Assembly (NCBI GenBank): GCA_015178975.1
Contig: WHVD01000053.1
Span: forward strand, 310,001 to 374,000
Source of the DNA: Hysterangium stoloniferum
Taxonomy: Eukaryota > Basidiomycota > Agaricomycetes > Hysterangiales > Hysterangiaceae
DNA length: 64,000 nucleotides
Reading direction: 5' to 3'
Position numbers and translations under genes: made by a program. This document shows, in pieces, positions 1 to 64,000 of the stretch (the first letter of the stretch is position 1; every line of letters starts with the position of its first letter). A model generated the notes under the pieces. That model was not told where the DNA came from. It ran no database searches and saw only the letters and a list, made by a program, of their open reading frames with translations.

Positions 1-768
1 ACCCAACCCTCACCTCTCATGTACCCTGTCTCTGGATTATATATTTAAAGTCCCTGAACACATGCTATGTGGACCAACAGTGGATGATTTAGTCTCAACT
101 ATTTATCCAAACATACATGATCCTGAGATTCTTACAGATCAGCTTTTCTTGGAGCAGGCCATTCTCTGTCCTCAAAATTCAGATGTAGATAAAATCCATG
201 ACATACTCTTTGAAAAATTTCCAGGGATTGGCAAACCTACTACAGTGCAGACAATGTCAAAGATGGAGGCAATGAGACATCATATCCTCCTGAGTACTTA
301 AACTCAATCAACTTTGGAGGATTGTCACCAAGTAAATTGCATTTGAAACCTGGAGTACCATTGATGCTTCAAAACTTGGATCCAGGACAAGGACTCTGTA
401 ATGGAACAAGACTCTGGTTAATACAAATGACTCACAGAGTACTTCAAGTAAAGATCATTACAGGACCTTCAGCAGGAGCGCTGGCATTCATCCCTTGAAT
501 AACAATTATTCCAACTACAAAACAAATGCCATTTGAACTGCATCATTGGCAGTTCTTAGTCAGGCTAGCATTTTCTATGACTGTTAATAAGTCACAGGGG
601 TCAATCTTTAAAATTAGTTGGATTGGATCTGCATACTCCTGTGTTCTCCCATGGTCAGTTTTTATGTTGGTGTTTCAAGAGGGACAAATTGGGGAAGAGT
701 GAAAATGCTACTCTATGAAGCTGATATGACTGCAAATGTAGTGTTTAAGGATGTTATTATTGATCCAT
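1..768 (+). pseudogene. Helitron helicase C-terminal fragment (Helitron-1)
   Basis: This is the C-terminal part of a PIF1-like Helitron helicase, cut by the window start. Translated pieces in several frames include VPEHMLCG, a stretch ending in KFPGIGK, PSKLHLKPGVPLM, LQNLDPGQGLCNGT and the terminal motif INKSQG-like SMTVNKSQG. It matches almost residue for residue the longer copy at 34500-35226 in this window. The frame is broken at about 230-240, at 497 (a stop in the IP-TIIPTTKQ region) and near 600. It cannot make a working helicase. In Helitrons this domain unwinds DNA during rolling-circle transposition. Assignment is firm because of the in-window paralogue. Confidence 0.85.
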
Positions 769-1140
769 GAGTAAGTATTCAGCAAGGTTCCAAAAGGAGA
801 CTGACCTATGTTTTAGGTTCAGTGAATTTACAAAAGTATATACTGTAATGTATATAATTCTGAATAATGTACACTTTAATCACTTTAAAAAATAAGTTTC
901 TGAATGAGAATAAATGGACAGCTGGAATGTACAGAAGCCCTCAATATGACATGGTCACAGAAGGTAATACAAAAGTTATGTGATCAAGTATGTGAAAATA
1001 TTATTCCAAGACAGATATGACTGCTGATGTATTTAAAGACATTATTATTGATCCACCAGGTCACAAAGTGACCAAGTAAAGTTGTGGGGTGGTAGCATGG
1101 TGGGGGCTTGCCCCCATGGGTCATAGCCTTGTAAATTATG
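769..1140 (+). other. Helitron-1 3' non-coding tail
   Basis: Non-coding sequence after the helicase stop. It parallels 35227-35518 downstream of Helitron-2: both carry a phrase like ATTATTATTGATCCA twice and end in a GC-rich hairpin (GGGGGC-loop-GCCCCC at about 1102-1118) followed by a ...AGCCTTG boundary. After that point the two copies diverge, so the element end lies near 1128-1133. A hairpin just inside the 3' end is a Helitron hallmark; the usual CTRR terminus is not clear here. Confidence 0.55.
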
Positions 1141-1208
1141 AAAGAGGCTCTAATATCACTAAATGTTGATTACATAATCATTATGTCATATGTTCATTTA
1201 TGGCCATG

Positions 1209-1330
1209 TAATAATATGACAAGCTTAGGAACCCTTGCTATGCTGTGGGGCAGTCACTTCACAACTGGCCCCACAACTTCACTGTGGGCTCCAGCTTGTT
1301 GGGGGGCTTCACCTCCCAAACCCCCCCACA
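1209..1330. repeat. GC-rich hairpin block, copy 1
   Basis: About 120 bp rich in inverted repeats. One stem pairs TGTGGGGC with GCCCCACA, and another pairs TGGGGGG with a C-rich run. A near-identical block lies at 52137-52256, also beside a Helitron helicase. It may be a Helitron terminus or a small structured element. Confidence 0.6.
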
Positions 1331-1394
1331 TCGACAACTTTTAAGTATTTCTGAGACTCGATTGTTTGAGAACAGAAATTTTTCAGAGAACAGA

Positions 1395-1796
1395 AGGTGT
1401 TCAGAGAATGGAAAGTGATCAGAGAATGGAAAGTGATCAGAGAATGGAAAGTGATCAGAGAATGGAAAGTGATCAGAGAATGGAAAGTGTTCAGAGAATG
1501 GAAAATGTTCAGAGAATGGAAAGTGATCAGAGAATGGAAAGTGTTCAGAGAATGGAAAGTGTGCAGAGAATGGAAAGTGTTCAGAGAATGGAAAGTGTTC
1601 AGAGAATGGAAAGTGATTAGAGAATGGAAAGTGTTCAGAGAATGGAAAATGTTCAGAGAATGGAAAGTGTTCAGAGAATGGAAAATGTTCAGAGAATGGA
1701 AAGTGATCAGAGAATGGAAAGTGATCAGAGAATGGAAAGTGTGCAGAGAATGGAAAGTGTTTAGAGAATGGAAAGTGTTCAGAGAATGGAAAGTGT
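1395..1796. repeat. 18-bp minisatellite, about 22 units
   Basis: Tandem array of the unit CAGAGAATGGAAAGTGWT with small variants (GAT, GTT, GTG). Because 18 is a multiple of three and the unit is nearly stop-free, long hexapeptide-repeat frames are open on both strands (for example REWKVI units on plus). I read these ORFs as by-products of the repeat, not genes. Confidence 0.9.
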
Positions 1797-2640
1797 TTAC
1801 AGAAGGAAACAACATTTACAAAGGAAACAATAGTCACAAAAGAAAACAATGGTCAAAAAGGAAACAATGGTCACAAACAGAACAACACTTTCAAAAGGAC
1901 CAATGGGTACAAAAGGAGCAATGGTTACAGAAGGAGCAAAGCTTTCAAAAGAAGCAACAGTTTCAAAGAAGCAACTATTTTAAAAGGGGTAACCATTTCA
2001 ACAGAAGCAACCAATTGATATACATGTATTGTATTGTATTTTAATTTAATGTAATTTATTTTAATGTATTATATTTTAATTTTATTTATTGTATTTTATT
2101 TGGATTTATTGTACCTTATGCTGCTTTAGTGTATTTTATTTTGATTTAATATATTTTACTTTGGTTTATTTCATTTTATTCAATTCTTAAAGATTTTATT
2201 TTTCCCAGAAATCTGTGTAGACCTCCTCCCGGGATTTGCCATCCTTCTCTGGGGAAATAGCTTCACACATGCCTCCATGAGGGGCATGGGAAATTCTTGC
2301 ATGAAGGGTGTGGGAAATACTTCCATAAAGGGCACGGAGAGGTGTGGGAAATGTGCTTGTGAGGGGCACAGGAAATGCCACCATGCATCCAAAAAATACT
2401 CCTGTGGCATCAGAGAATACCTCTGCACATGTGACAGAATACCTCCTCTCATCACAAAATACCTCCATATGTCACAAAGTACTTCTGTGCCTGTCACAAA
2501 ATACTCCTGCAGTGCCGAAAATACTCCTGCAAGCATAGAAATGCTCCCATGGCATCAAAAAAGCTCCTGTGAGTGCAGAAAAGCTTCCAGATTGCTTCCA
2601 CACTGACTAATGTGGTGACTAAGCTGATGGTACCTTTTAC
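1797..2640. repeat. Degenerate short repeats and T-rich tract
   Basis: 1797-1990 continues as a diverged purine-rich repeat (AAGGAACAATGGT-like units). 2020-2195 is a TTTATTT-rich tract. 2270-2590 holds loosely repeated phrases such as GGGAAAT and AAATACTCCTG. No gene is visible. Confidence 0.6.
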
Positions 2641-2829
2641 CTCCCTTCTAAGGGAATTTGGGTGCTCTGCACCCTCACACCATGCTTAAAAACACCCACC
2701 ACCCACCATGCTCCTTTCACTTAGTTGATTAATGAAGCTTTCACATTGTTAAAAGCTGGATCTCTGGGCAGATTTCCCAGTGGATATTCCAGACACTTCC
2801 TGGAACATGTCCACAGAGTTCCCAGGGGC

Positions 2830-3225
2830 TCTGGATGTCCAGAGTCCAGAGAGTTCCAGATATCGAGTGTACAGAAAGACAGAAGGGATAAGAAACTAAG
2901 TTATGACTAAGTTGAGATTAAAACTGGAGTGTAAGTACATGACTATGGAAGATTATATAGTTGTTCCAATAATTGTACTACATATGTATGTATCTAGGAG
3001 TATAATAGAACCTATTTGAAACTGTTCCAAAGTAAATATACAATAGCAAGTCAGATAAATGAGAATACAAGGATGGGGACAGATCAGGGAATAAGAGCAA
3101 GAACAATAAATGAACAAATGAACATCTGTCAACCAGTCAGTTACCAAATGTGGAACAAAGGAAGTGAGTTGGAATATCCATGGATATCTGATACTATCTG
3201 GAAATGGATCCTAACACTATAATGA
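2830..3225 (-). repeat. Diverged relative of LTR-C
   Basis: Blocks match the LTR-C solo copy at 28993-29577 in order: GAGTTCC-ATATCGAG-GTACAGAAAGA near 2848, ATTGTACTAC near 2976, and TTACCAAATGTGGAACAA near 3141. The rest has drifted and the termini are not identifiable. Orientation follows that of the 29-kb copy. Confidence 0.6.
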
Positions 3226-3740
3226 CTAAGTGTGCATATTTCTGGGAAAGCCATGGGTTCTGGGAAAGTTGGAACATTGGCATAGAGAAGGTTCACAGGG
3301 ATGATCTGGTGAAGGTTGGGCCACAGACCAAAGTATCTAGAACAAACACTGGGAGTCTGGCTAGAGTCCAGGCCAGCAAATGACCAAGGACACTTGGAGA
3401 TACTAGCTGGGGAAGGGTGGAGTCTGATGGGGTCTAGGTCATAACAGAAGGTGTCTAGTTGAGGGCAGAATACCAGAACAGGATGTGAAGGGTACTTGAG
3501 GAGTGAGGGTTGGGTTCTGGTGGATTCTGGATCTTAATACTAGTCCAGAAGATAGTTTGGAACCTGATATGATTTCCAGGAAATACTCTGTGGAGTCTCT
3601 GGGAATGGATCTTCACACACATGTGAACAGCTATGTTGCCAAGGTTCACATAGCAAAGAAGTGGTCTAAAAATATTCATGATCACATGACTCTATTTCCA
3701 CACACTAAACCCTAAACCTTGAACCCCAAATCACATGATT
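3226..3740. other. No gene seen
   Basis: Sequence rich in CTGG and TGG steps with no convincing frame, possibly an old decayed LTR. 3741-3780 resembles the region upstream of the Tc1 transposases in this window (ATCACATGATTTG). Confidence 0.5.
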
Positions 3741-3780
3741 TGTTCATGTTCAAGTATAAATACAAGGCATTTGAGCATGC

Positions 3781-4593
3781 TTGTCCCCACAATTCACTAT
3801 GCACACTGTTCTCCCTGCTATTCACAAACACATTATCACTCTGCTCCTCTCTAATGTCTCTGGGCACTCTATTAATCAGACCACTAATTTTAGTATTGGA
3901 GCTATCTCAACAATACACTCTAAATACTATCTTGAGTCTCCCAAGTCCTCTGGTGGTCATACAACTAAGCTTACATATGCTGATATCAGCTATGCTAAGC
4001 ATCTCATTTGCAGGCAGAAAGCTGATAATGCAGTGCAAGTTACCAAGGCTCTTCAGGATGTCACAAATAGGTCCCTCTCCTCCCAAACTGTTCATCATGC
4101 CTTATCCAAGGCTGGCCTAAAACCTGTGGTGGAGAAGAAGTGCCCTCTTCTGAGACAATCTCACAGGAGGGAGCAGCTACAATGGGCAGAGAGATATCAG
4201 GAGTACACTCTGGAGGACTGGAAGAGAGCTGTATTCTCTGATGAGACCAAAATCAATTGTCTTGGGAGAGATGGAAGGAAGTGGTTGTGGAAAAGGATGG
4301 GGGAGGGGTTGACTGATAGGCAGGTGGAGGGAACATTGAAGTTTGGTGGTGGTAGTGTGATGATGTGGGGTTGCATGCTTTGGGAAGGCATTTAACATGC
4401 CACTAGGATTGAAGAGAAGATGGATTCACAGTTTTACTGCTCCATCTTGGAGGATGAACTTCAGCAATCCCTTGAGTTTTACAAAACAACTCCATTTGAT
4501 ATCATCTTCCAGCAGGATAATGATCCAAAGCATCAGCAAACTGGCTCAAAAGTGGTTTGATGACCATGGCTACACTGTTATGAAATAGCCAGC
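3781..4593 (+). pseudogene. Tc1/mariner transposase, truncated copy (Tc1-1)
   Basis: DNA-cutting transposase of the Tc1 superfamily. The helix-turn-helix region (HTTKLTYADISYAKHLI) is followed by the first catalytic Asp in AVFSDETKI and the second in IIFQQDNDPKH. A stop follows WEGI at 4393-4395 and a frameshift lies downstream. The gene then ends abruptly at 4593, before the third catalytic Glu, where an LTR-B begins (TGTTAGGAC). It is therefore truncated by the Gyp-B insertion. The 3' remainder is not found on the other side of that element. Family assignment is secure; activity is excluded. Confidence 0.9.
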
Positions 4594-5388
4594 TGTTAGG
4601 ACTGGAAAACCCACCAGGCTCTGGACCCCATCCTATTTGCACCTGACTCTCTATACCAGGTCACAGTTACCCAGAAAACCTGCCAGGCTCCAGACTCTGC
4701 CTTATAGGCAACTGACCTCTACCTCATGCATCAGTCATTGGACAACCTACCAGGACCCAGGCTTCTCAAACCTACCTGTGCCTGACTCTGCCAGGACCCA
4801 CACACATCAAACCTGTCTATGTCTGACTCCATTTCATGCACCAGTCACTGGATTCCACCCAGACAACCTCTCAGCTCTCTAACTGAGCCCCATTCCCATT
4901 ATGGTCAAATGACCTGTCATGTTTTGGACTCTGCCTCCATTCCATTCCATCCCTAACACCTAGTTTAGTGTTTACTCATCCTGATTTATGTTTACTTGTT
5001 TAGTCTTTCATTATTATCAGATTTAGTATTGCATACATATCACAGTCTATAGTCTAGCTGATGTTTGTACATACAATCTGGTCAGAAAATCAACCAAGTT
5101 TCCTTAGTAACCCTAGCACCTATTCTACTCTATATCCACCTCTCTTCTCACAATGCTATTGACCCCATCAGAGCCCATGGGCTTTCTGACTGGTCTTTTG
5201 ACATCACCTATCACCCATTGACCTATCAACTACACCCAGACTCCCCGGGTTTCCCATCCACTTGTTTGAAATTGGACGCTATGATCTCGTGAGGGTGCAG
5301 CCTACTGTATAAGCTGAAGCCAAGTCCTACTGGAATACCTGTGGGTGTCTCCAGAAACCCTTTGCTAAGCTCTGCATTCCTCTTAACA
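4594..5388 (+). repeat. LTR-B, 5' LTR of Gyp-B1 (diverged)
   Basis: Begins TGTTAGGACTGG and ends CTCTTAACA, followed by the GTATTTTCTGAC leader that also follows the Gyp-B2 5' LTR. It contains the shared motif GGTGCAGCC...AAGCTGAAGCCAAG at about 5294-5328. It is the most diverged LTR-B in the window. Confidence 0.75.
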
Positions 5389-5423
5389 GTATTTTCTGAC
5401 CTGGACTGGCAGATTGTGTCAAT

Positions 5424-7634
5424 ATGCCACCAAGAAAAAAAGCACCCATACAGGAATCATTACCTGGACCCTCGACTCTTCATTCCCTGGTTACTTTGTA
5501 TACCAATCAGACACTCACAAACCAGCTGGATGCCACAGATGAATCCCATATTGAAGAAGTCCTGGAAAACCCAGACAAATCTGAGCATGAGGACAAGTCC
5601 GTGGCCCCTGACAAGGGCAAAGGTGTTGAATATTCCCTGTCTAATTAGTGACTGCCACTTTCAGATCCCACTTCCAAGTTGTTAGCAATCACTTTAGAAA
5701 GATTAATGAATCACATGCTCAGAGAATGCAAAAAGAAGGATCCAGAACCTCCACAGTCAAAAGTCAATGCTCTGGAAACGTTCATGGGTTCCAACCCCAG
5801 CAAACTTTCAACCTTCCTCATGCAATGTCATTTCAATTTCCATGATCAATCTGCCACATTCTCCATGGACCCCAAAAGTCAATTACACACTCTCATACCT
5901 CTTGGGATCTGTGTTGAAATGGTTCAAACTGGCTTTTAGCAGACTTTCTGAGGAAGAGTCGCTCTGCCTTGAAGATTGGAATGCATTGGTTGAAGAGCTA
6001 GAAACAAACTTTGGCCTGTATGACCCAACTGGAGAAGCCAAGAATAGCCTCACTAATCTTTGCATGACGGACAGCTAGTGTATCATGGCTACATTGTCCA
6101 ATTCAACAATCTTGCAGCTCATTGTCAATGGGGTGATCCCCCTCTCCACCACCAGTTCTATGCCAGTCTGCCATCCTGCCTCAAAGATGATGTGTCAAAA
6201 GGAGAAGATGGCAAACCAAAAACACTGTCCTGTATACATACACCTCAAAGCTCAGAACATGGATGCATGCTATTAGGAATGTTGTGCAGAAGTCGCCCAT
6301 GAGACCTCCATGGACAAGGTCAACCAGTCTACAGCCAACAAGCTCAACAACAACATCCCATCAACCAAAAACTCCACACACTCTGACTGGAAGAATGATA
6401 AAAAGTCTTCCAGCAACAACAACAAAGGTCAGCAGTCTGGTAAAAAAACCAGAAAACCAGACCTTACAGGCAAGCTTGGACCCAATGGCAAACTTACCCC
6501 ACAGGAAAGGCAGTGGCATATGGACAACAGTCTTTGTCTCTTGTGCAGAAAACCTGGTCATCAAGTTCTGGAATGTCTGTTGGCAAAAGCAAACTCTGCA
6601 AAAAGTTGTATAGCCAAGACTTCCTCCACAGAATCCCTGTTGAAGGACAAACTGGTCTCCAATCCAAAAAAAGAGTAAGCAACCCCATGGACTCCGTGCA
6701 GGTTGGGGGTTGCATTACCTCTCCACACAGTCATGAGTTTACTTGTCTTAACACATCTGCTCTTTGAACTCTGACTCATTTTTTCATTAAACTTATGTCT
6801 AATATGATCCTGAAATTCATTTTTCAGCACTCATAGATTCTGGCTCGACTCATTGTTTTTTAGATACAAAATTCATACAAAACAAATATGTTGTCAACTT
6901 ATCTGATAAATCTGGTTGGACTCTGACTTTTTGATGGCACAAGCAATTCAGTTATCACCCAAGCTTGTGACTTATCTATCTGGTTCCTGTGTGGAACATC
7001 TCAGTTGGTCACTTTCTATGTGACCCAGTTAGACTCAAGTTGCTTGTTTGTCCTAGGACATAACTGGCTTACCCATTACAATCTGTTGATTGACTGGGTA
7101 TCAAACAGTATAACTTTCCAGACACCCATGGCACCTGAGATGACTGTATCTGACATGGCCTCCATGGCACCTGCAGCTTCAGTAGCTCCTGTGATCCTTA
7201 TGGCACCCACAGCCATTTCAGCATCCCCAGCCTTTATGGCACCTGCAGCCTCATTAGCCTCTGTGATCCCTATGGCACCCATGGCTTCCCCAGAACCTAC
7301 AGCACCTCCATCTATTTCTCTCATTAATGCTGCAGCATTTAATAGGGCTACAAAAATGGATGGATCCCAGGCATTCACTATCAATTTGAAAGTTGATGAA
7401 GCAACCAGTTGTTTTTCAACCCCAGCATCTGAGGAAATCACAGATCTAGAAGGTGTCCCTGAGAAACACCATGATTTCACAGATGTTTTTCGTAAATGTA
7501 AGGCTGACTGGCTTCCACCCCACAGAGAGTATGACTTAAAAGTCAACCTCAAAGAAGGCACCCAGCCACCCCTTGGATATATCTACCCACTGTCCTCTAT
7601 GGAACTTTCTGCAATCTGGGATTTCCTGCATGAA
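5424..7634 (+). pseudogene. Gyp-B1 gag-protease-RT start, decayed
   Basis: Ty3/Gypsy gag begins MPPRKKAPIQESLPG and runs through a retrotransposon-gag region (PLYL-like WNALVEELETNFG) to a CCHC zinc knuckle, LCLLCRKPGHQVLEC, at about 6532-6577. The protease follows with the active-site signature DSGSTHCFLDTKF near 6838. A low-complexity linker rich in MAPxA repeats lies at 7115-7310. The pre-RT segment EKHHDFTDVFRKCKADW...PPHREYDLK leads to PLGYIYPLSSMEL. Translation then stops because a second LTR-B begins at 7635, so RT, RNase H and integrase are missing. Many frameshifts separate the pieces (for example near 5650, 6060 and 6950). Identified by comparison with Gyp-B2 in this window. Confidence 0.85.
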
Positions 7635-8363
7635 TGTTATGACTGGAATTCCTGCCAGACTCTGGGCACTAACTTATATGCACCTGCACCCTATACACAC
7701 CAATTGTCAGTTTACCGGAATTCCCACCAGACTCCATACATCAGACTTGTCCACACTCGATTTCATTACATCATGTATCAGTCACCGGAATACTCACCAG
7801 ACTGCATCCCTGTCTATGTCTGACCTCATCCCACGCATCAGTCACCAGACCCTACTTGGAAAACCTGTCATCCCTCTCACTGAGCCCCATTCCTGTTTTA
7901 GTCAAATGACCTGTCACGATTTGGACTCTGCTCCGTTCTGTTCTGTTCCTGACACCAAATTTGGTGTTTAATTATCTCATTTTATGTTTTGCTAGTTTCA
8001 TTTTCATTATTACTGGATTTGGTATGTTATTCATTCCACAGTCTATATAATCTGGCAGATGTTGTACATACAATCCAGTCAGAAAATCGGCTTAGATTCC
8101 CCCCAGTAATCTAATACATTTTCTGCTCTAAACTCCTACTTGAATTACACCGCTCACACTAGTCGGAGCCCACGGGCTCTGGTGCATCTATCTCTCTTAT
8201 TTATCTTGACTCCCGACCTCTCGTCCCATGACCTCTGACCTATGACCCCTCGACCCACGAACCCCACCTGGACTCCCTGGGATTCTCGTCCACCTGTCTG
8301 AAATTGGATGACACGATCTCGCGAGGGTGCAGCCTATAAGCTGAAGCCAAGTCCTACCAGATT
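7635..8363 (+). repeat. LTR-B, truncated at its 3' end
   Basis: Starts TGTTATGACTGGAATTCC and carries the shared LTR motif near 8328-8355. It stops about 35 bp short of the expected CCCTAACA end, where it meets an opposite-strand LTR-B head-to-head at about 8363. Confidence 0.85.
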
Positions 8364-8559
8364 TCCCGCAGGGGACATAGACAGGGACGGAGTCCAGTGG
8401 GTATTCTGGTGACTGATACACAACATAATGAAGTTGAATGTAGACAAGTCTGATGTACGGAGTCCAGCAGGAATTCCGGTAAACTGACAATTGGTGCGTA
8501 TAAGGTGCAGGTGTGTATAAGTTAGTGCCCGGAGTCCGGCGGGAATTCCAGTCGTAACA
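8364..8559 (-). repeat. LTR-B fragment, 3' LTR of Gyp-B2
   Basis: First ~196 bp of an LTR-B on the minus strand, starting at 8559 with TGTTACGACTGG. On the minus strand it is preceded by a purine-rich tract (AAAGGGAGGGTAC, plus-strand 8560-8572), as expected of the polypurine tract before a 3' LTR. The remainder of the LTR is missing. Confidence 0.8.
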
Positions 8560-8768
8560 GTACCCTCCCTTTATGCCAAAGTCCCAAAGAGGGTCTAGAC
8601 CTTGATAAGGTTCTTGTCGGCTACGTGCATGTGTCAAAAGTCATGTCGGTTACACGTATGTGTCAAAGAGTCATGTGATCTGGAAGGTAAGGTTCAGACG
8701 TGACAAGCCTGTATAAAAATTTGAAAAAATGAAATTTCTTCTTCTTTACTTCCCCCATCTTCGCCATT

Positions 8769-9693
8769 ATGGGACCAAAACCAATGCCACAAAGGCCATT
8801 GCTGACTTCCTGGCCCTCCACAGGCAACATCTACCGGGCACTGCTCACCACTGCCCAAATCCTGGCGCAGTGGGAAGAGCAGCGACGACAGTGAGAGGAG
8901 GCAGAGAAGGAAGCCAGGGAGGTCAGGGAGGCCCTGGATAGGGAATACCAGGCACCCATGGCTGCGGAGAAAGTGGCAGAGGAGAAAAGGAAGAGGGATG
9001 AGGAAGAGGCTGTGCAAGTGGCTGCGGTCGCTGTGGGCAAAGTAAGTCCCAAAATTTTCAACTTGTCATTTTTCTTGACTGACTTGTCATTTTCAGCACA
9101 AGGCGACAGAGGTGGAGTCGGAGTCCAAGGGGGAGCTGGGGAGCCCCAACAAGGTGAGTCTTGGTCCGTGGGGTCTCTGTGTAACTAACCAAATCAACAG
9201 AAGGCAAGGAAAGCAGCACCAGTCTGCCTGCCGATGCGGAATGATCTGCGGTGTTCCTGTTGCAATGACTGGAACACAGTGTAATCGGAAGTCTGGGCAG
9301 GGACCAGTGCACGCACCTCAAGGTGAGGTGCTTGCTCATCCACGAGCAACCCATGGGGTCTGGGGCATGGGACGTTAGCAGGACAGATGGGTATTCCAGT
9401 TTGGAAGAGTTTTGGGACGGATTGCTGAGGGCATTGAAGCCTAGAATGAGTTGCTCCAGAAGAGCAACAAGGTACATGTAGTGATGGCCAACGATCTCCG
9501 TGCACTCCACTCGGAACATTTCAAGTTCCTAGTGGAGTATGCTGGTTTTGTTTATGAGGAGCCAGAGGCCAGGAGTTCTGAGGATACTGGGTCAGATGAG
9601 GATGGGGTGCCCACGGAGATAGTGGAGCTACCCGAGGAGATGGCTGAGGCAGGAAAAAAGGAGGCGGGGAAAAAAGATAGCCCCATAAAGTAG
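8769..9693 (+). pseudogene. Antisense spliced gene inside Gyp-B2 (unknown function)
   Basis: Lies between the Gyp-B2 chromodomain and 3' LTR but on the opposite strand. From ATG 8769 the frame reads MGPKPMPQRPLL..., then a Lys/Glu-rich coiled-coil-like stretch (EEKRKRDEEEAVQ). Intron 1 (9042-9096, GTAAGT...TTTTCAG with a CTGAC branch point) and intron 2 (9154-9200, GTGAGT...CAACAG with CTAAC) splice in phase. Exon 3 carries a Cys-rich segment (LRCSCCNDW). The final acidic exon (SEDTGSDEDGVPTEIVELPEE) ends in a Lys-rich tail at 9693. Breaks include TGA in place of a likely CGA (RRQ-stop-EEAEKEA) and a TAA after DWNTV. I recall similar coiled-coil plus Cys-rich predicted proteins in mushroom-forming fungi but cannot verify this. 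Exon 3 boundaries are uncertain. Confidence 0.55.
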
Positions 9694-9806
9694 ACTGAAA
9701 AATAAAATAAAACTTGATAATAATTTTTTGAACATATAAGAGTAAAGCATGAAAAGCATAAGAATTGAAGTCCACAGAAAGTCTGCTTAAGGACTTGAAA
9801 GACATG

Positions 9807-11220
9807 TCAGAACCTGTAAAAGCAAAGAGAGACATAGGGCAATAGGGAATAATGAAAATGAGTCCAAATGTAACACGGGGTCTGCAGAGTGCAGTCAGAG
9901 AGATGATAGTGGTCCAGGTTTGAGTGGGTAAGCTGTATGAAAGTCAGTAATGATTTCCAACTGAGTTCCATGGCCAAAATCCATGAAATTTCTTCATCAG
10001 TGCCCTCATAACCTGCCGACTTGACCATGTAAAGCAGTTTACAAGTGTGTTGATGCTTGTCAATTTTCGAATCTAAAATTTGCGAGATTTCAAACTCAGG
10101 TTCTCCATCAATAATGACTGGAGGGGGCGGAGATTGCATGCAATCTGGGATAGTGTTAGCAGTACAAGGTTCTAACATAGAAACATGAAATACTGGGTGT
10201 ACCGTGCACATGCTATCCGGAAGCCATAGGGTCCAAGAGACTGAACCTACTTGTGCGATTATTTCAAATGGACCTAAATATTTTTCAGCAAGCTTTTTCG
10301 ATGGATGGGTAGTCCAGAAGAATTGAGCTTTGACAAAAACATGATTGCCAATCTTGAAGTTTGGTGGCAGAATCCAGTGTTTGTCCACTGAAAGTTGATA
10401 TTGCATTGGGTGGACTTTATTGCAGTCTGGAGTTCCTTGTGGAGCTCATGGAGGTTCGTGGTGAACTCTTGAGTGTGAGCAGAGGTGAGATTTCATTCTG
10501 GATGTACTGTAATATTTGGATTATATCCTTTATTTGCAAAGAATGGGGAAACCCCAGTAGTGGCTGAGGGTGCATTGTTGTAAGCAAATTCTGCAAGTGG
10601 TAACAAGGATTTCCAATTGTCCTGTTGGTAATTGCAATATATGCAGAGATATTGTTCCAATGTCTGGTTGACGTGTTCAGTTTGTCCATCGCCTTCCAGC
10701 TGTTGTCCAGACGTGAAATGTAATTTCATGTCCAAGGATTTCCTGAGGGATCTAAAGAAGTGAGACATGAACTCTGATCCTCGATCGGAAGTTACATGGG
10801 ATGGAACTCCGTGCTTGGAAAATACATGGATAATAAAAAGTTCTGCTAACTGCATGGACGTAATTGTATCATATGTAGGGATGAATATACCATGTTTTGA
10901 GAATCTGTCAACAATGACTAGAATGGCGGAAAAGCCTTCGGAATCCCGGTAGGTGTTCAATGAAATCCATAGAGATAGAATTCCACGGGTGTTCCGGTAC
11001 CAGGAGTTGTTTCAAAAGGCCATATGGCTTGTGTCGCTGAGATTTCGAGCAGGGACAAGTAGTGCAAGATTTACAATAATGCTTAATGAATCCATGGACT
11101 CTGGGCCAAGTGTATTCTCTTCTTATTAATGATAGAGTTTTGTTGTAGCCAAAATGTCCTGAAAGTGGATGATCATGTTTGTACTGAAGGATCCTGAGGT
11201 GGAGGCCATTGGAGTCCAGT
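9807..11220 (-). pseudogene. Gyp-B2 integrase and chromodomain
   Basis: On the minus strand the HHCC zinc region (VHGFIKHYCKSCTTC) at about 11100-11030 leads to the DDE core. The first Asp lies in SISMDFIEHLPG, the second in VTSDRGSEFMSHFF and the Glu region in GQTEHVNQTLEQYL. The C-terminal part (KKLAEKYLGPFEIIAQVG) is followed by a chromodomain (EFEISQILDSKID ... YMVKSAGYEGTDEEISWI). The usual KWKGY signature has drifted to VKSAGYEG. A stop near 10493 and a frameshift near 10420 break it. In chromoviruses this domain tethers integration to histone marks. The 5' edge is the Gyp-A insertion at 11220/11221. Confidence 0.88.
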
Positions 11221-11849
11221 TGTGAGAGGTATGGCGAAATACACTTAGGAAATATAGTCAGATGAGCTCTTACTATATCTCCTTTATTATTTCTATTTTC
11301 TCTCTTTTATTATATCTATAATTAGTTTGACGACCTATGTATGCGGTACATTGACTCTTGTGGGCGCACACACGCCAGACTTATGTATTCTAGCACCCGT
11401 AGTTTAGAACTCAGACACTTTTACACCGCAACCATGACTTACTCAGACACCTGTTAGTGTCCTGTAAGTTGTGATTGGTGTATTGTCTCGACCGTCACAG
11501 ACGGGCTTTAGCTACTCATTCAATCTGAGTTTCGAACTGTACCAGTCAAAACTCAATCCTTATCTCAACCCGCGTGGACTACATCCACGCTACTCTATTA
11601 TTCGACTCTCTAACTACTCTACTTGCACTCGAGCAGTCATCCAGAATCACACTTAACAGTCAATTCTACTTATTCGTTCTAGCTATCTACCTTACTTTAG
11701 ATAGCTACTTCTCTCTACCATATTGAACTAAGTAGTCAATACGTGTTCGGTCTGTATTAGACTTAGACAGTCAATACATCGTGGTATCGTACCTAAACGG
11801 TCGATATTCTTCGTATATAGAACTGTTAGAACTTCTACCACTCTTCACA
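11221..11849 (+). repeat. Gyp-A 5' LTR
   Basis: 629 bp from TGTGAGAGGTATGG to CTCTTCACA. Its length equals the 3' LTR once the nested LTR-C and its 5-bp duplication are removed, which fixes both ends. Confidence 0.95.
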
Positions 11850-11850
11850 G

Positions 11851-11864
11851 TGGTGATCCGGGCC
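11851..11864 (+). other. Gyp-A primer-binding site
   Basis: TGGTGATCCGGGCC starts one base after the LTR. It would pair with a tRNA 3' end finishing ...GGATCACCA. Which tRNA this is cannot be settled from the window. Confidence 0.7.
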
Positions 11865-11927
11865 GGACCGCACTTTCCCTACGAAGAAAAAACAATATCT
11901 TACGACTATAAGCTTCTAGGCACGTAA

Positions 11928-13257
11928 ATGACTACTGGCAAGAACCAAACGTCGAGACCTTCGATGACCCCGAGTAATTCAAAACCTCATCAAAGACCTG
12001 TGAGTCTGGAACCACCCTGTAATGTCACCATGAGGAAGTCTTCATTGACTTTTCAAAAACCAGTTCTTCCTGGGAGTCCTCCCGGAGCAGCAGCTGGACC
12101 GTCAATGGAAGTCCCCCCAAGTCCGCGAGAAGAACGTCCGCCGACTGAGCAGTTGAACATTCCAGGAGCTAACGTCGAGACTATCCGTGCTTCCAAACCT
12201 GTTCTCTCATTCCCGCCTAGACAGGTCATCCTTAAGCAATTCTTCAGGGGTCATATGATTTATGCTCAACCTATCGACTTACAATGGGATGCGTACTATG
12301 CCAATCGAATCCCTGCGGATCAGGTTACTCCCTTTGTGGAGGAGTATAATTCGGATTACCCTCTTCTACCGGTGACTGTAGCGGTCTGGTTAGGTCGTTA
12401 TCAGGCCATTTTATCGGCGCAAGATCTATTCACGTGACCTGGAACCCTCGAGGATCTGACCCACTCGATTCCCGAATGGTCGAGTGAGGTTACTTCTGTT
12501 ATGGAAGAAGGAAGGACGATTCTTAAGCAAGAAGTGTTCTCTTCATTTCTCGAAGCACTCCGCACACACAACAATGCATTGCAAATTCTTCACGTCCTGC
12601 TCGGTGGGGATCACATCATCCCTAAAGTTGACTACCAGTATATATACATCTGGATGTTGGAGGAGTCTCTTAACGGGATCACTCGGAATTCTTTATTTGC
12701 GTATTTTATCTTAAGGGGTCAGTTAAGGCGAAATCAGAGGAGGCTTGATAAGATGGTTTTGGAAGTGCTCTACCCTTATGGTGATTCCATCCAGGTACCT
12801 GATTCACCCATCTCCACAACCAGTTCATTCGTTCGTACCCTGAATGGGTCTCCCGACACTCGTTCCCTTCGTTTGCTCAATCGTCCCATTATTTTGCAAG
12901 ATTTCCCGTCAGATATGAGGACGCAAGTCGCAGAACGTCTTCAGGAAAAGGGAATGGAAATCTGCACTCCCCTCTATCAACCTCAACCTCATTGACCTTT
13001 GAATACGGCCGAAATCGAGAGAGGTATCACAATGGAACCTAGCCCTACCCCCCATCAGGGAATTCACTGCTCTCGCATCGTGTTCGAATGAATTCTGAGT
13101 AATCCTAACGTCGGCGATCACCAAGCTGCGACTAGGAATCAATCAGTCGCCAACAGGGGTCGACTGTCTTTCTCTACTGCATTCACTGAGGGTATGTCGA
13201 GGATCGCTGAATCCAGTCAATCCCCGCCATTCCCTGCCGATTTCCTCGAACCCCTTT
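11928..13257 (+). pseudogene. Gyp-A gag, N-terminal part
   Basis: First ORF after the primer-binding site, starting MTTGKNQTSRPS. A single frame runs from 11928 to about 13250 and is broken only by TGA codons at 12435, 12993 and 13089. The region around LEDLTHSIPEW and YIWMLEESLNGIT is helix-rich. A frameshift at the T5 run near 13255 switches to the next frame. No named domain is recognised here. Assignment as gag rests on position before the capsid-like segment and the zinc knuckle. Gag would form the virus-like particle. Confidence 0.7.
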
Positions 13258-14202
13258 TTGCCAGCAGGAGGACCCCCTAGTAATTCATCCGGGAGTTCTA
13301 GTGCCTCAAGCTATGGAGGAAATTCGGGACGTGGGGGGCGTTATGGTAGAGTACCTAACTCTCCCTTTCAAACTCCAATGCAGCCTCGAGTCAGCGTGCC
13401 TATCGATGACTTACCTAAGGATAAAAGGATCGCTCTTAACACCAACGACATGGTAGAGTACCTAACTCTCCCTTTCAAACTCCAATGCAGCCTCGAGTCA
13501 GCGTGCCTATCGATGACTTACCTAAGGATAAAAGGATCGCTCTTAACACCAACGACATCAAGATAAAATGGTCAGACCTTCCCGAATACGATGGAACTCA
13601 GTCCAAGGCATTGGATTACATCATGGATATTATGAGTCTCTTGGAGATCTCAGACTCCATGAGCACACTGTTGGGAGTCGCTGTGCCAAGACGACTTACC
13701 GGCGATGCCAAGATCTGGTGGAGCACCCTAGACCATGAACATCACACTGAATTCAGTCGATCTCACGGATCGTTTCTTTGGGGTATCGTAGAAGGATTAC
13801 TTGCAACTCGTTGGCGCGAATCCTTAGCTCTAGAAAGGGAAAGCCATGAAATTTCGACAAATCGGTCACAATCGTGAGACACCCGTTCATTACATTCAGC
13901 GGAGGGTCAAGCTCTATCGATTCCTGTACAGGTTCCACCAAAACCGGAAGGATGAAACGCGCAGACTCATCCTGATGCTGCCCACGGAATGGCTTTACCT
14001 TCTACAGGGACAACCTATCGACGACATCATGAGCCTGCAGACTTATGCGAACAATTTACAAGAGGCATTGATTAACGCTTGGGTTCAAACACATCGAGAG
14101 CGTTATCGGTTCCAAAAGCCTAGCGTCATGATCGCCGAGCAAGACGAGTCGGATCCCTGGCATGAGGAAGAACACTCTGGAGGAATCGACCCCACTAACT
14201 GA
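13258..14202 (+). pseudogene. Gyp-A gag, capsid region
   Basis: Begins with a Gly/Ser-rich stretch (SNSSGSSSASSYGGNSGRGG), then a retrotransposon-gag-type capsid region: KWSDLPEYDGTQSKALDYI, a WWSTLDHE segment, and RRVKLYRFLYRF. The 107-bp duplication at 13343-13556 throws the frame off, and a second shift near 13840 restores it. TGA interrupts at 14200 in an otherwise continuous frame into the nucleocapsid. Confidence 0.8.
13343..13556 (+). repeat. Perfect 107-bp tandem duplication in Gyp-A gag
   Basis: Two identical adjacent copies, 13343-13449 and 13450-13556, each starting ATGGTAGAGTACCTAACTC and ending CCAACGAC. The length is not a multiple of three, so it shifts the gag frame. Confidence 0.97.
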
Positions 14203-15525
14203 GGTCACGTCCTCCTTGGCGAACTCGAGGATAAAACTGTCTCTAGGAGATCGAACGCTAAGCAGGGTAAGAAACACAGCAAGTTCTTTTTCGAACGAAG
14301 TGACAAGAAAAGCATTGCCAAACCTCTGAAGGAGTGTTGGATTTGTGGGAGTTTAGAGCATTTCAAGATTGACTGCCCCCATGCGGGCAGGATGTCGCAC
14401 TATGTCTCTATTAACAAGTGCTCCGCGCAGAACCCAATGGAGGAGGCGGAGGATCAAAGGGCTTATGAAACAGTTTATGGATTAAGTGTACAGGGACAAG
14501 TACATAACATTGATGAGGAATTGATTTTCATTTCTGTCTACCGTCCTCAGCCAGAGGACAACATCGTTTCAGATGTGAAAGCATCCTCGAATGAGAATGA
14601 GACATCGCAAGTTTATGTTTCTATATCAGACCATGATTTTCTCGAGAAAGGAGACTGGCTAGACGCTCATCGTCAGAACCGTGAAGGTCTGACTGAGACA
14701 AGAGTTTTATCGTGACCTGAACCTCCCACCATTGAGGAAATTGTCGATGAGGATGCATTTGCGAACCGATCTAAGGAAATAAGTCAGACCTACGTTATAG
14801 AAGACCCCTCTGAGTCAGAGGGATCGGAGGAGGAGAGCTTCCCCTTCGACCCAGGACAATTACCCGACTTAATTCCTTGTGATGAGTCAGACTCTGAAGC
14901 GGACGACTCTATTTCGAACGCCACTCCCAAGGTACCTAATGGTAGATGTATCAGGAGGAACGTCAAACTGGATGTAAGAAAAGAAAGCAAAAGACCTAGA
15001 GTTCAATACCCCCAGTCCAGTCGACTTATGAAAGAGGATTCAACTATTATCTATCGCAGAAGGGACCCTCCAGGTGGATATTCCAGTATTGGGATTTCAG
15101 CATTACACGTCTACAGACGCGTAGGGAATTCAGAAGCCTCAAATCCTATTAAAATCAGGCTGGATGCTGGGGCTGACCTCTCCTTAATCTCGGAGGATTT
15201 CTATAAGGAACTAGAGGACCGCCCTAAACTCAAGCAAGGACTCAAGCTGCGCCTCTTACAACTTACCGGTAATGCCAAAGTATTAGGATACGTCAATGTC
15301 CCCATTTATCTCGAGGACGACACCGGTATACTCCTTAAATTTACCGCCGAAATGTACGTTGTCCGAGGTATGACCGTCCCAATCCTTCTTGGAGAAGACT
15401 TTCACATAAACTATGAGATCGGGACACTGCGAGACCAACCGCTGGGTTCCAGATTGATTTTGCCTGGGAGAGCAGGATCTATCCCAGCCAGTTCTTCCAA
15501 GGAGCCGCAGCCTTTAGCCTTTTGA
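14203..15525 (+). pseudogene. Gyp-A nucleocapsid knuckle and protease
   Basis: A CX2CX4HX4C zinc knuckle (CWICGSLEHFKIDC) at about 14337-14378 would bind element RNA. After an acidic linker (SESEGSEEESF) the aspartic protease appears: active-site region RLDAGADLSLISEDFY near 15159, with DAG instead of the usual DSG or DTG, and the flap and second half ending in VPILLGEDFHINYEIG. The frame is continuous from 14203 apart from TGA at 14713. At about 15510-15525 it shifts by one into the frame that leads to RT. Confidence 0.85.
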
Positions 15526-16620
15526 TTAGCAAGATCCCCTTTGAGAAACTAGCCAATGACTCACCTGAATTGACTTTTAAACCAGACAAAGGAGTGCATA
15601 CTGAAAGAGTCGCACGGGCCCTGCAGGATTGTACTATAGAACCGGAATCAGCTTGATTAGTACCAATCTTTGTAGGAGATCTTATTGGTGACCAATGGAT
15701 AGTCGAGGGAGTTGTCTTGCAGAACGACGATGGGAGTATACTAGCTGCTCCCACCACCGCCATCTCTAGGGAACGTGCCGTGATACCTCTCACTAATCCC
15801 TCTCTGATGCCAAGAATCATCAGACGAGGGGAAACTGTTGGATTAATTCACAACGTGAACAAATGGGCCCAGACTCCTAGATCTTCGACTGAGAAAGCAT
15901 CGATGCAGTCAGCGGCAACCAAGATCGCCCATCTCGTCGAGAGTCTATCAAAAATAGAAGAGGAGCGTGTCCTTAATCCTCAATCCTCCGGACTGCCCCC
16001 AGAATGGGAACTCGCAGACGATTTCGACCTGGCAGGTCCTAAAATGTCAGAGGTTGCCACCACAGAAACGTTCCGTGCGGAAGATCTGCATAAGCTGGTT
16101 AACTTAGGACCTGAGATTCCTACCAATGTCTCCTCCCGCTTGGAGTTGGTATTAACTAAGAATGTCCTAGCCTTCGGAGTAGACAGGCGACTGGGACAAG
16201 TGGATGTCAAGGTCAATGTCCCATTGAAAGAGGGCGTGCAACCTATTTCAATGTCAATGTTCCCAACCTCCCCAGCTAATAGGAAAGTCATTGATGAACA
16301 AATGGATACTTGGTTCCAACAGGGAGTAATCGAACCATCCAAGAGTCCTTGGGGGGCGCCAGCCTTTGTCGTCTATCGCAATGGGAAACCACAAGTAGTG
16401 ATCGACTATAGAAAGTTGAACAGTCTAACAGTTCCCGACGAATTCCCACTGCCACGCCAGTCGGAAATCATGCAAGCGCTTTCGGGCTCCAACATCTTAT
16501 CTTCCTTCGATGCACTAGCCGGTTTTACCCAACTTGAAATGTTAGAGGAAGACAAGCCGAAGACCGCCTTCAGATCCCATCGAGGACTGTGGCAATTCAG
16601 GAGAATGCCCTTTGGACTTC
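15526..16620 (+). pseudogene. Gyp-A reverse transcriptase, N-terminal half
   Basis: Reads ISKIPFEKLANDSPEL onward with one TGA at 15654. RT motifs are clear: the pre-RT segment VNVPLKEGVQPISM, the WFQQGVIEPSKSPWGAP block, VVIDYRKLNSLTVPDEFPLP, SSFDALAGFTQLEM and TAFRSHRGLWQFRRMPFGL. At about 16619 some 13 nt are missing, removing the TNAP(S) part that normally follows MPFGL and shifting the frame by one. Confidence 0.92.
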
Positions 16621-17743
16621 GTTATTCCAAAGGGTTATGCAAACTGTACTTGCACCTTACTTATGGATATTCTGCCTGGTTTATATTGACGACATCGTGA
16701 TCTTTTCTAAGACATGGGACGATCATCTAGAACATTTAGATCAGGTTTTACAAGCCATAATTGGTGCGGGAATCACTCTCTTGCCCAAAAAGTGCTATGT
16801 GGGGTATAATTCGATTCTACTACTAGGACATAAGGTGTCTAGACTCGGCTTTTCGACCCATCAAGAAAAGGTCGCTGCTATATTAGAATTGGCTATGCCT
16901 TCTAAGATAGCAGATCTTCAACGTTTTCTAGGAATGGTTCTGTACTTCTCCACGTACATACCATTTTACTCCTGGACGGTCGCTCCACTTTTCAACCTCT
17001 TGAAGAAAGGAGTTCGTTGGAATTGGGATTCTGAACACGCCCAAGCTTTTGAGGACATCAAGGTTGCGTTGAGCTCAGCTCCAGTACTCGGACACCCCGC
17101 GAGCGGTATGCCTTATCGGTTATACACAGACGCTTCGGACTTTGCGCTAGGATGTTGTCTCCAACAAATACAGAAAATGATGCTTAAAGACCTTAAGGAT
17201 ACGAAACTTTATGCCCAAGCATGAGCAGCCTTCGATCAATCACGAGACATGCCCATCTTCATTACTCATTATAAAACCAAGGAGCCGGAGTTCACCTGGA
17301 TGGATTCCTGGGCTGCAGATTTTGACGACACCAGTGTCACGGTCGAACGTGTTATTGCCTATTGGAGCCATACGCTCAAGAAAGCAGAATTCCATTTCCA
17401 GCCCTTTATCGAAGGCGAACATATCCTTCTGATCACTGACCATGCGGCGTTACAATGGGCCAGATCTTATGAGAATACTAATTGTCGACTGGTCGCATGG
17501 GGGGCAGTATACACTGCATACCCTGGTCTGGAAATCCTACATAGAGCAGGACGAATACATAGCAATGTTGACCCACTGTCCAGACTTCCTCGAGTACCGG
17601 ACTATGCTAGCCCCACAAGAGACGACCTTTTACCAATCGTAGTGGATTCTTATAACCGGAATGACGATGAGACGTTATGGGAGAACAAACCAGCGGAAAA
17701 AGCCGTCTTTCTCACTCATCACGAGTTAGTCGAACCAGTCTGA
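16589..17743 (+). pseudogene. Gyp-A RT C-terminal half and RNase H
   Basis: SLFQRVMQTVL leads to the catalytic box YIDDIVIFS (about 16682-16708), then thumb and connection (RFLGMVLYFSTYIPF). RNase H begins RLYTDASDFALGCCLQQ and ends GRIHSNVDPLSRLP. An unusual insert of about 60 residues (ITHYKTKEPEFTWMDSWAAD region, 17170-17350) lies between the first Asp strand and AYWSHTLKKAEFHF. TGA codons at 17222 and 17741 are the only interruptions of this frame from 16622 to the end of the element's integrase. Confidence 0.92.
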
Positions 17744-18868
17744 ACCATGGAAGAGGTCCCCCAAACGAAATGGGACTTGCACAACCTCCCCAGAAACGAT
17801 GAAACCGATGAAGCAAATTTTACTCTCTCGAATCCACAATTGCTTATAGAGATTGACGAAAATTACGCTAAGGAACTTCGCGATGGATACCAGAAGGATC
17901 CCGCCTTCAGAAATCATTACACCACTGATCCCATTTCTCCAAACATGGTAACTACTCCTTCGCATTATTTCATCGGCAAGAATAAGTTATTGTTCTTTCG
18001 AGATTCGGACTGGAAAAGTCGAATCTGCATTCCTAGCAGCATGACGACAACCATACTCAAGCTGATACATGATAATCCCTTCGAAGGAGCTCATGCAGGC
18101 GGCCACAGGCTCTTTAATCTGATGAAAGACCGTTTCTTCTGGCCGAGGATGTTGCATGACTGCGTGGCGTATGCTCACAGCTGCGACATATGCCAGAAAA
18201 CTAAAATTGATCATTCCACTTGACAAGGAGCTCTTCGACCCGCGGATGTACCCCTAAGGCCATTTGAGGTTGTCTCGATGGACCTGATTACCAGATTGCC
18301 TCCTTCTACAGAGGGTGCTTATTCCGCCATCTTCATCGCCGTGGATAAACTCACACGTTTCTTAATCTGTGAACCCACCACTTCAGATCTATCCGCAGAA
18401 GGATTCGCGCGAATCTTCGTGAATAAAGTAGCCGCTCCTTTTGGCCTGCCTTCAAGGATAATCTGTGATCGAGACAAGAGGTGGACCTGTAGGTTCTGGA
18501 GAGAAGTCTGCAAAGTATACGGAAGTGCCCTTGCAGTATCCTCGTCCCACCATCCTCAGACTGATGGTCAAACGGAGAACGCTAATGCTATTGTGGAGCA
18601 AATGCTCAGAGCGTACTGCGCCTCTTCGAAGGAGGAATGGTCTAAATGGACTCAAGTAGTGGCTCATACCTACAATTCGACGGTTCAAAGCTCAACAAGC
18701 TATGCACCGGCCTTTTTGCTGATGGGCTACTTACCAAGAGGAATGTCTAGCTGTCTGGGAGGGGATGACCCTGTGGTTCCCAGAGAATTATCGGATAGCC
18801 CTGTAGCCGACCAATGGATCTTAGAATTGGAAAATCACCGACAAGTGGTGCGGGATTCAATTGCGTGA
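17744..18868 (+). pseudogene. Gyp-A integrase
   Basis: The HHCC zinc domain shows the paired His in EGAHAGGHRLFNLMKD and the paired Cys in HSCDICQKTK. The DDE core has its first Asp in MDLITRLPPSTEG, the second in IICDRDKRWTCRFW and Glu in GQTENANAIVEQML. All key residues are present. The core is read through TGA 18221, and the downstream linker through TGA 18866, both at places where Arg (CGA) reads naturally (DHST-stop-QGALRP; DSIA-stop-AQETQ). It would insert the cDNA copy into the genome. Confidence 0.93.
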
Positions 18869-19363
18869 GCACAAGAAACCCAAGCTCACAGTTACAACAA
18901 GAGACGGAGATTGGTGGAAGATATCTCAGAGGGAGATTATGTTCTGATTAATCCCCATTCTCTCGAGCTCGTCGAAGCCAAGGGACCCGGAAGGAAACTT
19001 ATACAAAGACGGATAGGGCCGTTTGAGGTCTTGGAAAAGATCAATCCCCAAGTCTTCCGACTCTGCATTCCCTCGGAATATCAATTACATCCAGTGATTA
19101 ATCGAGACCATATTAAAAAGTACCACCTCTCCCCTAAGGAATTTGGATCCAGGGAGCTACTCAAGAACCCTCGAGAACTCAATCGTAACGATGAGGAGTA
19201 TGAAGTAGAAGCTATAGTAGGGCACAAAAAGCATTGAAATTGACTCCTTTTCCAGGTTCGATGGAAAGGATATGGATCGGAGGAGGACACTTGGTTAAAT
19301 GGCAATGACCTTCGTAACGCTCCCACTCTTCTTAGAGCTTACAAGACTATTTATCGAATTTAA
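18869..19363 (+). pseudogene. Gyp-A integrase C-terminus and chromodomain
   Basis: The GPY/F-type module (IQRRIGPFEVLEKINP) is followed by the chromodomain YEVEAIVGHKKH...LLFQVRWKGYGSEEDTW, with the KWKGY-like core RWKGYG and its conserved Trp. TGA codons at 19235 and 19241 fall inside it at positions where Arg fits the family. The frame closes with TAA near 19361. The chromodomain is thought to direct integration toward marked chromatin. Confidence 0.92.
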
Positions 19364-19557
19364 TGATCATTTCACATCCTTACGACGACAACACTGTTTA
19401 TCTACTTCTAGCTCTACCCCCCACTTTCTTCCCCCTCGGCCTTTCACTTCAATAACCGAGCAGAGCTTGAAATTAATATAAAATACGTAAATTCACTAAA
19501 GAAAATTTTATTCCCCCTATCTCTTCCCTCCACGTCAACCTCTCTAATCAGTACACT

Positions 19558-21219
19558 ATGTCGCAGGAGCAACAACCCAAACCCAAGTTCCCCAACTTCA
19601 AAAGAATACCGCGACCTCAACCTATTAATACCTCTACCACGTCGTCTCGTACTGAACAAGTCAAGCACTCCACAAGTAATTCTGGAACGCCTTTGCCAAT
19701 ACCCTCCGCTGCACAGGGCGACATCGCAGGAATGTCCACCAACTCGGGGAATGGAACCACCTTTACTCCATACGCTCCTCTTCCCAAACCCCAATTTCCC
19801 AATTTTAAAAGAATACCTCAACCTCAAACTACAGTTCCTTCTGCCCCATCACCTCGAACAGAAACTGTCGAGCATGTGGAGGAGACCTCATCGTCCACGA
19901 ATCCTACGCGGATGGACTCCGTTTCAAAAGCTGCACCATGGTCCTCTAATACTTGGGGGGCTCCCTCAGGAACATGGAGCGAAACCCCACCACCTTCTCG
20001 TAGTATTTTCCCTTCTACCAAAGAGGAGATCAAAAAGAAACAGCAGTCTGAGGCTTTCTCTGGGCAGGTTCAGGAGGAATTGAAAACGCTTAAACGGAAG
20101 AGGAGAGAGGAGTACTTGGAAGGACAGCGGAGGATGGGGGCTAGGGATAATGTCCCTTCAAGGCGGACACGGCAGGAATGGAGTAGAATGGAAGGGCACA
20201 ATAATCCTTCAATCATCGCTCCCCCTTCGGGTCATAAATGGACGGATTTCGCTGAAATGGATTGCAGCGACGGGGGCACGCCATGTGTTCGGAGTGTAGG
20301 ACAAAACAGTAGGAAAGGAAAAGATGGGGTCACCTTCTATGATTGGGACAAAGTACGAAGGATTAAATTACAAAGCATTGCATTGCAACGTGGAGATGGA
20401 GTTGCCCTACCTCCCAGACCCCCTTCACAACGTGGACCTCAGGAACGGACCTACTGGATGGGGCCCGGTGATCTTTCATCTTACTCGGAGGACGACCAAT
20501 CTCGCTACCCCACCTACGACAGCAAGTACCTCGGTGCTGACTGCCATGAAGGTTTCCTACTCCCTGACAACATTCACTTCTTCACGAGTGATCCTAACCA
20601 ACGACAAAAGCTACCAACTTCCGTCAGAGTTTGGAGAGGGTATCGTCCAGCAGACTCTGCGACCCCATCCAGTTCCTCTCATCTCCCTCCACCTCCGCCG
20701 GTCTCTTCCGTACCCACATTACAGCACTTTACACCCTTTTCAGAGTTACTGGGAAGTCTTGTACCATCCGCCGAGCTGCCCTCTCTTCCCCCTATACCAC
20801 TACCCCTCCCCTTCGCAGGACATTCCCTTATATCACCGTTCTCATCCATACCCAAGCCTTCTCCTGCACTGCAGCCGATCTCACCCCTCCGCACGTCACC
20901 TGACCCTCTCATTGCCTCCCACTCTACTCCGACACCTTTGGTCCCTGCGGTGTCTAACATTCCCCTCACTTCCCTGACAACGTGGAGTCCACCGCCCGCC
21001 TCTCCATACTCCCCTTGTGTTTCGCTGGGAAGCCCCATTCAGCATCCTAACGATACATTAATGGATATTGATCACCCTATCCCGGAAGTTCTCGCAACGC
21101 CTATGGAGGAAGTCCTCGAGGCGCCTCTCTCAGCCACAGACGTCTCCAAGGAACCCCCCCTGGCAATGGAAGTCTTCAAGGAGCCTCCCCCCTTAAGCAA
21201 AAAAGCAAAAGGGAAATGA
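19558..21219 (+). CDS. Gyp-A extra ORF after pol (ORF3, first part)
   Basis: A 553-codon uninterrupted ORF between the chromodomain and the 3' LTR, same strand, starting at ATG 19558. I do not recognise its family. It opens with two spaced copies of a short motif (PKFPNFKRIPRPQ and PQFPNFKRIPQPQ), then a basic helical stretch (LKRKRREEYLEGQRR), then a Tyr/Asp-rich globular-looking part (YDSKYLGADCHEGFLLPDN). A long Pro/Ser-rich tail follows. No signal peptide or membrane segment is visible, so an envelope role is not supported. It ends at TGA 21217 with Lys-rich SKKAKGK. Unlike gag-pol in the same element it has no premature stop in its first 1.66 kb. It could be a second structural protein or a captured gene. 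Confidence 0.75.
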   Translation: MSQEQQPKPKFPNFKRIPRPQPINTSTTSSRTEQVKHSTSNSGTPLPIPSAAQGDIAGMSTNSGNGTTFTPYAPLPKPQFPNFKRIPQPQTTVPSAPSPRTETVEHVEETSSSTNPTRMDSVSKAAPWSSNTWGAPSGTWSETPPPSRSIFPSTKEEIKKKQQSEAFSGQVQEELKTLKRKRREEYLEGQRRMGARDNVPSRRTRQEWSRMEGHNNPSIIAPPSGHKWTDFAEMDCSDGGTPCVRSVGQNSRKGKDGVTFYDWDKVRRIKLQSIALQRGDGVALPPRPPSQRGPQERTYWMGPGDLSSYSEDDQSRYPTYDSKYLGADCHEGFLLPDNIHFFTSDPNQRQKLPTSVRVWRGYRPADSATPSSSSHLPPPPPVSSVPTLQHFTPFSELLGSLVPSAELPSLPPIPLPLPFAGHSLISPFSSIPKPSPALQPISPLRTSPDPLIASHSTPTPLVPAVSNIPLTSLTTWSPPPASPYSPCVSLGSPIQHPNDTLMDIDHPIPEVLATPMEEVLEAPLSATDVSKEPPLAMEVFKEPPPLSKKAKGK

Positions 21220-22040
21220 AGAACCAATACTCAGGCCGACGAGCCCCTTGTCACTGACCCCCCCCCCCCGGCCCACCCCATTCGCAGCCCCCACCGCAGC
21301 CGTCCTCTCCCCTCCACTCTGAGGATATGGCTGGCCCCTCCCGTCCCTTCCAGTCAAGTTGGATGCGCATGTCCATTAATTACCCCTCTGACATCTTCAC
21401 CATGGGACGCACATTAACGCGACTGGGACCAACCCCACGGCACCCCCTTCTTAAAAGGCATATCCAGGGGTATAGCAGGTCTCTCACGTTGTCGGACCGC
21501 ATGAGTGCGTTTTATCTATGCATCAACGACCCTAAGGAACAGCTGCGTTTAGTGGAGGATATCAAATGGGTGGAACTCTCCATGTTTCGGTCCTTACTTG
21601 TCAACTCTTCTTGTGTTCTTCCTGACCACACACCAACCCACTCTGCAGTGGACCTCGTTGACTTGTTGGAGCAACTGTTGCCGGATTCGGACACCTCGAG
21701 AGGAATCCCCCCTGGGGGAGACATGAGCTCCACACCGCTCATCACTCCTACCCCGCCATCACTACACCCTCGACCCCCTCTCATTGCCCGTATTACTGAC
21801 GCTTCTGCTGATCGCGTTCGCGCCATAATTCAAACACGCCAGAAGGCCTACAGTTGTTGGGTCTCGTCGATCCAAAAACTGGATGGGTTGACATCCGCCA
21901 ATGACGCTTCGAGGTGGGAGGACATCACTCTTTCCTTTCATGCCAAGCGTCTCGCCTGGGGCAACGCTATCCTACATCTTGGGGGTTCATCACAGGACAC
22001 ATGGGGAGGAGTTCCAAGCGTCCTTCGACATCTTCTTTGA
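21220..22040 (+). CDS. Gyp-A extra ORF after pol (ORF3, second part)
   Basis: The frame continues past TGA 21217 (RTNTQADEPLVTDPPPP) to a run of about 11 C at 21259. After it the next frame carries on (PQPSSPLHSEDMAGPSRP) to a stop just before the polypurine tract. I therefore read ORF3 as one protein of roughly 825 residues broken by one TGA and one homopolymer slip. The second part looks folded rather than low-complexity: FYLCINDPKEQLRLVEDIKW and VRAIIQTRQKAYSCWVSSIQ look helical. No known domain is recognised. An independent ORF from ATG 21327 is the alternative. Confidence 0.6.
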
Positions 22041-22050
22041 CATAGCTCTT

Positions 22051-22065
22051 CGACCTGGGGGGCAC
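22051..22065 (+). other. Gyp-A polypurine tract
   Basis: CGACCTGGGGGGCAC lies immediately before the 3' LTR. Its G-rich run is the likely plus-strand primer. Confidence 0.7.
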
Positions 22066-23282
22066 TGTGAGAGGTATGGCAAAATACACTCAGGAAATAT
22101 AGTCGGATGAGCTCTTACTATATCTCCTTTATTATTTCTATTTTCTCTCTTTTATTATATCTATAATTAGTTTGACGACCTATGTATGCGGTACATTGAC
22201 TCTTGTGGGTGCACACACGCCAGACTTATGTATTCTAGCACCCGTAGTTTAGAACTCAGATACTTTTACACCCCAACCACGACTTACTCAGACACCTGTT
22301 AGTGTCCTGTAAGTTGTAATTGGTGTATCGTCTCGACCGTCACAGACGGACTTTAGCTACTCATTCAATCTGAGTTTCGAACTGTACCAGTCGAAACTCA
22401 ATCCTTATCTCAACCCGCGTGGACTACATCCACGCTACTCTATTATTCGACTCTCTAACTACTCTACTTGCACTCGAGCAGTTGTCCAGAATCACACTTA
22501 ACAGTCGATTCTACTTATTCATTCTAGCTATCTACCTTACTTTAGATAGCTACTTCTCTCTGCCGTATTGAACTAAGTAGTCAATACGTGTTCGGTCTGT
22601 ATTAGACTTAGACAGTGTTACGACCCATTCCCGGATGTTTCAATATCTGACTTCCGGTCTCCCATTCCCGACTTCCGATCCCCGACTTCCGACTTTGACC
22701 TCCGACTACGGAACATCATAGTTACCGTATCATCCGCGTTCTTCGTTTGTTCCGCATTTGGTAATTTGTCCGTTGACAAGTATTCACTCGTTTGTTGTTG
22801 TATTCCCGTCTTGGAATATTGTCTTCCTAATATGTCTTATTGTATTTCCGTTTTAAGAACACTTCCGTTTCCGTCTTATTATGGTCTCAGTTTGTAGTAC
22901 AATAACGAGTAGACTTATATTAGTTTCCGCGAATTTGTACTTTACTTCAGATCTGATATCGACTTAGTTTCTTATTCCTCCTCCCGTCTTTCTGTACGCT
23001 CGATATTCGGAACTCTTCGGAACTCTGAATATCCATATCTTCCGTCGTTAGTTCACTTCCGAAATTAAGGACATTGAGCATTTGCGTAGAGGCGCAGCAC
23101 ATAAGCTGAAGCCGACGTCCTGACCCTATCCACGAGTTTCCGACTTCCCGGTGACTTCCCGATAGTTCCGGAATAAGTTCCCGACACGGCACTTAACAGA
23201 CAGTCAATACATTGTGGTATTGTACCTAAATGGTCGATATTCTTCGTATATAGAATGGTTAGAACTTCTACCACTCTTCACA
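22066..23282 (+). repeat. Gyp-A 3' LTR, interrupted by LTR-C
   Basis: TGTGAGAGG at 22066 to TTCACA at 23282. Subtracting the 583-bp nested LTR-C and one GACAG leaves exactly 629 bp, as in the 5' LTR. Confidence 0.95.
22616..23198 (+). mobile_element. Solo LTR-C, copy 1
   Basis: 583 bp, TGTTACGACCC...GGCACTTAACA, flanked by GACAG on both sides (22611-22615 and 23199-23203). The empty site is visible in the 5' LTR of Gyp-A near 11770. It carries the shared CATAAGCTGAAGCC motif at about 23098-23112. Confidence 0.95.
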
Positions 23283-24980
23283 CCAGTACATAGATCTGAT
23301 CGTCAAGTCTAATGAAACCATGCTGATCAAGAGACCACCGGGGTTGATCGGGGTCCACGGGATTGTCAAGGTGAGCTTTAGTTATCAGGTCTAGCAGAAT
23401 TGCCAATAGAATATCTTGATGTAACTTCTCAATATCCATAATGATAATTCCTTCCACTGACAATGGTATTTATGAGGAAAGTTGCGCAGACGGATGTGGT
23501 AAGTTGCTGATTTGTGAAAATAGGTTTCAGGTTGTGTGGGTTTACTGTGGCATAGTCATTGCTCCCCTCTTTAGGATAGACATCCCATTGTCTAGTTAAA
23601 GCATCGGGTTTGCCGCTGAGACAGCCAGGTTGAAAACGGATAGTCATATTGAAGGTGGATACATATTCACACCAGCAGGCCTGCCGACGGGTCAAAAGTT
23701 TTGTAGTAGAAAAGTATTCCAGGTTTTTGTGATCTGTTACAATGTCAATCGGAGTTCCCAAGCCTTCCAAATAGTATTGCCACACTTTGAAAGCTGAAAA
23801 CATTGCCAGGAGTTCCTTATCAGGAACATCATAATTGAGCTCTGCTCCAGTGAAAGTCCAAGACAGAAAAGCCACAGGGTGGACTTCTCCATTGGAGTCC
23901 TGGATAGACAGAATGGCTCCAAGCACATAGTCTGAGGCATCCATTTCAACAATGAGTGGGAAGTCCAGTTTCCAATGTGACAGAATAGGAGCTGAAGAAA
24001 AAGAATTTTTTTAAAGATTGAAAGCTTTTTGACACTTATCGTTAAAATTCTATGGAGTATCCTTACACGTAAGAGGGGTAAGGGGAACCGTGATGTTGGA
24101 ATATCCACAGATAAACTGTCGGTAAAAATTGGTGAAGCTGAGGAAGGATTGTATATCTTTAACATTTCGGGGTTCAGGCCAATCTTTGATGACTTGTACT
24201 TTAGTTTCGTCCATGTGGAGTCCGTTGGGTCCCATTATGAAACCCAGGTATTCCACGGAGTCCGTGTCAAAAGTACATTTTTTACCATTCACAAATAAAC
24301 CATGTTGTCTGAGTCTCCGGAGAACTTCACAGACTTATTTGTCGTGTTCCACGGGATTCTCAGAGTAGATAAGAATGTCCTCCAAGTAAACAATGACGCA
24401 TACATCGAGCATGTCAGAGAAAATGTTGTTGATAAAATGCTGAAAAACAGATGGAGCATTGGTGAGTCCAAAGGGCATCACCAACCACTCGAAGGCCCCA
24501 TAACGGGTTCTAAAAGTGGTTTTCCATTCATTGCCCACGGCGATCCAGACCAAATGATAGGCGTGTTTGAGATCTATTTTGGTGTAAATCTGGGCATTCT
24601 GTGGAGCATCAAGCAGATCAGATATAAGTGGAAGTGGATACTTATCCTTTTTGGTGACAGCATTGAGGCCTCTAAAATCAACACATAGTCTAAGGGATCC
24701 ATCCTTTTTTCTGACAAACAGAACAGGTGCTCCAAAAGGAGACTTTGAGGGTCGGATAAAACCGATGGACAAATGTTCATCCAGGAAATTGCAGATTGTG
24801 GAAAGTTCCGTGGACGAGAGCGGGTAAATATGTCCTAGGGGTGGCTGGCACCTTCTTTGAGATCGATTTTTAAGTTGTATTCTCTGTGGGGTGGAAGCCA
24901 GTCAGCTTTTTGCTTGCTAAAAACATCCACAAAGTCATGATATTTCTCTGGGATGCCTTCTAGGTCAGCAGCTTGCTCAG
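23283..24980 (-). pseudogene. Gyp-B2 reverse transcriptase and RNase H
   Basis: On the minus strand RT motifs run from 24772 down: [59 protein letters not shown]. The catalytic box has drifted to [12 protein letters not shown] (YLED where YxDD is usual, near 24360). The next segment ends in FLSFTNFYRQFI. RNase H follows as MDASDYVLGAILS and HKNLEYFSTTKLLTRRQACW. A poly-A/T run near 24005 and stops split it. The integrase continues beyond Gyp-A at 11220. Confidence 0.9.
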
Positions 24981-25552
24981 GATACCAGGGTTGAAAAATG
25001 TCCAGTTGCTTCATCAATTTTTAAGTTGATAGTGAACGCCTGGGACCCATCCATTTTTGTAACCCTAATAAAAGCTGCAGCATTACTCAGAGAAATAGAT
25101 GGAGGTGCCATGGGTTCTGGGGAAGCCATGGGTGCTGTAGGGATCACAGGAGTCCTTGAGACTGCAGGTTCCAGGAAGGCCATGGGTGCCGTGGAGGCCG
25201 TGATGGGTGCAGTTTCCTCGGCTGCTGTGGGGGTCCGGAAAGTTATACTGTTAGCTATCCAGTCAATCAACGGATTGTAGCAGGTAAGCCAGTTGTGTCC
25301 TAGGACCACCGAGGAACTTGAGTCTAACTGGGTCACATAGAAAGTGACCAATTGAGATGTTCCACATGGGAAACAGATGGATAAATCACAAGCTTGGGTG
25401 ACAACCGAATTACTTGTCCCATCAAAGAGGCGGAGGCCGATGGGATTTATTGGATAAGTTGACAACAAATTTTTTTGCATGAATTTTGTATCTAAAAAAC
25501 AATGAGTTGAGCCAGAATCTATAAGAGCTGAAAAAACGAATTTCGGAATCAT
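24977..25552 (-). pseudogene. Gyp-B2 protease and linker
   Basis: FSALIDSGSTHCFLDTKFMQ shows the DSG protease signature. SVVLGHNWLTCYNPLIDW is the conserved second half. A low-complexity Ala/Pro/Met linker (MASPEPMAPPSISL) leads to the pre-RT region DLEGIPEKYHDFVDVFSKQK at 24970-24900, in another frame. Identified by family signature and by identity with Gyp-B1. Confidence 0.88.
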
Positions 25553-25639
25553 ATAAGTTTAATGAAAAATTAATCAGAATGCGAAAGAGCGGATGCGTTG
25601 AGACAGGTAAACTCTTGAATGCATGGAGAGGCAATGCAA

Positions 25640-27144
25640 CAACCCACATGGAGTCCGCGGGGTTGCTTACTCTTTTTTTGAGTCGGAAGCCAGTTTGTCC
25701 TTAGACAGGGTTTCCGTGGAGGTCTTGGCTGTTTGACCCTTTGCAGAGTTTGCTTTTGCCAGCGGACATTCCGGGACTCAATGACCAGGTTTCCCACACA
25801 AGAGACAGAGGTTATTGTCCATACAACATTGTCTTTCCTGTGGGGTCAATTTGGGTCTGAGTTTGCCTGTGAGGTTGGGTTTTCTGGCTTGCTTGCCAGA
25901 CTGTTGACCCTTGTTGTTGTTGTTGTTGTTAGAAGACTTTTTATTGTTCTTCTTCTTGGATTGCGTGGAGTTTTGGTTGCTGGTTGACGAGTTGTTGTTG
26001 TTGGTTTTATTGGCTGTAGACTTGTTCACTTTGTCCATGGAGGTCTCGCGGGCAACTTCTACAGGATGTTCCCAATAGTGTGCGTCTGTGTTTTGAGCTT
26101 TGAGGCACATATGGGACGGGTTTTCTGGTTTGCTTGCCAGACTGCTGACCTTTGTTGTTGTTGTTGTTGTTGGAAGACCTTTGTCATTCTTCCGATTGGA
26201 TTCCATGGAGTTTTGGTTGCTGGTGGACAGGGTGTTGTTGTTGGTTTTATTGGCCATGGACTTGTTGACCTTGTCCACAGAGGTCTTGCAGGCAACTTCC
26301 ACATGACACTCCCAATAGCATGCATCCACATTTTGAGCCTTGAGGTGCATATGGGACAGTGTTTTTGGTTTGCCATCTTCTCCTTTTGAGACTTTGTCCT
26401 TAAGGTGGGACAGCAGACCGGCGTAGAATTGGTGGTGGAGAGCAGGATCGCCCCACTAACAACGAGCTGCAAGATTATTGAATTGGATGATGTAGTCCAT
26501 GATGCACTGCATGTCCTTCATATGAAGATTTGTGAGACTGTTCTCGGCTTCTCCTGTCAGGTCATCTGGGCCAAAGTTGGTTTCAAGCTCCTCAACAAAA
26601 GCATCCCAATCTTCAAGCCAAAGTGGCTCTTCCTCGGAAAGTCCACTAAAAGCCAGTTCAAACCATTTCAATGTGGATCCCGACACGTACAAAAGTGCGT
26701 AGTTGACTTTTTGGGAGTCTGTGGAGAATGCGGCAGATCGATCGTGGAAATTGAAGTGACATTGCATGAGGAAAGTAGAGAGTTTGTTTGGTTTGGAACC
26801 CGTGAAGGGTTCCAGAGCATTGACCTTTGACCGCGTGGGTTCCAGATCTTTCTTTTTGCCTTCTCTGAGCATATGATTCATCAACCTTTCTGAAGTGATT
26901 GCTAAATACTCAGAGGTGGGATCCGAAAGTGGCGGTCGATCACTGGATGGAGGATTTTCGACACCTTTGCCCTTGTTGGAGGCCACGGGCTCATCCTCGT
27001 GCTCGGATTCGTCCTGGTTTTCCGGGACTTCTTCAATATGGGCTTCTTCCATGGCATCTGGCTGGTATACAAAGTTAATGGGGAATGAAGAGTCGACGGT
27101 CCAGGTAATGATGCCTGTGCGTGCATTTTTCTTCTTGGTGGCAT
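25640..27144 (-). pseudogene. Gyp-B2 gag with internal tandem duplication
   Basis: Starts MPPRRKMHAQASLPGPS at 27144. The capsid region (LWLEDWDAFVEELETNFGPDD) lies near 26600. The nucleocapsid (NNLCLLCGKPGHLVIES) lies near 25810, where the last knuckle Cys is Ser. Between them a module of about 75-80 residues is present twice (DKVNKSMANKTNNN and DKVNKSTANKTNNN copies), each with a CAA/AAC microsatellite. The microsatellite reads Thr in the first copy and Asn in the second because of a frame offset. Gyp-B3 has a single module. Confidence 0.85.
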
Positions 27145-27178
27145 ATTGAACAATCTGCGAGTCTTAGTCAGAAAATAC

Positions 27179-28002
27179 TGTTAGGGTACGTACACAGCGG
27201 GTTTCTGGAGAAACCTGTGGAATATCCGGTAGGACTTGGCTTCAGCTTATAGGCTGCACCCTCACGAGATTGTCTCGCCCAATTTCAGACAGGTGGATGG
27301 GAATCCCAGGGAGGCTGGGCGGGGTTTGTGGGTCGAGGGGTTGTAGGTCAGAGGTTGTGGGTCAAGAGGTCGGGAGTCGAGATAAATAAGAGAGATAGAT
27401 GTTCTGGAGCCCATGGGCTCCAACTAGCGTGAGCAGTGTAATTCAAGTAGGAGTTTAGAGCAAACAATGTATTAGATTACTGGGGGGAATCTAAGCTGAT
27501 TTTCTGACTGGATTGTATGTACAACATCTGCCAGACTATATAGACTGTGGAATGAATGACATACCAAATCCAGTAATAATGAAACGAAACTAGCAAAACA
27601 TAAAACAAGAATAGTAAACACCAAATTTGGTGTTAGGAATGGGATGGAACGGAGCAGTGTCCAAATTGTGACAAATCATAGACCATAATGGGAAACGGAG
27701 TGGGAGTGGAGTCCGAATCGTGACAGGTCATTTGACTAAAATGGGAATGGGGCTCTGTTAGAGGGATGTCGGGTTTTCTGAGTGTGGTCCGGTGACTGAT
27801 GTGCAGGATGAGGTCAGACATAGACAGGGATGGAGTCTGGTGGGAATTCCGGTGACTGATACACAATGTAATGAAGTCGAACATAGACAAGTCTGACGTA
27901 CGGAGTCTGGTGGGAATTCCGGTAAACTGACAATTGGTGCATATAGGGTGTGGGTGCATATATGTTAGTGCCCGGAGTCCGGCAGGAATTCCGGTTGTAA
28001 CA
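27179..28002 (-). repeat. LTR-B, 5' LTR of Gyp-B2
   Basis: 824 bp from TGTTACAACCGG (28002 downward) to CCCTAACA (27179), followed on the minus strand by GTATTTTCTGACTAAG and the gag start. The shared LTR motif is at about 27238-27270. Confidence 0.9.
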
Positions 28003-28763
28003 ATATGCCACCAAGAAGAAAAGCACATATACAGGAATCATTACCTGGACCTTTGACTCTTCATTCCCCACTTACTTTGTATACCAGCCAGACACTCACA
28101 AACCAGCTGGATGCCATGGAAGAAGTCTGTATTGAAGAAGTCCCAGAAACCCAGATGAATCTGAGCACAAAGATGAGTCCATGGCCCCCAACAAGGGCAA
28201 TGGTGTCGAAAATTCCCCATCTAATGATCGACTGCCACTTGTGGATCCCACTTCCAAGTTTTAGCAATTACGTTAGAGAGATTGATGAATCACATGCTCA
28301 GAGAAGGCAAAAAGAAGGATCTGGAACCTCTGCAGTCAAAAGTCAATGCTCCGGAACCCTTCACGGGTTCAACCCTAACAAACCTTCCACCTTCCTCATG
28401 CAATGCTGTTTTAATTTCCATGATTGATCTGCCACATTCTCCACAGACTCCCGAAAAGTCAATTATGCACTTTAATACCTCTCGGGATCCACATTGAAAT
28501 GGTTTGAACCAGCTTTTAGCAGACTTTCCAAGGAAGAACCGTTTTGGCTTGAAGATTGGGATGCTTTTGTTATGGAGCTAGAAACCAACTTTGGCCTGTA
28601 TGACCTGTTAGATTTGGAAATACAATATCTATTAGAATGTCCAAGCTGTTATAAGTCCCTAGTTGGCATCAGTCCAGATGTGACTGTATAAGTCCCAAGG
28701 TAGCATCAGAAGGACTTATATAGAATATGTATATATAATCCATAATATCTCACTAGACCAATA

Positions 28764-28837
28764 GGTCCAGTAGCTCAGTGGTTAAGAGCACTGCTTATAT
28801 AAAGCCAGAGGTCCTTGGTTCAATCCCAGGCTGGGTC
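28764..28837 (+). tRNA. tRNA-like gene in TRIM LTR 1
   Basis: 74 nt with a complete 7-bp acceptor stem (GGTCCAG with CTGGGTC, including G-T pairs), a D arm GCTC/GAGC, a 5-bp T stem (CTTGG/CCAGG) and T loop TTCAATC. Box A (TAGCTCAGTGGTTA) and box B (GGTTCAATCCC) are good RNA polymerase III promoter elements. The anticodon arm (CTGCTTATATAAAGCCAG) is one base too long and pairs imperfectly, so the anticodon is ambiguous (TAT or ATA). I see a tRNA-derived Pol III unit rather than a proven functional tRNA. No CCA is encoded. Confidence 0.75.
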
Positions 28838-28860
28838 AATTCTCTTCTATACCTTTAACA

Positions 28861-28926
28861 GGTTATGGGCCCCGTCAGCGCTGCTGCATATAGGGTGAAT
28901 AGATTAGATATTGATTTCAGGGGAAG
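28861..28926 (+). other. TRIM internal region with half-tRNA primer site
   Basis: Only 66 bp. It opens with GGTTATGGGCCC, complementary to the anticodon arm of initiator tRNA-Met (GGGCCCAUAACC). Priming from a cleaved initiator tRNA is known for copia-type elements. It closes with a purine-rich CAGGGGAAG directly before LTR 2, a plausible polypurine tract. The same primer site follows the LTR at 55602. Confidence 0.8.
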
Positions 28927-28992
28927 TGTTAGATTTGGAAATACAATATCTATTAGAATGTCCAAGCTGTTATAAGTCCCTAGTTGGCATCA

Positions 28993-29577
28993 TGTTAAGT
29001 GCCGTGTCGGGAACTTATTCCGGAACTATCGGGAAGTCACCGGGAAGTCGGAAACTCGTGGATAGGGTCAGGACGTCGGCTTCAGCTTATGTGCTGCGCC
29101 TCTATGCAAACGCTCAATGTCCTTAATTTCGGAAGTGAACTAACGACAGAAGATATGGATATTCAGAGTTCCAAAGAGTTCCGAATATCGAGCGTACAGA
29201 AAGATGGGAGGAGGAATAAGAAACTAAGTCGATATCAGATCTAAGGTAAAGTACAAATTCGCGGAAACTAATATAAGTCTGCTCATTATTGTACTACAAG
29301 CTAAGACCATAATAAGATGGAAACGGAAGTGTTCTTAAAACGGAAATACAATAAGACATATTAGGAAGGCAATATTCCGTAACAGGAATATAACAAACAA
29401 ACGAGTGAATACTTGTCAACGGACAAATTACCAAATGTGGAACAAGGGAAGAATGCGGATGATACGGTAACTATGATGTTCCGTAGTCGGATATCGGATA
29501 TCGAAAGTGGGAGATCGGAAGTCGGAAGTGGGAGATCGGAAGTTGGATATTGAAACATCCGGGAACGGGTCGTAACA
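28993..29577 (-). mobile_element. Solo LTR-C, copy 2, inside TRIM LTR 2
   Basis: 585 bp, reading TGTTACGACCCGTTCCCGG on the minus strand to GGCACTTAACA. It is flanked by CATCA at 28988-28992 and 29578-29582. The empty site is seen in TRIM LTR 1. Differences from the 22.6-kb copy are mostly CpG transitions. Confidence 0.95.
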
Positions 29578-29674
29578 CATCAGTCCAGATGTGACTGTAT
29601 AAGTCCCAAGGTAGCATCAGAAGGACTTATATAGAATATGTATATATAATCCATAATATCTCACTAGACCAATA

Positions 29675-29748
29675 GGTCCAGTAGCTCAGTGGTTAAGAGC
29701 ACTGCTTATATAAAGCCAGAGGTCCTTGGTTCAATCCCAGGCTGGGTC
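29675..29748 (+). tRNA. tRNA-like gene in TRIM LTR 2
   Basis: Identical 74-nt copy of the tRNA-like sequence at 28764-28837, at the same offset within the LTR once the nested LTR-C is removed. Confidence 0.75.
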
Positions 29749-30540
29749 AATTCTTTTCTATACCTTTAACATGACCCAACCAGAGAAGCTGGGAATAGCC
29801 TCACCAATCTTCATATGAAGGACAGCCAGCACATCACAGACTACATTGTCCAATTCAATAATCTTGCAGTGCATTGTCAATGGGGTGATCCTGCTCTCTG
29901 CCACCAATTCTATGCCAGTTGCCATCCCACCTTAAGGACAAAGTCTCAAAAGGAGAAGATGGCAAACCAAAAACACTGTCCCATATGCACCTCAAGGCTC
30001 AAAATGTGGATGCATGCTATTGGGAGTGTCATGTGGAAGTTGCCTGCAAGACCTCTGTGGACAAGGTCAACAAGTCCATGGCCAATAAAACCAACAACAA
30101 CACCCTGTCCACCAGCAACCAAAACTCCATGGAATCCAATCGGAAGAATGACAAAAGGTCTTCCAACAACAACAACAACAACAAAGGTCAGCAGTCTGGC
30201 AAGCAAACCAGAAAACCCAACCTTACAGGCAAGCTTGGACCTGATGGCAAACTGACCCCACAAGAAAGACAATGTCGTATGGACAATAGCCTTTGTCTCT
30301 TGTGTGGAAAACCCAGTCATTGAGTTCTGGAATGTCCATTGGCGAATGCAAACTCTGCCAAAGGTCAAACAGGCAACACTTCCTCCATGGAATCCCCATC
30401 GAAGGACAAACCAGCTTCTGACTCAAAAAAAGAGTAAGCAACCCCACAGACTCCATGCGGGTTGGGGGTTGCATTGCCTCTCCATGCATTCTTGAGTTTA
30501 CCTGTCTCAGTGCATCTGATCTTTTGAACTCTCACTGAAG

Positions 30541-31430
30541 TCACTATAAATTGGTATTATGGTAGGAAGAAAAGGGGACGCACCAGGAAAAGAATTTGAT
30601 GGGGAGTGAGGTGAAGCATGGTGTAATGTTGTATGTGTGCTGTGCTATGGGAAGTGGGGGATGGTGTGGCTGATAGGACTGACACAATGTTTGTGCTGAT
30701 ATGAAACAAGAAGAAGACTCTTAATCTTAAGACAAGGTTTGACAAAGAGTAAGGCTCCAATATGTAAGACTAGAATCTGCCACAGGTGCAGACAGACACT
30801 AGAATGAGTGATGGGGAATAAAACCACTACTGTATTGAAATCCACATGTACATAATAAATACTAGTGGAGAACAATGGGATGTGAGCAACGATGGGAGGT
30901 GGACAATATGTAATAGGATGTGGCCAACAATGGGATGTGGACCACAATGGAACTAGCTATTACCAAATCACAGTGTAGGGAGTCTCACTCCCTTACAACC
31001 TGCAGCACACTGACACTTGGTTTACTATAGCCTTCCTGTTTGGTCACTCCATTCTGTCCCTGTCCCAATGCTTCCCCATCCCATGTTCTATATGTAAACA
31101 CTATCTACCACATTGTACCCTTTGGATGCTGTTGTTACATTGTATTTAGTTCTAGTTTGATCCCTACTCCTTCCCATACTTCTTTTGACCCATCATGCTT
31201 CTCACTTCCTTGATTGGATCTCCACTCATCTGTTACACCTTTGTATAAAGCTCCTACCATGTATGCTACTATTCTTCAGTTCAAATATTGACTTATATTA
31301 CCCCTATTTAGTCTTTAGCCACTCTACTCCTCTCTAATACCCCTATCAAATACCCCTAAAGACATCATCGGCAAGCTGAGACTCTCTACCTTATGGCTCT
31401 TAGCATTTCAGCCCTCCAGTTGAGCAAGCT
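30541..31430 (+). repeat. Unassigned sequence and LTR-D relic
   Basis: 30541-31020 shows no gene. About 31020-31430 resembles the LTR at 63399-64000: both have a TATAAAG box, then a CTCCAG/CTTCAGTT...ATATCGACTTA-like stretch, then a GGCAAGC...CTCTACC...CTCTTAG...TTCAGCCCT phrase. It is truncated at 31430 by the Tc1 end. Orientation follows the TATA box. Confidence 0.55.
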
Positions 31431-31431
31431 A

Positions 31432-31750
31432 CAGTGAGGGACAAAACCCTTCCAATGATTTTTAGTTGTGCAAAGATTCTTGAATAACTCAAGAACCACT
31501 GTAGATACAGACCTGAAATTTGGTTGTTGGTTAGGTCTATATGTTATCTATATGCCATTAAAATATTATGACATAAGCACTGGTATTTTCCATGCTATAA
31601 ATACAATAATAATAAAATCACATTGGAAGGGTTTTGTCCCTGGTATAAAAAGAACACAAATCAAACAATCTAGTACTTGGTATAGCCTCCCTTGGCCTTC
31701 AAAACAGCCTCAACTCTTCTAGGCATACTCTCTATCAAATTCTGACAAGT
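31432..31750 (-). pseudogene. Tc1 terminal module and transposase C-terminal remnant
   Basis: Bordered by TA at 31430-31431. It starts CAGTGAGGGACAAAACCC, and the inverse of the AAAACCCTTCCAATG part recurs at 31621-31639, so the ~212-bp end folds back on itself. Beyond it the minus strand encodes the last residues of a Tc1 transposase (LIESMPRRVEAVLKAKGG), ending in a stop at about 31670. The rest is lost at the Helitron boundary near 31750. Confidence 0.75.
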
Positions 31751-32263
31751 AGAGGCAGCCAGCTCCTGAGGAGATAGTACCCAACTTGCCAGAGGTGGTG
31801 ATTTCTCAACCTGAAGTGATTCCCCAAGTTTTACCTCTCCCACCTGAGCAAATAGATATGGTGCTATGCCACCTCCTGAGCCAGCTATGGAGCAGGATGA
31901 GGTGCAGGGAATTACTGAAGAACTTGAACCTGAACAAATGACAGAGGTTAGGCAGAAGAAGAAAAAACAAACAAAAGTCTCCCAGATAAAATATTATGCT
32001 TATTGACTCTTTCAAAGAATTGGTGAAGCAACAACAATTCTGAGAAGTGGAAAACTACTTCAGCAATATATTGTAGATGCATGGGCAGCAGCAGAGAAAA
32101 ACAGGCTATCATGGATAAGACTCAATCAAGGCACTTTATGGGCTGAAATTTACCATCAGGTGGTTGCTGCCTTTACAGTACAGGATAATAACCAGCAACC
32201 TGAGCCAAATGAAATTGGAAGTAGATTTATACTGCCACAACCTTCCAAGGTAGCAGTCAGGAT

Positions 32264-33184
32264 ATGATGGAAAATTTGCAAAATTCACTGGCTATATCAT
32301 GCAAGTATGGCAATGCAAGCATGTTTATTACTATGACAGCCAACCCCAAATGGAGGAAAATAACTGAAGCACTTCTTCCAGGCCAAACTGCAGCCAATCG
32401 CCCAGATATAGTGTCATGTGCTTTTGCATTGAAAAAGGCACACTTGCTCCACCTCATTATGAAGAAACATTACCTTGGCAAAACAGTTGCCTGTGTCCAT
32501 ACCATTGAATTTCAGAAGCATGGATTCCCTCACATGCATTTGCTCATATGGTTTGAAGAGGGGGCAAAACTTCGGACTCCTGCAGAAGTTGATTCTATGA
32601 TATCTGCAGAGTTTCCAGATAAAGATGAGCATCCAAAACTTTACAAGTTGGTATCTGAGCTCATGACTCATGTATGTGGTGAAAAATATATCAAAGATAA
32701 CAAATGTACAAAGCATTTTCCCAAGCTCTTTCGTGAATCTACAAGTATTAATGAAGATGGCTATTCAAAGTACCACCGTAGAAATGATGGCAGAAAACAT
32801 AAAGTCAGAGGTCATGAGCTAGACAATGGACATGTTGTCCCTTACTGTGCTGCCCTTCTTCTCATTCTGGAATGTCATATCAATGTTGAGATGACTTTTA
32901 ATGTTCGCTCTATTAAATATATTCACAAGTATATATACAAAGGACATGATCTTACAACAATGGAGTTCGGAAAGAACAAGGATGAAATTCAACAATATAT
33001 TGATGCCTGCTATGTCAGTGCACATGAAGCATTTTGGAGACTTTTGGAAAATGAGATACATACTCAAATTCCTGCTGTCATAGCCCTCCCTGTGCATTTA
33101 GAGAATCAACAGTCAGTTATCTTTGATGGCATGGAGGGTCCAGAAGAGGCTTTGGATGCTGCCCATCATTCCAAGACAAGTTGA
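32264..33184 (+). pseudogene. Helitron-2 Rep (HUH/Y2) domain
   Basis: Rolling-circle replication initiator domain. It begins in SLAISCKYGNASMFITMTAN, shows the HUH metal-binding motif in FPHMHLLIWFEEG (about 32526) and the Tyr region IKYIHKYIYKGHD (about 32910). ACYVSAHEAFWRLLENEIH is a Helitron-typical block after it. HUH endonucleases nick one DNA strand through the tyrosines. The frame ends at TGA 33182 because of a local shift; the following frame continues as LMAYFEANSKN. Confidence 0.92.
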
Positions 33185-33903
33185 TGGCATACTTTGAGGC
33201 CAATTCTAAAAATACAATAGGCCTTAATGGTAGAGCAGCCAATTCACTTCACTATGTTGAGTTTCCTGAATTCTTCACATGGAATTCAAAAAACAGAAGA
33301 TGGAATACAAGGAAAAAGGGATTTGCCATTGGACATATTCATTTTGCAGGACACTCAAGTGGTCCAAGGTTCTTCCTACATACTTTACTCACAGTTGTCA
33401 AGGGGGAAACTTCTCATGAAGATCTCAGGACCTATGAAGGACAGGTATATCCTTCCTTCCAAGCGGCCTGTATGGCACGTGGTCTACTTGAAGATGAGAA
33501 AGAATGGAAGTTGTGTCTTCAAGAGGCAAAGGCTATGCAGACTGGATCTCAATTAAGGAGACTGTTTGCTACTATTCTCAGCCAATGCTTTCCTTCTGAT
33601 CCAGCTGCACTCTGGCATGAATTCAAAGCAGACATTTGTGATGACTTGAAACACTATCTTCAGACACATCTTTATCAACCAAATCAACCAGCCCCATCTG
33701 ATGAAATTCTTTGTACAAGTGGGAAACTACTCTCAGAGTACCCTCATATGCCTCAATTTACAGAGCTATGGGAAGATAGAGTGGGAAATCGATTCATCAA
33801 TGAACAGAGGGCTTATGACCAGGCAACTGAGCAAATAAAACCAGATATAGGGCCAGAGGGTTGCATACAATCAAATTATGGATGCTGTCATTGCAAGGCA
33901 TGA
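33181..33903 (+). pseudogene. Helitron-2 Rep-helicase linker
   Basis: Region between Rep and helicase: FFTWNSKNRRWNTRKKG, GPRFFLHTLLTVVKG, SFQAACMARGLLEDEKEWK and LRRLFATILSQCFPSDP, all Helitron-typical. It ends HMPQFTELWEDRVGNRF before a frameshift near 33865. Together with its neighbours it would have formed one long RepHel protein. Confidence 0.88.
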
Positions 33904-35226
33904 AACTGAAGTAGATGGAAAGCTTTTCTTTTTGAATGGACCTGGGGGTATGGGAAATCATTTGTTTGGAATACTTTGGCACATGCCTGCAGAGGCAAAA
34001 AACTCATTGTACTCTGTGTTGCCTCCTCTGGCATTGCTTCACTTATTCTGAGTGGTGGGTGGACATATCACAGCATGTTTCAAATCCCCGTTGAAGTTGA
34101 TGAGAAATCCATGTGTACAATGAAGAAAGGTTCAGATAAGGCAAATCTAATGAAAGAGGTCAGCCTTATTATTTGGGATGAGGTTCCAATGCAGAATCAC
34201 TTTGCCTGTGAGGCAGTAGATCGGAGCCTTAGAGATATCCTTAACAAGGATATTCCTTCTGGAGGCATTACAGTAGCTTGGGGTGGTGACTTTCAACAGA
34301 CATTGCCTGTCATTCCTAAAGGTTCAAAAGAAGATATTATTGGTGCATGTATCTCACAGTCTCACCTTTGGCACAATATCAAGATTTTGTTTTTGACTGA
34401 GAATATGCATGTAGATCCTACTGATCAAGAGAGTGCTGTTTTTGCTCAGTGGCTTTTGGATATTGGACATGGAAAGGACATGCCTCTTGATCACATGTTT
34501 AAAGTCCCTGAACACATGCTATGTGGAACAACAGTGGATAATTTAGTCTCAACTATTTATCCAAACATACATGATCCTGAGGTTCTTACTGATGAGTTTT
34601 TCTTGGAGCGGGCCATTCTCTGTCCTCGAAATACAGATGTAGATCAAATCAATGACATGCTCTTTGAAAAATTCCCAGGGATTGGGAAAACCTACCACAG
34701 TGCAGACAGTGTCAAAGATGGAGTCAATGAGACATTATATCCTCCTTAGTACTTAAACTCAATCAACTTTGGAGGATTGCCACCAAGTAAATTGCATTTG
34801 AAACCTGGAGTGCCATTGATGCTGCTTCAAAACTTGGATCCAGGACAAGGACTCTGTAATGGAACAAGACTCTGGTTAATACAAATGACTCACAGAGTAC
34901 TTCAAGTGAAGATCATTACAGGACCTTCAGCAGGAGAGCTGGCATTCATCTCCCAAATAACAATTATTTCAACTACAAAACAAGTGCCATTTGAACTGCA
35001 TCATGGGCAGTTTCCAGTCAGGCTAGCATTTTCTATGACTATCAATAAGTCACAGGGCCAATCTTTAAAATTAGTTGGATTGTATCTGCATAGTCCTGTG
35101 TTCTCACATGGACAGTTTTATGTTGGTGTTTCAAGAGGGACAAATTGGGGAAGAGTAAAAATTTTACTCCATGATACTGATATGACTGCAAATGTAGTGT
35201 TTAAGGATGTTATTATTGATCCATGA
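33904..35226 (+). pseudogene. Helitron-2 PIF1-like helicase
   Basis: ATP-dependent 5'-3' helicase domain. Walker A begins GPGGMG at about 33940 but a base is lost before the Lys-Ser, so the frame changes at the nucleotide-binding loop. Then come VASSGIASLILSGG, Walker B LIIWDEVPMQ, AWGGDFQQTLPV, the DIGHGKDMPLD block, PGVPLMLLQNLDPGQG and the C-terminal [14 protein letters not shown] and FYVGVSRGT motifs. A TAG lies in PP-stop-YLNSINFGG near 34747. Confidence 0.92.
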
Positions 35227-35719
35227 GTAAGTATTCACTAAGGTTCCAAAGGAGACTGACTTATATTTTTTAGGTTCAGTGAATTTACAAAAGTATATAG
35301 TATATATAATTCTGAATAATGTAAAATTTAATCACTTTAACATAAATTTCTGAATGAATAAATGGGAAGCTGGAATATACAGAAGTGGTCACAGAAGGTA
35401 ATACAAACTGCTGATGTAGTGTTTAAAGACATTATTATTGATCCACCAGTTGCAAAGTGACTGAGTAAGTTGTGGGATGGTAGCATGGTGGGGACTTGCC
35501 CCCCACAGGTCACAGCCTTGTGTGTTCAGGGTCATGATCTTGCTGAAAGATGACATCACCTACATATTTTCCATAATAGCTGAGGCTGGCTTGAAGGTCC
35601 TCCTCCATAATCTTGAGATAAAGGTCCCCATCCATTCTCTCATCTATCTTGAAAGAATCCCCACATCCTTCCCACAGCATGTAGCCCCATAACATCACAA
35701 ATCCTTCTCCAAACCTCAC

Positions 35720-35916
35720 AAAATATCCCTTCAATGAGTCTCCTATATATAAATATTTGTATTATTTCCATATTTGGAGCTTCTGTAATGGCACTATATT
35801 TCCATAATATAAATATGATAGAGCATATTCACAAATATCTTTAATAATTTTGCATTTTTATTCTCTGAGTTATCAGATGTAAATCTGAAGTACCAAACAT
35901 TAGAAGGGTTATTCCC
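35720..35916. repeat. Solo Tc1 terminal module (MITE-like) inside Tc1-2
   Basis: About 197 bp with inverted ends (AAATATCCCTTCAATG and CATTAGAAGGGTTATT), similar throughout to the module at 37519-37726. It replaces roughly 80 codons of the transposase. Confidence 0.75.
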
Positions 35917-36302
35917 AACCATATTAAGACTATTGTGCACAGTTTGGGTACAGATGGACTGGTTGGTGACATTCCTAAGAGCTTTAGCCACATCAACAGC
36001 AGTGTCAGCCTCCCCAGAGCTGATGAGATGCTGTGCATAGTGAATATTGATAGGGGAAAGCTTGGAGGGATGACCACCAATGGACTTTGAGAGATGACAA
36101 CAATGATTGGAGTGAAGTCTAGAGACTGTGACAATGCCATGGCCAGTAGAAGCTGCAATGTGGCTAGCTGTATGGCCAGCATCAAGCAGTGAGAGGATAT
36201 GATTCTGGTTGGCAAGAGACAAAGTGCATATTTTGGGAATTGGGGCATTGCTAGTTGCTAAAGGCCATGTATTTATACTCCAGCACAATGTGGTCATGTG
36301 AC

Positions 36303-37411
36303 CCCCCTCATCATTTACACTGATGGCTCCCACCACAAAGGACATGGCAACTCCCACTGTACAGGTGCCAGTTACTCCATCCACCACCTTGGTGCCCCCA
36401 TCCAAAAGCATCAAATCAGCCTGGGCAAATGGGCAGGCATCTATGATGCCAAGATGTTTTCCCTAGCAAGCACCTGTGCTGCTTTGCCCATCATCACCCC
36501 TGACCTTCCCAAAATCAAGCACTTCCTATTTTTCTCCAACAACCAAGCCGCCCTGAGGTCCATTGATGACCTCTCAGACCACCCTGCCCAGGGTGCTTCC
36601 ATTATATTCCAGGAACACATTGACTCACTACTATCTGACCCTTCCCACCATGTCTCCCTCTCCTGGATCCCTGGGAACCACAGCTTCCATGGCAATGAAG
36701 AGGCCGACACCCTTGCAAAAGTGGCAGTCAACTTCCACCCCCCCCCCCCCCCTCCTCCATTCCACCACTTCTTGGGCTCTGGAGCATGTGAAAGTGTGTG
36801 CTCTGATGCACTGGCACAAAGATTGGCTCTGCCTCCCCCGCACCAACCTTGCTGCCATAGCTCTCGACAAACCCCCTGCCCTGCAACTATCAAAGTTCCA
36901 CCAGGACTATGGATGGCCTGCCATATCCATACTTGCATCATCCAGGCCATCATTGGCCATGGTTTCTTTGGCGAGTACTACCACTGATTTCTCCCTGACC
37001 TACCCTCATCCTGCCCCTGTGGCATAGTGGTCATTCAGTCCTGCCTCTACATCTTGACTGAGTGCCCTCTATATGAGATACACCGCCACTCCTAATTGAT
37101 GCCTCTCAGGACCTGTCTCCCTCCACCATCCTCAGAACCCATAAAGGGCTCACCACTCTAGGAAAATTTATTGATGCCTCAAATGCCTTTGGCAAGATGA
37201 GCCCCCCTTGGTTCTTCTCTTTTTCTTTTCTCTTTCTTCCTTTGCCCACTCACCCTCCCCCCACTCTACAATTGACCCACATACCCACACCTACTCACCC
37301 TAGTGTCTACATACAGTACCTATCCACCTACCATTCGGGTACCTGCTCCAACTGCTATGTATCTATATTATGTGATGTGGTATACAAATGTATTAAAAAA
37401 TAAAAATAAAA
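36303..37411 (+). pseudogene. 5'-truncated LINE 3' end with RNase H (LINE-1)
   Basis: Non-LTR retrotransposon fragment flanked by a 16-bp duplication, AATGTGGTCATGTGAC, before (ending 36302) and after (37412-37427). It encodes an RNase H domain: LIIYTDGSHH, KMFSLASTCAAL, LFFSNNQAALRSIDD and HVSLSWIPGNHSFHGNEEAD, the catalytic Asp/Glu/Asp pattern. A Pro run follows, then a C-terminal CPCG...ECPLYEIHRH zinc-type segment interrupted by stops. The A-rich tail is at 37393-37411. 5' truncation plus long target duplication is the normal LINE signature. Confidence 0.9.
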
Positions 37412-37518
37412 AATGTGGTCATGTGACATCACATGATTTTGTTGATAGGACCAAGTTGGAGGTGAACAATCAACAAGGTCACATGACTATAAGCATTTAT
37501 AGTCATCAAGGCTGCCAG

Positions 37519-37726
37519 CCAAAAAACCCTTCCAATGAGCCTCCTGTATATAAATATTTGTAGTATTTCCATATTTGGAGAGTATGAAATGGCATTGTAT
37601 CTCAACAATCTAGATATGATAGAGCATATTCACAAATATGTTTGAAATTTTTGAAATTTTATCCTCTGAGTTATCAAGGATATACATCTGAAGTACCAGA
37701 CATTGGAAGAGTTTTTTGAATCACTG
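37519..37726 (-). repeat. Terminal module of Tc1-2
   Basis: 208 bp ending CTG next to TA. Inner inverted repeat AAAAAACCCTTCCAATG (37521) against CATTGGAAGAGTTTTTT (37701). Confidence 0.8.
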
Positions 37727-37728
37727 TA

Positions 37729-38582
37729 TGCCATGATTGGGACTTGCCCAGATCTTGCTTTCACAGTAGGGGGTGCTTAGCTAGCACTGCATGAATCCTG
37801 GAAAGGACCACAACAAGGCCATCTAACATGTCTTGCACCTAAAAGGTTCCTCAAATATAGAGATCATATACAAAAGGTCTGGAAATACAAAAGTTAGTGG
37901 GTATGTTGATGCAGACTGGGCAACAGACAAATATGACTGACATTCACTTACTGGTTATGTTTTCTTGCTCACTGGGGGCGCTGCAAGCTGGAGTTCAAAG
38001 AAGCAATCTTCAACTGCTCAATCCAATACTGAAGTGGAATATATGGCAGCAGTGCATGTGGGAAGGAAGCACTATGGCTCAGAAACTTCATGCAAGAAAT
38101 AGGTTTTGTTCAAGACTTACCTACCATGCTCTATGTAGACAATCAGTCTGCCATCACTCTTGCAAAGAATCTGGAGTCCCACAGTTGAATGAAGCACATC
38201 AGTGTATGCTATTACTTCATACATATGTTGGAATATGTGGTTCAGAACCCTAAGTACCCACATGTATCCATAGTAGTCCTTATCCATGGCTTTGGTTCTG
38301 TCCACCATGCGGTCAATCTGAGTCTGAGTTTGAGTATGAGTGGTGGTCTATTTGTCCACTAGGGTCACTATTCTGTGCCCCAATCCCCCTTCCCTTCTTT
38401 CATTCTAACAACATAAACATGTTGAAGCTGGCAAAATTGAATTGTCATATGTTCCAACAACAGATCAAATTGCAGATGCACTTACTGTACCAAGGGGTTG
38501 GTAAAAGTCAAGCTAGACAAGTTGATTGTTGGAATGGGTTTGAAGAAGATTGCAAGTGTTGTGAATGTGCAGTGAGTGAGCA
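37729..38582 (+). pseudogene. Copia-H RNase H region, 3' part of copia element
   Basis: Begins AMIGTCPDLAF directly after the Tc1-2 TA, then the copia RNase H signatures: DADWATDK, SLTGYVF, SWSSKKQSSTAQSNTEVEYMAA and LYVDNQSAITLAKN. The domain is split by solo LTR-E (38226-38410) and resumes IELSYVPTTDQIADALT. Several single-base breaks are present. The matching RT half is at 57141-60130 on the other strand. A purine-rich GTGCAGTGAGTGAGCA before 38583 is a plausible polypurine tract. Confidence 0.88.
38226..38410 (+). mobile_element. Solo LTR-E in copia RNase H
   Basis: 185 bp, TGTTGGAATATGTGG...CATTCTAACA, flanked by ACATA (38221-38225, 38411-38415). Same family and length as the two LTRs of the element at 55417-56538. 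Confidence 0.95.
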
Positions 38583-38894
38583 TGTTGGAATATAATATGA
38601 TGTGTCTGCATCACATGCCTGTTTTGGTCCACTACAGTCCACAACCTCCACATACATTCATGTATGCAACATCAAAAGCATTATATATGCTATAAGTCTG
38701 AGTTAGAAAGTTTTCCGAAGTTGTCATTTACATACCACAAGACTGAGGTTAGTACATGTTTATTAAATAATGAACAATAACTAATTACTGATACTTTTAT
38801 TAGTATTGTTGTTATAGGTTAGCCATTATAGAATCCAGTTCTCGTTTACACACTACGAGACTGAGTATTGTTGTTATAGCTTCATATCTGAACA
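38583..38894 (+). repeat. LTR-H, 3' LTR of copia-H
   Basis: TGTTGGAATATAATATG to ATCTGAACA, followed by ATTAC (38895-38899). The minus-strand counterpart starts at 60449, where it is preceded by the same ATTAC. It contains a duplicated TTTACA...ACGAGACTGAG phrase. Confidence 0.8.
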
Positions 38895-38899
38895 ATTAC

Positions 38900-39230
38900 A
38901 ACATCACAGATGTCACACCACATACACTTCAAATGGGTACCCAGACATCAAGGAATCAAAGGAAATGAGCTGGCTGACAATCATGCTAAAGCTGCCACCA
39001 AAGCATCATGCTCAATGAATGACTCACTCCCCCCCCAGTTTACACAAATGTCCACCAACCAGCATTGCAGCTCTAAAAGCCACTCGCAAAACCATGTTAA
39101 TCCCCAAACGGCCCAAAATGTGAAAGCTCTCTGCCAGATACCCCCAAATGACAAAGATTGATAACACCCTACCAGGTGTATCCCATGCTCTAGTCCTCCT
39201 TTACCTTTACCTTCTTTTTTTCTTCTTCCC
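38900..39230 (+). pseudogene. LINE-2 RNase H, C-terminal half
   Basis: HIHFKWVPRHQGIKGNELAD is the last catalytic block of a LINE RNase H, ending at a stop at 39159. The N-terminal half lies on the minus strand at 60455-60732. The copia-H insertion and a later rearrangement separate them. Short, without A tail in view. Confidence 0.85.
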
Positions 39231-39722
39231 AAAACAGTAGATATACTTCATATACTTCACTAGCCACTATGTAATTACAGTAGCACAGTGCACCATAAGC
39301 ACATCGGCGCTTCAAGCACTCTAATTGAATCCTCTCTCTCTCTCTATCATTAATTCGTGGCCGATGAATGGCGTGCGTTAACCGAAGTTTATTTGCCATC
39401 TATTATCCTTTTTCCATTTCTACAGCTACCAACGTCCCTTGCCAGTAGCCTTTTAGGCTGTCCTTTTGTAAAAGACTGCACTTAATTTCGTAGATGGTTT
39501 TGTGGAAAACTTGACAGTTTTTGTAGAAGACTTTTTAGCTGTTGCAGCTCTCAGTTCTCCCAGTGACGAAGGTGCCTCGATCCAAATGGATGTTGAACCA
39601 TGTCCCGCTACAGAAGTCTCAGACTGTCATTCTTGCCACCGGTTAGATAAGATGATGGGGGGGGAAACTTAGTGAGTATGGAGCCTATTTGAGACAATTT
39701 TTGAACGGACGACGATGCTGAC
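39231..39722. other. No gene seen
   Basis: Contains a CT microsatellite (39331-39346) and CpG-bearing unique-looking sequence around 39300-39560. It may be the leader of the Helitron fragment downstream. Confidence 0.45.
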
Positions 39723-40970
39723 GTGCATTTACATTTACGACGAATACAGCGGATTATACACTCTGTGTGTACCTCAAACCTGAAGTTGATTTTTTGCGCA
39801 CATATTGGCAGAAGAGCAGTCACTGCTTTACAAGTTCAGGCAGCTGCCCTTCCATTACAACAGGCACCCTCCCAGAATCCTCAGATTATTCCTGCTCCTC
39901 CTATCTTACCTTTAGATCATGTTCCTATTCCTCCTGTTGTTCCTGTACCAATGGATGAGGATGCATTACCATTACCACATATTTCTGAGGCTGCTCAACC
40001 TGTTCCACCACCTCCTGAACCCCCTGGGCCACTTCCCTGGCCAGATATCCAATTGATGAGGACAATGCACAGATGCAACCACATTATCTGGGAACAATGA
40101 CTGTAAAGTGTTCAAAATGCAATGCACTACATTGGATGGCAGAGCATCTTTCCAATTCCTCTAATAACAATCCTCTTTTTGGAGGTTGTTGTCTTTCTGG
40201 AAAGATTAGATTACCTATACTTGAAGATGTCCCTCAACCATTACATTATATACTAGAGAATCCTGAGGATGTTGATTCTAAAGAGTTTTGTAAAAAATAT
40301 CCAGGCATGTAATTCTGCTTTAGCATTTACTTCCCCTAGGTGCTACAATGGACAGGTCATTACTTGATGGGGAATGTGGTCCTTATGTCTTAAAGCTCCA
40401 TGGGGAACTTAGACATACTGTAATCATGGTGCTCTCATTCCTAATGAGGGTCAGACACCTTCCTATGCTCAGATCTACTTTTATGAAGCAGATGCTGCAT
40501 TAGAGCATAGATATACACATAACCAGGACAAAAGAATTAATGCTACAACCCTTTCTGGATACAGGATATGATGTTAGAATTTAATCCTTTTGTTCACATC
40601 TATAAACAGGCCATGACACATCTGAGAGACCAACCAATCACTCCTCAGCTTCAGGTCAGGCTGACATATAAGGCTCATACTGATCCAAGATGATACAACA
40701 TTCCAACAGGGGATGAATTGGCAGTCATTCTCCCAGGGGATGGTACTTCTACTGACAGAAGAGACATTGTGCTTAATTATCAAGGTGGAGGATTTAGAAG
40801 AATATTTGAAACTAATCCTTTATATGCCCCACTCCATTATGTGCTAATCTTTCCAAGAGGAGAGCGAGGCTGGAGTTAAGATATTCCCTATGCAGAGGAA
40901 CCACTCCCTGCTGAGATAGCCCCAGTCCCAGCAGCTATTAAGGAGATTGGTCCAGAGCCAGAAGTCCTTG
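39723..40970 (+). pseudogene. Helitron-4 N-terminal half
   Basis: A Pro-rich N-terminus (APPILPLDHVPIPPVVPVPM) is followed by the Helitron N-terminal zinc region CSKCNALHWMAEHLSNSS...FGGCCLSGKIRLP at about 40090-40215. The block LIPNEGQTPSYAQIYF and ALEHRYTHNQDKR follows, then the NPFVHIYKQAMTHLRDQP segment and LAVILPGDGTSTDRRDIVL, in alternating frames. It stops at DIPYAEEPLPAE, before Rep. This is the part missing from Helitron-2. A stretch that resembles transporter coding sequence begins immediately after it. Confidence 0.85.
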
Positions 40971-40974
40971 AACA

Positions 40975-42870
40975 TGTACATACATTCACGCTAGGCTCAT
41001 GTCCCGTTACAGACAGGTGCCAGACTGGTCGGTCCTATCAATGTATATTTATCCACAACACTTTACTAAGCGCACTTCCTAGGTGGTATCTTGGTATTTT
41101 TCTAAGTATGTTTATGTTCGGAATTATTAGCATTGGTTAGTCATCTTTAAACAATGTCAGCCAGGCTTCAAGTGATGTGCAGAAACTAAATGTTTTGCCC
41201 TTAGAGGTTTGGCCTACGCAACTCATGAGTAGTTGCAATAATAGTATTATGTCTCCTCACAATAATAATTGTAGCCTGTGTGGGCGTTCTTCCTTGCCCT
41301 TTGCATTTGTGCGTTAAAACTCATATTAGTTGCTTCGATCTGGGTACTTATGAATATTCGTAGCCTTCGTATACATCATCCCCATCGGCATGATCCAGGC
41401 CATCACAAATCAACAAATTGGCTTAAAGTAACATTTCACTATAGTGAATTGAAATGATATGGCAGCGTTATCACAGAGCTTATCATTGGTTACGCTCTCC
41501 CTGGAAAGCCAGTTGGTGAGTCAAATGGATTCGGTGTAGTTCTATATTAACTCGCATTAGCTATGATGATGTTTAAGACATGGGGATATATTTCCATGAC
41601 TCAGACGTTGAAAATTACATCTGACTTCAAGCTTGGTGCGTAATAGAAGTGACGTGGCGTCGTAATCTTGGATCAAGTTCATTATTCTGCCACCTAGGCC
41701 ATTATATGAAGGTCCCTCCACCCTCGATGTTTTGGTGCCAGGCGAGCTCACCATATATCATTCTATCAACACTTGCTTATAATCTCTTAGGTGCTTCCTA
41801 CAATTGTTGCCAGAACTGTCCAACTTGGTGTCCAATCGTGGATGTTTACAAATATACCAAATATCTGTTCAACCACACCTCCTCAGAAAGATGGGTATGT
41901 AACAAATTGATTTTCCTAGAATCATCTTTATTCAAGCACTTCACCTTCTGTTTCTCAGTTTCCTCTGCCCCAACGTGCAAGTGTTCGGCGTGGCATCTAT
42001 TATTTGGGGTGTGATTGTGTTAAAATAATCTGGTAGCAAGGGAGAGCAAAGTGTGAGGACTCTCTATCTAGGAGTGAATGCCACTTAGGAGTAGAGCAGT
42101 GTGAAGTAAACCGATGCTATTGCTAGGCTTCCAGATGAGGATCCACTCCTCAACTGGGGTGAACTATATACTAGAATACATCGTCTGTGCACTGGTCTGT
42201 GCAGCAAACATGTGTCTGCAACATGGAACTAAGTGAACACTAAACTAAATATAACTATCACATGATGTGAACCGGTCAGATCTAATCAATCACAAGATGA
42301 GGTATGAGATCATCACTAATCGGAGTATCTCATACTCTAACAGATTGGCCCCACATGCCAATTCTCAAAAGGACAAATATAGTATCATGAGGATAAGGAC
42401 AACCATCTCTAATTCATCCTTGCTAATTATATTATAAAGCTCTCACATTCTTCTTCCTTGCGGGAACAATTTTACCGATCATCCCATATCTGATTACCAG
42501 GAACTACCCAGGTTCTGTCTTCAAGTATCTGAAGTATGAGAATTCCTATCATACAGTAATTATCCTTGTACTGACCTATGAGTTGAGCTTCCCTGTCATT
42601 TTCAATGGCACAGGTCACATTCCTCCAGCCACCACCGTCAACTACATCCTTTGGGCGATTGTTGATTCATATAAAACTCTTGTCATCCTTCTATGGGGTC
42701 TCATTCGTCTTATTATTTGATAGATTCCAACATGTCATTAGGAGACGCCATTTCAGCTGGTGGACAAAATATAACTGTAACTTATCCTTTTCTTTCTGGC
42801 ATCCTATCACTTTTACTCTTCGACAGACATCTTTCTGCTGCACTAGACAGCAGGGTGGCAATCAGTATTG
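40975..42870 (+). pseudogene. Partial OPT-family oligopeptide transporter gene with introns
   Basis: Host-type membrane transporter (OPT family, proton-coupled oligopeptide uptake), lacking its N-terminal half and its last part. Exon pieces in order: IHARLMSRYRQVPDWWYLGI, EVWPTQL, PVWAFFLAL, IPIGMIQAITNQQIGLNVIT, ELIIGYALPGKPVAMMMFKT, GHYMKVPPPSMFWCQ, RTVQLGVQSWMFTNIPNICS, PNVQVFGVASIIWGVIGP, LTFFFLAGTILPIIPYLI, NGTGHIPPATTVNYILWAI and QHVIRRRHFSWWTKYN. Introns of about 38-70 nt splice exactly, for example 41028-41082, 41136-41204 and 41428-41465. One exon is interrupted by solo LTR-F with a GATTG duplication. Small frame losses near 42430 and 42830 and the truncation mean it is not functional. 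It lies directly after a Helitron fragment, suggesting gene capture. Confidence 0.9.
42018..42342 (+). mobile_element. Solo LTR-F inside the OPT fragment
   Basis: 325 bp, TGTTAAAATAATCTGG...CTCTAACA, flanked by GATTG (42013-42017, 42343-42347). Removing it joins the codons of WGV-I-GP. Same family as 54595-54898. Confidence 0.93.
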
Positions 42871-42873
42871 TTC

Positions 42874-43341
42874 TCAGGGTAATTCAGGAAGAGGTGGAGC
42901 TACATTTCTCCCCCATAACCTTCTATTATTAAGAGGAGGAGGTGCAGGGACCCTAGCAGCCTGATCGAATAAGTCTCTCAATGCTCTCCTGCCCACTGAA
43001 ACAGGATGCTGGAATGCAGTGGATGATGATGCAAGCTGTGGTCCATCTGCCAATTGTGCACATATATTAGCTACAGCAGTGCTAGGAGTAAGAGTAGTAG
43101 GACCATCTATATTATGTGATGATCCAGCAATAGCAAATACATTCTGTTGATTGATAGGCAGACGATTGGCAGGACCATTGATATTATGTGATGACCCAGC
43201 AATAGCAAATGGATCCTGCTGATTGACAGGGAGAGAATTGGCAGGAGAGGCAAAGGCAAATGGTGTAGGAGCAGGATTAGCATTCTGCTGAGAATTACTA
43301 TCATGTTGCTGGTGATGCTCAGTGTGTGGGGTCATTACCAA
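42874..43341 (-). CDS. Hypothetical ORF with short internal repeats
   Basis: 155 codons, unrecognised. The middle holds two copies of a roughly 21-residue unit (LPVNQQDPFAIAGSSHNI and LPINQQNVFAIAGSSHNI). The N-terminus is His/Gln-rich. The C-terminus has ALRDLFDQAARVPAPPP. It abuts the point where OPT similarity ends, on the opposite strand. It may belong to a mobile element's low-complexity N-terminal region. Coding status is uncertain. Confidence 0.4.
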   Translation of the reverse strand: MVMTPHTEHHQQHDSNSQQNANPAPTPFAFASPANSLPVNQQDPFAIAGSSHNINGPANRLPINQQNVFAIAGSSHNIDGPTTLTPSTAVANICAQLADGPQLASSSTAFQHPVSVGRRALRDLFDQAARVPAPPPLNNRRLWGRNVAPPLPELP

Positions 43342-43472
43342 ATGCTGCTGATGGTCCTGAGCACATATATTTTCCCAATTGCATTCAGGTGTAGAAGGTT
43401 CAGAAGGTAGATCCCTAAAGTGGTGGATAGATTAGGCATTGAATAAAAAATAGGATAGACCTACATTACCAT

Positions 43473-45686
43473 TGTTACAACTGGAATTCCCACTGGACTC
43501 TGGGCACTAACTCAGACACACCTGCTGTAGAGAGTTCAATCGGAAAGAGACTAATATGGCAATAGTTTCAAGTCACGTCACAAGCACAAATTCTTATATA
43601 TACTTTGGCACTCAAGACGACTTCTACATAGCCAAATCAGTTTCATCAAACAGACGACCAAAACTCCATCATGTTCAACACTGCATCGTCCTCCAAAGTA
43701 ACCCTCAGTTCTTACTCGAAACCGACTCTTCACTCCCAAATAGAACTCCAGCCAATAACGTCTCGCTTCTCCTCATCCTCAGACATCATTTCCAAGCCCC
43801 TACCAGCCCACTCATGCTCCTCCAAGAAATACCATCGTTTCCTCCATCGACAAGGTATTCGACTCCCATATGCTCCAGACGATCCTGTCTTCATTCGTAT
43901 AGAGCACTATGATGGCTCCTCCGAAATCCTCCACTATTGATTCGATCGAGTGTTCCAGCAGGACTGTTCCCCACCGTCATCGGGAATCTATTACATGGCA
44001 ACGTTCACTCCAGTAGGAGATCACAGAGGACCCAAGTTATTTAGGACCCCGGTTCCAGAGGGAAGTCAAGTAGAGCCTCATCGAGGTCGTCGTCGATTCG
44101 TGTTCCTTGCATGGTTGTGGAGCCTACTCACCACCTGGTTCTAAATGGTGATTGATTGTGTCCCCTCCTTATACTGCAAAACTAGGAACACAATACGTCC
44201 AATCTCGGTTCATCGATTGGTAATATTGTCAAGATTTCGAAATCAAGCATAGCATTTGAGGGTGACGCATTATCGTGGGATTCTTGTGTTTCTGACTCAT
44301 GTCATCGATGTTTCATCAGCCATCACTTCTATTACTCCATCATCCCTATTGTCTGACTCACTTCCCCTATTGTTCTATTGTGTTTCCCCATTTATCCGTA
44401 TCACATGTCTGATCTCATCTTTTGTTTGTCATTCTCTTATTGTTCAGCGCAGCCTCCCCCTATTATTGTTCACAGCTTTACTAACACTCCTATTGTGATG
44501 ACTCAGAGATGACTCACACCATATCGCATTGTTATTGTGTCGTTGTTTGTAGATGTTTGATTTGACCTGTGCTCTCTCATGTATATAAGGGCCTCTCTTT
44601 TGCCCTATTGAACAAGCAATTTCGTTGTATCTCATTTCGAAGCTCATTCTTAAGGACAATCTCTTAAGTCTTACTCTCAGACTCACTCCTACGGCCAGTA
44701 AGGGATACTGTGGTGTCTCTTATTGTTGAAGTTCTACACTCCTCGACATTGGGCTTATGTCAGCCTTTTGTATTCATCTTCATTTACGTCATCCAAGGTC
44801 CGATCTCTAGCCTCTCGCTCCGAGTGTGTTTGGTTATAGACTGGTTTCAAGAATGACTGTGTCAGTGACTGTCATAAAGACTTGACCGTTGCGTGCAGGT
44901 TATTAGGTCTTTTCCTAGTAACGAACTTACACCGCGCCCTATATGCACCAATTGTCAGTTTACCGGAATTCCCACTGGACTCCATACATCAGACTTGTCT
45001 ACATTCAACTTCATTACGTTGTGTATCAGTCACCGGAATACCCACCAGACTCCGTCCCTGTCTATGTCCGACCTCATCCCACGCATCAGTCACTGGACCC
45101 TGCTTGGAAAACCCGTCATCCCTCTAACAGAGCCCCGTTCCCATTTTAGTCAAATGACCTGTCACGATTCAGACTCCACTCCCGCTCCATTTCCCGTTAT
45201 GGTTTATGATTTGTCACGATTTGGACTCCACTCCGTTCCATCCCATTCCTAACACCAAATTTGGTGTTTACTATTCCTGTTTCATGTTTTGCTAGTTTCA
45301 TTTTATTATTACTGGATTTGGTATGTCATTCATTCCACAGTCTATATAGTCTGGCAGATGTTGTACATACAATCCAGTCAGAAAATTGGCTTACATTCCC
45401 CCCAGTAATCTAATACATTTTCCACTCTAAACTCCTACTTGAATTACACCACTCATGCTAGTTGGAGCCCACAGGCTCTGGCACATCTATCTCTCTTATT
45501 TATCTCGACTCCTGACCTCTCGACCCATGACCTCCAACCTACGACCCCTTGACCCACGAACCCCACCTGGACTCCCCGGGATTCCCATCCACCTGTCTGA
45601 AATTCGACGACACAATCTCACGAGGGCACAGCCTATAAGCTATTCCACAGGTTTCTCTGGAGACCTGCCGTGTACAGACCCTAACA
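43473..45686 (+). mobile_element. Solo LTR-B with LTR-G nested in it
   Basis: Starts TGTTACAACTGGAATTCC and ends CCCTAACA, flanked by ACCAT and ACTAT, one transition apart. Removing LTR-G leaves about 0.8 kb, the normal LTR-B length. The shared motif near its end is shortened (GGGCACAGCCTATAAGCT then a deletion at about 45642). Confidence 0.85.
43526..44931 (+). mobile_element. LTR-G element, copy 1 (decayed ORF)
   Basis: About 1.4 kb, TGTAGAGAGTTCAATC...AACTTACA, inserted within LTR-B between ACACCTGC and a near-duplicate of it. It is highly similar to 49019-50418. The first ~600 bp hold a reading frame matching the intact one at 49049, here broken by a 1-bp insertion near 43577 and a CGA-to-TGA stop near 43938. 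A TATATAAGG box at about 44580 and TGACTCA-type sites upstream look like an LTR promoter. No primer site or polypurine tract is seen. Confidence 0.75.
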
Positions 45687-46099
45687 ACTATGCAAACTAC
45701 AAATAGGCAACAAAGTGAAACCTGACAATATTCAGTCAATACCAAGTAACCATAGAACAGATTGTAAACATACCCTTATAAAATACCTTCTGAATTGCAT
45801 TTGAGGAACTCCAGCTATACTGGAGTTAATCAATATGAACAAAGTCAAAATAATCTAAAATAGTCAAAAATAATTAAAAAAAACATGTTAAAATATGAAG
45901 ATATCATTTAAACACTCACTTGTCTGATGTTCCTAGTCTAGTTCCAAAGCATTAAAAAGATAAAATAGTATTTATTATGCCTTACTTACCTGCAATGAGT
46001 AAAAAAACCTACAAAAGTGAAATGATAATAGGAAAATGCATTTAAAAAAGAAGATTTGGTTAGAATAACAAATATATCATTATGTATATAAGTGAATTC
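45687..46099. other. No gene seen, AT-rich
   Basis: AT-rich sequence without coding frames or recognisable repeats. Confidence 0.5.
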
Positions 46100-46720
46100 A
46101 CAACTTACTTGAAAATGTCCTGGATATTGTAAGGATGTTGTGAGATGAGAGGACTATTAAAGAAATAAGAAATCCCCCAAAAATATTTAAAAAACATTAC
46201 AAAAATCAAAAACATCATCACAATCATCCCAAACTTAGCTGGAATTGTCCTGGATGTTTTGAAGATTCTTTGAGACCAAATACCAACCAAAATATCAGAA
46301 GATCTCCTAAAAAACATTAAAAAAACATTAAAGAAGTGAAATTTAAATAAATCAAAATCAAAAACATGATCAGAATCATCCAAAACTCACTTGGAATTGT
46401 CCTGGATGCTTTGAAGATGCTTTGAGAACAAATAGCAACCAAAAGATCAGAGGATCTCCTAAAGAATCATTAAAAAAGAAAATTTAAATAAAGGAAAAAT
46501 CAAAAACATGATCAGAATCATCCAAGGCTCACCTGGAAATGTCCTGAATGCTTTGAAGATGCTTTGAGAACAAATAGCAATCAAAAGATCAGAAGGTCTC
46601 CTAAAAAAACATTAAAAAAACATTAAAATAGCGAAATTTAAATAAAAAAACAAATATAAAAAAATGAAAGACATGATCAAAATAACACAAAACTCACCTG
46701 AAAAAGACCTGAACTGGGCC
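46100..46720. repeat. Degenerate ~140-bp tandem repeat
   Basis: About four units share GAATTGTCCTGGATGCTTTGA, then CAAATAGCAACCAAAAGATCAG, then CTCCTAAAAAACATTAAAAA and AATCAAAAACATGATCAGA, with starts near 46105, 46240, 46391 and 46532. AT-rich and non-coding. Confidence 0.8.
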
Positions 46721-47469
46721 TGAAAGGGTAAAAACAGGGAAAGAAATGTATTAAAAAAACATTAAAAAAGCAAAAATTAATAATAACTCACTGGAATGCC
46801 CAGAAAACCCAATCAAATGTTCAGAACTTCACCTCCCTGATCTACCTTAACAAAACTACCAAAAAAGAGCAAAGATTTATAAGAAATAAATCAGTTAAAA
46901 TTCAAAATGAGACAATTTGTTGTTACACACCTCAAAGCCAATGGGGCCAATTAAAAGGCTCAGAGAAGTGTTAATTATATAGCCTCTGATTGACCTATGG
47001 AAGCAGTGATCAGAGGGTATTTTTAGAAAGCTTGGAGTGGAAGAGGTAGGTGTGGTGATTGATGGCCTGACAGCATGGCAGCAGTGGGTGGAGTTTTAAA
47101 CTTTTGTGGGAAAGCTAAGGCTCACTGCACTCACAGATACAGACCGTGGGAAAAAGGCTGCTCACTTTGCTCACAGATGACAGATATTTCATATTGACTT
47201 CAATTTCCAATAATTTTAGTATCTTTTCTGAGTATTTGTTTTAATTCTTCTGAAATTTATTGTAATTTTTTTTAACACCCTAACCTGGACTGACAGATGC
47301 AACGGACCCCTCACACATAACACACCCAGTAGGTGTTTGGCAACACCTGTGCACCCCTACATGTGCATGAATGGGCATGGCATATTGCATTCACATGCAC
47401 GTGTTTGTGAGGTAACACGCCCAGTTGCATGTCTGGCAACACCCATGCACCCCATGCACACACAACTGG
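46721..47469. other. Non-coding flank ending in TG-rich repeats
   Basis: No gene is visible. The last ~170 bp (GTGCATGAATGGGCATGGCA-type phrases) resemble 51640-51980, the other flank of the LTR-B inserted here. Confidence 0.55.
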
Positions 47470-49018
47470 TATTATGACCGGAATTCCCACCGGACTCCGG
47501 ACACTAACTTATACACACCTGTGCCCTATATGCACCCATTGTCAGTTTACCGGAATTCCCGCTGGACTCCATACATTAGACTTGTCCACTCGACTTCGTT
47601 ACATCGTTGTGATGTATTAGCCTTACTTTAATACTATTTTCTGAAAAAGGAGTCCAATGCTCTATCAAAATGTGCAAATACTCAATTCACTGCAAGGTAA
47701 AATAATTTAAGTATTTGATATTAATCAGTGGCAGCCTAAATAGACTTAGAACCCCTGAAGTCAAGAGTTTACTTGAATATATGCACCCAACTTCGCAAAG
47801 AAGGTTTTGAGAGCTGCTTGTGCAAGCTTGTTCTTTTTCTGTGAAAATATGTACTTAAAATATGAATAACAATTTACTGATTCCGAAGCTAGATTTAACT
47901 TCAATACTAGCTAGTTTATATATATTTTATACTATTTATCAAACAGTAAAAATATTTATAAACAGGTCAAAAGATTAGATATAGAATAAAACACTATTTG
48001 GCTAATATATGCTTTATTTACACTAATCTACAGGGTCTACCATGATACTAACTTATCAGGATCTTAATGTAGTTTTAGGATCTTGCAAGGATATTCTCAG
48101 TATTTATTTATGTGAATATGCTTTATTGATTCACAATAAATGAGCAAGGGAACAGGGATTATTTGCAATGTAATAAACAGTCAAATTACTCAACTAGAGG
48201 TGACTGAAGTCTTAGACTACAAATAACAATGTAGAGAAAACTAATAATCAGTACTCAATTAAGAGATGACTGTAGTATAAGATTATTTATATATTATTGA
48301 TTGATAACCAACAACTCTAACTGAGGTGGAAATAATATATAAAAGATAGCCAGCTATTCAATTAAGAAGTGGCAAGGGGAACAAATAAAAGTCAACAACT
48401 CAGATTGAGGTGACAAGGGATCTGATTGGCCAACAACTCTGATAGAGGTGGCAAGGGTTTCCAACAGCTCTGATAGAGGTGGAATGAGATGTCCAACTGC
48501 CCAGATAGGGGTGGAGTAGCCTGCTTGCTGCAGTCACACACAGATGTGGTGGGTTGATAAGATGATAAGATTGATTTATTGATTGATTTTCAAGGCTGGA
48601 GCTGAGCTCCTTATATACATTTTAGTCTGAGACATTTAGAAGATTCTAGAAGATTGAATGATGTCATTTAGAATTTTCTAGAATTTTCTAGAGCATTGTG
48701 GAAGGTTCTAACTACTTCTAAGACACTATAGAATATTCTTGGCACAATAGAACTTTCTGGAATCTTATAGAATATTCTACAATATTCTATCTATTATTAG
48801 TACCTATTAACTACTATTCCTTTGGAAGCCACTGGAATATTCCAGGGAATTTCCGGTTTTTGCTGTAGTAGCATATATGATGACATAATGCTCTCACGCC
48901 TGTGCGCACGCATGACACCCTTCGCGTCTTGTGACTGTCACGTGTTGTGATTGTCACGCGCCTGTGTGACCGTCGCATGCCTTTGTGACTGTCACACGCC
49001 TCTGTGACTGTTGCGCAC

Positions 49019-50418
49019 TGGAGAGAGTTTAATTGGAAAGAGACTAATATGGCTATAGTTTCAAGTCACGTCACAGCACAAATTCTTATATATACTTTGG
49101 CACTCAAGATGACTTCTACACAGCCAAATCAGTTTCATCAAACAGACGACCAAAACTCCATCATGTTCAACACTGCATCATCCTCCAAAGTAACCCTCAG
49201 TTCCTACTCAAAACCGACTCTTCACTCCCAAATAGAACTCCAGCCAATAACATCTCGCATCTCCTCATCCTCAGACATCATTCCCAAGCCCCTACCAGCC
49301 CACTCATGCTCGTCCAAGAAATACCATCATTTCCTCCGTCGACAAGGTATTCAACTCCCATATGCTCCAGACGATCCTGCCTTCATTCCTATAGAACACT
49401 ATGATGGCTCCTCCAAAATCCTCCACTATCGATTCGATCGAGTGTTCCAGCAGGACTGTTCCCCACTGTCATCGGGAATCTGTTACATGGCAATGTTCAC
49501 TCCAATAGGAGATCACAGAGGACCCAAGTTATTCACAACCCCAGTTCCAGAGGGAAGTCAAGTAGAGCCTCGTTGAGGTCATCGTCATTCGTGTTCCTTG
49601 CATGGTTGTGGAGCCTACTCACCACCTGGTTCTAAAATGGTGATTGATTGTGTCCCCTCCTTATACTGCAAAACTAGGAACACAATACGTCCAATCTCGG
49701 TTCATCGATTGGTAATATTGTCAAGATTTTGAAATCAAGCATAGTATTTGAGGGTGACGCATTATCATGGGATTCTTGAGTGTTTCTGACTCATATCATC
49801 GATGTTTCATCAGCCATCACTTCTATTACTCCATCATCCCTATTGTCTGACTCACTTCCCCTATTGTTCTATTGTGTTCCCCCATTTATCTGTGTCACAT
49901 GTCTGATCTCATCTTTTGTTTGTCATTCTCTTATTGTTCAGTGCAGCCTCCCCCTATTATTGTTCACAGCTTTACTAACACTCCTATTGTGATGACTCAG
50001 AGATGACTCACACCATATCACATTGTTATTGTGTCGTTGTTTGTAGATGTTTGATTTGACCTGTGCTCTCTCATGTATATAAGGGCCTCTCTTTTGCCCA
50101 CTATTGAACAAGCAATTTCGTTGTATCTCATTTCGAAGCTCATTCTTAAGGACAATCTCTTAAGTCTTACTCTCAGTCTCACTCCTATGGCCAGTAAGGG
50201 ATACTATAGTGTCTCTTATTGTTGAAGTTCTACGTTCTACGACATTAGGCTTACGTCAGCCTTTTGTATTCATCTTTGATTACATCATCCAAGGTCCGAT
50301 CTCTAGCCTCTCGCTCCAAGTGTGTTTGGTTATAGACTGGTTTCAAGAACAACTGTGTCAGTGACTGTCATAAGGACTTGGCCGTTGCACGCAGGTTATT
50401 CCTAGTAACAAACTTACA
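49019..50418 (+). mobile_element. LTR-G element, copy 2
   Basis: 1.4 kb, TGGAGAGAGTTTAATTGG...AACTTACA, nearly colinear with 43526-44931 including the ORF, TATA box (about 50077) and terminal region. It is inserted in a short tandem repeat, so its target duplication (GCGCA/GCGCC) is ambiguous. Confidence 0.75.
49049..49576 (+). CDS. Unknown ORF within LTR-G
   Basis: 175 codons from ATG 49049 (MAIVSSHVTAQILIY...) to TGA. No family is recognised. The N-terminal half is Ser/Thr-rich (FNTASSSKVTLSSYSKPTL). The C-terminal half looks folded: RRQGIQLPYAPDDPAFIPIE, HYDGSSKILHYRFDRVF and FTPIGDHRGPKLF. The same frame is recognisable but broken in the 43.5-kb copy, so it is a property of the element and not chance. 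It might be a gag-like or accessory protein remnant. It has no catalytic motif and no membrane segment that I can see. Confidence 0.5.
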   Translation: MAIVSSHVTAQILIYTLALKMTSTQPNQFHQTDDQNSIMFNTASSSKVTLSSYSKPTLHSQIELQPITSRISSSSDIIPKPLPAHSCSSKKYHHFLRRQGIQLPYAPDDPAFIPIEHYDGSSKILHYRFDRVFQQDCSPLSSGICYMAMFTPIGDHRGPKLFTTPVPEGSQVEPR

Positions 50419-51636
50419 GCGCCTCTGTGACTGTTGTGCACCTCTGTGACTGTTGCATGCCTCTGTGACCGTCGCGTGCCCTTGTGACAACTGTCACCTG
50501 TTGTGACGATTTTCCCGCGTGCCGTGTAGTAAACGCCAGGTGGCTGGTTTGATATTATTATATAATTATTATATTTATTTTTAGTTAACTATAAATATAA
50601 TAATATTTATTATAATATAAATTTATATTGCCTTGAATATGCATGATTATTTCACATCACATTTTGTCGGTGTCGGAGTTTGAAATGTCATGTGAATATC
50701 ACGTGATCACTCACACATTGTGAATAAGTGCTGAGTCGCCGACATATTAATCAAAAAAGAATAAAAGTTAGAAATTCAATAACTTGCTCAATTTATACAA
50801 AATAAATTGTATAAATTCAAGATAAATCAAGCAAATATTGTACAATTTTATCGTCGCAATATAATTACATTTAAATTTTCATTTTTGCAATTTGTTAGGG
50901 GAGATTGGTTAAAAATTGGGAAAAACTTTAGAAATACATAACAATCGTGTATCAGTCACCGGAATACCCACCGGACTCCGTCCCTGTCTATGTCCGACCT
51001 CATCCCACGTATCAGTCACTGGACCCTGCTTGGAAAACCCGTCATCCCTCTAACAGAGCCCCATTCCCATTTTAGTCAAATGACCTGTCATGATTCGGAC
51101 TCTGCTCCTGCTCCATTTCCCATTATGGTTTATGATTTGTCACGATTTGGACTCCGCTCTGTTTCATCCCATTCCTAACACCAAATTTGGTGTTTACTAT
51201 TCTCGTTTTATGTTTTGCTAGTTTCGTTTCATTATTACTGGATTTGGTATGTCATTCATTCCACAGTCTATTTAGTCTGGCAGATGTTGTACATACATAC
51301 AATCCAGTCAGAAAATTGGCTTAGATTCCCCCCAGTAATCTAATACATTTTCCGCTCTAAACTCCTACTTGAATCACACCACTCACACTAGTTGGACCCC
51401 ACAGGCTCTGGTGCATCTATCTCTCTTATCTATCTTGACTCATGACCTTTCGACCCATGACCTCCGACCTACAACCCCTTGACCCACGAACCCTGCCTGG
51501 GCTCCCCGGGATTCCCATTCACCTGTCTGAAATTGGACAACACGATCTTGCGACAGCGCAGCCTATACGCTGAAGCCAAGTCCTATTGGATATTCTGCAG
51601 GTTTCTCCAGAAACCCTCCATGTACGTACCCTAACA

Positions 51637-52100
51637 AATGGGCACAGCATCTTGTAGTTGTGTGCATTTGTGATGTAATATGCCCAGTTGCACAGGTGGC
51701 ACGAATGCAATGTGCCATGCCCATTTGTGCACTTGTTGGGGTGTGGATCTGGCAACACCCATGCACGCATGCAAATGGGTGCAGCATGTTGTGTTTGAAT
51801 GTGTGCATTTGTGATGTAATGTGCCTGGTCATGCAATGTGAGTGAGGTGGTGCATCACGCAACAGAGCACATTTTGTCATGAAGTGCATGAATGGTGCAT
51901 CGGTGACTGAGCACATTATGTCATGAATACACATTGAATGGCGTGTCATGCCTGGCAACATGTGACAATGTGTGTGACTGTAACTGGTGTGCCATTGTGG
52001 GCATGGGAAACCCAAGGCTTGCTTCACTCACAAATACACACCATGGGAAACAGGCTGCTCTCTTTGCTCACAGATGCTGACCAATTAGTGACTAAGCAGT
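51637..52100. repeat. TG/CA-rich degenerate repeats
   Basis: Repeated phrases such as TGTGCATTTGTGATGTAAT and GCATGAATGG, matching the other flank of the LTR-B at 47310-47460. No gene. Confidence 0.6.
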
Positions 52101-52136
52101 GCCTATGGACCCACCAACATGAATTAACTTATATGA

Positions 52137-52256
52137 CAAGCTTAGGAACCCTTGCTACGCTGTGGGGCAGTCGCTTCGCAACTGGCCCCACAACTTCGCT
52201 GCGGGCTCCAGCTTGTTGGGGGGTGAAGCCCCCCAAACCCCCCCACATTGACAACT
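52137..52256. repeat. GC-rich hairpin block, copy 2
   Basis: Near-identical to 1209-1330, with CpG retained where copy 1 has TpG or CpA. Stems GTGGGGC/GCCCCAC and GGGGGG-TGAAG-CCCCCC. It lies about 130 bp from the C-terminal end of the Helitron-3 helicase. Confidence 0.65.
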
Positions 52257-52385
52257 CTTAAGTATTTATCACAATCAAAATGACCTACCCCACCACTTTG
52301 CTATGCAACCCCCCACATCCACAACTCTTGACTATCTAATATACAATCATTGTCAGGAAAAAAACAATCAAAATATATCAAATTC

Positions 52386-54000
52386 TCAATCTAATAATAC
52401 ATCTTTGTACACTATATTTGCAGTTCTCTTTGACTCCTTCTCTAATAATCTTTTAACCCTATTCCAACTTCTTCCCCTTGAAAGTCCCACATACAATTGC
52501 CCATGTCCAAACACAGCCATTCTCAAATCTAATCCTACTAATTTCAAAGATTGTCCCTGTGACTTGTTAATTGTCATTGCAAATGCCAGTCATACTGGAA
52601 ACTGAACCCGATGAAGTTTAAAAGGGAGTTCATCATCATTTGTAATGATTTTAATCCTTGAAATAAATGCCTCTTCCCCAGCACATGGTCCAGTTAAGAT
52701 CCACACCAAAAGCAAATGATTTTCCATTTTTAGTAGTCGCAATTTTGTACCATTGAAAAGTCCTATCTGTGGATCTATGTTCCATAGTAGCATTAAAGGT
52801 ACTCCTGGCTTCATCTCAAGTCGACTTGGTGAAATTCCACCAAAGTTGAGACTATTTAAATATTCCACAGGATAGACTTCTGCCTCCATATCACCCTCTG
52901 CAGTATCAGCACTGTGATAGATACGACTCACTCCAGGGAATCTATTCAAAAGTTCTGAATTAATTTCTTCCACATCTGAATTCCTAGGACACAGAATAGC
53001 ACAGTCTAAGAAGTCTCCATCTTGCCAATCTCTTTGGTCTCCATCCACATGGATGTCTGGATATATCTCAGCAATTAGATCAGACATTTCTGGACCACAG
53101 AGCATATGAGGAGGGATATCCATTGTATGATCCAAAGGCAAATCCTTTCCATGGCCTACATCTAAGAGCCACTGAGCAAACTGATCACTGTGTGGATCAT
53201 GCTGATCAACCTGCATATTCTTTTTCAAGAAAGGTACCTTAACATGGTTCCAGAGTTGAGATTTTTGAATACATTCACCAATAATCTGTTCTTTAGAGGC
53301 ATGTTGTACAACAGGCAAAGTCTGCTGGAAGTCACCTCCCCAGGCAACAGGAATGCCTCCAAAGGGGAGAGCATCTTTATCTAATACATCCCTTAGAGTT
53401 CTGTCGACTGCCTCATATATGAAACATGACTGCATTGGAACTTCATCCCAGATGATGAGGCATACTTGCTTCATGACCTCTGCCTTTTCTGAGCCCTTTT
53501 TGGTGACATGAGGAGTCCTTCTCGCAGGGAACAGGAATTGAAAACATGCTATGAGAGGTGCAACCACCTTTCAGAATCATTGATGCAATTCCAGATGAGG
53601 CGACACAAAGGACAATGTAGCCTTTGGCATGACATGCATGTGCAAGAGTATTCCATACAAAGGACTTGCCAGTGTCACCTGGGCTATTGACAAAGAACAT
53701 TTTGCCCTCCTGCTGCTCATCAACTGCCTTGATGATAGTGTCAAAAGCAACTTGTTGTTCAGGATTGGACTTTTCAAGATTGGCCTGGGCACTGGCATGC
53801 TCATGATCAAGATTATAATTCTTCTGCTCCCTAATGAGACAATTGCCAATGAACTGATCCCAATTTTCAGTGATTTGTGGCATGGTTGGATAGAGTGAAA
53901 GAGACTTTCCAGAATAATGGAGGATTTTATCAATCTGATAGAGACCAAAGTCATAAATTGTGTGAGGTGCTGCATTGTCAATGTTATATGTAACCCTCAG
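52386..54000 (-). pseudogene. Helitron-3 PIF1-like helicase
   Basis: On the minus strand: YDFGLYQIDKILHYSGKSLS, QITENWDQFIGNCLIREQKN, a Walker A that reads NSPGDTGKSFVWN (NSPGDTG where GPGGTG is usual), VASSGIASMILKGG, a frameshift near 53530, Walker B LIIWDEVPMQ, AWGGDFQQTLPVV, DVGHGKDLPLDH, KPGVPLMLLWNIDPQIG and, after one in-frame TGA near 52588 at a likely Arg ([15 protein letters not shown]), [13 protein letters not shown] and [12 protein letters not shown] to the stop at 52386. Only two lesions are seen in 1.6 kb. The Rep half is absent. Confidence 0.92.
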
Positions 54001-54594
54001 TCATATGTAAACTTGGGAGTTTCATAAACCCTCCCATTGTTGGGATGAAGGTAGAATGGATAGCCTTCCTGATTGACAATGGTGGCTTCAGAAATCAAGT
54101 TGGAAAGTTGAAGGAATGTTGAAGGAATGTTGAAGAAAGTTGAATTGAATATTATCGAAATTTGAGCTTGTACATAGGTTTGTGACAGTATTCTCCTTTT
54201 ATGACTGAGCCCACAAGGTCAAATTGTGATTGAATTAATAGTCCCAGATTTCACTTGAATATTGATTTGATCAAGAAAATCAAAAAGTCAGAAATTTTCC
54301 AAAATCAGAAACCTTTGAAAGTTGGAAAGAAGAAGTCCGAAGATAATAATGTGGTAGAAGAGTTGAAAAGTCTCAGATTTTGATTTCTTGTAAATCTTCT
54401 CAGAAATAAATGATTTGACTCACCCAGATCGAAGCATGTCTCTTTTCCAATAAAGTTGTGATTGACAGTTGAATTGGATTTGGATTTCTCGAAGATTGTC
54501 AAAGTAGGTTTGAAAGATGTAATGGCCAGATCACTAGTCAATCTCAGGATTGTATTGCTTCAGCTGATCAAGTCCTAATACCACTTGACATGAC
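54001..54594. other. No clear gene; internal side of LTR-F
   Basis: On the minus strand directly after LTR-F comes AAGTGGTATTAGGACTTGATC (54585-54565), a possible copia primer-binding region containing TGGTATTAG. A short frame (54541-54305) follows without a recognised domain. 54182-54218 is an imperfect inverse of 55207-55250. Confidence 0.45.
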
Positions 54595-54898
54595 TGTTAG
54601 AATATGTGATACACATCTAAGTCTAATCTCATATCTCATCTTGTGACTGTATAGATCTAACCAGTTCACGACACGTGATAATGTATATTTAGTTCAGTGT
54701 TCACTACATTTGTGCACAGACCAGTGCACAGACCATGTACTTAGTATATAGTTAGTCTAGTTGAGGAGTAGGATCCTCATCTAGAAGCCCAGCAATATCA
54801 CCAGTTTAATACCTACACTGCTCTACTCTTAGTGGCTACACTCCAACAGTAGAGAGTACTCTTACTGTGATCCCCAGGCTTGTAGATTACTTCAAACA
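54595..54898 (-). repeat. LTR-F, minus strand
   Basis: 304 bp read from 54898 (TGTTTGAAGTAATC) to 54595 (CATATTCTAACA). Colinear with 42018-42342. The likely primer site on its inner side suggests a 5' LTR of a minus-strand copia-like element whose remainder is gone. Confidence 0.75.
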
Positions 54899-55416
54899 AA
54901 GACAAGTCCAGATAATGTGGTTGTGGAGGTGACAGATGAAAGGGGTGTGAAATGAATTGGATTTGTGGTGTACTCAGAGTGTCCTATGCTTTATCAACAG
55001 TTGGTAGTCAGAAAACACTGACATGGATTGGATTTCACTCAATACTAATTTCAAGAAAACCCAAAAACAGCACTTACCTGTGCCATTAACCTCATTATTA
55101 TCATTTTCAAAACCCAAAATCTCAGCCTTGGAACCAAATCCTTCAAATTTGATGTCAGACATTGATTAATTGATGATGAAAATAAATGATGAAAATATGT
55201 ATTTCAAACTCCAACCTTGTGGGCTCAGTCACAAAGGGAGGATACTTTCACAACTGTCACAGTCACAATATTGTCACAAAATATTCAAGGTAACTTTCAA
55301 CAACTCTTCGACTCATCTTCAATACTTCGACTCATCTTTGATACTTTGACTCATCTTCAATACTTTAACTCATCTTCAACAAAAAATCCAACTTGACATT
55401 CTATTCAACATCTTTG
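54899..55416. other. No clear gene
   Basis: A 62-codon minus frame (MSDIKFEGFGSKAEILGFEN, 55162-54974) resembles a copia gag start only in style. 55300-55385 is a four-fold GACTCATCTTCAATACTT-like repeat. Confidence 0.4.
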
Positions 55417-56538
55417 TGTTGGAATATGTGGTTTGGAACCCTAAGTACCCACATGTATCCATAGTAGTCCTTATTCATGGCTTTGGTTCTATCCACCATG
55501 CGGTCAATCTGAGTCTGAGTCTGAGTTTGAGTGGTGGTCTATTTGTCCACTAGGGTCACTATTCTGTGCCCCGATCCCCCTTCCCTTCTTTCATTCTAAC
55601 AGGTTATGGGCCCCAGCATTGCCCTGGCAACATCCTCCATTATTCTTTGATCTCTGTGGGATCCACTTCATCAATTCCTTTCTTCTGCTCACAGCACTGT
55701 CTTGCAACATCTATCCACAACTCATTCATGTTTCATATCACCATGCACTGTTGTTGCCTCTGTGCAGCCCCCAACATCCGCCAGCAGACACCTGTGACAC
55801 CAATGTCACAATGTGTCACACCATTGTGACAGTCGTCATCCGGAGTTTTGTAGACATTGTGGAAAGAGCCACAACTAGTTTCTGATGGAAGTTTTGATGC
55901 GCATGACCACTTTTCATCTCCATCCACCTTTCTGATGAATTAAATAATCCCTTTTTGGATCATTTTTGGTCATGGTCTGATGCATACATTCCTGGCATCT
56001 TCTTTCCATCATCTCCACAATATATCATATTCAACAAGTCTAACAACATTCCTTTCCCTTATGGTCCTCCCATGAGCAATACCAGTGCCTCCTTTGATGG
56101 ATTTTGGATTTCCCAGATGTGTTTAGTCTGGATTTGCTGGTATTCTGGTTTTATTTTTCATCTGCCCCCACTTCCTTTCACAATGGAACTCCCAACCTTT
56201 ATTAAAACTTTCTTTTTATGTGGAGACTTCTCTTGTCATCTTTTATTTGGTTATTACTGGCAAGATTTGGTGGGAGCATTTTAATTTGGACTATTGGTGG
56301 ATTATTCAATCTGGTGGGAGTTTTGTTCTTTTGGTTCTCTCACCAGGTGGGAGTGTTGGAATATGTGGTTTGGAACCCTAAGTACCCACATGTATCCATA
56401 CTAGTCCTTATCCATGGCTTTGGTTCTATCCACCATGCGGTCAATCTGAGTCTGAGTCTGAGTTTGAGTGGTGGTCTATTTGTCCACTAGGGTCACTATT
56501 CTGTGCCCTGATCCCCCTTCCCTTCTTTCATTCTAACA
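55417..56538 (+). mobile_element. Non-autonomous copia-type element with LTR-E
   Basis: Two 185-bp LTRs (55417-55601, 56354-56538), flanked by CTTTG (55412-55416, 56539-56543). The 752-bp interior starts with the primer site GGTTATGGGCCCCAG, complementary to the anticodon arm of initiator tRNA-Met. It ends in CACCAGGTGGGAG, a likely polypurine tract. The interior has only short frames and no gag or pol domain. The LTRs are nearly identical by eye. It must rely on a partner element. Confidence 0.93.
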
Positions 56539-56543
56539 CTTTG

Positions 56544-57106
56544 ACACCCTAGAATTTATTTGATGAACATTTGACTTACATACATTCAACTTGTCTCATT
56601 TTGACATCATATACTGTATAATTTCATTCATAGGTCATAGTATAATCATAGTTTAATGAAGAAAGGCATAAAAGGGCAATGAGAAGAGTGAAGGACCTCG
56701 GTCAGAAAATCTCTCCATTGTACATTAGCTGTTTGTATTATTAATCAACTTCCAATCTTGTCTTTCATAATCGTCAAAACTTTTTGACACTAACATCTGT
56801 GAGCCTTTGCAACTGGTATTAGCCTCTTACTTCATTGACAGAGCAAATCTATACTTCATCGAATGAGGCTTCTGTATTTGGTTTAATAGAGTGTATTATG
56901 ATTATAATTTGACTAGATCAACAGAAATTTGAAGACCTTCTTCAACTTAATTATTTGTGAGCCTCTGTGTCCTATATTTTCCTCATGCTTTATCAATAGG
57001 ACGAATTAATACTTCATTGAATGAGGCATCTGCATTCAATATTGTTGAATATTCTTTAATTGTTTATTCAACTTTATTGAGTGAAATCCAATTTGTGTCA
57101 GTATCA
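56544..57106. other. No gene; possible copia LTR end
   Basis: A phrase CACTAACATCTGTGAGCC followed by AACTGGTATTAGCC near 56790-56830 looks like an LTR end plus a primer site. Two diverged ~165-bp repeats (TTCATCGAATGAGGCTTCTG, then TTCATTGAATGAGGCATCTG) follow. No domain is recognised. Confidence 0.4.
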
Positions 57107-57140
57107 AACATTGGAAGAGTTTTTTGAGTCGCTGTACATG
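57107..57140 (-). repeat. Tip of a Tc1 terminal module
   Basis: Read on minus: CAGCGACTCAAAAAACTCTT next to TA at 57139-57140. Only about 32 bp remain. It borders the copia-H RT exactly at the codon where the copia RNase H half at 37729 begins. Confidence 0.75.
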
Positions 57141-57726
57141 AAGGACCCAACTGCACTCTGGTAAGCTTTTGCTTCAACCTCTAGTGCCATCAACTTCATT
57201 AACAATAAATTCAGTTCAATGGGTGTTAAAGCTGGTTTGCAATCCAATGTCCCAAACTGTTCAAGAATGTCAGGGGCATAGTGGCACTGAGATACAAAGA
57301 GAGCACATTCCTTTCAATCCCAAGTTATTTCCATTCCAAGGATCCAACATACCTCACCTAGGTCAGTCATTTCAAAATTCCTTTTTCAAGTCCTCTTTGA
57401 CCCTTTCAACTCCATCAATACAGTGGCTCAAAAAACTGTCCCAATGTTTTCTCATTTTTGAAAGGTTAGGTTGGTATGAACCACTGAGATAAGCAGAAAA
57501 TCTAAGTAAATTATCAAAGGTACTATAGGATCATGGCTTGAAGGTAAGCCTTGATTCATGTGATTTGAATCAAAACCCATTAAAATAATAAATAAAACAA
57601 AACAGCTACTCATTGGGACAGTTTTTTGACCTTTTTTTTTTTGACCTGTGTTCCTACTGTTACATATACAGTATACCAGTACAAGGCAGAGGGAGGTCAT
57701 GGGAACAATAAAACATGTCACATGAC

Positions 57727-58270
57727 AGGCTCTCTTGTTCCGTGACCACCACCTGCCTCTGGGGTTGGGGCCCCGAGTGCTCGTGGTGAGGGGTGGAGAG
57801 GTGGATGACAGTGAACAGGTTTGGGGACCTCTGAATTCACTGCTCTGTCAAAGTCGGTAGCCTTCAGCCGCGCACCAGTGTCGTCTGTGGAACGTCACTG
57901 GCACCTACCAACCATGACTGTTGTCTGGCAGCGGTCTACCCTTCCTACCCACCTCCGACTCCAGCATTCACCTATGCACTAGCAATGCAAGACTTCGGTG
58001 TGCCTGCAGCCCTTGTCGCAATGCCTGCTAGCAGGATCTCGGGCTTTTCTTGGGGCTTCGGCCCAAGGCCTCAAGGCCTCAGCTCTATACCATGTATATA
58101 TCAACATGCCCCCCCTTTGCTTACTAAAATCCCTTCCACACATAGCTCACTCGGAACTTCGTACCACCGTAGCATAGTTTCTCTGGGGGCCTTTTCACCC
58201 CCTAGCCGCAGTTAGCCATTGTTGCTTGAAGTGGGATACAAATATATCAAAAAAAAAAAAAAAAAAAAAA
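57727..58270 (+). mobile_element. GC-rich retroposon (LINE 3' fragment or SINE) in Tc1-3
   Basis: About 520 bp plus an A21 tail, flanked by CATGTCACATGAC (57714-57726 and 58271-58283). Much richer in GC than its host element. No protein domain is seen. The last bases before the tail (GGGATACAAATATATC) resemble the end of LINE-1 (GGTATACAAATGTATT), suggesting a related LINE 3' end. Internal Pol III boxes were not recognised, so a SINE is less likely. Confidence 0.8.
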
Positions 58271-58348
58271 CATGTCACATGACTTTTATTTGTATTTGTT
58301 TGACAGGTTTAAAATGGTTCAACTACATCCTGACTTCTTACCACCATC

Positions 58349-59370
58349 ATGAAATCTATTTCTGCTGCTCAACACTCTTCTATTGTCTCTCTCCTCAATG
58401 AAGGCCATTCCTATTGCCAAATGCAGGAAAGAACTGGTCTAGGCCAAAGTACTGTGAATAAGATTAGTAGGGAAGTGGATGGGAACAAGGAGAACAAGCC
58501 TGGGGGCTGTCCTTCCAAGCTTTCTGGTCATGACAAACAGTCAATAATCCATCAAATCAGCTCTGGACAGCTTGATAATGCAGTTCAGGCTACCCAATTC
58601 ATTAATTCTATCATCTCCAACCCTGTCACACCCCAAACAGTCAGAAATATACTGAAGGAGAATCGTTTTTACTCTGCAACAAAGCAAAAGTGACTATTGC
58701 TCAAAGCCATTCATCGTCAGAAGCAGCTCAAATTCCCCAATATCATGAAAATTGGACTGTGGAGGACTGGAAGAGGGTGTTATGGTCAGATGAGGCCAAG
58801 ATTAACAGGATTGGGTCAGATGGAAAATCATATGTGTGGAAACAAAGAGGAGAACCAGTGTCTGACAGGACTACAACACCAACAGTGAAACATGGAGGAG
58901 AAAATAACCTCATGGTATGGGGTTGTATGGGTTGGAATGGGGTGGGAAAACTCATATAAATGCAGGGGAGGATGGATGCTGAAAAATACTGTCAAATTTT
59001 GGAGCTGGGAGTAGTGGAAAGTTTTGAAAAGTTGGAAAAGGAGGAGGCCAACCATTACTTTCAGCAGGACAATGATCCTAAACATACATCTCAGCAGACA
59101 ACAGAATGGTTTGAGGACAAGGAAATTCAAGTACTATCCTGGCCTTCCCAATCCCCTGATCTTAACCCCATAGAACATCTTTGGGAACATCTCAAATGCC
59201 AACTCCAAAAATATAACACATCACCCAAGAGAGTACATGAATTGTGGGAGAGAGTGGTGGAGAAGTGGAATGCAATCCAACCAGAAGTCTGCCAAGATCT
59301 AATAGAAAGTATGCCTAGAAGGACCAGGGCAGTTATAAAGGAAAAGGGGGGCATACAAAGTACTAGATAG
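58349..59370 (+). pseudogene. Tc1-3 transposase
   Basis: Starts MKSISAAQHSSIVSLLNEGH with a helix-turn-helix (YCQMQERTGLGQSTVNKI). The first catalytic Asp is in RVLWSDEAKIN, the second in HYFQQDNDPKHTS, the Glu in SPDLNPIEHLWEHLK, a DD34E arrangement. It ends VIKEKGGIQSTR. Lesions: a frameshift and TGA near 58690 and a TAA at 58957 (KLI-stop-MQGRMDAEKY). About 340 codons, normal for Tc1. It recognises the terminal repeats and inserts at TA. Confidence 0.93.
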
Positions 59371-60164
59371 TAAAATAATCATAGGTCAAAAAACTGTCCC
59401 AATGAGTAGCTGTTTTGTTCTATTTATTATTCAATGGGTTTTGATTCAAATCACATGAACCAAGGCTTACCTTCAAGCCATGATCGTATAGTACCTTTGA
59501 TAATTTACTTAGATTTTCTGCTTATGTCAGTAATCCATGCCAACCCAACCTTTCAAAAATGAGAAAACATGGGGACAGTTTTTTGAGCCACTGTAGAATT
59601 TGACAGGAGTAGCAGATCATCAACATATACAGCAATGATTACAAGGATCTCTCCTTCACATTTGATGAATATTCCATGGTCTGATTGACAACATGTGAAA
59701 CCCAAGGCTTCAAATTTGGTACATAGTCATTTATACCATTCACAATTTGCCTGCTTGAGACCATACAGGCATTTCTTCAGTCTCCAGACTGTATTTGGCT
59801 TGCAAAAACCAGGAGGTAAGTTTATGTATATCTCTTCCTCAAGGTTGCCATTGAGAAATGCTGTTTTGACATCCATTTGGTGCAGTTCTAGGTCAAGTTC
59901 AGCTGTTAAAGCTAAGAGGGTACAAATTGAGGTGAATTTTACAACAGGGGCAAATATCTCATTGAAATCAATCCCCTCGACTTGGGTAAATCCCTTCACA
60001 ACAAGCCTAGCTTTGTACTGAAGAATTTCACCCTCCAGACCACACTTTATTTTGAATACCCATTTGCAGTCAACAACTTGATGACCCCTTGGTTGTTCAA
60101 CTTTATCATATGTACAACTCAGTCTTGGTGAATGACAGCAGTTCTTCTGAAAGCTATAACAACA

Positions 60165-60449
60165 ATACTCAGTCTCGTAGTATGTAAATGACAATTAGAT
60201 TCTATAATGGCTAACCTATAACAACAATACTAATAAAAGTATCAGTAATTAGTTATTGTTCATTATTTAATAAACATCTACTAACCTCAGTCTCATAGTA
60301 TGTAAACAAGAACTGAACTTTCTAACTCAGACTTATAGCATATATATATAATGCTTTTGACATCACATACACAAATGTATGTGGAGGGTGTGGACCATAG
60401 TGGACAAAAATAGGCACATGACACAGACATGTCACATTATATTCCAAAA
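60165..60449 (-). repeat. LTR-H, 5' LTR of copia-H (truncated)
   Basis: Read from 60449 (TTTTGGAATATAATG) down, colinear with 38583-38894, including TCAAAAGCATTATATATA and TTATTAAATAATGAACAATA. Preceded by ATTAC (plus GTAAT 60450-60454). It fuses to RT near 60165, so leader, gag, protease and integrase were deleted. Confidence 0.78.
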
Positions 60450-60454
60450 GTAAT

Positions 60455-61640
60455 GACTGAATGGCTTGGATAATGGCATCCAGGAGATGTTGGCTAGGTT
60501 GGATGGCATTGTTAGTGAGTGCTTTGATTGCTGCCTGATTGTCTAGTGCAATTAGAATAGACCTGGCACATGGGAACTTGTCAATTAGCTTTAGTGCTAG
60601 CAGACTATTGACTAATTCCCCTATGAAGAAAATTTGTTTTTCTTGTGGTCCTAGATGGAAAAGAAGGTAGTCATTGGTGAGCGGAACTACTGCTGTGGTG
60701 CTGTTGTGATTTTCAAGGCCCAACCTGTCCAAGTTTTATCTGTAAATTGTCAATTTGTGTTCATATATTTTGGGCAGCCTCTTCTTTGTTCTCTGCTCTG
60801 TGGTGTGTAAAGGTGGGTTGCCAGTTTGGGTGGCAGTTGATAGTTTTGATGTTGTGAGGCACAATGGAGCAGTGTTGGATTAGCTTGTGTACACTCAACT
60901 GGTGTCCTTTCCAGGTCCATCACCCAGCAAATCTTATGATAGGGACCAGGGGATGTGGGGTGGGAGAGTGAAGCCAGTCATAACATTTCATGGAAACATA
61001 TGTCTTCAAGAAGGATTTGAATGGGGATAAAGATGTGGAGTTCTAGAACATTTGTTGCAGTGCATCTGAAAGTGCCAGTTATCAGTTTGCATGCTAGACA
61101 TTGTACCTTCTAGATACATCTTGTATGTCCAATGGAACCTAGGTTTCTTGTTTCATTTTTTCTGATTGGGGTGTACCATACTGCTAATGTGTATGTGATT
61201 TTGGATAGTGCCATTGAGATGTATAGCTGTTGTAAAAACTTTGCCAGTAGATCAAATGAGGGTTTGGTTAGGCAATTTATGACCAGTAAGAGTTTTGTCC
61301 CTGCTGCAATTGCCTTGTTAGTGTGGTGATGCTAGCCTAAATCTGTGTCTATTATTACTCCCAGTAGGCATGCATGATCCACACATTTGATTGTTTGGGG
61401 CAAGTTGGTTCTTGTGAAGTCTGGCTGTGAGATATGGCCCCTGGAGGATAGGTGGAGGCATTGAAATTGGAGACTTCAGCTTTGGAGTTGTGTATTAGAG
61501 ACCAGGTCTCTTGTTTGTCAAGAATGTGGTTTAGTATGATACCACATTTGTCAAAGTTGTCTCCAAATGCTACCATAAAGTTGTTGTTGACATAGGCATT
61601 GCTGTCTTCATTGTGTCCCTGAGGTATAAGTACTGCCTTC
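60455..61640 (-). pseudogene. LINE-2 reverse transcriptase end and RNase H N-terminal half
   Basis: On the minus strand from 61640: LPQGHNEDSNAYVNNNFMVAFG matches the RT YxDD region with the Asp pair drifted to NN. It is followed by ETWSLIHNSKAEVSNFNA, LGVIIDTDLG, ALSKITYTLAVWYTPI and, after several stops, an RNase H start (FIGELVNSLLALKLID, LIALDNQAAIKALTNN, QPSQHLLDAIIQAIQSLL). It stops where copia-H inserted. The RNase H C-terminal half is at 38900. RT with RNase H places it in a LINE group such as Tad or I. Confidence 0.82.
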
Positions 61641-61649
61641 CATAGTCAA

Positions 61650-63398
61650 CCAAAACTGAATAAAGGACTCCACAAAGCCATTTGCCTAAGCTTGACTGAA
61701 ATTAACAACACATGCAAACATTTCATCAGTTAATTGGTGTTGCTGCTTCTGACATTGTGAGGATATACTTTGAAACGGCATTAGAAAGTGTAGTTAATAA
61801 TGATTGGAAGTGGTGCCATTAGCTGTTGAGAAGAGAACTGGAACCCAACAATAAAGATATTGAGGATATACAGATGATACTATAAGCACCCAATCACTCA
61901 TTTTCTAATAGCCATGTGCAGCATCAGAGACAAATCCATGGATGGCATCATACTGAACAACATCTAGCATTATTTGTAGCTCCATCAAAGAAGTTTGAAG
62001 GACAAGGATTGTAGTTGGTCCAACCTCACTATAATGTAAAAAATCAGGATGATGAGATCTAAACTCAGCTAACTGTTCCAATCCTGATTCTGCAGTCCCT
62101 CCAATAATCTTATTTCTCTTGTGACCAATTTTCTTCTCATACTGAACATGATCAACATTTAATAGAACTGGGGATATCTCTGTAACAGATTTACCTGGAC
62201 CAGAAAATCCAAGAATGCCAACAGCTAATTGTAGTGAGCCCATTTTTAGATGTCCCTGAAATATTTTGTGGAGCTGAGATCATTCATTGGGAAGATGGAG
62301 TTTATGAGTGGGTCATTGGTGAAGATATGTCACCATTGTGATACATAATCCCATTTTTATAATGAATATGTGTGGACAATACATTGTATGTCATATGATG
62401 TAAATTCTGTCCACAGTCACAACTACATTTTAATTGCTTTTGAATACCAACAGCCCTGGTCTGTGTTATGACCGGAAATCCCGCCGGACTCCAGGCACTA
62501 ACTTATACACACCTGCGCCCTATACGCACCTATTATCAGTTCACCAGAATTCCCACCGGACTCTGTACATCAGACTCGTCTATGTTCGTCTTTGTTACGT
62601 TGTGTTTCAGTCACTGGAATACTCACTGGACTCCGTCCCTGTCTATATCTGACCTCATCCCACGTGTCAGTCACTGGACCCCGCTCAGTAAAACCCGTCA
62701 CCTCTCTAACAGAGCCCCATTCCCATTTTAGTCAAATGACCTGTCATGATTCGGACTCCACTCCCGCTCTGTTTCCCATTATGGTTTATGATTTGTCACT
62801 ATTTGGACTCCGCTCCGTTCTGTCCCGTTCCTAACACCAATTTGGTGTTTACTATTCCCATTTCATGTTTTGCTCATTTCGTTTCGTCATTACTGGATTT
62901 CGGTATGACATTCACTCCACGGTCTATTTAAACTGGCAGATGTTGTACATACAATCCAGTCAGAAAATTGGCTTAGATTCCCCCCAGTAATCTGATACAT
63001 TTTCTGCTCTAAACTCCTACTTGAATTACACCACTCACACTAGTCGGAGCCCACGGGCTCTGGTGCATCTATCTCTCTCACCAATCTCAACTCACGACCC
63101 ACGACCTCCAACCTACAACCTCTGACCCACAACCCCCACCCAGACTCCCTGGGATTCTCGTCTGCCCATCTGAAATTGGACAACACGATCTAGTGAGGGT
63201 GCAGCCTATAAGCTGAAGCCAAGTCCTACCAGATATCCTGCGGGTTTCTCCAGAAACCTGCCCTGTACATATCCAAACAGTCTGAGGCTGAATGACAATA
63301 TCACAGTCAGGATTTTTACAATGTATGATACCCAAACATTTACACTTTGTATGATTTCCACCATCTAAAGTTAAAGAATTTATATCATGGTGTTTATC
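61650..63398 (-). pseudogene. MULE-type transposase relic, split by solo LTR-B
   Basis: On the minus strand: a zinc-type N-terminal region (CLGIIHCKNPDCDIVIQPQT, 63345-63285) continues after the LTR-B as RAVGIQKQLKCSCDCGQNLH. Then come SPVLLNVDHVQYEKKIG, GTAESGLEQLAEFRSHHPDF, TTILVLQTSLMELQIMLDVV, HGFVSDAAHGY and, after a stop, SSVYPQYLYCWVPVLFS and SNHY. The Asp in SDAAHGY is the expected catalytic-type residue. This layout matches Mutator-like transposases that I know from basidiomycetes, from memory only. Fragmentary, with the C-terminus fading at the LINE-2 boundary. Confidence 0.72.
62464..63279 (+). mobile_element. Solo LTR-B in the MULE relic
   Basis: 816 bp, TGTTATGACCGG...ATCCAAACA, flanked by GTCTG (62459-62463, 63280-63284). 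The shared motif GGTGCAGCCTATAAGCTGAAG is at about 63199. Confidence 0.95.
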
Positions 63399-64000
63399 TG
63401 TTAGGATCCCATCATTTCAGACCCTGCAACTTGTTTCTCATTATAAAACCCTCATCATCTCATTATCAGTGCCCCCACCTACATCATTATTCCTCACAGC
63501 TCCCCTAATACTTGTTCATAATGAACTAGTGACCAATTCCATCTTCACTCCATCTGCTCCTCCATTTCCATATCCATGCATTTGCCACCTAATATTGTTT
63601 CTTAGTACTATACATTACTTTCCATTGCTCCCTGCCTTGTCATAACTTCCTTCTGATCCATCTTACACCTCATTTCTCTGATTGGCCTCCTGCTAATCCA
63701 TCTCAATGTAGTATAAAGCTTGTTTCATGTACACTACAGTTCTCCAGTTTGGATATCGACTTAGATTACATAGCTTAGATTAGCCCCTCTTAGTTTTTTG
63801 CCTTCCCCTTTCATCACTATATTATCAAGAGTGGTCTTTGGCAAGCCACAACCCTCTACCTCTCAACTCTTAGTGATTCAGCCCTGCAGTCAATTAAGCT
63901 AAGTGTTGACTCTTACTCATACCATACTATCTGCTCTGTTTGAAATTCCAGAGCACCCTGACAGTTTGTGTGAGGGTGCAACACATAAGTTGAAGCCAAG
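63399..64000 (+). repeat. LTR-D, cut by the window end
   Basis: Begins TGTTAGGATCCC. A TATAAAG box is at about 63712 and the shared motif (GAGGGTGCAACACATAAGTTGAAGCCAAG) is at the very edge. Related to 31020-31430. The other end and target duplication are outside the window. Confidence 0.7.

Follow-up and report, generated by a model that had tools for sequence, protein, structure and literature searches.

TRIMs with tRNA-derived sequence in their LTRs have already been described. Kojima (2024) named them Helenus and, in the portions of that paper that we draw on throughout, reports them from Pucciniales, Agaricus bisporus, Coprinopsis cinerea, Amylostereum areolatum, animals, and Selaginella (PMC10886601). 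The fungal members make 5-bp duplications, have a primer site that is predominantly of the initiator tRNA-Met (iMet) anticodon-loop type, and are linked to Copia elements; their helper was deduced by comparing primer sites and the length of duplications, together with a single cross-species similarity between interiors, and Pol III transcription is likewise unproven for them (PMC10886601). The plant TRIM Cassandra is a second point of reference: according to the same portions, Pol III starts and stops within its LTRs and no helper element is indicated (PMC10886601), and tandem arrays of it are reported in part of another source (PMC7215508).

Here, we describe an element of this kind from Hysterangium stoloniferum, found at positions 28606-29771 of the window, by which we mean the whole 64,000-nucleotide stretch of DNA that was analyzed. 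Judged by the published description, it is a member of the already described Helenus group: as in Helenus, its LTRs contain a tRNA-like part with conserved boxes A and B (PMC10886601, in part). The earlier note on this DNA had suggested that the LTRs of this TRIM contain an internal Pol III promoter of tRNA type, and this is still the best reading in view of the copies, the boxes, and the tRNA of a sister subfamily; its idea of an independent fungal case gives way to the 2024 description of Helenus, as far as that source was consulted (PMC10886601). The element resembles Cassandra in that its LTRs harbor a probable Pol III promoter of small-RNA type and in that it occurs in tandem arrays (PMC7215508 and PMC10886601, in part); the two differ in that the promoter of Cassandra is derived from 5S rRNA and its hosts are land plants, whereas the sequence here is tRNA-like. 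Ajax, a nemertean TRIM, is similarly a TRIMp3 with 5-bp duplications, but its promoter is a partial 5S rRNA and its host an animal (PMC10886601, in part). Finally, tRNA-derived SINEs are also short, non-coding, and equipped with tRNA-type boxes A and B, yet they are without LTRs, primer binding site (PBS), or polypurine tract (PPT) and are mobilized through target-primed reverse transcription with LINE machinery; LTRs, PBS, PPT, and duplications of a fixed 5 bp are all present here.

The element is complete, with paired LTRs, interior, PBS, PPT, and 5-bp duplication, and is 576 bp long once a later solo-LTR insertion is subtracted. On the plus strand, the target-site duplication TGACC (28601-28605 on the left, 29772-29776 on the right) encloses a 5′ LTR of 255 bp (28606-28860; TGTTAGAT...TTTAACA), an interior of 66 bp (28861-28926) that is too short for any protein of the cycle, and a 3′ LTR in two pieces. 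The interior begins with the 14-nt primer binding site GGTTATGGGCCCCG (28861-28874) and ends with the polypurine tract CAGGGGAAG (28918-28926), which adjoins the 3′ LTRs in copies of both subfamilies described below. The initial 66 bp of the 3′ LTR (28927-28992) are separated from its other 189 bp (29583-29771) by the inserted solo LTR, 585 bp in length (28993-29577; TGTTAAGTG...GTAACA, hence TG...CA) and flanked by its own duplication, CATCA (28988-28992 and 29578-29582). A short LTR pair, a tiny interior without coding capacity, and the PBS and PPT together make this a TRIM. Its two LTRs differ by a single substitution, C at 28844 in the 5′ LTR and T in the 3′ LTR. All of this bears out the anatomy given in the earlier note (255-bp LTRs, 66-bp interior, TGACC, one mismatch). 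Stretches 98-99% identical to the inserted solo LTR occur at other places in the genome, so the family it belongs to was probably recently active.

Each LTR contains a 75-nt tRNA-like sequence (28764-28838 in the 5′ LTR, 29675-29749 in the 3′ LTR, both on the plus strand), and ARAGORN calls both as “tRNA-???,” that is, without an isotype. Rfam RF00005 (tRNA) matches with 45.4 bits, well beyond its gathering score, which is 29 (E 5e-8), and, at E up to 0.1, is the only Rfam family found in 28300-30100; the 5S rRNA that characterizes Cassandra LTRs is not among the matches in that interval. Acceptor, D, and T arms are standard and the anticodon arm is irregular, with box A (TAGCTCAGTGG) at 28771-28781 and box B (GGTTCAATCCC) at 28817-28827. 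The arms and boxes had been correctly described before; the length had been given as 74 nt, one too few. A 19-nt pattern covering the A box and D arm (≤2 mismatches) has 428 sites in the genome, a count that may include ordinary tRNA genes, versus one for the reversed control. The tRNA-like part is no chance occurrence: LTR and tRNA part recur together many times in this genome.

The genome searched comprises 111 Mb in 554 contigs, and the family in it consists of two subfamilies. Subfamily A, that of the window copy, is ≥90% identical to it; subfamily B is ∼82% identical to A in the LTRs and ∼84% in the interiors. The comparison set comprises 72 distinct LTRs of full length (32 from A and 40 from B), each a single BLAST alignment running from LTR position ≤3 to ≥250, a criterion that in itself would exclude tRNA-less LTRs; B loci were reached through their interiors, so that B solo LTRs are absent from the set by construction. 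Box A is intact in 29/32 A and 40/40 B LTRs, and box B in 32/32 and 39/40. Since the criterion of this set would drop tRNA-less LTRs, retention is more fairly judged with a query free of the tRNA, the first 158 bp of the LTR. Leaving aside a second match on C534 (74%), 36 of its best 40 among 313 candidates continue across the tRNA as far as the end of the LTR; of other copies traced, one (L039) is truncated inside the tRNA and one aligned over positions 1-133 alone. The genome search proposed in the earlier note returned the many copies with conserved boxes A and B that it had named as support, and the tRNA is kept in the sister subfamily as well; the note's worry that other LTR copies might be without the tRNA part is contradicted in this sample.

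A perfect 5-bp duplication is present at 21/23 A solo LTRs (mean of 0.94 under shuffled pairing), at 3/3 A pairs besides the window copy, and at 12/14 B pairs, so that, with TGACC at the window copy and these A solo LTRs, the duplication length is the one described for fungal Helenus (PMC10886601, in part). At one locus (L051), five LTRs alternate with four interiors in a tandem array, which has one duplication, TCTAG, at its ends; a zebrafish family of Helenus is likewise arrayed (PMC10886601, in part).

How the two subfamilies diverge is informative about the tRNA-like part. Majority letters differ between A and B at 35/94 columns of the upstream LTR (positions 21-120), 4/20 of positions 1-20, 5/37 of the TATA block, and 1/22 of the tail, and at none of the 53 columns of the tRNA core, by which we mean the acceptor, D, and T arms. 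The contrast between core and upstream LTR has p = 2e-8 in a count with 35/96 upstream columns. The ratio of differences to polymorphic columns is 35:32 upstream versus 0:8 in the core (p = 0.006), where 30 of the 35 upstream differences are strictly fixed and five hold for the majority only. Boxes A and B on their own remain distinct from the upstream LTR (0/22 vs. 35/94, p = 2e-4), and the anticodon arm, with 4/21 differences and two indel columns, stands apart from the core around it (0/53, p = 0.005). Within A, the mean minority-letter share is about equal in the tRNA-like part (0.011) and LTR positions 1-120 (0.014); within B, it is much lower in the tRNA-like part (0.001 vs. 0.021).

Unchanged boxes and core beside a drifting anticodon arm would be expected of an internal Pol III promoter but not of a decoding tRNA, and the pattern between A and B fits selection on such a promoter. 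The tRNA fold may possibly be under selection too. Between A and B, 0/31 core columns outside the boxes have changed versus 6/59 in neighboring LTR blocks, a contrast that is not significant (p = 0.09), and selection on that part of the core as such is unsupported. Of the suggestion in the earlier note that selection acts on promoter or fold and not on decoding, the promoter (boxes, 0/22) and the exclusion of decoding (anticodon arm, 4/21) are supported, and the fold may have a role of its own.

The most serious competing explanation is transcription by Pol II from a TATA box. A TATA-like motif, TATATATAA, lies at 28730-28738 on the plus strand, 34 to 26 nt 5′ of the tRNA-like start, and is present in 31/32 A and 40/40 B LTRs; from such a position, Pol II would begin at about the 5′ end of the tRNA-like part, which would then be kept for some other reason such as a fold used in packaging or end protection. 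The absence of any change in the 31 core columns outside the boxes would suit a fold of this kind. Similar TATA-like motifs are seen in L081 and L094, which have the same primer site but no tRNA, so the TATA box may fit Pol II just as well. However, Pol II gives no reason why boxes A and B are unchanged alongside a drifting anticodon arm, and the conservation of the fold beyond the boxes falls short of significance against its neighbors, as noted; we regard the explanation as unlikely. Less probable again is that the conservation is only apparent and goes back to recent recombination between A and B, or to separate capture of the same tRNA copy. A and B are more alike in the TATA block, the tRNA core, and the tail than in the upstream LTR, and recombination involving TRIM elements does occur, as the joins to Copia LTRs below attest, but the anticodon arm differs amid two unchanged halves, and a single exchange is unlikely because it would have made that arm uniform too.

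Two further explanations treat the tRNA-like part as an ordinary tRNA sequence, and we give both very little credence. It could be a tRNA pseudogene inserted by chance in one copy or sublineage, which the imperfect anticodon arm and missing isotype would allow; yet the earlier note's alternative of a chance pseudogene in one subfamily only is contradicted by its presence in both A and B, and copies found with the tRNA-free query run through it (36/40, among the best 40 of 313). Or the element could be spreading a functional tRNA gene, as the intact acceptor, D, and T arms and the covariance-model score of 45.4 bits might suggest; against this, the anticodon arm is irregular, ARAGORN assigns no isotype, and that arm is the only tRNA-like segment to differ between A and B. 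A functional tRNA is considered unlikely for Helenus as well (PMC10886601, in part).

We therefore return to the Pol III reading and consider it likely, on the sequence evidence, that the element is a Helenus-type TRIM (TRIMp3) whose LTR carries a tRNA-like Pol III promoter and whose cycle is served by Copia. Anatomy and the retained boxes A and B are the observed part of this cycle, and its transcription, packaging, and priming steps are inferred from them. Within the 5′ LTR, Pol III would start (by assumption ∼10 nt 5′ of the tRNA-like part) and read past a weak T4 site; it would stop at the T4 run 3′ of the tRNA-like part in the 3′ LTR. The RNA would be ∼414 nt long, with repeated ends (R) of ∼93 nt that would be essentially the tRNA-like sequence; it would be packaged and primed by spliced tRNA-iMet, and Copia elements with the common primer site would supply the proteins for its copying and integration. 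The sole run of four or more Ts in the 72 LTRs lies just 3′ of the tRNA-like part, in 28/32 A and 40/40 B LTRs (one of them a T6). In the window, it is found at 29754-29757 of the 3′ LTR, a possible Pol III termination site; the corresponding site of the 5′ LTR (28843-28846, plus strand), a possible leaky terminator, reads TCTT, this being the single LTR mismatch. Two Copia LTRs have two T5 runs each. A general depletion of T runs is a weak argument for Pol III, with 0.67 runs expected and P(0) of 0.51.

The primer site, GGTTATGGGCCC, can base-pair with what we take to be the anticodon arm of initiator tRNA-Met, and the first 12 nt of GGTTATGGGCCCCG are presumably complementary to its anticodon loop and stem. 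The exact pattern of an unspliced iMet anticodon arm has no match in the genome. That absence agrees with the intron published for these tRNA genes 3′ of the anticodon, and a primer site of the iMet-anticodon-loop type, to which the one here presumably belongs, is the one described for fungal Helenus (PMC10886601, in part). A 20-nt primer-site pattern (≤2 mismatches) has 55 sites in the genome versus none for the control. A candidate helper is an intact Copia element (L088), which has a 306-bp LTR pair that is 100% identical, a frame of 1416 aa that encodes RVT_2, integrase core, gag, and further Copia domains, and a primer site whose first 14 nt are the same as those of the TRIM; ARAGORN makes no tRNA call in it. 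Among the best 120 relatives of its protein (7999 candidates scored), the fungi named are basidiomycetes (for example, Dentipellis, Mycena, Trametes, Armillaria, Sparassis, Hohenbuehelia, Tulasnella, and Serendipita), and further relatives are listed under oomycete, plant, and arachnid names. A second family, Copia-2, has an LTR of the type first met at C509, 87% identical to that of L088; its copies are ∼5.1 kb long, as judged from LTR and RT coordinates, with an open frame of 1284 aa (e.g., C224:12792-17873), and its primer site (L102) opens with the same 14 nt.

ARAGORN calls no tRNA in any of 12 primer-site neighborhoods outside A and B (L081, L082, L093-L100, L102, and L103), of which some have established status as LTR elements and one (L098) is represented by a second, minus-strand site; the tRNA is therefore particular to the A and B TRIMs among those sampled. 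Two of the neighborhoods, L081 (C124:520428-521302) and L082 (C541), are tRNA-less LTR elements with the same primer site and LTRs of 162 and ∼155 bp, respectively. No long frames are seen in the stretch read for either, and by eye they have a short interior block, AACGCTGCGA...CTGGCTGACTGAGGTGCCGAA, in common.

Hybrids also connect the TRIM with Copia. We scored the best 40 of 79 candidate interiors, of which 33 are B and seven A-type (≥87% identical to the A interior). Four of the seven lie between TRIM LTRs (C475, C96, C518, and C521) and three are joined to foreign LTRs. The hybrid on C509 consists of a Copia LTR, a TRIM interior, and a 3′ end of 22 bp, with ACCCC flanking both sides. This end may be read either as the start of a TRIM LTR passing into the end of a Copia LTR or as a TRIM LTR with an internal deletion; the Copia 5′ LTR, TRIM interior, and duplication stand under both readings, and gene conversion after integration may be the origin of the hybrid. 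On C113, the order is Copia LTR end, TRIM interior, TRIM LTR, and Copia interior. C543 has the same order with a different LTR, “X,” and there is no long coding frame within ∼1.2 kb 3′ of it.

The subfamilies differ plainly in their proximity to Copia. Within 30 kb of lower-scoring Copia RT hits lie 25/33 B interiors versus 1.4 expected and 1/41 A LTRs versus 1.7 expected; this group comprises the 97 hits below 231.9 bits among the best 150 of 1270 candidates, was split off after inspection, and mixes families, Copia-2 included. The p value of 2e-28 for B overstates the case, because the split is post hoc, the families are mixed, and neighboring copies are not independent. For the 53 higher-scoring hits, the counts are 3/33 for B (0.9 expected) and 1/41 for A (1.1 expected). 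At least two B copies (L060 and L063) lie nested within Copia copies that are nearly identical to L088. Co-location does not recommend Copia-2 as the partner of A, with 1/38 A near the 40 listed Copia-2 LTR places, and B is near those same 40 places in 0/33 cases. The Copia association of fungal Helenus (PMC10886601, in part) thus recurs here through the 14-nt PBS, the joins to Copia LTRs, and the position of B near Copia RT hits. Copia RT hits and subfamily B also pile up, in some cases nested, on C14, C35, C60, C109, C137, C182, C534, and C543; these domains are possibly centromeres.

To the known group this genome adds an intact Copia element with a 14-nt primer-site match, foreign LTRs on 3/7 A-type interiors, and a subfamily B near Copia with A dispersed. 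Relative to the Helenus description in the portions of PMC10886601 used here, the Copia-LTR chimeras, the test of polymorphism against divergence within one family, the subfamily-specific clustering with Copia hits, and the T4 observation all go further; a word search of its main text finds neither “TATA” nor “centromer-.” How LTR elements with Pol III promoters are mobilized is the question addressed by these findings. This one genome contains the TRIM, Copia elements that have open frames and its primer site, tRNA-less elements that have that site too, and hybrids, so the identity of the helper and the choice of polymerase can both be tested directly in it. Our more tentative proposal, which we hold with rather less than even confidence, is that the tRNA-like part makes up R in a Pol III transcript and that selection might keep weak the T4 stop which this transcript passes; that TRIM and Copia RNAs might be packaged together and recombine during reverse transcription, yielding hybrids that integrate with duplications; and that each subfamily might have its own Copia partner, so that the integrase of B's partner would steer B into that partner's clusters, while A is scattered.

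Some minor observations deserve mention. Transposon fragments are plentiful across the window, and Helitron-like and PIF1-like helicase domains are found at 32225-34749 and 52590-53570. Other tRNA-bearing repeats (L083-L087, on C112, C98, C68, and C526) were considered and rejected: they are without the TRIM primer site and are partly duplicated tRNA-gene units, with matching stretches of ∼160-450 bp that are 72-89% alike. ARAGORN calls tRNA-Lys(CTT) with a 6-nt intron in them, the exception among the nine calls being one in L087, with an intron of 550 nt, and tRNA-gene matches of 94-95 nt are many on C112 (mostly at 913-1219 kb), C68, C98, and C526. T runs are visible by eye 3′ of the tRNA-Lys genes in L083 and L086. 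By eye, a 15-nt stretch of the TRIM LTR, TATCTATTAGAATGT (LTR positions 21-35, 28626-28640 in the window), recurs just 5′ of two of the three tRNA-Lys copies in L086 and, over 14 nt, at the third, which may be chance or a shared promoter element.
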